NCBI GenBank assembly: GCA_950106755.1
Contig: OX467083.1
Span: 35,397,029-35,461,028 of the forward strand
DNA length: 64,000 bases
Reading direction: 5' to 3'
DNA from: Climacium dendroides
Lineage: Eukaryota > Streptophyta > Bryopsida > Hypnales > Climaciaceae
Below are positions 1 through 64,000 of the stretch, in pieces. Each line of letters opens with the position of its first letter. Positions within the stretch are counted from its first letter, which is position 1. The position numbers and the translations under genes were made by a program. The notes below the pieces were generated by a model, which was not told the origin of the DNA, did no database searches, and saw nothing but the letters and a program-made list of their open reading frames with translations.

Positions 1-1740
1 AAGGGTTAGACATATACTAGCAACCCAACAACCCAACTTTGAAGAAATAATTGAAGTGAAGTGAGAGTAGGAGACTTTGAAGTGTTGGAAGTAGTTGGAG
101 TAGACAAGAAGGAAGAAATAGTAAGAGATATTTTTGAAGGGTTCAACTACAATTAACCCTAATGGTTTGTTTTGAAATTGTATTCTTTCAACTATTCATT
201 GAATTTTTGGTTAGTCATTAATTTGGATTCCATTAGGGGTTATTAGACTAGGGTCTTGGTTAGTGTTATTTTATTAAGCCTAATAAGACAAACAAAAGAA
301 GACAAAACCAAATTTAAAACTAAATAATAAGGAAATTGATAAACAATTAGGGAATAATATTTTAAAGATTTGATTTGATTTAGGACATATTAGGATGGTT
401 TGAGTATTAAAAATAGTTCTAAAAACCATAGGAATTATCAAAAATACTTCAAAAACTAACAAATTCTATAAGAATTAGTGTGGGATTAAATTGTAGGGGA
501 AAACTAATTGACAAAGTGTTTCAAAACTAAACCCTTTCAATTAATTAGGCATGATGGAGAGCAATGGCTACTATGACACTATAATGGTCATGATTTGTGA
601 TGACAAGACTTTAGAAGTAGGAAATTAAAGTTAACCTTTAGTTCAAAATCTTAAATTTTAATTTAGAATTTAGAATAAAGTAGGTAATTCTTAGAGGATT
701 CTAAGAATATCTCACACTTAAAAAACAATCAAAAAGGAAGAAAGTTACAAGTGGATGAACTTTAGTAGTAAATTTGGATGAAAATTTAGTAATTTCATCC
801 AAAAGATTCAAAAAGGGATCTAAAAAGAAATTTGAGAATCTAAATCAAATTTAGGATTTTTAGGTTATGGTAGAAATTATTTTGCCTATTTAGATTAAAA
901 GTAATTTGTGAATGAAGTTTTAAATTACCAATTAAAGATAGAATTTCATCCATTAATAATTTTTTTACTTAAATATTTTAAAACCCTAAAAATAATAATT
1001 TTAGAGTAGAAATTTTGGATTAGGATTAATTAAAAGATAATTAAGAATCTTTTGGAAGTCACTAAGGAATATTCTAAATTTAGAACCTCTTAGTCCATCT
1101 TCTAAAGTTTCTAAAACTAATTCATTTTTAAAGAAGATAATGTGGATGAAGTTTTTTATCCTTGACTAAAAATAGGTTAAATTTCAGATTTAACAAGTAG
1201 AATTAATTAGAAACTAACACTAAGATTTTGAATGATTTTAAATTATTTTACTATTAGAATTGACAGATGAAGTTTAATAGACTAATTTATAGGTAAAACT
1301 TCATCCTTAGATATTTTTAGCTAAGAAGGTCCAAATTTAGCGTATTTTATCATTGTAGAAAGGAAAAATTATGCTCTATAGGTTAGGCTAAGTTAGCTTT
1401 TGGTTTGATTTAAGTTTCACTTTCAAGTCCAATGTTTGGCTTAGTTAGCCAAGGTCTTGGTTTCTAACATTTAACGTGTTTTGAGTGGTTTAAATTTATT
1501 TTAGGTTCTAAAATATTACAAATAGAGCGTCCATTACTTGGAAGGTGTGCACTGGACTAGATTTAGGCATCCTTTAGAATAATTTAAAGCAAAAAAATCT
1601 ATAAGAACCTGTGTGCAAGTTTTGATTCAAGGGGCAGAGCTAAAATTGCTCACAACATGCAACACTTATGCTTGCTAATATCTTCTAAAACATAGTGGTT
1701 TTAACTTCTTGCCATCACTTTAGAAATCTTATTTTGTATT
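1..1740. other. AT-rich gene-free stretch
   Basis: No gene is recognisable. The motif GGATGAAGTTT and its complement recur in degenerate form (about 752, 775, 797, 945, 1143, 1266 and 1297), roughly every 100-180 bases and in both orientations. This suggests an old, decayed repeat field. Confidence 0.5.
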
Positions 1741-1814
1741 GCAGTGATCAAATTATCCAACAATTACTGGCACATATATTGTATGTTTCATGATTTTACA
1801 AAGTGCAATACTCT

Positions 1815-2340
1815 AGAATTGTGCAAGACATTTGCCATCTTCATAGACCAAAACAATACAAAGGAGAATGTTGGAGGAGTCATACTTGGCATTAGCACTC
1901 CAAGATTGGTAATTCCATTCTTTACTCTTTTCTCCTTCCTTTCCTTTGTCAAAGTCATACATTGGATTAAAGATTGAAATATGATGTTGAAACATATGTT
2001 GTCAAAAGCATGTCACCGTTGTGGGTGTTCTTATATGAGTTGCCTATACAAATAAAGGTGTATGAGTTGTTAGGCAACTCATATAAGAACGCCCACAACG
2101 GTGACATGCTTTTGACAACATATGTTTCAACATCATATTTCAATCTTTAATCCAATGTATGACTTTGACAAAGGAAAGGAAGGAAAAAAGAGTATAGAAT
2201 GGATTTACGAATCTTAGAGTGCTAAAGTCGAATCTTAGAATGCTAAGGTCGAATATGGTTCCTTCATCATTTTCCTCTGTATTGATTTGGTCTATGAAGA
2301 TGGCACCTATCATAGCCATACAAATGTCATGCACAATTTT
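1815..2340. repeat. Large foldback (inverted repeat)
   Basis: The left arm (about 1815-2046) is repeated in inverted form at about 2071-2340, around a loop of only ~24 bases (2047-2070). Near the centre the arms match almost perfectly over ~70 bases, with one T/C difference in the GTGGGTGTTC stretch. Outward they diverge, and the right arm carries an extra ~20-base internal duplication around 2210-2250. Short ORFs in the two arms give similar peptides only because the DNA is duplicated. No transposase is visible, so this is a non-autonomous foldback element or a local inverted duplication. Confidence 0.8.
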
Positions 2341-2344
2341 TAAG

Positions 2345-3635
2345 TAACTTAAAAATATGATGTACATCAAGGAAGTTGAATCACTCAAGGGCATTGCGAT
2401 TGATCATTTAGAAGTGAAGTGGAAAAGTGATTATGGCTTGAGATTGGCTCACAACCACCTCTTACATCACCACTTATTGCACCATTTGCACAATTCCATG
2501 CTTCACTACACAATGATTGTTGTAAACATAGAAATTTTGAGCAATTTGTCCTTTTGCCTTTTTTTTTTTTGTATTGGATATGACGGTCCATTCTTGTTTT
2601 GTAGTTGGTGATAGGTTTGTTGGTACCATGGTTAATTAAAATGCTATGGGAGCCAAAAAACAGCTTGTGAATGATCAAACAATTCATTTTGAAATGGATG
2701 ATTTTCATCTAATATTTGTGAAGAACTGTCCAATACAAATGGTGTATCTATGGAAGAATAACTCAAGAATTTCTCAAAATTCAGTAATTTATTGCAATTA
2801 TTGAATTTATTGTTTAGAGGGCCTAGATTGTTTTTCAAAAAATATAATAATACAAAATTTGGTGAATGTTATAATGTTCTACCATGATATAAACCTAAAT
2901 CTAGTAATCAAATAATGAAACTCTTAAAGTTTTCTTTGTATTTAATATGACTCCTCTTTACTTTTTCTACAAATTTGCGATGCACGGATAATTAAGCTTG
3001 AAAACTTCACAATTAATGGAAGGATTTATTTTTAACCTTAGAACACTTAGTGCAACCAAGAGGTGGTTGAAGAATGACTTCCAAATATAATTTGATGTGT
3101 CTAATAGTTTTTTGTTTATTACCTTTGTGGTATGCCTTGTTTTCCTAGGGTCAATCTTACTATAACAAAGCCCATAACTAGATAGTCTAACCTTGGAAAA
3201 TCTTTTATTATATATGAACTATTTTGCTATTATTTATGAAAGAATAGTTTTACTTTTAAGTTTTAGAAATGGAATCACGCATATAATAGAGTTAATTATA
3301 AAGTTACTTCAAATACTTAGTCTAGAAAACATTGAATTCTAATCCAAGTGCTTGAATTTTCTAAAAATGACAATAAGGCATGAATGCATGCAATTTGATC
3401 TCTACATTCAATTGCCTCCTTGTAAGTAGAGGTTGAGGTCCCATTTCTACAAAAAGCAAGGATTTAATTTAAATTTGTACCATTTGAGGTGTCCATTTGT
3501 GTTTGATTTTCAATTTTTGGAAAAGTGAGACTCAAACCTCCAAGAAGACAACTCTATGTGATTAGATTGCATACATTCAACCCTAAACCCTTATCCAAGT
3601 AGAGTAAGCCATGAGTTGTTGTCAATCGCGATACA
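2345..3635. other. Gene-free stretch
   Basis: AT-rich sequence in which I see no gene, RNA or clear repeat. Confidence 0.4.
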
Positions 3636-3639
3636 AATG

Positions 3640-4170
3640 ATATTTAGAATTGGGCAACAATAGAAATAGATGAATCATTTACTTGCATGATTATAGAACA
3701 TCTTTCTTACAAAAAAGATAATCCTGAACCAAGCACTATTAAAGAAGTGATGCGTCGCTCTAATTGGCCAAAGTGAAAAGTTGTTATCAAGGAGAAGTAT
3801 GTTTCTTTGAGTAAGAGACAAGTCTTTGGATCTATTATAAACAATCTCTCTTCTCAACCACTTAGATACAAGCTTGTATTTGTGCGCAAACGTAATGAAA
3901 AAGGTCAAATTATCCATTATAAAGCCCATTTACTTACTCAAGATTTCACACAAAAGTTTAGTATTGATATGATTCTACATATTCACTAGTTATGGATTCT
4001 ATTACAACTTCACCTTTGAGAAAGTCTAAAAAGCATATGTTCTGGGGGTTCATGCACTATGATCTTATATTCAATGGGGCTTTTCATTCCAAAATTTTAG
4101 AAAGACATATTCAAGTCAATTACAAGATCCTATGGTTGAATTTGTTTAAAAAAATTAAAAGGTGAAGATT
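3640..4170 (+). pseudogene. Ty1-copia reverse transcriptase fragment
   Basis: Translation in the plus direction gives, in order, a PEPSTIKE-like segment, SNWPK with a stop where the family has a Trp, a KRQVFG segment, then LVFVRKRNEKGQI followed by YKAHLLTQDFTQ. This is the recognisable start of the Ty1-copia reverse transcriptase domain (the normal form reads KWVFVRKRN and YKARLVAQGFTQ). An in-frame stop near 3774 and loss of similarity after about 4010 show that it is dead. No LTRs, integrase or RNase H were found around it, so it is an isolated relic. Confidence 0.75.
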
Positions 4171-4174
4171 GCAC

Positions 4175-7100
4175 CCCACACTATATACAAGAGTTGATTT
4201 CTCAATTATTTTGCAATGTTGTAACTTGCTTATGAGGATTAGATAGTCACTTAGTTCCCCTAATTCCTTCTTTTCTAGTTTAGATAGGACTTGAGTGTCT
4301 ATACAGCCTTTGCACTTGTATTATAATTTCTTTTGAATGCAATGAGTCTACCATTCATGCCAAATAGATAAATTATTAAAAGGTGAAGATTTTTTAAGAG
4401 CATTATAGCTTGGCTTGCATAACTAGGTGGTGGTTTGGCTTGCAAAGGGGAGGCATCTACTTTTTTAGGCTTCAAGAAAGTGGCCACAACCTCATCCATG
4501 ACTTATTAAGAGGCCACTTAGAAAATTAGTAAACTACAATGTCAACTTTTGCCAAACCACATATCGACTACTTAATATTGGAATATTGACTTTCTGCCAA
4601 AACACTTGTAAAATTGACAACTTTTTTTCAATGCCACCAAGTTCCCTCTTTAATTATTGGAATCAACTTCTTGTTTTTTGCCGGATTGGATTTGTATGTG
4701 GGTTGATATTGCAAGCATGGTGATGATGCTCTTAGGGCCTCTCTACATCCTTACCTAATGGACAAAGAACAATAGGGAGGCTATAAAAAGAAATGTCAAT
4801 TGCACTTTCATAAAGGACCTAATAGGTAGAGAGGGATACAAAAGGATACGATGCATATTAGATTCTCTGAAGATTAACTAGCCTTCACCTATGGGGTTGT
4901 CCACCGATATCAATTGAGTTCCTCCTTTTTATTGTCCAACTCGGCAAGATAATCAGTTGAGACAAGAAAGAAAGATTTCATGTTTCACTAAAATCGGTGG
5001 ACAATCCCATTGGTCAAGATCGATCAATCTTGAAGGAATCAATACATGAAAAATTCTTAATCAACCTCTCCTCACCCACCGAGTCTACATATCAATACAA
5101 TTGCAAACTTCGCCCTTGTAGTTCCCTTGTGAACTTTGCCTGCTTGGCTCACTATGCATGGTGGGAGGCCTTTAATAAGAGCATTGCCACTCATTCACTC
5201 ACTAGAAAACTGCTTCACCAAATGGCTTTTGGTAGGCTCAAATTTTCCTTCGGTTCCACCAAGAAATAGTTTCCCACACCATCTCTCTCCATCCCTCAAG
5301 TAGCTTTGCATTCTCATTGGTGGGAATTGCTACTAGTTGTTTGAGTTTTCAGAAAGGGAAACAAAAACATGGTCAAACAAGAAGAAATCAATCCAAGCTT
5401 CGAGAAGAGAGGAGTGGACCCATCCGGATTCAAAACAGTATAATTTTGAAGGCTGTTTTGGCCCCCCAACATCGCAGTATTGTACGGGTATTCAGTACAC
5501 TATTTTTCTGTTGCCCTTGCCCACTGAGTGTAGTGTAGTGTAGTCTGTCTGTCTTTTTTTTTTCAAAATTTATTTTCCAATCTATCTTATCATGTGACTC
5601 TGTCTGTCTGTCTGTCTGTCTCCACGGAAGTTCCTGGCAACTGCAAGTCAGCCGATGAGCGGCAGTCTTCCTCCACGAACGAAGACCGTTTCTTCTTCGT
5701 TGGAGTCTGCCGAGTGCCGCGTGCCGAGTGCCGATGATCATGGGTTCAGAGCCCACCTTGATAAAGTCCAAACGGCTCTGGCTCACGGCTTCCGGCAGGC
5801 TTTTCAAGCCGTCCCTGCACCAATAATAGGGTGTATGATGGCTAACTTATACGGAGGTACATCGAGGGGGTTGACTGGTTCGATTCTGTAAAAGAAGAGA
5901 TTTTTTTTCTTTTTCTTTTTTTCTGTTTTTCTTTTGAGGACAGACAGGGGATACGTATAGCGAGGTAAATTCATTTCGGTTTTCTTTCTTGAAGACCACT
6001 GCAGTAATAAATAAAAAAATCACATCAAGGTAGAAGCACCAGGAGTCGATCATTATTGAAGCGATCATTTTGGAGCAGATGGTGAGGAGTATAAGGTGAT
6101 GGAATTTTTTTTTCATGTAGGAAGATAGAAAATATCGAGATTGCAAATTTTTCAGAATTTTATTACTGAAATTGAAATTACTGTGAATTGGGGGAGCCAA
6201 AAAGTGCACTTGACCCATAACCAATGTATAGAGTCATCCAATTCTAAACATTCAAGAACTACTTTCCTGCTCACTACTTCCTATTTTCTTGTGCACTATT
6301 TTTGGACATGAGTCATAACCATATTAGTCTCAACCTTGAAAAGGACCAAAAACACACACATTCTAAGCTTGAATTCTAGCCTAAGGATGGAAATAGCGCA
6401 TCAAACAAGTTGAGTACTTGGGTATGGTTGACAATTGGTGCTTCTACTTTACACAACCAAGAGATGGACAATGAAGAGAGACAATGAGCTTGAGCAACCT
6501 AAGGTATGTAAGACCTATTTCCAACAATGTTAAGTGTATTAGTATATGTCTTGATTGAGAAATGGTGGGGGGATAATTTTCTTCCAAGGAAGAAATAGAA
6601 ATAATAAAGATTGCACTATTTTTTGCTAATTTTTCATCAACTTTGGAATTAGTAGAAATTAAGGAAGTGTAGATTACCATACAGCTTATTCTTAATATAT
6701 AGGCAAATCGATTTCCAAGAAGTGCAAAACTAAAAATTGGTCTTATCAACTTCATTAGGTGTCAATATATTATTCGTTGTACAATAATGAAGGCCTTAGT
6801 AGACATCATATTCCCCTCGTTAATGGAAATAGGTGATTGGAAGTTAACCTTGTAATGGTGTTGCAGACACTAAATGTCTATTTGGATAGCTTCAATTAAG
6901 ATTGTAGGATGGAAAAATAGACTTTTTCATCCAATTTCTTTTTATTGAAGTTACTTGAGTATACTCTCAATGAATAGTGTTGCAAATGCCCTATATCATT
7001 ATGGTATTATTGACTTTTTTTGAGGAAAAAGATGCTTAATCCTTGGATCACCCTTGCAATGTATTTTGGCCATCGCCATAAATATGAAGTTCACAAAATC

Positions 7101-10060
7101 TCTCTATACAAGTATACATGACAAAAAATGCAACTATTCATCTTCCAAACTTTGTGGAAAAGGGAACGTCTTCTACAGTAGCTTGTCTCCCAATGAGTGC
7201 TTTTTCATTTTTTTAAGCCAACAATTCACACAGTACCCAAACAAATGATTTCCACGGTCACCGGCTCGTCGTTTAAGGAGTAAAGTGTGTTGGAGTTTTC
7301 TTTCATCATCATCGTGATCATTATCATCATCATTTTTTGAAACACATTTTCTTTGATTTTTGATCCCCTTCTTTGCTGGCTGAAAGTTTTCAAGAGTGTG
7401 CGGAATGTGGATTGACCTCTGCCCATACCATGTTTGTTTACAACCATTTCTTTTCATGAGCTCTCTTCGAGGGAAGGTACAACATGGGATGGTTCCATTT
7501 GGAGGACTGTTTGGCAAGAAGCTCAGAACACAACACCAGTAAGTACGTAAGGAAGTTGACCAGAAGGCGAAGGAGACGAAGGTTTTCAGCTCTAGATGGA
7601 GCATCACTAGCTTAGAGTGCCAGAAAGTAGTTTATCGGTTCTACTAAAAGGTATGGTAGAAGCACCCATTCATTCCTGTGAATTTAAGCAATTCAGCAAG
7701 CATGTGGAGGCACCTTTTGGTAGAAAAAAATATTTTTGCAGTATTAGCAATAGAAAATCAAGAATTTAAAAATAAAAATAAAATAGATTTGGTATATATT
7801 TTTGTGAATTTTCAAAGGAGAGCTCCCTAGGGCACCTAAAACAACACTCTAGTAAAGTTGTTTTGATTTCAACACGGAAATCTAAAAAAATCAGTATCCA
7901 CCAACCACAATTAAGTATGGGGACCGTTTCAAAGTACTTTGGGGGGCACTTTAAGGAAATTATGCAATCAATCAATGGGTACATGGACTTAAATGGGTGC
8001 TTCTTCCTTACATTCACACATGGGCTTAGCAAGCGTTCTTTGTATGTGACTTTTCCAATAGGTATTTGGACCATTGTTCCTTTGTAATCATTGAACCTAA
8101 GTGTCTTCACAATTGGTAGGGGTTACGAGCAGTGTTTGCTAGAGAAAAGTTTGGGGCTATTCATAGCTCTTTGAAATCGCAAGCTATTATTATGTAAGTT
8201 TCAATCTTTTGATTTTGTAGATTCTTCAACACTAATAATGATCTTTTGTAATGCAAGGAGATGTTGGCAACTACAAAATAGTGCTAGTATTGCAAGCGCC
8301 TCCAATGGGATGAGCATCATTACCAAAATTGCGATAATTGAGCTCTTACAAATTGCAAACAATAAATCCAAAGGAATTGCTCTTTAGTCCCATACTTCAC
8401 AAAGTGGCTTTATGGTGCAAAATTTGTATACAAATGATAGAAACAAATGTATACACCCTAGTGGAAGACATGTTGGCTCCAATTTTTAGAGGAGGAGTAA
8501 TACAGAGGTTTCAATTTGTGAAGGAGACAACCAAAGGTTTCAGTTTGTAAACACCTCCAATTAGGTGTGATTGATTGAAGTTTTATTACCACAATTTTTT
8601 TTGTTTCTATTAGTAGTCAAGAAACATATGATAATATATATGAACATACATTGATTATGTGTGGCTTGTGTATAGGGTCTGGTAGACATATAGTTGACAC
8701 CATATGAAAAGAACCCCTCCAAGTTTTTAGGCATGGTCTTAACTTTTATCAATCACTCTTTTACAAGGCCAAGTGGGACTGTACCTTAACTCGAGGAAGT
8801 TTGAGCAATTACTTGAATTGAAAAATGATCATGTGCTATAGGAACACAACCTCTTGGAATGTGTTTCTTGTCTTGTGAGTGTGTTTGCAATGGATGTGGG
8901 AAGAAATTTCTTCATTGAGGTACTACTTTTTATTTTTTGCATACTTAACTCTTGAACATCTAGATTCATCTCTTCATTTGAAGTTTTGCGAAATTTTTTT
9001 TTGGGGAATCCATATGATTCAAGTATTACTCAACTAGTACAAGAACCAAGGAAAATTTAGGTAGATGCATTGTTTAAAGATCAAAATGTACTTTATACAT
9101 TGTATGTTTGGAACACTAAAGGATCATAAAAAAATTCAATATATTGATTCAACTAACGAAACAAATTTGATCAAGTCTAGTTTGTACTCCAAGTTAAAAT
9201 TTGAAAAAAATTCCTACAACTAACTACATTATTGCAATTTAAGTTTGTGGCTATAACCATCATCAAACAATTTTTAAATTATAAAATGACATGAATAATG
9301 ACATTATTTAATAGATTCTATTACTCATGAGAGGATATATTTTGATTAAGTGAAGGAATGTATGCCAACATTGTATATTTTCACCTAACAACATTTTTCA
9401 TACAATAGTGCATACATTTGCCATATGTAAGATAAATCAAAGTGAATTATTCCCAAGGCAATTTATAGTGTCACATGCCTTAGTATGTTAAAGTCATAAG
9501 GTCTACACAATCACAAAAGACAGTGTATATACAAGATCAAGAAATACAAGATAATTGACTTTTTAAGGGAATCAAATCATTTTGATATGATTTTTTTACA
9601 TAAATTTTGACACATTATAAAACATTCATTTAATTATTTTTTAAGCCCTTAATGATCGAAAGAAAGAATATACCTTCATAATTGGCCACAATTGTCACAA
9701 ACTTGAGTAATTTTTTTGCTAATAGTAATTAAGGTCAGATGAAATATAACATATTGGCCGTAATTGCTTCAAATAAGTACGAGTAATATTTGACTGCATG
9801 GCTTAGAAATATTGAACCGGTGAAAAACATAGCAACTCACATTGGAGAAGGATAATTTAGTAAGAATATAATGGGAATTTGAGTACTCAGTGAAAGATAA
9901 AAAAAACAATAGAAAATGTTCACATAAAAATTTACAATTTGGTCATTTCTAAATTTTGAATGGAGGATGCAATTCCTAGTGATTAAGGTAAACCAACCCA
10001 TTGTGGTCAGAATGAGGAGTTTGACATCACCTTGTTGCTGAAATTTTTCAATTTTTTTCC
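4175..10060. other. Gene-poor stretch with one microsatellite
   Basis: No supported gene. The region 4900-5900 is somewhat richer in GC. It contains a (CTGT)n microsatellite at 5600-5621, next to GTAGT repeats and a poly-T run around 5533-5562. An (ATC)n-like tract lies at 7303-7335. Short ORFs here have no recognisable domains and no codon character I would trust. Confidence 0.4.
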
Positions 10061-10066
10061 CACATT

Positions 10067-10341
10067 AAGGTAGGTACACCCAAATGTGTCATTGACCTTA
10101 AACTGCCATCTATACCATATGTACATCTCCAAAATCAGTTCTGTACCTATGTGGAAGAAACGCTTTCAGAACCAAACTTTGTTCCTTAATAACTTTTGCA
10201 TACAGTATCCAAATGTCACATTCTCTGGTGCATTGGAACCTCCTTTCATTTGCCAACAAGAACATATGAAAATTTTACCAATCCAATATTAGGAAATAGG
10301 CTCAATAGTAATTAGTGGTGGTTTTAGGTGTACCCACCTTA
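10067..10341. mobile_element. MITE-like element, TAAGGTAGG termini
   Basis: About 275 bases bounded by an imperfect terminal inverted repeat: TAAGGTAGGTACACCCAAA on the left and the complement of TAAGGTGGGTACACCTAAA on the right. No coding capacity. Similar TAAGGTAGG ends occur at 15241 and 15705, which suggests a family. The target duplication is not clear. Confidence 0.5.
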
Positions 10342-10929
10342 GTACAAGTGTGAGAAATAGCAAGTGCAATTGAAATTAAATTTTTTTAACAAAGTATAAA
10401 TTTGCTAGGAATTTCTGAAGCATTGAGCCCAAAGAGTCTGTAAACTACCTTAAGACCAACAAAATCTGAATCTATAATGCTCATCTCACTTCCTAATGTA
10501 GTCAAAATATTTTCTATTACAGAAGGCCAAAATAGTCAATTTTTACAATGGACTTCACACTGAAAACTCAGAAGTTCCTAATGAGGTCAGTGTTCACTCC
10601 ATTGTTGTCATGTAAGACATGCATTGTTGCCCACATCCCACATCTTGAAAAAAAACCCCACAATGGGTCATTTCTTAGGCGACTGCAATGGGTCATTTGA
10701 CCGCAATGGGTTGTCTTACCTTATAGAAAGAAAGATATTTGTAAGAAAAAACAAGAACTAACACATTTGTTGTTTCTTTGACCTCCTTGAATTTGACTCT
10801 TTTTTGAGGTGGTAGTCATCCCATTGGTTGACAAAGATTTTCAATCCATGCCCACAATTTAACATGAGAACATGAGAACATGAGCCTAGAACCTCACTAT
10901 ACTATTATTCTTTAGAAAATTCTCAAGTA

Positions 10930-12365
10930 TAATTGGAAAATTAACCCCTAATGTCTTAAAGCCATTTTTTTTGTCAAAAAACACTCAAAATTGTGGCATT
11001 TTTAATGCAAACTACAAAAAATTACAACATTTGTTTTTTTTGCATATTTAATCATAGGATCTTGCATTAAACTAGTATGAGAATGTCTAAAGGAAATTTT
11101 AAAAACTTTGACCATATCAATCACAAGACATAAGTGTTTAAAGTGAAGACAATGAATTTCTTTCTCTTGGTTTGACTAGATTTATAAGGTTTTGAATCTT
11201 CTCAATATATAAAAATTTCTCTACAAATTATAAATTAAAACTCTTTGTTTTGAATAATTGAGTTTAGAGTTCGACCCTCCTCCCTTGTAATTTTCATTCT
11301 TTAAAAAATTGTTATGTAGGTTTGAGATAGAAGGGGAAACAAAATTGTTGGTAGCTCTAAGGTGGAATTGAAACACACTAATCTAAACAATGAGTTTGTT
11401 CTAAAAAGCAAACTAAACCATGTACAATTTTTTTTAAATTGATAAAATTGGATTAAAAAACAAATCAAATGCAAATTCTTGAATAGTTCTTGTAACTAGC
11501 ATAATTCCTTGTTTGTGTGGAATAATTATGAAGATAAAAATACAAGTTTGCTTTCTTGGAATATGATTTTTATTCCAATTGGTGCACACAAGCAAAAGTT
11601 ATAGCACAATAAGCCCCAAAGTTAGTTCAACATGCAAAAATAGACCTCCATAAAAACTTAAAAACAAAATATTTTAAAATTTTATTTCTAATATATTATA
11701 TTTTTATCTACATGGGAAGCTTTAATTCATTCTATTTAGATGAGTGATGTGAAATTTATGGACAATCTTGTTTTTCAGGCAATCAAAGTATCTTCTTTAG
11801 AAGATAACTCATAGGATTTATTTATTATTTCAATTTTTATAATTTTTGGAAATCTTTTTTTACAAAGTTAATATCTCTTGCTAAAACAATCTCACTATTG
11901 AAATTAATGTGTTTCAATTCCATATTTGAGCTATTCACAGTTTAGTTTTCCCTTCAATCTTGGACCTACATCTACTTATCATTTTTTTAATGAGTGAAAA
12001 TTAAGTGTTTATTTTTGAACTCTCCACTCAATTTTTCAACATAAAAACTTTCAAAATTCAAAACCATAGTGCAAAAATTTTAGTTAAGAAGATTCAAAGT
12101 CAAAAAATCTAGTCAAGTAAGGTGCAAAAGAATTTGTTTCCTTGTTCTTAAATGCAAATATCTTGCAATCTACATGGTCAAAGTTTCTAAAATTTCTTCT
12201 ACATATTCTTTCACTCAAAATAGCATAAGATCCCATAGTTAGATTTGAAAAAAAATAAATTTAAAAAGATTTTGGCTCTTTATAATAAAAATGGCAGGTT
12301 TGAATGTTTTTTTGATGAAAAAAGTCCTTGGTTGGGACTTTTTAGTGGTTAAGGTATAGCTTTTG
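10930..12365. repeat. Dispersed repeat family 1, inverted pair
   Basis: A copy in minus orientation (about 10930-11420) is followed by a plus copy (about 11500-12365). Shared landmarks are GTGTTTCAATTCCA, CCTACAT, a GATCCTATGGTTAGAT-like stretch, a GTTTTGAGTGTTTT-like stretch, and an end resembling GGCCTTTAAGGGTTAA. Further copies lie at about 14390-14994 and 22680-23212. The copies are strongly diverged. No ORF is preserved, so the class cannot be assigned. Confidence 0.6.
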
Positions 12366-12369
12366 GATA

Positions 12370-14385
12370 GAGAGACACAACATCCAACGCTATGGTAATC
12401 ACATTTAGAATTACATATTAATTGCCTTTTGATTAAGTGTACTTTTGGAACATATAATATTCTTTAGAACACCCACATGGATCATTTGTTCTTGTAAGCA
12501 TAAACCACTGATAAAACTACTGTTACAGAAGAATTCCATGGTGGAATAGGCCACCACCAGGAAATGTGCCTTCATTTCTTAGGTGGATTATTTTTCCTTG
12601 CTAGTGTGGAAAATTGTCATAATTAGGGATTATGGGGTTCTCATTTGGCCTAATAAATGATCAACATAGCATTTGTTCAATTGTTATTTGTTTCCAAATT
12701 TCATGTTGGTGGTTTACATTGGACAATCCCCTTCTCATCAAACTTTATGGCAAAAAAGGATCCTCCTCGTCAAGCTTCGCCTTCCTAGTTAGACGATTTC
12801 TATCATAAATTGTTACTTCAAGAATGGAACTATCAAGTAAAGTAGTATTATACTCAAACTTTCTTTAGGTAGCTACAATTGATGCAAAGTCTTAGCTCCT
12901 TTCAACCAAAGCCAAATAATGGGTATGCCTACCTTTCTAGACCTACCTCCTTGATCCAAAACTTCTCCTAATACAAAACCTTCAAAAGCTAGAAGGAATG
13001 ACCAATAAAAGTTCTAGTCAATTTTCCTACTCCATCAATTCTACAAGGTGATGTTTTCCACCCTATTAATCCATAAAACTAGAAGGATTTGATTTTTCTT
13101 GAACCCTTTCTAATTGATTCCATGGGTTTTGAAAAAATCAAGGTAATAGTAGTGGTACCAAAAAACAAAGAATTTGTAGACAATTAATAGTGAACCATTT
13201 CCCTTAAATCTAACCTAGAGCTAGAATTGAATTTTTTTCGTGTCTCTAGCTTTGTGCTTGCCTTGTTCCATTTTGTCAAGGACAACATTGTTCTTGAGGA
13301 TGACACTTTACTCATCATATTCCATTTTGTCAAGGGCATCATTGTTTTTGAAGGTGGACCAACTATCACTTCCCAAGATGTGCTCTTGGGTACTAGAGTT
13401 GAGGAAGGTGCTAGTAAGAGTAGTTCCAAAATGGCTAGAACCTCTTGCATTCATCAACAAGGACTTTTTTTAGTGCTAGAAGGAATATGGCATAAACAAT
13501 TGGAAGGAACATACATATCTCTTGGACATATGTAAAGAGACGTTTATACTTAGTGGTAAAGGTGGAATTTGCAAAGTGAATCCAATCCAAACATGTCCTT
13601 CAATTTTTTCTTAAGATCCTCTTTAACACCACTTATAACACCAAGTAAAAACATATCTTGAATCTTTTTATGTTGGATAGAGTTTTAGAATTTGTTGGTC
13701 AAATGTTCAACCAATAATTTTGGGAGGATCCACTTCCACAATTTTATAGCCAACTTCATTTATTTATTTGACAATAACAAGGTTGGCCTTCTTAGAATGT
13801 TTATTTGTATGAAAACTAGAATCAAAGGACCTAGAAATATTTCTTGGTAGTAAGGAATTGAAGGTATATTGACCTTTATTTTTAGAAACCCTAACTTATT
13901 TCTAAGTAACAATGATTATCATTTAAGGACCTTAAATTTATATTGATGCATAAGAACAAGTGTGGTTCAATATACTTTAGAGTACATTCAAACCAAAGGA
14001 CTGTAATTTACTTCTTAGAAGAATAAAATGACTTCTACAATGATGAATGATGAATGTTAAAAATTAGAGGGAGTATAACAAGGCTACTTTCATCTCATGA
14101 TCTTAGTTGTCCCTCTTAAAAGGATAATATTTTCTTCCTTGGTGTGAAAGTACCCTTAATGTTCAAAGGAGTTAAATTAAACATTAGGTTTGATTTGATC
14201 CACAAGGATTGACTTCCACATGCTATTAACTCCTAAAAACCATTGTCTATTTGGGAGATAAATGGGATTTCTAATTGGTACCTATGGTCTCAATTTTTGT
14301 CTTGATATTTTGAAACTTTTTTTGAAGATAGAAAAATTGATTAGTTTCATGAGAATATAATTTTTTTTCAATCAATGCTTGGGAA
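12370..14385. other. Gene-free stretch
   Basis: No gene recognised. A ~55-base direct duplication (TTCCATTTTGTCAAGG plus following bases) lies at about 13267-13370 and explains the overlapping short ORFs there. Confidence 0.4.
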
Positions 14386-14389
14386 CAAC

Positions 14390-14994
14390 AGTTATCTAAA
14401 TAAGCTCAAAACAAGGAAGAAGGGCCAACAAAAAAAAATTCAAAAATTTGAATTAAATCTTTTTTTCTTTTTCTCATAAATTATACTTTTTGTCTACATA
14501 TAAATCTTTGATTCATTCCATTTGGATTTGTTATGAAAAGTTATGGCCAATCTTGTTTTTCGGGCAATTAGAACATCTTCTTGAAAAAATAACTTGTAGG
14601 ATTCATTTTTAAATGTAATTTTTATAATTTTTCAAGAAGAAAAGTTCTACATGTTTCAGTTTTATTTTTAGAACAACCTCACCATTGAAATTAGTGCATG
14701 TTAATTCCATCCTAGAGGTTTTAATAATTTAGATTTTCCTTCTATCTCGTATCAACTTTTACTTAACAATTTTTTTAAGAATGAAATTTTTTTTTCCACT
14801 TTTAGCACAAATATCTTACAATCTATGCGGTCAAAATTTCTGAAATTCTTTCCACACATTCTCATACTAGTTAGGTGTAAGATCCTATGGTTAGATGTGC
14901 AAAAACAACAATTTTCAATTTTTTTTACTCTTTGCTATAGAAATGGCAGTTTTGAGTGTTGTTTCACAAAAGAAAGGCCTTGATCTTTTAAGGG
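14390..14994 (+). repeat. Dispersed repeat family 1, third copy
   Basis: Aligns by eye with the copies at 11500-12365 and 22680-23212. It shares a GGCCAATCTTGTTTTTC landmark, the AATTCCAT segment, GATCCTATGGTTAGATG and the AAGGGTTAA end. It abuts the stop codon of the kinase relic on the other strand. Confidence 0.6.
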
Positions 14995-15240
14995 TTAAAT
15001 ATCCATCCATACCCTCATTGTTGGCCGATCACCCTTTTCATAGCCAGTGCATCTGAGAGCCAAGTCATCCATTTCAAAAAACATGTCCGGTGCATAATCA
15101 TCCATCATACATGGATCCACAATGCCGGCAATTCCGTCGCACCTGAGGTTAGGCTTTGCCTGTGTATTCACAAGTGTCAGATGCCTTCACAAGTGACCAC
15201 TAAGTTATTGAGGATGTAAACTTTGAACTTACATCTAAGG

Positions 15241-15705
15241 TAAGGTAGGAAGTTCATAAACTAACTGGGTTTTAAATGCGTCCCCTATCTAGGAATGAGT
15301 GGTATGTTCCTAAAAATATCTATTATTGTCATTGATGAAATCAGTAGGCTTAAAGGGATGGTTATGGACCTCCTACCTTAAGAGGTTCATGAAGTGCCCA
15401 TTTAAGAGCTAAAAATTAATTTTGGGAGGTTAATCTTCTTGAAATATTTTTAAGTAACTTCTCCTTGAAAGACATATGGAATTGACATCTAACTCAAGTC
15501 GTTTCATATTTTCTAGAGCTTTGTGGAATTGGTTACTGTAAGAATTTTTAAAGTTGAAACACAATGGTCACTAAAGGTGTCCATTTCTTGAAACGTGCAA
15601 CGTGCACTATTGTACGTTGATGGTGCAATGAAAAAAAAATGTACAAATAGTGTTCAAGAGGTGGACACTTTTAGAACCTGAATGCTTTCTGGACCTCCTA
15701 CCTTA
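15241..15705. mobile_element. TAAGGTAGG-ended insertion in kinase intron
   Basis: TAAGGTAGGAAGTTCATAA at 15241 is matched in inverse at 15362-15380 and again at 15687-15705 (complement TAAGGTAGGAGGTCCAGAA). This gives either a 140-base MITE or a 465-base element. The right end coincides with the 5' splice site of the kinase exon ending at 15702. The part 15390-15600 has a homologue at 51450-51690. Confidence 0.5.
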
Positions 15706-16181
15706 ATTGATTATCTGCTAATAAATCACACTCCAGCTGAGAGGTTAAGGCAAGCATCCATGTCGTCAAATTGATATCCTCCCGGGTATGTTCAATTGCC
15801 CTCTGCCCAGTAACAAGCTCTAGAAGAACGACACCAAAGCTGTAGACATTGCTCGCAGTGGAAAGCTGATGGCTTATGAAATATTGTGGATCGAAGCACC
15901 TGCGCAAGTAGTCGCATTCTGGTTAGTGAAACGTGTCTTACAACCAATCAGAGGAACACTTCAGGTTCTGTAGAATGTATCAACGAAAATCTAGACAACA
16001 TCATGCCCTCCAATTTTGAATGATAGAACTATGTTTGGAAGTTCTTATACTCAACTATTAGCTTCCAAAAGTGACTTGACTTCCTAATTCAGTTATTTTG
16101 AGCTCTCGGGGAAACAAACATGACTTGCTACAGGTGCACTTTGCAAGTATATTGAAGTATCATGAAGGAATGCATAGATTA

Positions 16182-16379
<198 letters not shown>

Positions 16380-17119
16380 TCATATACAAAACCAAGGACT
16401 GTCCGTCACAGCACTCGTTCCGTCCTTAGGTAGCTTCACCACGATATCTCGTTCCAAAACAAAATTCCACAGCATGAAAGTTCCACGATGTCCAAGTAAA
16501 CCTCTCAAAAGAGATATACTTAAAGAGGCCAAAAAAAGGTGTTTACATATCATCTCTGAATGGTCTTGATTGGAAATGTACCGCGTTGGTGTGTAGGTAT
16601 TCCAACGCTCGAGCAATTCCCACGGCAATATCCAGACGTCCGTTCGAATCCAACAGCTGGGACTTCTCTTTTCCTGAAAAACATTACAAACAATAGAAAT
16701 CGCCATCTGCAACATTAACAAAGACCAATCTGAACATTTTGCAGGTTACTCACTCAAGGTCTTTAAGCTAATGAAGAGAAGGATGTTGGTCCCTCAAATT
16801 CTCCAAACTGAGACATAAGAGTGCACCGCTTGTGGACGTACTGAAGAGGTGGTTGTGAAGGTTTCCAAGGCGCATGTATTCGTATACAAGGGTCTGCAGA
16901 ATCCCTCTAAGCGCACTAAGTTCTTGTGATGGAGCCTACTCAGCAATAACACCTGCACAGAAAATAACCACAATGGATGATGCAAAAAGTGTTTCATTCA
17001 CAGTGCTAATGAAGACTGAAGTTTGAGGAAAATCCCAGTCCTCGGCTCACAAACGGGGCAAGAGGGAAGGCAAGGCTCATAGTTCTCCCACCTCATTTCT
17101 AAATTCACTAATGCCTTGT

Positions 17120-17157
17120 GATCCGGTTTCTGAAGCACGATCCGGTTTCTGAAGCAC
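17120..17157. repeat. 19-bp exact tandem duplication
   Basis: GATCCGGTTTCTGAAGCAC occurs at 17120-17138 and again at 17139-17157. It lies in the first kinase exon just after the AIK motif. Nineteen bases shift the frame by one, so this event alone would disable the kinase. With one copy skipped, the downstream reading (SQGISEFRNE) is in frame with GKVFYGDF and TLAIKRASE. Confidence 0.95.
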
Positions 17158-17207
17158 GTTTAATGGCCAGCGTTCTCCTGTCCACAAAATCGCCATAGAA
17201 AACTTTG

Positions 17208-17237
17208 CCCCCCCCCCCCCCCCCCCCTCCCCCCCCC
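17208..17237. repeat. Poly-C tract (poly-G in kinase Gly loop)
   Basis: Twenty C, one T, nine C. On the minus strand this is a G-run that replaces the codons for the glycine-rich loop between HEIRGG and GKVFYG. It is probably a slippage expansion of Gly codons. Its true length may be uncertain because homopolymers are error-prone in sequencing. Confidence 0.9.
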
Positions 17238-17684
17238 TTATTTCATGATCTTTCGAAAAACCTCCTGTTGCCTTCTCCAAGTCTTGGAAAGTAAACCTCT
17301 GAATTCCTTTTGGAATCTCCCAGCATATATCACTGAAATCTGGTTCGAAGAAAGCAAGGTGCATCAGAGCTTAGTTTCTGAATTGAATCACCCTCAGAGC
17401 AAGTAGAGATAAGACTCCATGACAAGAAAACGCATCCCTCCGAGGTAGTTTGCGAAACTTAGCTGTGATATAATTGATGTTAAAAAATGCTCTAAACAGC
17501 ATTACAAGGCTGAACGCAGCTAGGTTTCCAAGAAGACTTCTTAAATTTTTACCAGAGCAAGTAATGACCAATGTGGAGACTCCACTTTGCAGGGATTGAA
17601 CTGAGTACAAAGAAAATCAAATACAGATATAGTCGATTGAAAGGACTCAATATTGTGTCAGCTGCTTACTTAGTTTCTACGGGG

Positions 17685-17805
17685 CAAAGGGGTTACTTTC
17701 ATCATCACACTGCTGGTAACTCTTTTTGCATTTTAGAATCATCAACAGACCAACAAGGAAAACTGCCACAGCTGCAGCTACAGAGGGATCCAATCTCTGA
17801 TGCTG
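17685..17805 (-). pseudogene. Receptor kinase transmembrane exon
   Basis: Minus-strand translation gives DPSVAAAVAVFLVGLLMILK followed by CKKSYQQCDDES, a hydrophobic span with a basic stop-transfer flank. It sits between the ectodomain exons and the kinase exons, where the family has its membrane segment. A donor-like GTAG follows the Pro codon near 17682. The upstream border is unclear because a MITE begins six bases beyond 17805. Confidence 0.55.
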
Positions 17806-17810
17806 AAATT

Positions 17811-17946
17811 ATGGGGAATTTCATTAAAATGGCAAATATTTTGTGACTTTGACATCCCACAGTTCAGACTGCCCGGTCTGAACTGTGGGAATGGCACACT
17901 GTGAAAATGGCACATGGAATATCGCCATTTTAATGAAATTCCCCAT
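17811..17946. mobile_element. 136-bp MITE, ATGGGGAATTTC termini
   Basis: Bounded by ATGGGGAATTTCATTAAAAT and its near-perfect complement. The centre carries a second palindrome (CAGTTCAGAC to GTCTGAACTG). It is a sister of the element at 18653-18959. No coding capacity. Confidence 0.85.
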
Positions 17947-18058
17947 AACCGTCTTCTTCTTTTCTCGTCAGATGATGAAGATGCAACTGAGACATGTTAG
18001 TACCAAGAGAAAAAATAAAGTTAGTCGACGGTTGAAGCATGGATTAACTTGGAATAGA

Positions 18059-18289
18059 TCAGATTGAGTTACTGAAAATCATAGCACGGCGTAGAACTTT
18101 ACCATTGTAACAGATGCATTTTGACTTTTCAAATAAAGTTTGTGGTACCGGACATTGCGGACATGTGTCTGTCACATAAGCCCAGTCCATTCTATTAGCA
18201 TGACCTCTTTCCTTGGAGCAAATCTGAGGTTCGGTGAATTCACATAGTGCGACAACAAATTCTTCGGGGTATTCGGGACTGAGGAGCAA
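18059..18289 (-). pseudogene. Receptor ectodomain Cys-rich exon (probable)
   Basis: The minus frame is open and reads TDTCPQCPVPQ, then EKSKCICYNGKVLRRAMIFS. Spaced cysteines before a short segment of this kind resemble the region after the LRRs in plant LRR-VIII-type receptor kinases. It lies between the LRR exons and the transmembrane exon. The family assignment is an inference from position and Cys pattern. Confidence 0.4.
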
Positions 18290-18652
18290 ATACTTTACCG
18301 TTGGCAGCCATCTGTTGTAATGTGTCGCACGGGGTTTTTTCTTCTACACTCGTCATCCTTCAAATTCGACGTGTTAAAGCAATTGTTGGGTACCCTGCAA
18401 TACACCGGTGCCTTCGAAACTTAAAAATAGGCGTCTCAATTACAAGCAAATGCAGTTTTTCCAGGCAGTCTGATCCTAAAGTTTACTCGATGGTATTAGC
18501 TGGCCGATTCGTGAGGGCAAGAGGAAGCTTACAAGATGTTTATCCCGGTAGGTGCCTGGCCTGAGAGGTAATTACAATCCAATTTCCTGCATATGAACCA
18601 TCCAGAGATCAATTAGCTGAGAACATCACAGCTTATGAGGTAATATACATGA

Positions 18653-18959
18653 ATGGGGAATTTCATTAAAATGGCAATTATTCTATGACTTTGGCATTCT
18701 CACACTTCAGACCGGGCGGTCTGAGCTCTACTAGAGTCCTAGATTTTTGAAATCTATACCACTATTAGATATCTGGAGTCTAGGAAATATGTAGATTTTA
18801 AAATTAATTGGTCTAAAATCTACATCTTTCTTAGATTTAATACATCTAATAGTGTTATAGAGTTCACAAATCTAGGATACTAATAGATTTCAGACCACCC
18901 TGTTTGAACTGCTGTGAAAATGGCACATGAAATATCACCATTTTAATGAAATTCCCCAT
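18653..18959. mobile_element. 307-bp MITE carrying a nested insertion
   Basis: Same termini as the 136-bp element at 17811 and the same flanking internal segments (ACTTTGGCATTC..., GTGAAAATGGCACATGAAAT). The central palindrome is split by ~160 extra bases at about 18730-18885. Confidence 0.8.
18730..18885. mobile_element. Nested inverted-repeat element
   Basis: Inverted arms TCCTAGATTT...CTATTAGATAT...GTAGATTTTA and their complements (TAAAATCTACAT, ATCTAATAG, AAATCTAGGA) lie inside the second MITE copy. It is absent from the first copy, so it inserted later. Confidence 0.65.
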
Positions 18960-19899
18960 ATGACCAGACACCTCTTGGGAGGCTTAAATCATTTAGGCAT
19001 AGTTTAAAGAGCTCTGTGCACTTGGATGTCAGACTTTTGGCGCTCTGAACACGCCATTTGAACAGATATGACCACTGGTGAAAACGCACTGGAATGAATT
19101 AGTCTTCCTTCCCTCTTCCAGCTCTAGCCTCTGTAGCTCTCAGGATATAACCTAGAAATTTCATGTTCAGCTTCTTGTGCATGTTATCATGTCTGCTCGG
19201 AATAGGATTCCAGAACTTACTTCAGATTTCTGTCAGTGGCATTAGAAAAACTCACAAAGATAGTCGAGGTGGTATCGAAACATTTGGGAATTGTGAGATC
19301 TCTGCCATGAAAAAGATGGAACAACAGCACGAAATCGTCATGACAAATATCATAGGAGGAAATCTCTGGTGTTTGAAGAGAAGAGAAGCCGGACTAACAT
19401 GCGCAAGGTAAGTTGCAATGCCGTACACAACGTGAAGGTCTTAAAATCCAGCCTCAGCTGTATGCCAGTGAGACACAGCAGTAATTTTTGTAACGGGGCC
19501 CAAGGAAGAGAAATTTCAGGTAATGCATTAACAAGAATTAATGTTTCAAATTGACTCAAATTGACTCAAATGTACACAAAGTACATGAAGGAGCTCCTCA
19601 CACTAACTCTAAGGTGGGATGTTCCAGTATCCATTGTCCAAATTCGTCATACAGGAAGTTTTGATCTAGTCTCCAGCAAAAAACATCTTCTCATTCAGGT
19701 TCCATCTCAAGAGGCCTCATGCACCCAAGCTTCCAACGTTGTCAGCTTCGTTGTCAAAAAATTCAACTATGGCATTGAAGACACATCAAAGATCCATGTA
19801 ACATGCGGCACACAGTAGCAGCATTAATAGGTGCACCTTGATGCATTGGAGAACAAGGGAATTCTCAAAGATATCAGGATGAAAGTAAGGGGGGAAGTA

Positions 19900-21020
19900 A
19901 CACACAGTTCAGTAAGGTTCATGTGCTTCCAATCTTCAGGGATGGGACCTGTTAAAGCGTTCCCGTACAGTGACCTGCCAATACACAAAAAAGGGGTGAA
20001 GAAAGAAAGGATTACGTTTCCCTCTCAAAATGATAGTTACGTAAATGAGGGGCGATTTTAAAATTGATTGGCAGCTTTGGTGTCAAGTATCAATCTACAA
20101 TTGTCTCTGTATTATTACTTGCCTGTTTAACCTTCACTTGCAATGAAGTGAGACTGAAAAGCCGAAGTTTGGACTGAAAAATTAAGGTTATCATGTCCCT
20201 CGAGACAACACGGTATGACATGATACTACTAAAAATGAATAGAAGACGCAACAAGGTTAGACAGAAAACCAGATATTCCGTCTATCCCGGATTCAGAAGT
20301 TCTCAAATTAAACTCACATGTATTGTATGAAATTGAAAGAAGTTCCAAATCGCCCCAAAGTCCAGAATTGAGTAAGTTTCTGCAATTGCCAGAGAGCATT
20401 TTAACTGAGCAAGGAGAACAGCTTGTATAAATTGAAGTATAATGGAGATACGCTGGTAACATGCTCCACACAGACACAGGAAATCTGAGTCTGAGTGGAC
20501 TTTACATTCTGGTGGTCAAGGAAAAGGAACAGTGAAATTCATCTGACGGTCTCACTATTTAAAAACTTACAAGTGAGTTTCCGGCAGAACTTCAGCTCCC
20601 GTGGTATTTGTGAGTTGAAGTTCGCATTCCATAGTGACCTGAAAAGACCACCATTTGCAAGGAATTTCATGTCTTTTATCAAACACAAAGTGCATAATTA
20701 TAATGGTTAATACTAAACGAAATCATGGGAGCCTAGAATTGAGAACAGAGTCAGTAAGTGAACTTACAACATTGAAAGGTCCACTAGATTTTGAAGCTCC
20801 AGAGGCAAAGGCCCTGTCATGGAGTTGTTCCACAAGTACCTGCGGCTCAATTAAAGACCAAAGTCTATTACATTCCAAATGCATAAAATCACGATCATTG
20901 CTGGAAAGTCAACATTAAACTAACAAAAAACTAAATGTTGAGTAGTTCACAAAGGGTGACTTCAGGTATTGAAGACTCTTGAGTTTGGAGATTTCCACTG
21001 GAAATGGACTTACGAGTCCA
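19900..21020 (-). pseudogene. Leucine-rich-repeat exons of receptor kinase
   Basis: Several minus-strand exons of about one LRR each: near 19980-19910 (SLYGNALTGPIPEDWKHMNL), 20445-20300 (LSGNC...LWGDLELLSISYNT), 20640-20573 (SLWNANFNSQIPRELKF), 20836-20768 (YLWNNSMTGPLPLELQNL) and 21012-20945 (SPFPVEISKLKSLQYL). Most begin just after an AG with a single G before the first codon and end at GTAAGT. This is the one-LRR-per-exon arrangement with constant intron phase typical of plant LRR receptors. The repeats would bind an extracellular ligand. The 5' end and signal peptide were not found. Because the kinase downstream is broken, the whole locus is treated as a relic. Confidence 0.65.
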
Positions 21021-21029
21021 GCGTGATCC

Positions 21030-21980
21030 AATTTTCTGTCAACCACGCACGTTTGGTCCCTCAACTATCAATCACCCCAGCTGTGAGATAGGTGAACTTA
21101 GTCGACTTAAAATTCTTCAAGGATCACAAAAAGGTTCTTGCGTTAACCTCAGAAAAAAAGTTCAAATACCAATTGAACAACGTAAATGACATCCACGGTC
21201 ATAGTCATTGAATTGTCGGGATTTCATAATCGTCGTTTTCGTGAAATTGGCGCGATTATTCTGCCAAAACTTGTGATATACATCTAAACAAAGATCCCAA
21301 AATAGGAGAAGTATAGATTTAAGTTTCACGCAGCGCGCTCTGGAAGTGCCAAAGTAGTGGAGTACCGCCAATTTCACGAAACTGAAGTTCATAGCTCCAA
21401 ACATGTGACATTCAAGTGCACAGAACTCTGAAAACTGGGACTTCCAAGAGCTCAGATGGGGCTCACGGTGACCAACTTAAACCTTGAGCTCCAAAATCAA
21501 GGATAGGTATAGATGTAGCTAAGGATTGCCGAATCGAAACTCCGGTTCTTCAAAACTCAGCCTTTACTAAAATTCAGGAATTCCGCCATTTTAACAAACA
21601 TGGGGTCATCGATGAAGAATGGACTGGCGTCATGTTCATGTTCAAACACATACTAAATTGAAAGCGAACGGCTTAAACGTAACCAGCTTAAATGACAGTC
21701 ACTTACAAAGTAATGAGGTCAGTCAAGCCCAGCACTGCAGTCGGGAACGGGAGACCACTCCTCGCATAACTGTAAGTAAGATTTCTGCACAAGCACAAGG
21801 AGCACACATCTAGTCACTGGAGGTAGAAAACCGCAACTGCTTGACCTCCTCCATCCAGAGGGGAACTGAAATAGGGTTTCATTTGGTCCATATATGGAAA
21901 GAACAACCGAACATTCATGGCTGAAACTTGACCCAATTGGTTGAAGTGTTTGCACTTACAGACTGACACTAGTGTGCCCT
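21030..21980. other. Non-coding or decayed flank of the LRR relic
   Basis: No continuous reading frame. A plus-strand stretch near 21090 (EIGELSRLKILQ) looks LRR-like but is isolated and on the opposite strand. Confidence 0.3.
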
Positions 21981-21984
21981 GTGA

Positions 21985-22470
21985 AGTGCCAGAGTCAAAA
22001 TAAAAGTAAAAGTTATTTTCTAATTGTTTTAGTTAATAAAAAAAATACTTCAAAATTCAATCATTTTCACACCATAAGTCCAAACACCACGAAACAAAGC
22101 CCTTGCACCCTTCCTTGTTGAGAGCTTTCTAGTGGTACAACAGGGGGACGCATGGTCCAAGAGATCCCACCATAACATACAAAAGAAAACAAACAAACAA
22201 TCTAACTTAATGGATGGACTAGTGTGCCCCTATGTTGTTGCCACAACCAAAAGAAAAGTAAAAGTACTTTTTTAATTTTTTAAAATAAAAAATAACTCAA
22301 AAATCCATAAACTTTTATATTGTATGTGCAAATGTTATGAAACAAAGCCTCTACACCCCTCCTCACCTACGGCTTTCCAATGGTACCAAGCATGTGATTA
22401 GGCAACACATGGTACATGGGATTTCAAAACAAACATCCTATCTTAATGGATGGATACCTCACCTGGGACC
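21985..22470 (-). repeat. Dispersed repeat family 2, two units
   Basis: Two degenerate units with the landmarks CTAGTGTGCCC, GAAACAAAGCC and TTTCCAATGGTACCA-like. The same units, mostly in the other orientation, fill 29810-31170, 32270-32720 and 52130-53420. They have no coding potential. Confidence 0.6.
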
Positions 22471-22679
22471 CCTTCTTTGTAGAACCACCATGCAGATGCT
22501 TTTAATAAAAGAAGGTGGATGAAGGAGGTTAATCTTAGAATTCCTATTGGAGGGAATATATCATGATCAAATTGGGAATGGAGGTGAATCCATTTTTCAA
22601 AGGTTGCTCAAAGCCTTTGCCTATGTATTATTCACATAGTCCTTCTAAATTTTATAGGAAATAGAAGATTTGTTTTTTG

Positions 22680-23212
22680 CCAAATTTTTTTTGGAACTTG
22701 TGAAGCATTAGTATATCTTTCAATCCACCATTTGGATTTCCAAGATTCAAAAGTAAAATTATGTGGTGGAAAATGTGCTCAAAAAATTATATTGTGCATT
22801 GAAAACTCTTGAACATTGTTGCATTGCAAGATTTTTTTGAATGTGCTCAATGTCTTTATTTGACTTGAAATTTTTTAGAAACGTGACTAACATCATCTTG
22901 ATATGATAGATTTTTAAATTCAAAATTTTTAGTGCAAAAATTTGCCACAATTAATGGTTAAAGGCATTAGAAGTTGTCAGGTACAATGAAAAAAAACTAA
23001 ACTTTCCCTTCAAATGATAATATATTTCAATCTATACATTCAAATGTCGCAAAATTTTTACCACTTCTTCTATAAGTCTACTATAAAATCATATGGTTAG
23101 GTTTTAAAATAAAAATAAAAACATTTTATTAAATTTTTTGATGAACATAGCAATAGGAGCAATTTTGAGTGTTTTCTCACATAAAAGTGGACTTGGGCCT
23201 TTAAGGGTTAAT
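22680..23212 (+). repeat. Dispersed repeat family 1, fourth copy
   Basis: Carries the CATATGGTTAGGTTTT, AATTTTGAGTGTTTTCTC and GGGCCTTTAAGGGTTAATG landmarks shared with the copies at 11500-12365 and 14390-14994. The 5' part is more diverged. Confidence 0.5.
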
Positions 23213-23219
23213 GAAGGAT

Positions 23220-24020
23220 TTATAGGTGAGAAAATACAATTATAACCTTCAAACACACCTAATCATCTCATACACCTTTATTCTTCCCTTGGAAACTTTT
23301 CTCATAAACAAGGTGCTCCAATTTATCTTTCTAAAATTAAATAAATCAAATAATGGTAGATCACTAGTAAAAAGAAACCATTACATTGGGCACACCAATC
23401 TAAACAATCAAATAGAATGTTGGTATAGTGAAGCCTTAAAATTATATAAATCAATAATTAAATTAAATAAATCTCAATTAAGCCTTTCCAAATTTAAACA
23501 ATCATTCAACAAGAAATGCCTACACTAACCATTAGGCATGATATATAATTAGACATCAAGAATGAAGAACTCATTTCTTTTTGACTCAATTTAATTCTTA
23601 AGGTCAAAACACAACACTTATGTGTAGTTAAACACACTAGTCCACATTTGTATAATTTTGATTTTTGGTAGACTAAAGTTCATAGCATTAAGTGTGAAAA
23701 GTGGTAGTTCCCCCCAAAGTGAATTAAATCTTTGAAAAACCTTCGAGGAAGTAAAAACATATTCCAATAAAATGAGGAAACCATACCATATATTTTTGAA
23801 GAAAAAGAAACATGTTCAATTTTTTTCATGATGGTCTATACGTTTCCAAAAAATAGAAGTTCTGTTTTTTACTTGGGTCACCATAGGGTGTGTTTTAACA
23901 TTGGATCCATTCCAGGGATGAGGATTTTTTTCTAACACATCCTCCAGTAGAAATGACGGAACTGACGGAAGCCATCAAATATTTTTCCGTTCATCCATCT
24001 ACACGACCAGAACATCCAGT
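23220..24020. other. Gene-free stretch
   Basis: AT-rich; nothing recognised before the promoter-like block at 24023. Confidence 0.3.
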
Positions 24021-24022
24021 TT

Positions 24023-24057
24023 GGGTTAGGGTTAGGGTTTCTTCCGAATAAATAAAC
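24023..24057 (+). promoter_or_regulatory. Telo-box and TATA-like promoter block
   Basis: GGGTTAGGGTTAGGGTTT (24023-24040) contains the AAACCCTAA telo-box known from plant promoters. It is followed by an AATAAATAAAC TATA-like stretch. The next ~200 bases are pyrimidine-rich, like a plant leader. No coding region could be tied to it. Confidence 0.4.
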
Positions 24058-24059
24058 TC

Positions 24060-25970
24060 CAACTCCCCACTGCCTTGCAGAGCACCTGTCTCGAATTTCT
24101 AGCCCTCTCTTCCGGTCGTTTGTTGTTAGTTGCTTTTGCTTTGCTTTCCTTCGCTAGTTCTGTCTATTCTGACAGTGTTACAAGAGGTATGAGGTGTTCA
24201 TGTTACGGAGTGTCTCTCATGAGACACTGAACGATAAGCACAGACGCCTCGCACTTTTGCTGTCTGTGTGACCTTTGGGAACAGGCTTTGTGCTTGTAGA
24301 TCTTGTAGGGTTTTTGTATTTTGCGTCTGCTGGTTAGGATGAGTGTTTATTCGTTTGTTGCACTAAGTTCTGCTAGGTACCCTAGCATTTCTTAGAAGTG
24401 CTGGAATGGTACACATAGCTTTTATCTGTGCATAGATTACTTTGGCCTTTGCTTATGTGCTCACCCTCGCAATGGTGTTTACTTCAATGAGGGGTCAGAT
24501 ATACTTCTTCATTCTTGGAGATGTAAGCTTTTATTGTTCAGTGTGAAAAGGCATCCTTAAAAAGGTAACATGCGGATCCATGCATGATACTTATACGCGG
24601 TTGCGACATTGAAGTCATCCCACCAATGGCACGAGGGTATGTGGTATACATACCTTTGTTTCGACTCTTGGGGGGAACATTCACGTGTTTGCGGGGTATT
24701 CCAAGTTCAGTTCGCCGGCTGGTTCTTCCTGTAATGTGCAATAGTTTCTGCTTCGTCTTTTGTGCATGATCAACTTCCGTGCCCTTCAGTTGCTGGTACA
24801 CGTCCATAGGGAGAATGTCTTACTATTGATTCCTGAACAGCGAACTGGTGAAATTGTCCTTTGTCCATACTGTTCACTATCTACATCATTTCATGTCGAC
24901 CAGGCCTCTACCAGTATTTGTCACCATCTGAACAAAATCAGTGGATTGAGTAAATATTCCTCTGAACGTAAGCACACTATCCCCAGGTATGCAAGACGTT
25001 CCAATAGAAATACCGGATTGGGTACGATCAAAAGCAACTTGATTTAAAGGAACCTGTGATAATCAGAGCAGAGGCTACTTACAACCCGAGGTTTCTACCA
25101 GGGCTTAGTGGATCCAACCCAGAGAATTATCCCTAAAATGAAACTCACGGCTGAAGTGGATCGAACCCAGAGAATTTCGTTTTCTAGCATACACGAAGAC
25201 AAATCCGTAAACGTATGTATACCAAAGGCTTGCTTACGAGTTTTATATTTAACTTATTCATGGACAACCTGGCAAATGCCAAATGTGATGTCCAGGTAGT
25301 AATCAAAATTGGGACGCAGAAGAGTAAGCAAAGTAATACTCAAGGTATCCTAAAGCTGCAACTAACCACTTCCTCATCACTGTCGCCGGAAGCAAAATCT
25401 CCGTAATGTAGTACCTAAACTGAACTGCTAATGTGTAAGAAAAACTGGAGTGCTATGGCAACACTTATTGTGTTCTGAGGCACTGTAAACAATGCTGTGC
25501 TTCTAACCCCTCTATACAAACGCATCCTACAAAAGCCAAAACCAATCAAATATTACACAAAAATCCAAACCAAATCTACCTCATAACCCGGTTGTTGACT
25601 TTTCAACGTTAACCTGGCACCGTTTTTGTTTTTTCATGAGTAGAGCTCATTCTCTGATTTATGAGTAGAGGTCATTCTCACTGCTTCAAAACACACATAA
25701 GCACCCATAATTGACACTTCAAGCAAATGAGCATGCCTCCTATTGTTAAAGGAATTTTTTATTTATTGAATATTATTGATCAGTGGAAGAGGATTCCAAT
25801 GCAATTTAGCACCACCAAAAACAACACTACATTGATGTTGTATAGAAGTTCCATGTACAAGAAAATTCCCAAAGTTTGAATGAACTCTCATTCAAAAAGT
25901 TAGCCAGTAGTCATTACAAAGCCAGAGCTTCTTGAAGGGTGGCATATTGTTTGCATTTAAGAAAATCCTC
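24060..25970. other. Possible transcribed region, no gene recognised
   Basis: Base composition is more balanced than in neighbouring DNA and short plus ORFs occur, but none shows a domain. The motif GTGGATCNAACCCAGAGAATT is duplicated at about 25107 and 25156. Confidence 0.3.
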
Positions 25971-25976
25971 ACACTA

Positions 25977-28262
25977 CACTAAAAACTATATTTAGTGTTG
26001 GATTGCATTTAGTGTATTTATCAGCCTACCCCATCCAACACTAAATCTGAACTTTGGAGTAATTAGTGTAGTGTTAGACTTGAATGCGCTGCCTTTGCCT
26101 TCTCTTCCCTTTTGCCTTCCCCTTCCTTGGTCTTTCCTTGCGATCGGACTTTGTTTGCCTCTCTTGCCTGTTGCATCGTCCCCTTCCACGCGATCCTCAT
26201 TCCCAACTTGGTCTCTCTTCCCTTCCGCCCGTTCCTGCCGCTCCGGCGTTGTTTGAATCTCCCGCCGCTTCCTGTGCCCGATTTGGAGATTGGACTGTGC
26301 CCACGCCTCCCGATCTGCACGACTGCAGCTCGATTTTGCAGGTTCAGTAGCTCGATTTTGACCCGTTGTTGATTTTTTTTTCTCAATTTTTTTACTCTCG
26401 CTTAGCAATGCAGGAATTCTGTCACGACTGCCCTCCCAGAAAATTCCACACCTTGACGCTTGCAATAGGTTTCCACCATTGCTGTTCATAAGCGCATCAT
26501 CACCTAGATGGTTCAAGATGAAATCACACATGGCATCTGCGGGCTCTACATCTGCACAATTACTGCGTTTCCAGAGCATTTTCATGCTCAAAGGAGTGCC
26601 AACCTTGTCTGGGCTTCTTGTTGGTGGGCTCAACGTCAACAATTTTGCAATGAAGAAGAAGCAAATATAACATCTCCACCAATTTCATGCACTAGGAACT
26701 GGATGGGAGGGTGAAAAAAACTCCACCCAAAGGCAAGTCCAGGTCGGGGTGTCAAGTGATCTCAATGGGTACTTTGGATCTACCCTAAGCTCCTAAATGC
26801 ATTTGACCAATTTAGAAAAGCTGGAGTCAAATTCTCATCCAAATTGCTCATTGAATTAGCTATGTCGATCTTGATGGATCCTACCTCTCCATATACAGTC
26901 CAATCTCATGATCCCAAGGACAATGTCCTATTCACGTCAAAGTTGACCCCAAGTTGGGTTCAACAATTTATGCATGTGTACAACATTGTGTTGTTGTCAC
27001 AACGTGGACGTTTGACTTGTAGTCCCGAGAAGGAACTACAAATCGAAATGACAATAACTTACCATCTAGGTGTGTTGCATGGGGGGTTCCAAACCAATGT
27101 TTTTGATGAAAATCTGATGGAAAACATTGACGAAACTCATATTGTTGTGAATTTAGACAATGGTCCGAGCAATGGTCGAACGTTGGGATTTAGGGGGGAC
27201 AACAGTGTCAAGTACACCAAAGTGGTTTCCACTGAAGATTCTATGACCATGGTCATTAGAATCTCTGGAAGGCGTCGATCTATGATTGAAGCGCCCATGC
27301 TCATTTTTACCAATTTCAACAGTAATTACCCTATTCGGGGCCTGAAAGACAATATTCCAGGGGTATGCTACAAAACCAGACCTAAAGGCTGGATGGACCA
27401 AGCCCTTTTTGCTGAATTCTTCGTTGAATCCTGAGCCTTCTAAGCCGATGTTCATGGTCGTACAAAAGTCATTTGGATTGACAATTGTGTCGGCCATAAT
27501 ATGACCCCAAGCTTAACAGTTGTTTTGGAAGCAAAATAGGCCAGTCTTAGGTATTTACCACCTTATTCGACACATTTGTGTCAACCAACATACACATTTA
27601 TCATCTCCAAGGTTAAGGACGTTTAGACCAAGCAATGAAAAGCGAAGAAGGTTGAGCTCATGAGAAGCAATGATTGGCAAAATACTCCTTGAGTTGATGG
27701 GCAATGGTCAGGAAAACTCACAAACCCGGAAAAAACATTTTTCTTACACCTGGCTGTAGATAGTGTTGAAGATGTGAGTAAAGAGGTAGATTGTGATAAT
27801 ATGTCATATGCTAGGAAAGCTATGATTAGATCAGGTATGGCTTTGAGTGTTGATGGCACTTGGAGTGTTAATCAACTCTTTCCACATCTGCAGGAAATTA
27901 TAGCCAAGTATGAACCATACTTCCAAAGCCAACAAGTTCCAACCCAAGTATGAAATCTGTTTTTTATTTATTATATCTAATTATGAATTTCTTTTTTCTT
28001 ATTTGATGTTCAAAGACTTCCTTCATTACAAATATTTTCATATTTTCATCTTTGTTTTCCTTGTCTTCAATCTTTTCCTTTGGAAATTTATTTTTTTAAT
28101 ATGTTCTAACACTAAACGTAAACATTTTTGGATTTCAGATTTACCATAGAATATATTTAGTGTTAGAAATTACATTTAATGTTACTTACTTTAGTAGACT
28201 TAATGATATTTAGTGTCATGGTTTGTAGATAGTATTGCTAACACTAAATATAGTTTTTAGTG
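25977..28262 (+). mobile_element. TA-flanked DDE DNA transposon
   Basis: Complete element of 2286 bases. Both ends carry the same inverted repeat of about 23 bases, starting CACTAAAAACTATATTTAG, and TA dinucleotides flank it at 25975-25976 and 28263-28264, as for Tc1/mariner-pogo type elements. Further TTTAGTGT motifs lie just inside both ends (for example 26008-26015 and 28208-28215). It encodes a decayed DDE transposase, so it could move only in trans. Confidence 0.9.
26740..27953 (+). pseudogene. DDE transposase of the TA-flanked element, dead
   Basis: The longest open part (26844-27434) contains QRGRLTCSPEKEL, NIDETHIVVNLDNG, SVKYTKVVS and the GPKGWMDQALF-like RPKGWMDQALF. After a frame change it continues with VIWIDNCVGHN, LRYLPPYSTHLCQP, KLTNPEKTFFL and SYARKAMIRSG, and ends near 27953. 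These are the ordered landmarks of a DDE-superfamily transposase. Defects are a frameshift near 27430, an in-frame stop after VVLEAK (about 27538), another after KVKDV (about 27625), and Tyr at the third catalytic Asp site (CQPTYTF). The N-terminal DNA-binding part is not readable. The GC-rich 26080-26350 block before it has no recognised function. Confidence 0.8.
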
Positions 28263-28264
28263 TA

Positions 28265-29805
28265 CTTCTAAATGAAGGGCTTCTCATGCTCTCTAGAGAT
28301 ATTTTTCTTACATGCAAACAGACTTTTTCTCCACAACCTAGGTACCATTTAAGCTCGAGATCACAGGTTCCTCCCTTTTCTTCCACCATCTTCTCCTGAC
28401 TACTCCTCTCACCCTCCATCATGCGACACTTGAATTCCCTTTCTGCACTGAAATAATAAATGAAAGTAGAACAAAAAGTTTTCCTCATGCAATTTGATCA
28501 CTACCAATTTCAGCTCAATTGCAAGGTTACAAACATCTTCCATAGAGCATGGAACGAATATCATAGTAACTAAAATAAAGTTTGATCTGGTCAGTCAAAG
28601 AAAGAAAGACAGTGAGAATAACCCAAGTTGTATCACATCTTGACATGGAGTCCGTACAAAACAACTATGGACTCTCTAGTTGCACAAAACAACCTACAAA
28701 AAAGTTTTCAAGCGACACGTCTCATCAAATAGCAAGTTCAACTCAATGTCTCTAAATCCAATTCAGTCTGAGCTCATATCAACACCATGATCCTTGAAGA
28801 AGGCCTTTGCTTCCACGATTTCCTACACTCATCACATCTCTGTTATCAAACAGGAACCTTGCAAACTAGGTTATTCCAATGTAACCTGATAGATCCACTA
28901 TGAAAACGAAGCCAAAATAACAATAACCAGAAGAAAAGACAGGAGGGGGGAGGGATCTTTCTTTGGGAAAAAAATTAACGAAACAGTTCCGCACATGGTG
29001 GGATGATTGAAATTAACACCACTACATGTCAAAAGTGAGGAGCATAATGTCACCTTTTCTAGTAAGTCGGCTTCTTCAGGGCAAACCCGAAATACCACCA
29101 TCCCATAACCCAGCGTGCCAAGTTCATAACATCCTAAACACGCAATCTTGTACATTGGAAACTACACAAAATCACAAAACATCCAATTTCAATGGCAGAC
29201 ATTGCACAATTAGCTCATCCCGAACATGTTCAACTGAGTTCGCTACATCCAATCCTCAACAGGATTGTGGAAATTTTAGTATCCAATGTGGTCTAGTGAA
29301 GACAATTAAGAAGAAATATCTTGTTCAAACTCTTACAGCAGGAGATTCCCTCTTGCACATGGCACAGTCACACCAAGTGCATCCAACGGGAAAGAATGGG
29401 GGTTGACATGAAGCGTACGTAGGGAACCATGAGTTGCAAGGAAGCAAGGAGATCTTTGGTGAGGAGAAGAGAAATCCAAAGCACCATGAAGATCTACCGA
29501 TCTTCCACACCTGCTTCATGGCGACGAAGAATTCGAACAAGGTCTCATGCGAAGATCACACTGCAAACATAATTCGGTCAAAAACACATTGCGATAAGTT
29601 CCAAAGTACTAAAATTTAGGGTTTCATGGCTTAAACCGGCAGATGAAAACTGAAACATCTCGCAACAGTCAACACGGCAAAGGATAAAACATCACACCTA
29701 CTTCATAATTGGGATGAAATGTAAGCAAACACATCTACCTCAAAAATAACTTTGTCATCCACGAATCAACACTAGTTGTCAAAATCTTGGAAAACCAAGA
29801 ATATG
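28265..29805. other. Gene-free stretch
   Basis: Short ORFs only, none with a recognisable domain. Confidence 0.3.
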
Positions 29806-29809
29806 ACCT

Positions 29810-30295
29810 CACCAACGCAGGCCCAATGTGCCATTGCCACAACCAAAACATAAGTAAAAGTAATTTTCTATAATTTAAGATCCAAAAATAACTAAAAAAT
29901 CCATAACTTTCTCACCGTACATCTAAATGTCACGAAACCAAACTTGTGCACTCGTCCTTGCCAAGGGCTTTCCAACAATAGTAAGCATGCTACCAAGGGA
30001 TGCATGGTCTAGGAGATCTCACCGTAACAAACAAAACTAAACTAACAGCCTAACTTAAGGAAATCGGATGGATAGATAACCTTAAGTTAGATTGTTTTGT
30101 TTTTGTTTTTGTTTGTTTATTAAGGTGAGATCTCCTAGACCGTGTGTCTCCCCATTGGGTTATTGGTACAGTCGGAAAGCCCCTGGTGAGGACAAGTGCA
30201 CAAGTTTGTTTTGTGGCATTTGGACTTATGGTGTGAAAGTTATTGAATTTCATATTTTTTATCAACATAAGGTACACTAGTTTTGTTGAAAGATA
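29810..30295. repeat. Family 2 foldback
   Basis: A minus-oriented unit (29810-30058) and a plus-oriented unit (30077-30295) face each other around about 30067. The arms share CCTTAAGTTAG, GAGATCTC, CTAGACC, GAAAGCCC and GTGCACAAG/TTTGT blocks. Together they could form a long hairpin. Confidence 0.7.
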
Positions 30296-30299
30296 AATA

Positions 30300-31170
30300 A
30301 TTTCATACCTTATATCTTAAATTAGGCTATTTTTTTGGTTTATTTTTTGTTACAGTGAGATCTCCAAAATTGTGCATCCTTTGGCCACATTCTTGGTACC
30401 ATAATAAAGCCCTTGCACTCCTTCATGAATTAGAAAGTTATTTTTGAATTAAAAATTTAGAATTTTTTATTTATTTTTAATTTGACTGTGGCAATAGCAC
30501 AAGGCACACTAGTCCATCTATACCTTAAATTAGGTTGTTTGTTTTGTTTGTTTGATACACTGAGATGTAAAAAATCATAAGGTGTCCAACGGTGTTCTTG
30601 GTATCGTTGAAAAGATCTTTTGGAAGGAGGAATGTACGGACTTTGTTTTGTGGCATTTGAACCTACGGTGTGGAAGTTATTGAATTTCATCCATACCTTG
30701 AATTAGGTTGTTTGTTTTGTTTGATACACTAAGATTTAACAAACTATGAGGCATCGGGGGGCACTCTTGGTACCACTCAAAAGTTTTTGGAAAGGAGGAG
30801 TGCATGGACTTTGTTTTGTGGCCTTTGGACATATGATGTGGAAGTTATTGAATTTCAAAGTTTTTATGAATTTGGAAATAGAAATAAATTATCTTTTATT
30901 TTGAAAAAAACATAAATTTACCTGGCATGCCAAACGCTACAAAATAAAGCCCTTGCACTCCTATGTGCATAGAACTTTCTATTCTTACCAACAACACAAC
31001 CTCTCACACTAAGATGTGAAAGTTATTAAATTTTATAGTTTTAATGAATTAAAAAATTAAAAAATATTTTTATTTTTATTTTTTAATTTGGTTGTGGCAA
31101 CAGCTCAGGGCACACTATCTATCTATACCTTAAATTAGGTTGTTTGGAATCATTGCAAGAAAGACTATTA
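30300..31170 (+). repeat. Family 2 tandem-like units
   Basis: Successive diverged units with TACCTTAAATTAGGTTGTTTG, GAGATCT or GAGATGT, CTTGGTACCA, TTTTGTGGCATTTG and GAAGTTATTGAATTTCA landmarks. No coding potential. Confidence 0.65.
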
Positions 31171-31174
31171 AAAA

Positions 31175-31790
31175 AGCGTAGCGTTTTCCACAATATTCAT
31201 TTTTGCTTTTGGAAATACTTTAAAATTAGAAAATCATTTTTTAAAATGTGAAAAATATGTTTAACGTATACACCTTTAAGAAGAAGGTACCCTAGGAAGA
31301 AAAAGCATAGAAAATTTTCTAAAGAGGAGAACTAGAAAAGTGCAAAATCTCAATAAAATGGATATTTGCACTGAAATTTCACATTTTAATTTGTAAAAAA
31401 TAGAAAAAGAAATTTAAAAAATCCTAAAATTTTCCATTTGAAAATAATTCATAGTGATGAGATTTCACCAAAATATCGATCTTAGAACCATCTTCATTGT
31501 TCAGAAATTACGTGCAATGGGAGTGCTGTTTGTACTCATGAGGAAGACACAAAATAATATATTTTAGATTTTTTTTGTTAGGAATATGCTTTTCTACTAT
31601 GCAAATAGACCATAAAAATTTCAGTTCTAGATCATTAAATTTGGGGACTCCTAACATAGTAAAAAGCCCTGAACTTTACATTGTAACAAATTAACAAATT
31701 TTAACATTGTAACAATTTTCCATTTGAAAACATGATTTTTAAATATAAAATACTTTTTTTTAATTTCTAAAAAATAAGGGATCTGATTAC
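31175..31790. other. Gene-free stretch
   Basis: AT-rich, nothing recognised. Confidence 0.3.
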
Positions 31791-31794
31791 CATC

Positions 31795-32143
31795 CATTAG
31801 AGAAAATTTCAGGTCTCTGGAGGGCTGATCCACAGCCCTCCAAGGTATCATGAAATTTGCTTTTTTTTTACTGAAAAGATTGTTTTTCCCCTATTCCCGC
31901 CCACTTGAAACTATAGTTACAGTGGCGCAAAAACCGAGTTTTACAAGTTTAATTTTTTTGTTAAAATCTTTAAAATATTATTTAAAAAAAATAAAAAAAC
32001 CGCAAAATCTGACTGTTTTGGGGAGCAGTCAGCTTAGTTGACTGCTCATTGCGTCACTTTTCTGGAGCGATAGACCAAGCTTTGAAATAGCTTGGTTTGT
32101 CACTTCGGAGCAGCCCTCCGGAGGGCTGAAATTTCCTCTAATG
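31795..32143. mobile_element. Hairpin-rich MITE, 349 bp
   Basis: Ends CATTAGAG(A/G)AAATTTCAG and complement, extending through CTGGAGGGCTG. Three perfect hairpins lie inside the right half: GAGCAGTCA/TGACTGCTC (about 32022-32047), CCAAGCT/AGCTTGG (about 32073-32094) and CAGCCCTC/GAGGGCTG (about 32111-32128). No coding capacity. Confidence 0.75.
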
Positions 32144-32269
32144 CAAGTTAGGTATCTCCAATAAAATTTTTATGTTCATTGGACTTTTGCTTCAAAAGTT
32201 ATAGAGGATGACAAGAGAGTCACTTGCTCTGTGCCTAGTAAATGGGATTGGTCTTTCTTGCAATGTCCC

Positions 32270-32720
32270 TTTGTTTTGTTTGTATTGTTTGATACATTGA
32301 GATGTAAGAAATCATGTGGCATCATGTGGTGTTTTTGGTACTGCTAGAAAGCTACTAGTGAGGAGAAGTGCACAAACTTTGTTTCATGGTGTTTAAACCT
32401 ATGACATAAAAGTTATAGAATTTCAAAGTTTAAATGAATTGGAAAATTGAATTAAATTATCTTTTATTTTGAAAAAAAATATAACTTTTACATCACATAT
32501 CCAAATACCATGAAACAAAGCCTCTGCACTCTTTTATGCAAAGAGCTTTCTATTCATGCCAATTTAGTGGCATTTGGACCTACATTGTGAAAGTTATGGA
32601 TTTTCTTAAATTTAAAAATAAAATAAAATAATCTTTTAATTTGAAAAAACCATAACTTTCACATTGCATGTCCAAATGCCACAAAGTAAAGCCTTTGCAC
32701 TCCTTTGTGCATAGAGCTTT
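32270..32720 (+). repeat. Family 2 units
   Basis: Same landmarks as 30300-31170 (GAGATGTAAGAAATCAT, GAAAGCTACTAGTGAGGAG, AAAGTTATAGAATTTCAAAG), in diverged form and partly inverted towards the right end. Confidence 0.6.
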
Positions 32721-32984
32721 CAACATCATATTCATTAAAATGGGAGTTCTGGACCCTTCCAAAATAATATTGTTCATTTCTAGGCCAAGAAATTGAAGTT
32801 GAGCCAAAGTAATTTTAAGTTCAGTTGAAGGAATTTTAAGTGGAAGGTAGTTGGGTGTAGGGATATAAGGTACAATTTCCATTAAAATGGGAATTGGGGC
32901 CACTTATGACGCCTCATTCAAACTACAGTTCATTATTATTTCAATGGTTTTTATATATAAATTCATACTATGTTTAGTGTTGGA

Positions 32985-33198
32985 CACCAAGTCATGAGCT
33001 GAACGGTTGGTTGTAAGAGGCTAATCATCTCATTTAGGTGGTCCGGGTTCAATTCCCATTGACTTCGTATGAGTAGCGATGAGATGTACATGACTTGGTG
33101 CTGCTTAGTAAGCTATACAGGCAGGAAAGTGGTAACAACCAACTAGCCCTATCTCTAGAACTGTGACATGTACTTAATGCATTAACAAAATAAAAAGT
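32985..33198 (+). mobile_element. tRNA-derived SINE-like element
   Basis: A box-A-like TGAGCTGAACGGTTGG (32995-33010) and a box-B GGGTTCAATTCCC (33045-33057) are spaced about 50 bases apart, as in a polymerase III internal promoter. The cloverleaf is not preserved. The body runs on for ~140 bases and ends in an A-rich AACAAAATAAAAAG tail. This fits a plant SINE with a tRNA-like head. A mere tRNA relic is the alternative. Confidence 0.55.
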
Positions 33199-33596
33199 GG
33201 TCTTACCCACTACTATTTTTTTCTACTCTTATTTTATTTTCAAAAGAAATTTTTAAAGTACATACATTATGAAAATGATGTGAATATAGATAGAAATGAA
33301 TATAGATAGAAATAAATGTAATTGCAAATATATTGAATACTTTGTATGAATGCACTTGCTTCACAAAGTACTTCATACAATATAAAATAAAAGTTTCAAT
33401 ACACATTAATGAAACCAAATCATTCATAAAATTTGAAACTATACTATCTAGTATCTACTCTATAAAAATCATATAAAATCATATAAGCTCATATGTAGTT
33501 ATACAAAGGCAAAACTACGAAATAGAACATCAAATACAAACTATCATTCGTAGGTTAAAATACTACAAAGTATCTCCAAAGTACCCCGTACATGCT

Positions 33597-36500
33597 CAAT
33601 CAGAGGGGCTTGAAGCCAACCTCTCTTTGATAATATCAATCTGAGTCAATGGAATTTTGAAGATTGGATCCACTTTGTCCTTCTTCACCCGAGGCTTCCA
33701 TGCCTTGAGTAGACCTTTTGTGTCTTCCCAGACTAGATCCTCCGTCGCATTCACTCTCCAACGCAATCCTCTGGCGGAGTTCCATCCAGAATAGGATGTC
33801 TGGACATCTCACTCTTGTGTCGTGGGCTGCAAGTATTGAATGTGTATACAATTGGGATGATTTGGGTTTGTAAAAGGATCAGATAAGGCTATAGCAATCC
33901 ATACAGGTTTTGTATCCTTCGATCTAAGGGCGACGAGATACCCCTTATAAACATCATGCACCACTCGGAAAGACGGCAATGGACAATTGCGAAGTTGCCC
34001 CGTAAAGGCATCATCCTCGGCAAACTCCTCACGAACTTCACCATCTTCATCCAATTCATTCCACTTTACTATTTCAATTCAAGAAGAAGGCCAGAAGCCA
34101 TCCTTCAAAGCTACAGTTGGTTCGATCAGCTCCTTTAAAGCTGCATTCACAACTCACCAATAGAACACCAAATGCTCAAAACGTCTCCTGTACTCTCCAC
34201 TTCCGTCTTCATAGCATAATGCCTCCCAGTACTTGATGAATCCAAACAACCCCTTATAAATGTCATCCACGCTACGCATTGGAAGGTGGACAACAAGCAG
34301 CGGCTCCCTACGAGGCCATGGCCTACGTCCTTTGGAATCCTCTTGCCACAATTTGATCCTTCCACCTTCCTGTGGGAGCCAATCACTATCTGTACAATAC
34401 AACTTGTACTTCATGATAGGGACACCATCAGAATTCAAATAGAACTTGAATTGTTGTGCCTTCGTAAGGCCAACAAGTGCATCTTCCCCTCCTAAAAGCA
34501 AGCCTTCTATGAAGGCTTTGAAATCAAGTACCTCCTTAATAAGGTGAGGAATTGTAGGAACGGAATCCACATCCATGAAGGACTTCATAAGGGATAGGAT
34601 GGTTGGGAAACACTACTAGGATATAAGTGTTTTATGACTGCAAAAATATGACTGAGGATGACTGGCAACTGCTCGCAGTCATATTTTTGGATCTCAAAAT
34701 GTTGGGAAAAAATATGACTGCAAATGTGACTGCCAGTCATATTTTGCCTTTGTACTTCATGGGTGTATAGTATACATACATGGGGAACGGCAAAATACTT
34801 TTTAGGGAACGTATTATGGGAACACTAGTCATATTTGTCAATCATATTTTTGCATATATGACAACATGCAGTCATATGCTATAGTCACATTTTTGTAAGT
34901 TTACATTTTTTTTGAAGTTTTTTTTCTAGACAGCCCCTTAAAAATTTGGGCAACCTAAAAAAATGTAAATAAATTATTGCTCAAAATTGTAAAATCATAG
35001 CCGTTGTTTTTTGGGGATCTTGAAATCATAGCCGTTATTTTTTAGGGTTTTAAAACCCTAGCCGCCACTTCATATGCTTCATCTTCTTACTTTTCAACTC
35101 TTGTTTCTTCTTCCTCCTTTTGTTTTTTAAAGTTCTAATTGTTGTATTGTTGTGTTTTAGTTGTTGTTATTTAATTATTGAAGTTTTAGTTGTTGTTTCT
35201 TAGTTGTTACTAATCTATTGTTGCTTCTTACATCTTATTTGTTGTTAGTTTGTTGTTGTTTTATAGTTGTTAATTTGTTGTTGCTTTATAGTTGTTGTTA
35301 ATCTTTTATTGCATCTTCAATTGTCTTATTCTTACTTTTTATTGGTTTTTAGTTTTAGTTTTTGTTGCCTCTTGTTATACCTTAGCTTTTACTTCTTACT
35401 ATCTTTTAGTACTAACTTGAACAAAAAAATGACTTACGATAGTCATATGCTTCATCAATCAAAATATGACCCTCGATAGTCATATGCTGCATCAACCAAA
35501 ACATGACTTACAACAGTTATACTTTATATCACTTAAAATATGACTCAAAATATGACTCACTATAGTCATACTCCATATCACTTAAAATATGATTCAAAAT
35601 ATGACTCACCACAATTATATTCCATATTCTTTAGAATATACTCCATATCACTTAAAATGTGACTCGATATATGACTCACTACAATCATACTCTATATCAC
35701 TTAAAATATGATTCAAAATATGACTCACCACAGTTATATTCCATATTCTTTAAAATGTAACTCTCTATAGTTGTATTGCATATCACTCAAAATATAACTT
35801 AACACAATCACATTCCACATCAGCCAAAATATAACTGGGCATAGTCACATGCCACGTAGGGTTTTTTTTTGGCCCGGGTAGCTCATGAGAAAGTCAAGCC
35901 TCCAAGGGTGGTCAACATATACGCCATGTTAGCAAAATATGTCTAAAAATGGTTTATTATACTTCCAAATCCATATGACTGCAAATACGACTCACCAGTC
36001 ATATGATTGAAAGTGAATGACTCAGTCATGACTCATCCTAGTCATATCCTGACCATCTACAGTGATTTTTGCTTGAGTCACATTTTTTTATTTTGTGACT
36101 CACTGCAGTCATATTTTGCAGTCATAAAACATTCATTTTCTTATAGTTAAGTTATCTTTTTTCAATTGCATACTCCATCTCCCAAACAAGGCATCAATGT
36201 CGTCATGAGTGTGACCGACCAACATGAAACTCACATAAACCTCACGAAAGACCTTAGCAACAAGAAGGGACTAAAACGCGAATACAAATCTATTCTTATT
36301 GTCCCCTATAGCATTGTCCATTTGGACGTTCAGAACCAGAGGAAGAGGAGTTCTTGGAATTGCAACTTCTGGAACAGATTGAAGTGATGACTTGCACACA
36401 TCAGCTCTTTGCAATACCGCGCGAAATAAAGGAACATGGCCCGACCCAACAAACAATTCTCGAGAGGAATACTTTGGAAGCAACTCGAGGTCCCACAATA

Positions 36501-38164
36501 ACCTTGCTATCGACCCAACCATATAGTTGGAGTCATAAAGAAAAATATCAAAACCATAATGTGCATAATACACATCACCATGCCCGTGGGCAATCATACC
36601 CGTCACAAAGACTGGTAGCTTCATGAGTCCATCAAGTTGCTTGTTCTTGTGTGAGAAGACAGGAAAAGCCGTTTTAGCATGATCCATTTTGTCATGCATG
36701 ATCGTCAAACACTCATGAAGGTAGGCACTTGACGTGTAGTAATTGGCATAGTACTGGTTCCAATGTGCTCGAGTTGTAGCCAAATGTTTCTCCAGGATTT
36801 GGGTCCACTTCCGTTGTAAGCCAGCAACGATGATCTTCTTCAAAGTTTGCAATCTATCACATTTTGAGCACCGCGCAAAATTATCTTCAGGCTTCTTGGC
36901 ATTGTATTCAGGGAAGTTCAATTCTTGATCTTGCTGATATTAAAAACAGAATCTTTCTTTAATCCAAACATAGCATTCGTTGTGTTGACCTCAGGAATAG
37001 TCTCCTTCCATTTGAAGGTGGCTGGCAGAACCTTGGACACCACCTTTTCTCCTGAAGGAAGAGTATGCGTGCGATGCGACATATGGTCCGCTGACTTCTT
37101 AAGCACACACTTCAACGTCGCAGTGTCCTGCAACGTATGTTTGCGAGGCTTCAGCATGCCCAAGTTACCGTGACACTGAGCTTGTTCACCTTTGGCAGCG
37201 AACCTTTGGAAACGATGGAAGGTGGTCTCCGAGACACCTACAATATGCCATCATGCCGCCAAACAAATATCAATTCCTTTCATAGTGACCACCTTCTTGC
37301 CTTATAAGTTACAATGGACCTGCCTATGTACATCCAACTTCATGTGGTATCAAAATTTGAAAGTGGAGTTCTGGTATATACGTTCTTGAAATGCCTGAAT
37401 CTTTTCCTTTGAAAAAGGTTGAACACAGTTCTTTGAGCAACACGTTTTGCTTGAAATAAAATTGATTGACCCTTGGGAGAGCAATGTCTGCGCCTTCACA
37501 CAAGTCTAGGCAGGAGGATTTCTTACAGAGTTTGTATACGATCTAGTTCCCGAAGAGGATGGCTGCAAGAGGCTTGCTTGCCGACGGTTATAGTTGTCGC
37601 GAAGATCGTGATCGTGTAGGCTTGCCCCATTCAAGTATACATGTTTAATGGGCCACACTCTTAGAGAGTACCTCCAATCATCAGGAACGTCTTCAGCAAC
37701 CAAGCACTTTGAGATATGGATGGCAACAAGAATATCTCCCAACGGACCATGAGAACCAATGACGAGGTCGGAATTAACGATGTGACAAATTTCCTCAGCT
37801 ATTGCTACACCAGCCGCATTGTGCAAGGTGACCACCTTCGTAATCCAGAGACGTCGTGGGATGCCTTCACAGTCAGAAATATGAAGAACATCTTCAGGCA
37901 CACTGTCAATCTCTCTTTCATCGAAAGAATACTTTGTTAACGCTTGCCTTGCTGCCTCTATAATGTCTAAGCATGGACCACATAAATATCAGTGACGATA
38001 CAACTGTATGTACTCAATCCATCGTAAAAATAAACACTGACTCCTTTATGTGACTCAACTCGAGTTGAGTTGAATATCCCAACATTAAGATAGAAAGCAG
38101 TCTCTACTGACATAGCATGTGGAAATGAATGTTCATAAATACCAATCATAAATTCAAAAAACAT
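33597..38164 (-). pseudogene. DUF7869-type transposase gene, decayed
   Basis: Minus-strand reading, N to C. 38164-37970: MSVETAFYLNVGIF and GVSVYFYDGL. 37930-37510: VVTLHNAAGVAIAEEICHI and VWPIKHVYLNG. 37380-36920: KVVTMKGIDIC, HRTHTLPSGEKVVSKVLPAT. 36915-36270: ARCSKCDRLQTLKK, IMHDKMDHAKTAFP, VTGMIAHGHGDVYYAHYGFD, then VQMDNAIGDNKNRFVFAF. 36270-36170: LVGHTHDDIDALFGRW. 34588-34154 and 34054-33597 are the C-terminal part. The MDN...DNKNR and GHTHDDID blocks are the hallmark of DUF7869, found in transposon-like proteins. Stops (three around 37240-37345, one replacing Trp in FAFWSLL at about 36267), frameshifts near 36925 and 37970, and an insertion at 34609-36150 kill it. It would have acted as a nuclear DNA transposase. 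Element ends were not identified. Confidence 0.75.
34609..36150. mobile_element. Non-autonomous inverted-repeat insertion
   Basis: About 1.5 kb inserted between adjacent codons of the DUF7869-type gene (after SMQLKK, before TILSLMKSF). The left end reads CACTACTAGGATATAAG, like plant CACTA element termini, followed by TGTTTTATGACTGC. The right end carries the inverse GCAGTCATAAAACA and CTTATAG. The interior is full of ATGACTCA/TGAGTCAT and CATATGACT motifs in direct and inverted order (35420-35830), and has no coding capacity. Confidence 0.65.
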
Positions 38165-38179
38165 TTCAAACTATTCAGC

Positions 38180-38685
38180 CTTTGGTACGACATAAGAACA
38201 GACAACAATTACTTTTCTTATCAAAATAATATCCCTAAAATAATATTATAGTAAAGTCAATTCCAAAATCAATGTGAACGCACATCAACTCGATGCGAAT
38301 TGAATTACAAGTTCTGTCAAAAGAGTTTAAAAAAGTATTACTCCCGGTAAGCTAAATATATGTATGAAATTAAACTATCAACAAGGTCACTGGCCAATAA
38401 TCAGTACCGATATGTAGTTTCACCGAAAATGACATAAACTACCATTACAGAGTTATCATTCTTCAGTTAAACTCTCACCAAGTTAGACTACCATTATGAA
38501 TACTATAATATGCAATTACTGTAAAAGGTGGTAGTCCCAACTCTGAAATTCCACATCTACCAACCAAAATTACCTTTATAGTGTCACCAATATGTAGTTT
38601 AGGTCGGACTGAGATGAATTACAAGAATGCAACCAATCATGTACAGTTCAATTTGAACCATGTTAAATTAGCATTATGCAGTCCC
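38180..38685. other. Non-coding, upstream of the DUF7869 relic
   Basis: AT-rich with scattered AACTCGA-type palindromes (38049 and 38285 regions). No gene. Confidence 0.3.
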
Positions 38686-38689
38686 ATGT

Positions 38690-39270
38690 CTGAAATTTAA
38701 CTCCAACCATCATGAATCACCAAAATGGAGACCCTATACCGGAGTCAGACCTAGACTAAAACTACTATATCAATACCACCTGTCACAGTTACAGCAATTC
38801 AACTCGCATCGAGTTAAATTGAAGACCATATTAGTAAGAAATGTTCTAATCTGGAGTTCCAGAAAAAAAAACTACTACGTTAGTACCACCTTTCAAAGTT
38901 ACTGCAATTCAACTTGCATCGAGTTAAACTGAAGTCCATTTTAGTAAGACATGTTCTAATATGAAGATCCAGACTAGAACTACTAAATTACTACCAGCTT
39001 TCACAATTACGGAGGTTCAACTCGCATTGAGTTAAACTGAAGACCATAATACTACAACATGTTCCAATCTGACGATCCAGACTGAAACTACTACATCACT
39101 ACCACCTTTCACAGTAATTGTAGTTCAACTCATATCGAGTTAAACTGAAGACCAAATTAGGAAGACTTCATCAAGTTTGCAAATCCAGAATGAATCACCT
39201 TATCACTTCCAACATTGACAGATAATGCAGTTCAACTTGCATCGAGTTAAACAGAAGACCACATAAATAT
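38690..39270. repeat. ~110-bp tandem repeats with AACTCG palindromes
   Basis: Five diverged units of about 108-115 bases. Each holds TTCAACTCGCATCGAGTTAA (AACTCG, a 3-base loop, CGAGTT) followed by ACTGAAGACCAT. The units centre at about 38810, 38920, 39030, 39135 and 39245. They lie just upstream of the transposase relic and could be its promoter or transposase-binding sites. Confidence 0.7.
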
Positions 39271-39274
39271 CTCG

Positions 39275-40785
39275 ATATGTTGAATGATTCAATTCGTTCG
39301 ACGGGTATTTCAACTCGATTCAACTATTCGAGTAGAATAGTCGCAACTCGTATTGGGAAACTTTGAGTTCTGTGATTACAGATTAGCTTCCTTCAACTTC
39401 ATTTCTCCAAACCATTTCACTTCAATTTACAGTCGACTTTGTTAATATGAACCATTCCGTAAAACTCGGTGTATTTATAGGTGAAGCTTAGAATTCTTCA
39501 TTGAGTAACAAAGTGTACACAAGAAACCGATGCGGCAGAAGTCTGAATGATTGTAACCCGAAATTGAGAATTGAAAGTGAATAGTTTGTACGCAATTTGT
39601 CATTATGAATTGGTCTCGATACCACCACCCAAACAACATTGCTCTTTCAGGATTTCAAAGACATCCCCACGCAATACAAGGCAACGTGACCCTAATTCCA
39701 AATCATACCAGAGCACACAACACTATCAATCAGAAATCCTTTCGGCCGAATACGCACCTTCGTTCACTCATAAGGAACCGTATAGGATGAGTCGACGATG
39801 CTACACTGATGTGACACAATCTACGCTAGCGCAAGCAATGTCAACAAAAGCTACCAATACCAAACACTAGCTCTAAAAACCAGCTACCACCACCGATGAA
39901 CAAAAAAATTGAGTAAGTAAACTTTGCCGGAGGGGAGAATGAGCAACGTTCGTACACGGGAGAACCTCGGCGAGAAGAAATGGAGGGAGTTTCAAAACGG
40001 CTCTAGAAAATAGTTCCGATATCAAAATACAAACCTCTATTTTCAGAAAGATTCCACATTCTTCATTATGAAAAAGGAATTTGAGCTGTTGGAAAGTGAC
40101 CGCCTTCCACGTTTCCGTGTCTACGTATATCCAAAGTGGCTATAGTAAACGTAGATTGAGATAAATTAGGGATAATCCCAAAAGATATATTCTATTTGCA
40201 TTCTCTTTTTTTGATAAATTCTATAGAATTATCACCGAACTTGTCAGAGAATACTAGGCTAATTTTGAAAAATGGTTAAAAATAACAAAAGGAATTAAGA
40301 AATTTCCAACATGTGCAAAGCATTTTCGTCTGCATACATTCCAATTCTCTGATCGAGTGGTAATCTTCCCATGTTGAATACTACTATTCTAAACTTGTCA
40401 ATGCATTTTGGAAACCAATTTCAGCCCTTCCTTGCAAATGAAGGACCCTGGAATCTGCGATTCAGGATTTAAGGTTTAGGATTTTTAAGGTTCAGGGTTC
40501 AGGATTTGCAACTCAAGGTAAACAATTAAAAATCCCATAAGTCAATGATCTCATATGTGAATGAAATACATAAAAATGTACTATTCATCTATTATTACAG
40601 AAATTTAAAATAAAAAGATTAGTAAGATTATTCAATTCGTGATTGTTTCTTTCTAAATTTCTTACGTGAATAAATAAAAATTGGAGTAAACCATACCGTG
40701 AGTGTAATTTAATGAAGTTAAAGAACAAAATTCATACACTTGGTTTGTAAAAGGATTTAACAGAATGCAAAACTTGCCAAACACT
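39275..40785. other. Gene-free stretch
   Basis: No gene. TTTAGGATTT/GGTTCAGGG degenerate telomere-like motifs lie at 40465-40515. Short plus ORFs at 39571-39870 show no domain. Confidence 0.3.
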
Positions 40786-40789
40786 CTAA

Positions 40790-42860
40790 ACGTTTAAAGT
40801 CTACACCAATATCCAATTCCTCCCTAATTTTAAGTCAACCCTACGTGAATAAATCAAGAAATGGGAATAAATCGTGTCCTACACTTTCATTACTACAAAT
40901 ATCAAAAGTTATAATGAATTTGAAGTGTGAAAGTCTATTAAAATAATTGTAGTAAAAAGTTGTAAGTATTCTCTTTGAGGTATTAGAATTCATGACAATA
41001 TGCAATTTGTGCCCAATTTTAATCCATCCCTCCAAAAACCAAAAAAAAATGGAAATAAAACCGGGTCTGTACGTTGATGGTTTCCTACATCAAAAGTCAT
41101 GGAATTTACTTTTGAAAGCCTCTTTAAAATGATGTGGAAGTTGTAAATACTCTCACTTAGAAGAATACACGAGCACATGCAATTCGTGTCCAATCTTCAT
41201 AAAATGTAGAAGTTGTAAATACTCTCAATTATTAAAATCTACAAGAAAATGCAATTTGTATCCTATTTTAATCCATCCCTACGCGACTAAAAAAAATGGA
41301 AAAAACAACATGCCAATACTATAATGGCCACCAATATCAAGAGTCATGCAAATACTACGTCAAAGTCTCTACCAAAAAAAATGTAGAAGTTGTACATACT
41401 CTCCCGTATTAGAGTCCACAGGAATATTCAAATTGTACCCAATTTCAATTCATTCCTATTACATGAATTGGAGAAAAAAAGAACAAAAATCGGGCCAGTA
41501 CTTTAATGATTATCAATATCAAAAGTCATGCAATTAGTGCATTCATCAACGCCTCCAAAAATTTGAGTTGTACTCATTCTTAACAAATCCCTGCGTGATT
41601 GAAAAAAATGTGGGAATAAATTGTGCCTTGTATTTTAATAACCAGCAACATCAAAAGTCATGAATTTCTATATGTGGAAGGTAAAGAATATTTTATAGAG
41701 ATTGTAAAACATTTATAGATGAAGAATCTCCAAGAATATTAAATTTGTGCCCATTCTTAATCAATGCCCACGTGAATCCAAAAAATATGGGAATAAACTA
41801 TGCCCTGTATTTTAAAAACTACAAATATAAAAAAATCATAGATTTTGGTATGTAAAAGCTCCATAAAAATGAATAGAGGTTGTAAAACATTTATGGATAA
41901 AGAATCTTCAATAATATTTAATTTGTGTCCATTCCTAATGATTTGTAATCACTCTCCAATATTACAATCTACAGCAATATGTAATTTGTGCACAATTTCA
42001 ATCCTATCTTCACATGGATTCTCCATGTGGAGATTACTTACAACTTGCACATTTTTTGGACTCTCCAATTGCCAACAAATTCCATGACATTTGGGATTGA
42101 GTTTCACAAACTACAAGGCGTGCCTAATTCTTTTAATTTTTCATTCATGTAGTAAAATAGAAATAATGGGGCAAGAATTTAATCCCCACATGGATTCTAC
42201 ACGTGGGGATTATTTAAAATTTGCACATTTTTTTTATTCCTTTAAACACCAACAAATTCCATGACATTTGGGATTGAGTTCCACAAAATACAGAGCATGG
42301 CTTGTTTTCTTAATTTTCCATTCACATACTAGTAAAATTAGAATAATGGGGCAAGAATCTAATCCCCACATGAATTCTACATGTGGGGATTATTTACAAC
42401 TTGTATATATTTTTAATTTCTTTAAACGCCAACAAGTTCCATGACATTTGGGATTGGGTTCCACAAACTACAAGGCGAGCCTAATTCATTTAATTTTTCA
42501 TTCACGTAGTAAAATTAAAATAATGAGGCAACAAATTAATCCCCACATGGATTTTACAAGTGGAGATTATTTAACTTGTACTTCTTTTTTAATCCTCCAA
42601 ACACCAACAAATTCTTTGACATTTGGAATTGGGTTCCACAAACTACAAGGCACGCCTAATTGTTTTAATTCTTCATTCACATAGTAAAATAGAAATAATG
42701 GGGCAAGAAATTAATCCCCACATGGATTCTACATGTGGATATTATTTACAACTTGTACATTTTTTTGAACTCTCCAATTGTCAACAAATTCCATGACATT
42801 TGGGATTGGATTCCACAAACTACAGGATGTGGCTCCTTTCATTCACGTAGTAAATTTCAC
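40790..42860. repeat. ~170-190-bp tandem array with hairpin motif
   Basis: Imperfect tandem units across 2 kb. The best preserved (41985-42850) contain AATCCCCACATG, a ~7-base spacer and CATGTGGGGATT, a near-perfect 12-bp hairpin (about 42361-42391 is the clearest). This is followed by TTCCATGACATTTGGGATTG and CACAAACTACAAGGC. The 40790-41980 part has older units marked by GCAATTTGTGCCCAATTTTAAT and a spelling like AAAAAATGGGAATAAA. The array starts just downstream of the Nudix-like gene. Confidence 0.7.
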
Positions 42861-42999
42861 TTCTTAATCCTCGTCTCTTGGTGCTGCCACAGCGTATGTA
42901 ACGCAATACTTGAACTGGACCTGGTTCCTGTCCAGTATGTAGCTGACAAGTGGTCCAAAATTGTCTTCTCAGATCCAGTGCATAGTCACGCCTAGTCGC

Positions 43000-44567
43000 C
43001 TACTTCCTCTTCATAATTGCATCGAGTTCAGCATCAGTTACCCATTTCCAATAGTGTCTCTTCACACCTACAGCGCAGTTGGCATGCCCAATCTGTGATA
43101 CTTTAGCTGTCGAGGATCCATTTGTAGCAGCTCCGTTTGTAAGAGCAGCTCCATGTGTTGCATCACCGTTTGTAACAGCAGCTCCATTTGTAGCAGCAGC
43201 TCCGTTTGTTGAGGCAGTTCCATTTGTCGCAGACACATTGTGAATATGTCCCTCATTCTCTACAGTACAGAAATCAGAGCTGGGAAGGTCTCGCACAGAA
43301 GCCACCATCGTGTGTAGCACGTAGCGCGTCAACAACCCCGGATATGAGAACGAGTCGCGTTCCTCTTCTTCCCGTTGATACGTCTCCAGGACCATCTCCA
43401 CCCGGTCACGGGCGCCCATTTCCGGTCCAAGCTCCTCAAAAAGACCTCGTCTGCAAGCATTTTCCACATTCTCACCAGGGCGCATCTTCTCGGATAACGG
43501 CCTGTTCCTGGGCCTACTCCGTCCATCATCCATCTCCTGCGACACTCAAAAACCATAAAGAATGTCAAAAACACGGAGCAAAAGGTTTCTCATCGGCATC
43601 GCTCACATGGAGGGCCCGTACTTATCAGACTGAATGCCAAAACAAAGAACACACACAACCAGTTTCTTGTAGCCGCGAACTGTGAAAAAGCTATAATTAA
43701 CCCCTTAAAGGACCCAGGATCCATGGTTTGAAAATGGCGAGATCAATTGATCATATTATGACAAACGAAGTTCAGAAAAGAATCAGTGAAGAACATTGCA
43801 TGTGCTGGTAAAAATAATTAAAACTGAACAAAAGAAAGGTTCACATATGACCAACACAAAACTGCTAGAAACAAAACATGAGGCCTAATTTGGGTTTCCT
43901 GGTCCTTTCTCGTGTCAATGAGAAGGCAAAGAATCCCCAAACCGATGACAACGAACAATTATTCCCATGAATATCCAACAGTAAAGAAAAAAACTCTTCT
44001 CGTTCTTTTATCACTATCCTCCACTGGCTTGTGTTGTTGTGTAGTTAGTCATTTCAAACTCAAAACGGAAGATTATGAACAAAACAACTAACATTCCCGA
44101 AAACACTCTCTCGTTCAATAGTCTCTATCCCTCCACAGGCTTGTGCTGTTAAAGTAATTAGTCTTTTCAAACTCGAAAAGAAAGGCTATGAACAAGACTA
44201 TGGACATTCCCATTACCTGATGCGACTCGATCAAGAACATGCCCGCTTCATTTCGGACCTTGACGCTTGCGACGTGCACAGTTCTCCTGGGCGGCTTTGA
44301 ATCTTCCAAAGAGATTTCACCATCCACCAACTCCGTCCACAGATTGGCGACGCGCTTGGTCCTTGAGTCGACGCCCCACGAATCGATACACAGCTTCTCC
44401 GCCGGAATTCGTTCCTCCAGCCACTTGGCCAGGCCCTCCACGGACCCTAATTCCCCCACCGTCACGCACTCGGCATTCGCAGCGCAGAGCTCGGCTTGGG
44501 GTATGGACAACGCCGCGGCGGCCGCGGCCGCGGTGTCTCCACCAGGCCTCAAACAATTAGTGGCCAT
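43000..44567 (-). CDS. Nudix-like conserved plant protein, two exons
   Basis: Join of exon 1 (44567-44217) and exon 2 (43536-43000). The 680-base intron has GTAATG at its 5' end and GCAG at its 3' end, and the join is in phase (...FLIESHQ then EMDDGRSRPRNRPLSEKM). The product is about 295 residues. The N-terminal half has WLEERIPAEKLCIDSWGVDS and an acidic stretch. The second half has LSEKMRPGENVENACRRGLF and EELG, the order of a Nudix-fold segment, but without a complete catalytic GX5EX7REUXEEXGU box. It may therefore not be an active hydrolase. Exon 2 encodes a run of TNGAA-type repeats (about residues 220-265) and ends RHYWKWVTDAELDAIMKRK. ATG at 44567 was chosen; an in-frame ATG lies at 44585. 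The precise role is unknown to me. Confidence 0.75.
43110..43225. repeat. Coding minisatellite in the Nudix-like gene
   Basis: Repeats of GCAGCTCC(A/G)TTTGTA-type units on the plus strand encode (T/V)TNGAA repeats on the minus strand. Unit length varies in multiples of three, so the frame is kept. Confidence 0.7.
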
Positions 44568-45152
44568 GGTCCCATGTCGGGACATGCTCGGTTGAGGGGA
44601 AGGATTGAAGTGGATCCTCGCTAAGATGGTCAGTCCATGCTTTCCTGGCGAGGTTCCCCCCCCGCACGGAACTTCTCTCGAAACCCTAAACTGGTGAACG
44701 GAGGTCAGGGACTCGAATTTGGTCGGGGAGAGGCGGGAAGGGATCCTGTTCCAAGCCTGCATTGGGTCGAATGCGATTAAGGGGCCTGTTCTCTTCTGTT
44801 CTTCATATAGGTCTCACATCCATGTGCACACCTCGTGAAAGCAACCAATGTTCTCCCCACAGATACGACAACAGATTACTGCAAGAATTGGAACAGTCTC
44901 CTTCTACAGATTTCACGGACCTACAGTCCGAATTCAATCTCGCTCAGCCACCGCCTGTTGCAATAAAACGCAAACCCTATTTTGCGTACAATTCCGCAGA
45001 GAAGCAAGGACCTGCTCTCGGGAAACGATGCGAAACCCTAACCCTACTCCACACTTGCAATTCCACCGCAAAAACGCTTCGTCTTCAAAACTGCAGCTTA
45101 CCTCCGAAATCTCGAATTTCTTCCCACTGCTAAACCACGAAAGCTTCGACTT

Positions 45153-45372
45153 ATGATCGCCAGGTTCGGATTCCAACTTCAAAATAGGATATTTCAACAC
45201 CACTTATCACCTGAATCTCCCCAGTTGACACCGGATATTCCCTCCGAAGGTGCCCACTCTAACAAGTTCGTTTCGTCAATTCTGAAAGCAAACCTTCAGC
45301 CTAGCCAACTGCGCAAGTATTCCTCTGAAACCCACCCAGAAACAAAAGAATTGCTTCATCCAAAGAAAAATA
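45153..45372 (+). CDS. Possible first exon, organelle-targeted protein
   Basis: The plus ORF starts MIARFGFQLQNRIFQ and continues to SQLRKYSSETHPETKELL. A GTACCT donor-like site follows at 45373. The N-terminus is rich in Arg, Ser and hydrophobics with almost no acidic residues, and RKYSS resembles a mitochondrial processing site. It would be divergent from the Nudix-like gene about 590 bases away. I could not find the next exon, so this may be a chance ORF. No function is assigned. Confidence 0.3.
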
Positions 45373-45714
45373 CGGTACCTCGACGGACGCAATGGAGACA
45401 GACGGGATGCAAGATGAAGCCCTTCACGGTGCTATACCGAGCAATTGGGTTGCAAACGAGGACAAAGGCGATAGGGCGGTGACATGGAAGAGAGAGGAGT
45501 GGGTGACCGTGGTGAGTGGTAGCACGCCTGCCACAAGCCCAAGCGATGCAAGATGACAAGGAAAGTGGAAAAGTGGCAGAGCCGGGATGGATGTTCCAAT
45601 CCAATCCTCTCGAGAAAGATCCAAGCCGGGCAACTTCGAACGAATCGGACTGACGACTATCCACACAGCAAGTGGCCTGCTGGGGACCCAATGAAAGGCT
45701 TCCTTCTCGCACCA

Positions 45715-45935
45715 CACACGGCAAAAGTTCTGAAAGTTACCGGTCCTCAAGTTGGTTTGCTGAATACACTGCTAAGCTAGAGATTCAATTTTACACTCGA
45801 GTAGTCTCGCACCACTGGCTTCACTCTCCAGAAGACCAGAAAGTTACCGGCCTGTGATTTTCCTAGTAAGCTCAAGTTTGCTGAAAACATTTTCCTTAGC
45901 TAGAAATTCGATTTTACACTCTGGAATTCTCATTT
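45715..45935. repeat. Diverged ~115-bp tandem duplication
   Basis: GAAAGTTACCGG, AAGTTTGCTGAA-like, TTAGCTAGAAATTCGATTTTA and ACACTC occur in the same order at 45732-45800 and 45840-45930. Confidence 0.6.
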
Positions 45936-45939
45936 TTTG

Positions 45940-47190
45940 TTTACTTTGTAGGAATAATTAAGTTTTTCTCAATTTATTCATGCTTGTGCACAAAGCTACA
46001 GTAGTTAAAGTCGTCTAAAGCAACACCTTGCATGAAAAGTTGAAAAATATCACCCGCCCAGGGCTGCTAGGTCACTGTTCCGTCTCTGGTCGATTCATAT
46101 CCACCGCGGGTGGGGGGTGGGTAAACAAAGAAACTAAATTAACAGAGTTCAGATATCAGCTCAGGGACATTTTACACTGAAAAAATTGCAGTTCTCTCAA
46201 AGGGACGAATACATTTATTTTGTTTTGGGAAGAAATATGCCCCCGGAATTTGTTCCTGCAAGAATGGTTAGTGTTTTGTAGACCTTGGGGATTCCCGCCA
46301 ATCACAAATGAGGCTATGCCTTCCACAGATTCGTGAGTTTAGGATTCCACCTTGATCGACCATGACACAAAGTACGTCAGTGGGAAGAAAAAGGTTTGCA
46401 ACAAACGTCGTGACCTTGACCCGTGTCATTGAGCTTTCGGGTGAGATACAACGACATTTCCCCTCGTATCACAACATACTCCTCTGTTGGAGGTCCACTT
46501 CCTGATCGAGTTATGGCTTTTGAAGGGGCTTTCGATCCGCTTGAAGTTCGAGGCGGTGGCATGATGATAGTAATGAATGTTGGGAGACTAAATTATTCCA
46601 GCCGACAGACACTTGTGTGTTGTTACAGCCGTTGCGCTATGAACGGATACCTCAGCGGCTGTCATACGGACGTCAAGAAATCCAAGAATAATTGTCACAC
46701 GATCTGCAATCGTTGCATGGGAACTTTGAAGGGACTGAGTCATGTCTATGTTTTCAACTGAATTTGTACACATTAATAATGCTACATATGGACATCTGTA
46801 CGCTCTTCCATAACCAGGAAAGGCGTTGCCGCGATGTTGACCCTACCTAAGGACCTGCAAAAGGGTTACTAACTTAGTAAGATGGGAAGGCCGTATGAGA
46901 ATAACAGCTCTGAACCCGCTCTTAATAGAAAGAAGACGCATTGAATATAATGACCTTATCGTTTCAATTTGCTCAGTTAAAATTCTCTCCCCCAGCTCGG
47001 TTCTGCTGAGATCTGGGCCAGCTCCAGGAGAGACAAAATTGTTGTAGGGTCGGTTCGGTGGGGCCAGTGGGGCCTCAATATGTCGTAACCAAGAATGATG
47101 CATGGCGGAGGTGCAAATCCTTCCAGAGGAGCTTCCCTTGCTGTTGAAGGACCTGCATCTTGAAGATGTGGTGTGAATGCAAGATTTACT
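45940..47190. other. Intergenic, no gene recognised
   Basis: Plus ORF 46423-46761 is open for 112 codons but has no recognisable domain and no clear splice context. The 46843-47190 part is the likely 3' flank of the LysM gene. Confidence 0.35.
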
Positions 47191-47197
47191 TGTTTCT

Positions 47198-47515
47198 CTA
47201 ACAGAAGTAGGAGGGGAGCACGCCAGCGACGTCGCAGAGATTGATCTTGCGCTGGGTGCAGTCCATCCTGAGAAGCTGGCCGTCGTACAAGTCGTCGTGA
47301 TCCACAATGTGTGGGTTGTTCTCCAAGATGAACTGGTCGTTGCACTTTTCACTGATCATTTGCAAGGACTCGCCGCCCCTCACCACGTAGGTTTCCCCAC
47401 ATGGGCATCCAAATCGCAATATGCGACCTTGCGCGCCGTGGGAGCACAGAGCCAGAACCACAAGGAAAGTGGTCATCAATGCCAAGGAGCGCACTTGGAA
47501 AGTGGTGGACGCCAT
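47198..47515 (-). CDS. Small secreted LysM-domain protein
   Basis: A single-exon ORF of 105 residues. The N-terminus (MASTTFQVRSLALMTTFLVV, then LALCSHGAQG) is a signal peptide with a hydrophobic core and small residues at the likely cleavage point. The LysM domain follows at about residues 40-86: ETYVVRGGESLQMISEKC, FILENNPHI, DHDDLYDGQLLRM. Four or more Cys around it suggest disulfides. Short plant proteins of this layout have one LysM and no kinase or GPI tail. LysM binds N-acetylglucosamine polymers such as chitin or peptidoglycan, so an extracellular glycan-binding role is likely but inferred. ATG at 47515 was preferred over the in-frame ATG at 47545 because it starts directly with the signal peptide. 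Confidence 0.85.
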   Translation of the reverse strand: MASTTFQVRSLALMTTFLVVLALCSHGAQGRILRFGCPCGETYVVRGGESLQMISEKCNDQFILENNPHIVDHDDLYDGQLLRMDCTQRKINLCDVAGVLPSYFC

Positions 47516-47553
47516 AACTCTGGAATCTGCAAGAATCTGCAACATCTATAAGA

Positions 47554-47560
47554 CTTTATA
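47554..47560 (-). promoter_or_regulatory. TATA-like box before LysM gene
   Basis: TATAAAG on the minus strand, 39 bases before the LysM ATG. This would leave a very short leader, so the upstream promoter at 48.6-48.75 kb is an alternative. Confidence 0.3.
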
Positions 47561-47599
47561 GCAAGATATGATGGATTCCAAGACTTTGAAGACGCTGTG

Positions 47600-48590
47600 T
47601 TCAAGGCATTGGCTAAATGAACCCTCGCAAAACGAGTGCGGACATGATTGCAAAACAGAGGATAATAACAAGAGCGAGTCCGACATCAAAAATGGGAAGA
47701 GTCATCAATCCCTTCTACTGTAAACGATCAAAGAGAATGAAGATCTACTGGCAGCTGTATCTCACTCAAGAACCAAAAATGGCGCCTTCTCACTTGCGCT
47801 TGCTCACACTTGGATCACCATGTACAAGTATTCTCCCAAGGTGGGCAAATAAGTGGAACCCAAAACCGAACAGGCGCTTACGCTAATCTCTAAGCAAGAA
47901 CAAACCACAACTACAACAATCAATCAAGATCTAATCCCAATATCCTTCCTTCCTCACAGGCAATTCTCCCTTAAAAACACCCTCCGCCAAAATCACGCAA
48001 ACGCTCACACGCACGAAGTCGAACAAATCAAAAGAACTCTCGAGCATTCACAAATGCAAGATTCACGTCACCTTGATAACCCCAGCTGCAAATCAACCAA
48101 GACCCAAATTCTCCATTACCAACAACAGGGGTCCCTTCTCCACACCCTAAATCTCAACGATCAATTCCGCTCTCCACCCCAAAAACAAACCTTGGGTCAA
48201 CAAAGCAAACCACTCACCAAATACCACCGTCGAGCTCCCCACGAGCAGAATGAACCTCCCAACGAAACGATCGGAGCAAGACAGAAGGCCTGCACACAAT
48301 GCAACAAACTGGACCCCCACAAGATCTATAAGTAAAGATCCCCTGAACTTCTTGCCGATCAGTATGAATCACCTGCAGGGAATCACGCAACCATGGAGCA
48401 GACAGACCCAAGAAAGCCCCCCAAATTGACAAATGAACAAAGAGACCACCGAAAGCTACGAACTGAAAATAGCACTGCGGCGGGCGAGAAAGACGCCGAC
48501 TGGAAAGACTGGGAAATCACGCGGGCTGGGGACGGAAGGGAATTTGTGGAATGGCGAGTGATTAACGTATTGGGTGGGGAACTATCATGT
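47600..48590 (-). other. Possible leader or intron of LysM gene
   Basis: No convincing ORF on either strand. It lies between the LysM start and a promoter-like block oriented towards it, so it could be a 5' untranslated exon plus intron. Confidence 0.3.
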
Positions 48591-48597
48591 CATAAAG

Positions 48598-48758
48598 CCT
48601 TTATAGTGAGGAGAGCGGTGCCCAGTGGGAGGCAGGGACGTTGCGAGAGACCCGTTGTGCCCATCTGACACAGTGGCGGTGAGACTGGGATTGCATCCAA
48701 CGGTGGAGAAGGACCTCACTCTTGGCACGTGGCAGTGGATTGGTATGGGGGACGTCAC
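48598..48758 (-). promoter_or_regulatory. Promoter-like block: TATA, G-box, ACGT element
   Basis: TATAAAGG on the minus strand (48598-48605), with CACGTGGC (48726-48733, G-box/ABRE type) and GACGTCAC (48751-48758, C-box type) 120-150 bases upstream. This spacing is typical for bZIP-regulated plant promoters. Direction and target gene are inferred. Confidence 0.4.
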
Positions 48759-49060
48759 TCTAACGACAATTTCCGGACCATGGTTGCGAGAGAGCCACTT
48801 TTGCTCTGGCTACGCTACTTGGTTTATTGGGTTTATTTGCGGGGTGCAGACATGCAGTTGAATTTTATTTCAACGCCCCAAACGAAAGGGAGTGAGCCCT
48901 TTTATATTTTTTCTGCTATTCCTATTTTTTAAGGTGACAAGGGACAGGTTCTTTCATTTCGATTTTGATGTTGGGAACCAAGCAGCAATGGATGGAGTTT
49001 GGGCAAACCATTGGGGTTGGGTCACTTGGGTGCAAACGGGTGGTTGGTGGGCGGGAATGG

Positions 49061-49879
49061 GTGGTACATAGAGGTGAATGGAAAGGAATTGGGCGGCAAA
49101 TCGTGGTGCTTAGGCGGGAACGGGTGGTATATAGAGGTGAACAGAAAGGAATTGGATGGCAAATCGTGGTGCTCAGGCGGGAACGGGTGGTACTCAAAGG
49201 TGAACAGAAAGGAATTGGGTGGCAAGTCGTAGTGCTCAGGCGGGAACGGGTGGTACTTAGAGGTGAATGGGAAGGAATTGGATGGCAATTTGTGGTGCTC
49301 AGGCGGGAATGGGTGGTACTTAGAGGTGAATGGGAAGGATATGGGTGGCAAATCGTGGTGCTCAGGCGGGAACGAGTGGTACTTAGAGGTGAATGGGAAG
49401 GATATGGGCGGCAAATCGTGGTGCTTGGGCGGGAACGGGTGGTACTTAGAGGTGAATGGGAAGGATATGGGTGGCAAATTGTGGTGCTTGGGTGGGAACG
49501 GGTGGTACTTAGAGGTGAATGGCAAGGATATGGGCGGCAAATCATGGTGCTTGGGCGGGAACGGGTGGTACTTAGAGGTGAATGGGAAGGATATGGGTGG
49601 CAAATTGTGGTGCTTGGGCGGGAACGGGTGGTACTTAGAGGTGAATGGGAAGGATATGGGTGGCAAATCGTGGTGCTCAGGTGGGAACGGGCGGTACTTA
49701 AAGGTGAATGGGAAGGATATGGGTGGCAAATTGTGATGTTTGGGCAGGAACAGGTGGTACTTAAAGGTGAACAGAAAGAAATTGGGTGGCAAATCGTGGT
49801 GCTTGGGCGGGAACGGGTGGTACTTAGAGGTGAATGGGAAGGATATGGGCGGCAAATCATGGTGCTTGGGTAGGAACAT
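49061..49879. repeat. 63-bp minisatellite, 13 units in register
   Basis: The marker GTGGTA(C/T) recurs every 63 bases from 49061 to 49817 (12 intervals, 756 bases, with no net indel). The typical unit contains GGGAACGGGTGGTACTTAGA, GGTGAATGGGAAGGATATGG and GGCAAATCGTGGTGCT. As 63 is divisible by three, several frames stay open on both strands (302 codons plus, 324 and 285 codons minus). The 21-residue repeats would be NGWYLEVNGKDMGGKSWC-like on the plus strand or FPFTSKYHPFPPKHHDLPP-like on the minus. Whether any is translated is unknown. Confidence 0.9.
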
Positions 49880-49934
49880 ATGGTATGTAGAGGCAAATTA
49901 TAGAAAAGAATTAAACGCCTATCGTTGATACCCC

Positions 49935-51435
49935 ACTTTTTTTCCTTCTTCTATAATGTCCAAACATCCCTATTGTTGTCTACTCTTGAAGCTTAGTACA
50001 TGGCATACACATGGAGCCATTTTTAGACAAATATTTTCCATAACCTTCGTACCACCCCCCAAAGTTGGGACTTGGCCTCGACCAACAGCAACATTTATGA
50101 TCAATTAAACCCAAGTGCGGATCTTAAATAACGTTTAGTCTACACAACCATGTTTTCCATTACATGTAGTGATTGAGAAATGGGACTTTATTTGCAGTAA
50201 GAAAAAAATCCTTATTTTTTGCCTAAAAAGCATATTAAAATCCATGCAGTAGTCTTGAAGGACTTTTACATGGTTAGAGGGACGATTTATGCACCCAAAA
50301 ATGCTATTTCAAATTCCTACATTTCAGGAGAAATTTATCCACTTTCTTTGATTGTCAATTTTCCTCTAGTTAAACAAACTTCAATTTGTTTTCATTATAA
50401 AACTTACACAAGTAGAAAGGATGGTCTTAGAGCACCAAGGAATAGTGTCAAAGCTTGATGCAAGACTTTCATATGGTCAACAAACTAGTGCCCTTGGGTA
50501 CTAAGCTTTGACATCGTTCCTTGATGCTCCAAGTCCACCTTCCTACGATGCAAACTTTCATCCCCTTCCATCCCCTTCCATCTCCACTTTGAAGAAACCA
50601 TTGAATTATTATCGGTCAACACGCTGGATCCCCTTCAAAATTGGTTGGAAAAAAATGCTGCCTTGGGAATGTGAGAGAATCCCAGTGAGGGTGCCCCGGG
50701 GGCGGAGGCAGTTCTGTTTCGTTTTTCCATGCATGGGAGTTCATGTGGAAGGCGAGCGAGCACGGGTGCTTGTGAGCAGGATGGGTCCATTTATTCTCCG
50801 CAATTGACTTTCATGTCCCTTGAAGTGGGCGAGAGATGACGGACTTTGGGGGTGGGGGTGATATCACCATGACTGATGCTTCAGGGTCTCAGGGAGGGTT
50901 TGGTTTGAAGGTGGTTGAGGCCCGAGATTTTTTTACAGTGACTAATAAGTTGGTGGATGTGCACATTGCATTGGGAGAGGACGGACCATGGGACTGGGAG
51001 AAAGTGGGGGAGGGAGGGAGGACTAAACTACTACAAGTTGACTGGAGGGGAGTGGTTGTGCTATGGGACTGGCAGGGCACCAGGGATCAAGGCATGCCAG
51101 AAGGTTCGGACTAGACTATGGGAACCCGTTGCCACCCAGATTAGCAATGTGGGCATCATGCTGATGGTGGCCCATAGTTTTCAGAGAAAGAATGAACCCT
51201 TCAAGGACGCCACGCGGTGACTTTGGAAATCATCAGTTTTGATGACTGTGTGAAGCAGTGGCTTAAAAAATTAATTGTAGAAAGCACTCATTGCAAGACA
51301 AACGAGACTGTAGAAGACCTCCCCTTTTCTTGCAAAATCTCAAGGATGAATAGTTGCAATTCTATCCTACATGGAGAGACTGACCCTCTGTCATCCATCG
51401 GACGCAAAAACGTTTGCCTTGACATTCAAGGGTTA
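49935..51435. other. No gene recognised
   Basis: The 50500-51120 part is GC-richer. It has an open plus stretch (50836-51114, Gly-rich start) without recognisable domain or splice pattern. Confidence 0.3.
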
Positions 51436-51449
51436 AGGTAATAGGTCCA

Positions 51450-51690
51450 GAAATTGCCCACTGAAGAGCTGAAACTGAATTTTGAGGAGGCGAAGCTTCT
51501 TGAAATAATTTCCAGTAAATTTTCCTTGAAAGACAAGTGGAATTGGCATCTAACCCAAGTTGTTTCATATTTTTTGGAGCTTTGTGGAATTAGTTATAAA
51601 ATTTTGAAGTTGGAACGGCATAGGGCTCTAAAATCACTCACCTCCTAGAATGTACATTGTTTGTACAATCATTTGATGAAGGCTATGAGA
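51450..51690 (+). repeat. Dispersed repeat, partner of 15390-15600
   Basis: Shares GCTTCTTGAAATAATTT, TCCTTGAAAGACA, TGGAATTGGCATCTAACCCA, GTTTCATATTTT and GGAGCTTTGTGGAATT with the segment inside the kinase intron at 15390-15600, in the same orientation. Confidence 0.7.
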
Positions 51691-52129
51691 AAGCAACATG
51701 TACACGTAGTATACATTTGAGGATATGGGCAGTTTTAGAGCTTGTGCGATTCTAGAACATGCTACCTTAGTGGAGTGGACTCAAATCCATCCCTTACGAG
51801 ACATAGTTTGTTTTGTTTTGTTTTGTTACTTTGTTTTCTTTGTTATGGGGAGATCTCCAATCACATTCTTAGTACTAGTCCCTTTTTTGACACTATGGGG
51901 CCAAATCGCATCATTTTGATATAAATTTTTACTTTACGTGAGAAAAAAGGCAATCTTTTTATGATAAAAAATTTCCATTTCTATTTAAAATATGGATGAA
52001 GTTGCCAAATTTGGATGAAGAAGTACATGAATATAACTAAAAAGTGCTTTTTGGTCCAAAAGATGGATAAATGTAGAAATACAATACTTCACCAAAATTT
52101 AAGTGATTGCCATCCTAGCACTTTCTCAA

Positions 52130-53420
52130 AAAGCAAAAAAAGGCTACTTAGTATTGTTAGAAAGCCCTCATCAAGGAGGGGTTCACAAACTTTGATTTGT
52201 GGCATTTGGACCTATTGTGTGAAAGTTATTGAGTTTCAAAGTTCTTATAAATTATAAAAATAGAAAATTATTTTTTAACTTTTATTTTGATTGTGGCAAC
52301 ATCACATGATATACTAATAGAAGTGGAATCATATCAATCCAATCTATGCATATATACCTTTATTGAGGTTGTTTGTTTAATTTGTTTGTTGTGGCAACAT
52401 CTCTAGAACCATGTATCCTCCAGTCATGTTCTTGGTACCATCAGAAAGCTTCCTATGAGGAGGAATATATAAGCTTTATTTTGTGGCATTTGGATATACA
52501 GTGTCAAAATTATTAAATATTTGAAGTTTTTATGAATTGTTATGAATCAAAAAAATAAAAATTACTTTTTATTTTATTTTGATTGTGGTGTACTAGTCTA
52601 TCCATACCTTAAATGAGTTTGTTTGTTTGTTTGTTTGTTTGTTATGTTGAGATCTTTTAGATCGTGTGCCCCTGGTCGTGCTCTTGGTACCATCAAAAAG
52701 CACTTTGCAAGGAGGGGTGCATGGGCTTTGTTTCATGGTATTGGAACCTATGGTGTGAAAGATATTGAATTTTGAAGATTTCATGAACTTAAAAAATTTT
52801 TAAAATGAATTTAATTTTTATTTTTGTTGTGGCAACAACACAAGATACACTAGAATATATCTTAAATGAAGTTGTTTTGTTTTGTTTATTTGTTATAGTG
52901 AGATCTCCGGATCCATGTGTCCCTTAGTTATGTTGTTTGTAACATTAGAAAGCTCTCTATGAGGAGGAATGCATGGACTTTGTTTTGTGGTGTTTCAACT
53001 CATGGCAAAAAAAACATTGAATTTCAAAGTTTTTGTAAATTAAAAAATTAGAAATTTACTTTTATTTTTATTTTATATTATATTGTGGTATTGTTTGTTT
53101 GTTTTGTCTTGTTTTATTTGTTTATTATGGTGAGATCTTTGGAACCATGCATCTCCAATCACATTCTTGATACCATTTGAAAGTTCTCTACAAGGAGGGT
53201 TGCATGGACTTTGTCTTGTGCATTTTGACTCAAGGCAAAAAATATATTGAATTTCAAAGTTTTTACAAATCAAAAAATTATTTTTACTTTACTGTATTGT
53301 GACAACGACACAAGGCTACACTAGTCTTATGTATAAATTTGCAATGTAATGTTTGTTTGTTTTGTTTGTTATGGTGAGATCATGGAACTATCCGCCCCAA
53401 TTACATTCTTGGTTCTAACG
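52130..53420 (+). repeat. Family 2 units, third field
   Basis: At least five diverged units with TTGTGGCATTTGGACCTA, GAAAGTTATTGAGTTTCAAAG, TTGTTTGTTTG and GAGATCT landmarks, spaced about 200-280 bases. Non-coding. Confidence 0.65.
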
Positions 53421-53730
53421 CTGTGATATGTTTTTTTTCCAAATTGTCTTCAAAATTGTTCATTAGAAAAAAAAACTAGTTTTAGGTGTGGATACAGGGT
53501 TGCTAGCGTGTGAGCCTGTGAGCCTGTGAGCGTGAGAGTGGGAACTTTTTTGCTGGAAATTCAGATGAAGGACCTATGACCGTGGATCTTATGATTGTTC
53601 ATTTTTATAATTTTGAAGACAAAATCTTTTTGGATTGTTTAGGAAAAATGGTTAATAATTCAACCCAAATAAACCCAAACAATTGTACATGAATTATTAC
53701 ATATAAGTGGTTTACGGTATGAAGGTTTAG

Positions 53731-53826
53731 GGCTTAGGGTTTAGGGTTTAGGATTTAGGATATGTAGTGGTAAGTTATTCTATACATGTGTTTAATGGTA
53801 TTGAATGTTTAGGGTTTAGGGTTTAC
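53731..53826. repeat. Telomere-like TTTAGGG clusters
   Basis: Short runs of (TTTAGGG)n variants at 53731-53760 and 53807-53826, matching the plant telomere repeat. Too short for a telomere; more likely interstitial. Confidence 0.6.
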
Positions 53827-53950
53827 TCCAAGACAAAATTTGAAAATAACAATGTGTACAATGAATGTAACCATAAAACACACAAATCCACTCATATGAA
53901 AAAAGAAATACAAGAAACTATAACTCACAAGACATGTCTACCTTGTGAAT

Positions 53951-54372
53951 CTAGGCAACAGAGGATTCGGTTGCAGAATCATTGTTAGTAGAAGAATCAG
54001 AAGTCTCTCTACCTTTCGATGCACTTACATCTAAATACTCTTAACACATTTAAAGCATAAGTGTCTTGTCGCTTCTTTGGTTTAGAACCACCAAACTCTA
54101 TAAATGCCGAGGCCATCTGCTCTGCATACACTGGCAAATGAAAAGACTTTTCCAGAGTCAAAACAAGTCTTCTTTTGCGCAATGTTGCATCGTGGAATGT
54201 CACTTTTTGGTGTCTGCAAAATCAAATTAAAATATGTTAAAATCATAAACACAAGCAACAAAATATTCACATTGAATGCACACCTCTGAAAACTTACTTA
54301 CTAGTGTTTTGATTCCGAGCAAAACTAAAGACCTCCACCTCCATTGCATCAGGATCTTTAATATTGTCATCC
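53951..54372 (-). pseudogene. Displaced 3' exons of methyltransferase-like gene
   Basis: Left-hand remainder of the gene split by the retroelement. Read on the minus strand, the poly-Glu tract goes on as EEEDDNIKDPDAMEVEVFSF and ARNQNT to a donor GTAAGT near 54301-54292. A later exon (about 54215-54030) holds HDATLRKRRLVLTLEKSF, LPVYAEQMASAFIEFGG and SKPKKRQDTYALNV. A Ser/Asp-rich tail (SDSSTNNDSATESSVA) ends at a stop at 53951-53953, though its join to the previous exon is not resolved. The frame at the tract matches that of the exon at 61357-61227 on the far side of the element. Confidence 0.6.
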
Positions 54373-55642
54373 TCTTCTTCTTCTTCTTCTTCTTCTTCTT
54401 CTTCTTTGGCAATTGCACTATTTGTGTATTTTTTAGGAATTCATCCCTATTTTAAAATAATATTTTGCCTTGTGAAAATTTTCTTGAAACCTCATGCCAT
54501 GTTTGGACTAACTATTCCATTCTTTATTTTTTTTCCCGCATTCATTTATTTCATTGCCCCATACAAATAGCCCAAGCTAATGGCTTTGTTTTTTGTTTTT
54601 TGTTTTTTGTTTTTTGTTTTTTTATTAATTTTTAGTATTTTACCAATTCATGGTGGATACTGTTAAAAAACCCAAAGCCATCTCCATCCTATTTTGGAGT
54701 TTCCATTACCATAATGGCATGTTTGAGTCATTTCTCAAACAGGTTCAATACTGCCATATGTATTATTTGATTCCCATAATGTCCCAAGTCACATGTTGGG
54801 AAGGACTTATTTACTTATTATGGGTTTAATCTAAAGGAGGCTTACTAAAGCCTGGATGGTACTTTAGTACCACCCACCTTACCCACTGGGTTGGGACTTA
54901 ATTGTAGTTTTCCCACTAACTAAACCGGGGGCTATTTCAAATTGACTTATTAATGCCCTTCTTTTATTATTTCCCGCCAATAGTGAGAATATGAACCGGC
55001 TTGCCACTCTCTAAGTTTCTCATCTTTGCATTGTGGCTGTGGCGTTTCACTTTGGTGTGGTTGTGGATTTTTGCTTGGTGCTTGACTCTTGGGCTTCTTC
55101 CATTACACGGGAATGGCAAAGGTCTTCTTACTTTGTTACATTTGTAGATTGTGCAGGATTCTTGCTTTGATTTGCGCTTTGTAAAATTTTTGTACTACTT
55201 CTTTCTGAGCTTGATGGACTTGTGACATGGATAACAACTGGCCTGCAGCTGAAGACACCTCGTGCATCCCCTCTAACTTGACATTGGTTTGTTTTGTGAT
55301 TGGGATGGGCACAGGTGAGGCTCAGCCTTCAAGTCCGCTTTCTCCAACATGGATTTGGTGCAACTTTTTATTGTCATGCTCATGGATGTCTCATTTTGGG
55401 GTTCCTTATTCTATTTTTGAGATTGGTGAATCGACATGGGTGGGCCATGGCACTTCTTTTAGTTTTTGGACTTTTAGTGGCCCATTATATTGTTAGTTAG
55501 TATCTGTTTTGATACTATTGGGCCTCTAATTCTAATTAGTTTATGCTGATGTAATGTGAAATTACTCCCAATAAGCATAAGGTTAGATATTGAGTAAGAG
55601 TGAAGCCCTGTTTCAGGGGTGTTTCAGTCTTGTTTCTTCTTT
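54373..55642 (+). repeat. 5' terminal direct repeat (pLTR)
   Basis: Matches 59963-61226 at a constant offset of 5584 bases from TTTGGCAATTGC (54405) to GTTTCTTCTT (55642), so there are no net indels. The only difference I saw is G at 55616 against A at 61200, plus a longer TTC tract on this side. It carries a (GTTTTTT)n tract at about 54588-54620. It also has a small structured segment at 55541-55580, where TTATGCT and AGCATAA enclose a GTAAT/ATTAC hairpin. Short ORFs inside are the same in both copies and have no domain. Confidence 0.9.
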
Positions 55643-55863
55643 GGTTTTCTAACCACACAGGCGTGGTGAGCGCTTGTCTCCATTCTTTGATTTATTTAAC
55701 CGCATGCTACAGATTGGGTTTCGTGATTAAGTACTCCTAATTTATCAAAAGTGGCTCTTTGACGTAGGACACACAAGGTGATTGGGCACAGGATCTGGTA
55801 GCATTGGGCTACAAAGAACCTCTGCCGCCTCCGTCACCGGCAGTTCAGTCCGTTATTTGCACC
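55643..55863 (+). other. Retroelement leader
   Basis: Internal sequence between the 5' repeat and the first ATG of the gag-like ORF. The frame is open from 55801, so translation could start upstream at a non-ATG codon. No tRNA primer-binding site was recognised. Confidence 0.5.
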
Positions 55864-57399
55864 ATGGCCGATCCTGACATTCACTCCTTCATCCAGTCCA
55901 CAGACAATGCTGCTTTGCTAGATCGTGACGAGGACGGTGAGAGTGCGCCGCTTCTACTGACTACTCTGGATCTGTCGCATTGGACAGCTATTATGATGGT
56001 AGCGATCGTAGATAAGAGCAAAGGCCTTGAACGCTTACAAGAGGCCCACCAGGCTTTGGGCCCGCTTTTGGAGCGTGATGAACTAGAATTCATCGAAGCT
56101 GCTGGGAATACACGCCGCGTTGAAGCTGCACTCCGATTAGCGAACCCACATGAGGAATGGACGGAGCAGCCTCCACCTGTCGACCTTTCACAACCTGGAC
56201 CAGCTGAAGCTAGTGGCCTGCACCCACTTCTCTCCAAGCTGAACATCGCCCCTGCGCATAAGGCTGCGATTGAGGATCTCTCAGACTCTATCAGTACAAC
56301 GCAATCTGAAAAAGAAATGTCTACACTTGACGCTGTTGGTAAGGGTCCCGCAATTCCCTTCCTTCCTCCACGTGCTGTAGAAGAGCAATTGGCATCCAAA
56401 AACCACAGAACGTGGTGTTTGTCAAACATTAACCTTCTAGCTCCCATTACTGTTCACATGTGGAAGTTATGGGCTGATTTATCTGATCATGAGGTTAAGC
56501 TCTGTGAAGAAAAATCCTTGAGTTGCACAGGGCTTCTTGAGAAGCCAGTGGAATTGGTCAATGCTTTTCCCATTGCATTATATGACCACCACAAATGCAC
56601 TACCAATGCTATAAATATTCACACTAAGTTGGATGTTTTGACTTGTGCTCCCAGAAGCCCAAAGTTCACCTCCCAACTGTGGAATTGCCAGAGACCCTAC
56701 ATTAGATGTAAATGTAGCCAAAATGCCAAATCTGGTTGCAAGGGCAATATGTTGTGGTTTGATCACAGTGTGTGGTTTATGATCAACAATCTGCCAAAAT
56801 TCTTCCCTGATAGCACATATCCATCTCTCCCTGCCAAGTATGGTGCTTTTTTAACCTGGATGAAGGGAGCTGCCAAGTTTGCAGTAAAACAACAGATTAC
56901 GTTTATTGCGGTCCGTAAACTTATGGACACTGCGGCTTTAGAGTTTGCTACGGACGCCTCTCAGAAGTTGTTAGCAAAACACTATGAGGCCCCCGGTGCG
57001 CGCAAAGTTGAGCGGTTGTTCAAACCAGCTTCGTTTTCGGTGGATGTGGCACCGACTCCTCCGCAGAAACGACGACGTTTAAATATGAACGTTAGTGCTT
57101 CAGAACCCCAGCAAGTCCAGTACAAAACTCCTCCTGCGTATCCGAATCGCAATCATGGTGGACGGAGCGGCGGCAGACCCAGTGGAGGTCGTGGAAATTA
57201 CAACCGAAATTATCGGTCTCCTGGAGGATTCCAATTTATTGGTGGCAACACGCCACGCTTGGATAATTCTCCTTCCATGTCGACAAGATCGGAGTATCAA
57301 CGCAACGACCAAGCACTATCCATTACCAGTTCAATGGATACACGTCCAAAACCCAGACCTCCCATTCAGGGTAGGATTCTGAATTGGGATAACATGTGA
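55864..57399 (+). CDS. Gag-like ORF1 of the retroelement
   Basis: ATG at 55864 lies in a good context (ACCATGG). The product is 511 residues if read to the stop at 57399. The N-terminal ~110 residues are acidic and helical-looking. A Cys cluster follows at about residues 275-295 (C-x6-C-x-C-x6-C, in CQRPYIRCKCSQNAKSGC). Then comes a KQQITFIAVRKLMDTA-type helical segment, a basic QKRRRLN motif that could be a nuclear signal, and a C-terminal RGG-like region (GGRSGGRPSGGRGNYNRNYR, about 430-455). A zinc-like cluster plus RGG tail suggests RNA binding, analogous to a gag or ORF1 protein. I do not recognise a family. A GT donor within the last codons (57371) could fuse it to the RT. Confidence 0.75.
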   Translation: MADPDIHSFIQSTDNAALLDRDEDGESAPLLLTTLDLSHWTAIMMVAIVDKSKGLERLQEAHQALGPLLERDELEFIEAAGNTRRVEAALRLANPHEEWTEQPPPVDLSQPGPAEASGLHPLLSKLNIAPAHKAAIEDLSDSISTTQSEKEMSTLDAVGKGPAIPFLPPRAVEEQLASKNHRTWCLSNINLLAPITVHMWKLWADLSDHEVKLCEEKSLSCTGLLEKPVELVNAFPIALYDHHKCTTNAINIHTKLDVLTCAPRSPKFTSQLWNCQRPYIRCKCSQNAKSGCKGNMLWFDHSVWFMINNLPKFFPDSTYPSLPAKYGAFLTWMKGAAKFAVKQQITFIAVRKLMDTAALEFATDASQKLLAKHYEAPGARKVERLFKPASFSVDVAPTPPQKRRRLNMNVSASEPQQVQYKTPPAYPNRNHGGRSGGRPSGGRGNYNRNYRSPGGFQFIGGNTPRLDNSPSMSTRSEYQRNDQALSITSSMDTRPKPRPPIQGRILNWDNM

Positions 57400-57683
57400 T
57401 CCCGTTATCTAGCACTGAGTATGCAGATCGTGATGAAATATCACTTAAATGGTTTATTCCCTGACGTACTTTTATGCAAGGCAGCTAGTTTTTTCTATTT
57501 GGTCATTCGACCCAGTAGTCTGATCAATGCTATAACATAGTCAACCACACAGTGTTGCTGAGTGGTCTTATAATCCAGACATATCCAGGTTATTAAATAT
57601 CTTGCACACTGGTTTTTCCTATTATTCATCAGCATGGTCTGTGACTATTGATAGTTAAATACCCGTGTTGTGATGTCCTACAG
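57371..57683 (+). other. Candidate intron joining ORF1 and ORF2
   Basis: CAGG|GTAGGA at the 5' end and TGTCCTACAG at the 3' end, 313 bases. Removal joins a single G to AT, giving GAT, and runs ORF1 directly into the RT frame without a stop (...PPIQ-DNRRILITNDYG). The product would be about 1217 residues. The RT ORF lacks an early ATG, which supports splicing, but frameshift or reinitiation is possible. Confidence 0.5.
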
Positions 57684-59830
57684 ATAATAGACGCATTTTG
57701 ATCACAAACGACTATGGTCGTTTTAAAATAAAGCGTAACTCTACCCGCAAGAGTACAGGTTTCATCAAGTTAAAATATTGTAACCGAGCCCTGGAATGGA
57801 TCAATTTGAGGAAAATTTTTCAGGATGTTTTGGTTCGTTTTCACTACGACCATTTGTGTCCAATCCTTGAGGATATTACTTTTGCATGGTCATATGCTGA
57901 TAATATCGCTTCCATACTATATAAACCAGCAATGGTTTTCAAGCATTTCTCGTTCGTCCAACTTTTGGATATAACAGCACAATGTGCATGTGAGTCCACG
58001 AAACGATTCCATAAGTTCCTCGACCCTTTAACTATCAACGAAACCTCTCCTCACACGAAGAGCACCGCCCATGTTAGAACGATGGACTTATCGATCATTC
58101 AACACCCGGGCCTGAGAAATACAGTAGCGCAAGGTCTGAATCACATTCCGATGCGACCTACTAACATCAAGCATGCATGTGCTACTGCTTTAGACGCCTT
58201 CGAACAACTTGTTTCGATTCTAAGCCTGGAATCCACTGACTTTCCAATAAGAGACGCGCACACCCTTGTACGGGAGATCTGTGTCGATTTACTCAACCAG
58301 GCAGCGAGAAGTAATAAATATGGCTTCAGATCCTCTGGGCCGATGATACTTGACCTGCCAGCAGTTCAAAATGAAATACAGTGGTTAAATAAACATTTGT
58401 TCTGCTCGGGCTTAGACAAGGCTAACAACAACGCCTGCTTTTTATGTATCAGGCATATCCGCCTTCAGGCGTTGGAACGCCTCAATGGGGAGGATTTTAC
58501 CCCGTGTAAGGAGAACAATATCTGGGCTCTTCCCACAGCCGTCTTAGATGAGATACATCCCGATCTGGTGCAAATTCTACCCGAATGCCCTCCACTTTTT
58601 CAGGCACTTCCATATCTAATGGCCACATTTAAGCAGCACAAAGGGACTTATCGGTGGCTTACGAATGCATTCCGGTCAATTTTTTCCAATATAGCCACGT
58701 TACTTACTTTGACATCTAACGCCATGCTTGAGACTATTCAGCAATGGGCGGCAGTCACTGAAAATGGATATGCTAACTTTCTCAAGACCGATACCTCTAT
58801 GTATTGGGGCATTGATTCAGTAATGGATGCCACTTTGAATTTACCCGATAAAATTCATGACATTTTTGTGGCCGACATCACACGCTGCTATGAATCCATT
58901 CCGCTACAGGGACCAGACAATCTGCGAGATGCGGTCTCCTTCATCACAAGGATTGCTTTCAGACAGGCCAGTAATGCACACCCTCGAGCAATTACAACCA
59001 TGTGGGTCCGCATTGATTCTAATGGAGTTCCAGCTAAAGCCAAATGGGCCACTTCTCGCCCTTCCAATGCTAATTGGATTAGTCTTTCCTCCGATCGCCT
59101 GATTCAGCTCCATGCCTGGCTCATGACCCATTGCTTTATCACGCTGGGTGACCGGGTCTGGCAACAATCTAAAGGTATACCAATGGGATTCTCGTGTTCC
59201 CCTGTTTGGTGTAGCATCTACCTCATGAGTTATGAAATTAAGTTTATTCAGCGGTTAGCTAAATTGGGGCGAGCAGATTTGTTGTCCCGATTCCAACATG
59301 CTTTTCGCTACATTGACGATCTTTGTCTCATCAACGTGGGTAACCCACGGCTCTTTCTTACACCAGAACAACCACGAGTTGAGAATAATCCGTTCTGGAT
59401 TTACCCTCTCAACATTTTAAACATCAAAGAGGAAACTGCCGGATTCTCTTCCAATGACCCCGAACGAGGCATATCAGCCCACTTTATGAACGTGGAAATT
59501 CTTGCCCACGAAACTGATCCTGAGAAATACCTATTCCGCAAATACGACAAGAGGAGGAGTTTACCCTTTAAATACACGCAGTACATAAAATTTAGGTCAA
59601 ATAGACCAATTTATCAAGCATACAACATTGCCATCTCGCAAGTACTTCCCATACTATACATCTCCAACACGGAGGAGGCAGCTATAGTCGAAATTCTCCT
59701 AGTTATTGACACTATGGTCCACAATGGATTTAAACATGACCGCCTGGTCAAAAGCATTCGCAGCTTCCTGAACAATGGACCCTTTCCTGCGGTCCGCATC
59801 AATCTACAGCTCATACATGACTCCTTGTAA
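57684..59830 (+). CDS. Penelope-type reverse transcriptase (ORF2)
   Basis: About 710 residues; positions are counted from 57698. The N-terminal part has a CACES...H..T.DLSIIQHPGLR segment that I associate with Penelope-like RTs. RT landmarks: the LMATFKQHKGTYRWL region (about 308-325), FVADITRCYESIP (first catalytic Asp, about 392), SKGIPMGFSCSP (about 491-502), FRYIDDLCLIN (catalytic Asp pair 540-541), ISAHFMNVEIL and YLFRKYDKRR (about 590-630), and a helical thumb ending near the stop. All catalytic residues are present. It copies element RNA into DNA at the target. No endonuclease is attached at either end. The frame opens at 57674 without an early ATG (the nominal first codon is TTG), which favours expression by splicing from ORF1. 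Confidence 0.88.
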
Positions 59831-59883
59831 GTCTACTTCATTTCACTTTGAGGAAGTTGTAAGAATTACCATGAAGTTTGAGC

Positions 59884-59938
59884 CTGGTATGCACCTCTAT
59901 AGGAGTGTGGCATACCAGTGCCAAACTCCAATAGAGGT
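59884..59938 (+). ncRNA. Potential pseudoknot or RNA switch at element 3' end
   Basis: Two interleaved complementary pairs: CTGGTATGC (59884-59892) with GCATACCAG (59910-59918), and ACCTCTATAGGAGT (59893-59906) with ACTCCAATAGAGGT (59925-59938, one mismatch). They lie between the RT stop and the 3' repeat. With no spare bases between the first two strands the full stems cannot coexist, so partial pseudoknot or alternative folds are likely. Confidence 0.5.
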
Positions 59939-59962
59939 AACATCACCAGGGGTGGTGGAGGG

Positions 59963-61226
59963 TCTTCTTCTTCTTCTTCTTCTTCTTCTTTGGCAATTGC
60001 ACTATTTGTGTATTTTTTAGGAATTCATCCCTATTTTAAAATAATATTTTGCCTTGTGAAAATTTTCTTGAAACCTCATGCCATGTTTGGACTAACTATT
60101 CCATTCTTTATTTTTTTTCCCGCATTCATTTATTTCATTGCCCCATACAAATAGCCCAAGCTAATGGCTTTGTTTTTTGTTTTTTGTTTTTTGTTTTTTG
60201 TTTTTTTATTAATTTTTAGTATTTTACCAATTCATGGTGGATACTGTTAAAAAACCCAAAGCCATCTCCATCCTATTTTGGAGTTTCCATTACCATAATG
60301 GCATGTTTGAGTCATTTCTCAAACAGGTTCAATACTGCCATATGTATTATTTGATTCCCATAATGTCCCAAGTCACATGTTGGGAAGGACTTATTTACTT
60401 ATTATGGGTTTAATCTAAAGGAGGCTTACTAAAGCCTGGATGGTACTTTAGTACCACCCACCTTACCCACTGGGTTGGGACTTAATTGTAGTTTTCCCAC
60501 TAACTAAACCGGGGGCTATTTCAAATTGACTTATTAATGCCCTTCTTTTATTATTTCCCGCCAATAGTGAGAATATGAACCGGCTTGCCACTCTCTAAGT
60601 TTCTCATCTTTGCATTGTGGCTGTGGCGTTTCACTTTGGTGTGGTTGTGGATTTTTGCTTGGTGCTTGACTCTTGGGCTTCTTCCATTACACGGGAATGG
60701 CAAAGGTCTTCTTACTTTGTTACATTTGTAGATTGTGCAGGATTCTTGCTTTGATTTGCGCTTTGTAAAATTTTTGTACTACTTCTTTCTGAGCTTGATG
60801 GACTTGTGACATGGATAACAACTGGCCTGCAGCTGAAGACACCTCGTGCATCCCCTCTAACTTGACATTGGTTTGTTTTGTGATTGGGATGGGCACAGGT
60901 GAGGCTCAGCCTTCAAGTCCGCTTTCTCCAACATGGATTTGGTGCAACTTTTTATTGTCATGCTCATGGATGTCTCATTTTGGGGTTCCTTATTCTATTT
61001 TTGAGATTGGTGAATCGACATGGGTGGGCCATGGCACTTCTTTTAGTTTTTGGACTTTTAGTGGCCCATTATATTGTTAGTTAGTATCTGTTTTGATACT
61101 ATTGGGCCTCTAATTCTAATTAGTTTATGCTGATGTAATGTGAAATTACTCCCAATAAGCATAAGGTTAGATATTGAGTAAGAGTGAAGCCCTGTTTCAA
61201 GGGTGTTTCAGTCTTGTTTCTTCTTC
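59963..61226 (+). repeat. 3' terminal direct repeat (pLTR)
   Basis: Copy of 54373-55642. It begins with an internal (TTC)8-9 tract that is not next to host DNA, which shows that the TTC run is part of the element. It ends in GTTTCTTCTT and runs straight into the host TTC tract (61227-61236). Confidence 0.9.
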
Positions 61227-64000
61227 TTCTTCTTCTGTCGTCTCTTCCTCCTCAATCATCCTCTTCATAGGCAACAAGATCGCGTTGAAAATGGCTTCAT
61301 CCTTCTCCAAAGCTACAACATGTCGGCCCGTCCCTTGACATGCCGTAATTGATGCACCTAACAATAAACACATGCAATTCATTAGCAAAATTGGGGATTC
61401 AGAATTTTATAAATGAAAACAATTCCACTTGAGCTTAACCTTACCAGTTGCTCCTGTATTATCGAAGACAATGTCTCCTTCGCTTGTTGTTCCTTCAATG
61501 ATGAATTGAAGAAGCCTTGCGTCTTTCTCACGAGGACCCCGCCACGGTACGCTTCCATTCATCAACATACTGTCAATGGTGGAATAGTTGATCAATGTAT
61601 CATCACGTTCAAGATCTACTTTGGCCTTCTTCATTGCTTCAGTCAACTTGAACTTGAACTGAGACTTCCGTCTCTTGTCAAGCTTCTTCACCAACAACGA
61701 GATTCCGAACTTCATTGTCTACAAGTCCAAAATTCAATTAAACATTTATAATACATAATGCAATCAATCCCAAGCACAAAAATAAAACAACCACTAAATT
61801 GCAAGACATCCATACCGTATTTGTCGGATTGAGGCCTGAAGTCAAGTGCATGCGATTGATTCCCAAACACTCTTTCAACTTTAAGAATGGATATGCCTGA
61901 GTTAAACCAACCACCACGCCCCTTGCCTTTGCACTCCAGGAATGAAAAATGACAAAACAACCATTGTCTTGCAAATGTTTTGTTGCAAATAAAATTGCCT
62001 GTTCAATCTCTTTGAACTCTTTATCATGGTTCCATTCGGGCACATGGTTTTCTGGTACAGACACTCCTGGAACAGGGAGGTTTTCTTGAAGGTCAAACAA
62101 AATGAGATCAACTCCAGCCTTTTTGCTCATCTCGCCATTGAACATGCGAGTCTTGCCATCAGCCACCTGCATACAAAATATCTATAAATGATTCCAAGAA
62201 TTCAAAATAACAAGTTCATGCAATATGTTGATATTGTGACATGGCAAAAACTCAAATATAAAATACACACCTTCACCAAGAACTCCATAACTTCCCCATA
62301 GCATGATCCATTTCCCTTGCCTTCATTTTCCATCACATCAATGATAGAGTTGTTGAGAATCAACTCCTCCGTGTTCACCTCCTCGTCATCTCCAATAGCA
62401 ATCACTTGGGTGCCTTGTGTGACCATCTCTTCAGTGAGCTCTTGCAAGACCGCCTTCCTCTTCACGCCACTACGTGTTCCAGACTCCATTTGCAATCCTT
62501 GGTCCACTGTACAAGATCCAGGCACTTGATCTCTACCCTCTACCTTCTTCTTCCCTTTACCTTTATACTTCCCTTCCTTCTCTGCCTCCTTCTCCTTCTC
62601 AGCCAACTTTGCTAAACGCTCTGTTCCTTTCTTCTCCTTGTTAGCCTTCATGTCGTTTTCTTTTTTCTTCTTCTTCTCATCTGCAATTGTTCTGCGTAAA
62701 ATAGCTTTCTTCTTTTGGGCATCGGGAAGGTCCGCAAATTCGGGCACCTCTAAATCAATCACCCCAAGTCCGTCAAATGATTTGCGCAATGTAACTTCTG
62801 AAGAGTGGGTGTACTCGAGTGGGCACTCCAAGTACCATCCGCCACCAACCAAATTAGCTGTTGTAAACGTCCGGAGCTGAGTGGGTGAAAACATGCACTC
62901 TTTTGAACTCCGATCCACCCAAGACGTAAGGAAAGGAGGTAGAGAGCCTTGTGAAATAGCGCCTTTAGAAACAAGCTCAAGATTGAAGTACCTAGAATAT
63001 GAGCACAATCATAAGCCAATGTTTGAAAAGATAGTAGCCTATATAACTTTTAGAATATTAGGTCTTGTATTTTATCAACTTCAACACTCATAAATGTTCT
63101 AAGAACTCAATTGAACATGAAATGAATCCCTTCCAAAATTACATTGAACTATGCTTCACCAAAAGGTGGGGTACGAGAAGGGAGGCAGAACACCCCTGTC
63201 GGGTCCGAAGGAGGTATTCATGGTCCCTTTTGATACTCCAATTTTTTTAGTTTTTAAATTTTTAGTCGGAAAAATGAACAATTTTCATTCATAAGGAGAA
63301 ACACAACATAGAACCAGAGGAAAAGGTCCCTAGAAAACTTTTATTAACTTTTTTTAAATGAACATCAACAAGAAAAAATGAACACAAGGTAAATTCCAAT
63401 TGCTAGTTTTGAGGATCAAAAAATATTGTCTCTTTATTATTTTCTATTCATTTGCCTAAAAATAATTTATAAAAAGGAAATAAACATCTTGAAATAAGTA
63501 ACCATTCAAAAATGATCCAAACTTATTATTCATCTACCATATCATTTAAAAAAAAATGATAAGTTCTCTTAGAAAACAAAAAATGGGGGTACTGGCAGGG
63601 AGCCCTTGTACCCCCTTCGGATCCGACAAGGGTATGAACGCTCCCTCCCAGTACTCCTACTTTTGGATTCCCAAGAGATTTGAAGAAAAATTACAAAAAT
63701 TGAAAAATAATTTCTTAATTTTTATTTCACTTGTCAATTCCAACATTAAATTATATATTTGAAATCTTACCGGTATAGAACCCTCCGGACGGCTTGGTCC
63801 GATTCTTCGCGACTCGAGAATGAATCATGCTTTTTGAAGTTGTTGGTTCCCTTCAAAGTTGGGCCAAACGCGTATTCCCATAGCTTCACCCTCCACCCCT
63901 GAATGTACGCCGCTAGAGTTTCTGGGGGTTTGGGCAAGTCCATGTTGATGACTAGCTTGTCATTTGCCACAATGTCGTCTAAATACTCCTGAGCTGCGTC
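61227..64000 (-). CDS. Methyltransferase-like gene, 5' exons (interrupted)
   Basis: Minus-strand exons with fitting GT-AG borders: 64000-63771 (continues beyond the window), 62991-62271, 62166-61816, 61718-61445, and 61357 into the retroelement. All joins keep frame. Order: a segment with FLTSWVDRSS and LVGGGWYLECPL; a Lys/Glu-rich coiled coil (EKKGTERLAKLAEKEKEAEK); then VADGKTRM and DLILFDLQEN (in the position of a catalytic DPPY-like loop, here degenerate); GCFVIFHSW; PWRGPREKD; GDIVFDNTGATGASI, TACQGTGRHVVALEKDEAIF (SAM-binding-like); and a poly-Glu tract. Catalytic block before SAM block is the order of beta-class N4/N6 DNA methyltransferases. The assignment is by motif only. The retroelement splits the Glu tract, so this allele should make a truncated protein. 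Confidence 0.6.
62995..63768 (-). other. Intron of the methyltransferase-like gene
   Basis: Lies between exons 63771 and 62991. It contains two similar blocks (about 63160-63260 and 63585-63680) sharing GGGTCCGAAG/GGATCCGACA and GGTATTCATGG/GGTATGAACG, a small internal duplication. Confidence 0.5.

What the first reader, a model, noticed from the sequence alone, without database searches (positions are those of the whole stretch)
54373..61226. Complete Penelope-like element with a gag-like ORF in a plant genome
Seen: two ~1.26 kb direct terminal repeats, an ORF with a Cys cluster and RGG tail, and an RT with ADITRCYESIP, GIPMGFSCSP and YIDD, with no integrase, protease, RNase H or GIY-YIG domain. 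Known: most Penelope-like elements carry one RT(-EN) ORF; those without an endonuclease are mainly telomere-associated. Inference: this is an endonuclease-lacking, two-component Penelope lineage with a dedicated RNA-binding partner that inserts away from telomeres. The combination may be undescribed.
Basis: partly seen in the sequence, partly recalled or inferred. Interest (0 to 1): 0.9.

Follow-up and report, generated by a model that had tools for sequence, protein, structure and literature searches.

The report
Telomerase-like retrotransposon that targets microsatellites
A plant genome, probably a moss, carries a family of retrotransposons whose copying enzyme is predicted to fold like telomerase and whose ends carry a short repeat (TTC, T-rich or the telomere repeat) that in many copies matches the repeat they sit in, so they likely use that repeat to choose where to insert.

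Summary
In detail: two 1,263-nt direct repeats (1 mismatch), an open ORF1 and an open RT, with no endonuclease, RNase H, protease or integrase match. The window's own genome (412.6 Mb) was searchable and gave 66 RT matches. Of 25 long copies read, 24 have long direct repeats and all 25 have ORF1 sequence, some broken or partial. The RT model (pLDDT 90) matches telomerase best, including the region aligned to TERT's RNA-binding domain. In front of the right repeat lies a covarying pseudoknot, a G-rich motif and a simple-repeat tract: TTC, T-rich, or the host telomere unit CCCTAAA. Tract type follows the RT tree. Strictly, 12 of 24 copies have the carried repeat outside their ends; 4 more abut another copy's LTR. 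I read this as an endonuclease-free Penelope/telomerase-like LTR element that likely inserts by pairing its RNA tract with a broken repeat, the pseudoknot acting like a telomerase template boundary. Two-ORF endonuclease-less Penelope-like elements are already known; long LTRs, internal microsatellite targets and the pseudoknot-tract module appear new, though key papers were not readable here. ORF1 RNA binding, PLE clade placement and the mechanism are untested.

The parts
54379..55641 (+). left LTR (1263-nt direct repeat); its 5' edge is a (TTC)n tract, 54375-54404, that merges with the target repeat
55606..55618 (+). hairpin a near the 3' end of the LTR (CCCT...AGGG)
   Evidence: 3 of 4 pairs changed on both sides among 14 sequences; position read
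55657..55677 (+). hairpin b just inside the left LTR, loop with invariant GGTGA
   Evidence: 7 of 7 pairs changed on both sides among 14 sequences; position read
55768..57399 (+). ORF1 (543 aa stop to stop; first ATG 55864): orphan protein with Cys cluster (about 56683-56745) and Gly/Arg-rich tail (about 57150-57220)
57674..59830 (+). reverse transcriptase ORF (718 aa stop to stop); predicted TERT-like
57887..58516 (+). RT residues about 71-280: region that aligns to the TERT RNA-binding domain in the predicted structure
   Evidence: TERT rows begin at model residue 67-116, most at 71-75
59884..59938 (+). H-type pseudoknot: stem 1 59884-59892/59910-59918; stem 2 59893-59906/59925-59938
   Evidence: position read
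59946..59962 (+). conserved G-rich motif CCAGGGGTGGTGGAGGG directly before the repeat tract
59963..59989 (+). internal copy of the (TTC)n tract: inferred target-pairing tract of the element RNA
59963..61225 (+). right LTR; ends ...TTTCTTCTT and runs into target (TTC)n, 61218-61235
54297..54374 (-). host reading frame on one side of the insertion (...EEDDNIKDPDAMEVEVFSFARNQNTSK), likely an exon
61236..61340 (-). host reading frame on the other side (...MKRMIEEEETT), so the element splits a GAA/TTC poly-Glu tract; outer limit approximate

Best explanation
The window holds an LTR-flanked retrotransposon with an orphan ORF1, a reverse transcriptase predicted to fold like telomerase and no recognisable endonuclease, and it likely inserts by pairing a simple-repeat tract of its own RNA with the same repeat in the chromosome. 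Shown: the layout LTR - hairpin b - ORF1 - RT - pseudoknot - G-rich motif - repeat tract - LTR recurs in 24 of 25 copies read from this genome (L026 with a shortened left LTR, L029 with a shortened G-rich motif, one copy with 57 nt missing from its right LTR); tract type follows the RT lineage; 12 of 24 copies have a run of 8 nt or more of the carried repeat outside their LTRs and 4 more abut another element's LTR. Inferred: (1) a 3' end in a broken or nicked GAA, A-rich or TTTAGGG repeat anneals to the one or two repeat units at the RNA's 3' end (LTR end, next to hairpin a) and primes cDNA; (2) cDNA runs through the right LTR and the internal region to the RNA 5' end inside the left LTR, then jumps to the matching part of a right LTR, which makes both LTRs alike; (3) it continues to the tract and stops at the pseudoknot/G-rich block, as telomerase stops at its template boundary; (4) the repeat-ended cDNA anneals to the other side of the target repeat, so no endonuclease or integrase is needed. 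ORF1 would coat or chaperone the RNA.
Against: No biochemical or RNA evidence. BLAST LTR edges run into target repeats, so the exact junction and any target-site duplication cannot be defined. 8 of 24 copies have no run of 8 nt or more outside their LTRs and no abutting LTR (four TTC-clade copies, L026, L027, L031, L032); L026's left end is not in a repeat. Taken as one kind, the T-rich tracts (T7 and T6-7C) do not form one branch, because the CCCTAAA pair groups with T7, and near-copies alone make labels cluster. Empty-site searches did not complete. Only L024/L025 clearly show more LTR likeness within than between copies; other close groups do not separate. L027 does not form stem 2 (1297 of 2000 shuffles as good) and L021 only weakly (179 of 2000). 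In telomerase RNA the template usually lies 5' of the main pseudoknot (recalled), the reverse of the order here; only the template boundary element sits 5'. Retroviral and Ty3 RT rows also begin at residue 83-84, so a range start alone does not prove the RNA-binding domain.
Confidence: 0.6

Rival explanations
1. An ordinary endonuclease-deficient Penelope-like element (Athena/Coprina kind) that enters any double-strand break. Simple repeats at its ends reflect fragile repeats and microhomology repair, not targeting by the tract.
For: EN-deficient PLEs are said to prime from exposed ends or breaks (PMC3846280 background) and to have two ORFs (PMC6431247 section 8). GAA repeats are break-prone (recalled). 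8 of 24 copies show no long run of the carried repeat outside their LTRs.
Against: The tract is a standing part of the element, right after the G-rich motif, and differs by RT lineage, often together with the target. Random breaks would not give three lineage-linked repeat kinds. PMC3846280 says that fungal and protist EN-deficient PLEs lack the direct/inverted-repeat organisation.
Confidence: 0.22
2. An LTR element whose linear double-stranded cDNA is made in the usual way and enters the chromosome by homologous recombination or strand annealing through the repeat tracts at its ends.
For: Two long LTRs in 24 of 25 copies, a purine-rich motif at the place of a polypurine tract, LTR likeness within copies in L024/L025.
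Against: No RNase H, integrase or protease; TERT-like RT fold; 5' truncation in L026, typical of target-primed synthesis, but one case.
Confidence: 0.13
3. Head-to-tail tandem insertion as in Penelope pseudo-LTRs: the right repeat is just the start of a second, 3'-cut unit.
For: PLE pLTRs and partial tandems are described (PMC3846280 section 6). Head-to-tail arrays of whole elements and LTRs standing between elements occur here.
Against: The second repeat ends at the same place, shortly after hairpin a, in nearly every copy, and the pLTRs described there are about 0.2 kb against 1.1-1.9 kb here.
Confidence: 0.05

Closest known systems
Endonuclease-deficient Penelope-like elements (Athena, Terminons, Coprina; Selaginella and conifer EN(-) PLEs)
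   Same: no endonuclease, two ORFs, TERT-related RT (here by predicted fold), repeat units complementary to the target at the 3' end as told for Terminons; one lineage here carries the telomere repeat
   Different: 1.1-1.9 kb LTRs on both sides, internal microsatellite targets, pseudoknot-plus-tract module, no hammerhead match in Rfam
Telomerase (TERT plus telomerase RNA)
   Same: predicted RT fold including the region aligned to the RNA-binding domain and thumb; an RNA structure 5' of a repeat tract; in L028/L032 the tract is the host telomere unit in template sense
   Different: RNA and RT are one mobile element, mRNA-sized template, LTRs, ORF1; pseudoknot lies 5' of the tract
[quoted passage not shown]
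   Same: two near-identical long direct repeats, purine-rich motif before the right one, gag-position ORF1
   Different: no protease, RNase H or integrase found; no TG...CA ends; repeat-tract ends
Penelope elements with GIY-YIG endonuclease
   Same: TERT-related RT class, terminal direct repeats
   Different: no GIY-YIG; repeats about 0.2 kb in the A. vaga examples and often inverted (PMC3846280 section 6)

Membership tests
Penelope-like elements (EN-deficient) | RT in the PLE/TERT clade | tested here: inconclusive
   Predicted structure is closest to TERTs; no PLE reference sequences were available for a tree
Penelope-like elements (EN-deficient) | no GIY-YIG or other endonuclease | tested here: met
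   no match in profile searches
Penelope-like elements (EN-deficient) | two ORFs, about 4-6 kb (PMC6431247) | tested here: met
   ORF1 and RT; spacing between repeats 5584 nt; whole element 6.85 kb, slightly longer
Penelope-like elements (EN-deficient) | telomere-associated insertion | tested here: not met
   window copy splits an internal host reading frame; nearest of the 28 best RT matches lies 345 kb from a contig end
Penelope-like elements (EN-deficient) | hammerhead ribozyme in the terminal repeat or 3' end | tested here: inconclusive
   no Rfam match in the window or six copies; divergent ribozymes not excluded
Telomerase | TERT RT with RNA-binding domain and thumb | tested here: inconclusive
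   model aligns to TERTs from about residue 71 to 717; RNA binding untested
Telomerase | separate RNA with template and structured boundary | tested here: not met
   tract and pseudoknot lie inside the element
LTR retrotransposon | protease, RNase H and integrase | tested here: not met
LTR retrotransposon | long direct terminal repeats | tested here: met
   24 of 25 copies
DIRS-like elements | tyrosine recombinase | tested here: not met
   no match by Pfam

The most novel reading that the evidence does not exclude
A retrotransposon family that carries a telomerase-like machine in cis: a TERT-fold RT with an RNA-binding domain, and a pseudoknot boundary in front of an exchangeable repeat template. 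Swapping the template repeat (CCCTAAA, TTC, T-rich) re-aims the element from telomere repeats to microsatellites, making it a living model of the mobile ancestor from which telomerase could have arisen.
Probability: 0.35. Interest if true: 0.93.

Novelty: new variant of a known kind. Interest (0 to 1): 0.8.

Why it matters
A 2025 preprint calls PLE RTs the closest known eukaryotic relatives of TERT, contrasts retrotransposon RTs that copy their own mRNA in cis with telomerase that copies a short template, says that how TERT was exapted remains unresolved, and notes that telomerase template boundaries can be stem-loops or pseudoknots (PMC12632851, passages). Here a TERT-fold element has a structured RNA block directly 5' of a short repeat tract in its own RNA, and that tract changes between lineages, often together with the target. 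This makes two questions testable: does the block act as a template boundary, and does the tract alone decide the insertion site? It also suggests a route for endonuclease-free insertion into internal microsatellites, including poly-Glu coding repeats.
Full report
Observation. The two direct repeats are 1263 nt with one mismatch; ORF1 (55768-57399) and the RT ORF (57674-59830) are uninterrupted. Pfam and NCBIfam find no endonuclease, RNase H, protease, integrase or recombinase. RVT_1 matches the window's RT weakly (E 0.0012, below Pfam's cut-off) and 38 of 40 aligned RTs.

Site. The element splits a minus-strand host reading frame. The flanks read ...MKRMIEEEETT on one side and EEDDNIKDPDAMEVEVFSFARNQNTSK on the other, so it sits inside a GAA/TTC poly-glutamate tract. 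L019 and L022 also interrupt acidic reading frames, and the same dispersed acidic host sequence lies left of C1_49314, L011, L012, L015, L016, L021 and L023.

Relatives. A protein search gave 128 RT and 70 ORF1 relatives; the only named ones are from the moss Ceratodon purpureus. Nine contig lengths are shared between the 120 listed RT hits and the 70 ORF1 hits, against a mean of 1.1 and a maximum of 6 in 2000 jittered sets, which suggests that the two genes travel together.

Copies in the same genome. The window lies in a 412.6-Mb assembly with 66 RT matches, some of them pieces of one copy and in all a lower bound. I read 25 copies with long RT matches, the window's included. All have ORF1 sequence upstream of the RT: only its end in L018, in two pieces in L016, L026 and L027, and shorter hits in L021, L024 and L025. 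Long direct repeats flank 24 of 25 (L018: none found), 1.1-1.9 kb except in L026, whose left repeat is cut to 968 nt; one copy in the C2 array lacks the last 57 nt of its right repeat. The window's own subfamily has two copies: a search with its LTR finds four near-identical LTRs and otherwise more distant ones. Head-to-tail arrays and LTRs standing alone between elements occur. Copies are not at chromosome ends: of the 28 best RT matches the nearest is 345 kb from a contig end, the median 5.5 Mb.

The tract. In each of the 25 copies the right LTR begins, after a G-rich motif (shortened in L029), with a short simple repeat: TTC in the window's clade (16 copies, L018 by its right edge only), T-rich in L024, L025, L029-L031 (T6-8C or T7A) and in L026/L027 (T6C kind), and the telomere unit CCCTAAA in L028 and L032. 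The host telomere is (CCCTAAA)n at both ends of contigs C1 and C41; both ends of C2 and the start of C37 show none, and the start of C38 is masked. On a 45-row RT tree each of four tract labels that I gave is a single branch: 3 changes, 0 of 200 shuffles as low; near-copies help such clustering, and the two T-rich groups taken together are not one branch because the telomere pair groups with the T7 clade. The target agrees in many copies. Outside the aligned LTRs, 12 of 24 copies have a run of 8 nt or more of the carried repeat (7 of 15 TTC-clade copies; L024, L025, L029, L030; L028) and 4 more abut another element's LTR; the other 8 are four TTC-clade copies with 4-6 nt, L026, L027, L031 and L032. 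The LTR alignments swallow target repeats, so this count is conservative. Two further T7-clade copies read only at their edges also sit in T tracts, and a third shares its flanks with L031. L028 sits in an interstitial telomere-like block. L026's truncated left end is not in a repeat. In L025, L016 and L022 the left-edge tract differs from the internal one and resembles the target, which suggests joining by annealing within the repeat.

RNA structures. Hairpin a, about 20-35 nt before the LTR 3' end, and hairpin b, just inside the left LTR with an invariant GGTGA loop, covary strongly: 10 of 11 pairs with changes on both sides; 39 such cells against 11.5 in shuffles and at most 7 when slid (14 sequences). 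Before the right LTR lies an H-type pseudoknot. Stem 1 pairs 9 of 9 in 16 of 17 distinct sequences; stem 2 beats 97% or more of letter shuffles in 15 of 17, failing in L027 and weak in L021. On a hand-registered set of 9 sequences 12 of 20 pairs change on both sides, 0 of 500 shuffles as high. None of this matches Rfam.

Mechanism. The best reading is target-primed synthesis at a broken repeat, steered by repeat units in the element RNA, with the pseudoknot/G-rich block as a stop at the tract. A jump from the RNA 5' end to a right LTR would explain like LTRs: L024 and L025 differ by 0 and 2 within a copy and 15-17 between copies, though other close groups are not informative. These steps are inferred; layout, tract, flanks and covariation are observed.

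Known or new. Two-ORF endonuclease-deficient PLEs are known (PMC6431247 section 8), said to prime at exposed ends or breaks and to be largely confined to chromosome ends (PMC3846280 passages), and reported from Selaginella and conifers (PMC9033089 passages). The fungal and protist ones are said to lack the repeat structure of Penelope. In the listings of my searches I saw no paper on LTR-flanked, microsatellite-borne members with a pseudoknot-tract module, but the key papers were not held. I call it a new variant of a known kind. It bears on the origin of telomerase as discussed in PMC12632851 (passages).

Noticed in passing
window 54297-54374 and 61236-62181 (minus): Host gene interrupted by the element; a downstream ORF looks weakly like a DNA methylase (N6_N4_Mtase E 0.12, below cut-off).
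   Followed up: partly
window 48922-49950: Long ORFs on both strands made of a short tandem repeat.
   Followed up: no
window 26760-27434 (+): ORF of 224 aa that resembles a DDE-type transposase fragment by eye (recalled resemblance, not searched).
   Followed up: no
C2:5531043-5554500 (L013, L010, L014): Array of three elements of two subfamilies with a duplicated 711-nt host stretch; the two outer copies are 99.9% identical.
   Followed up: partly
C37:15765170-15769305: Cluster of several LTR fragments of this superfamily within about 4 kb.
   Followed up: no
window 55640-55780; same place in other copies: ORF1 lacks an ATG at the start of its conserved part; GGTGA in hairpin b and YAG before ORF1 look like splice sites, and in L026, L027, L028 and L032 an ATG lies in the hairpin stem.
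   Followed up: partly
L024 and L025: Closely related copies carry T7C and T7A tracts, so the tract itself can change quickly.
   Followed up: partly
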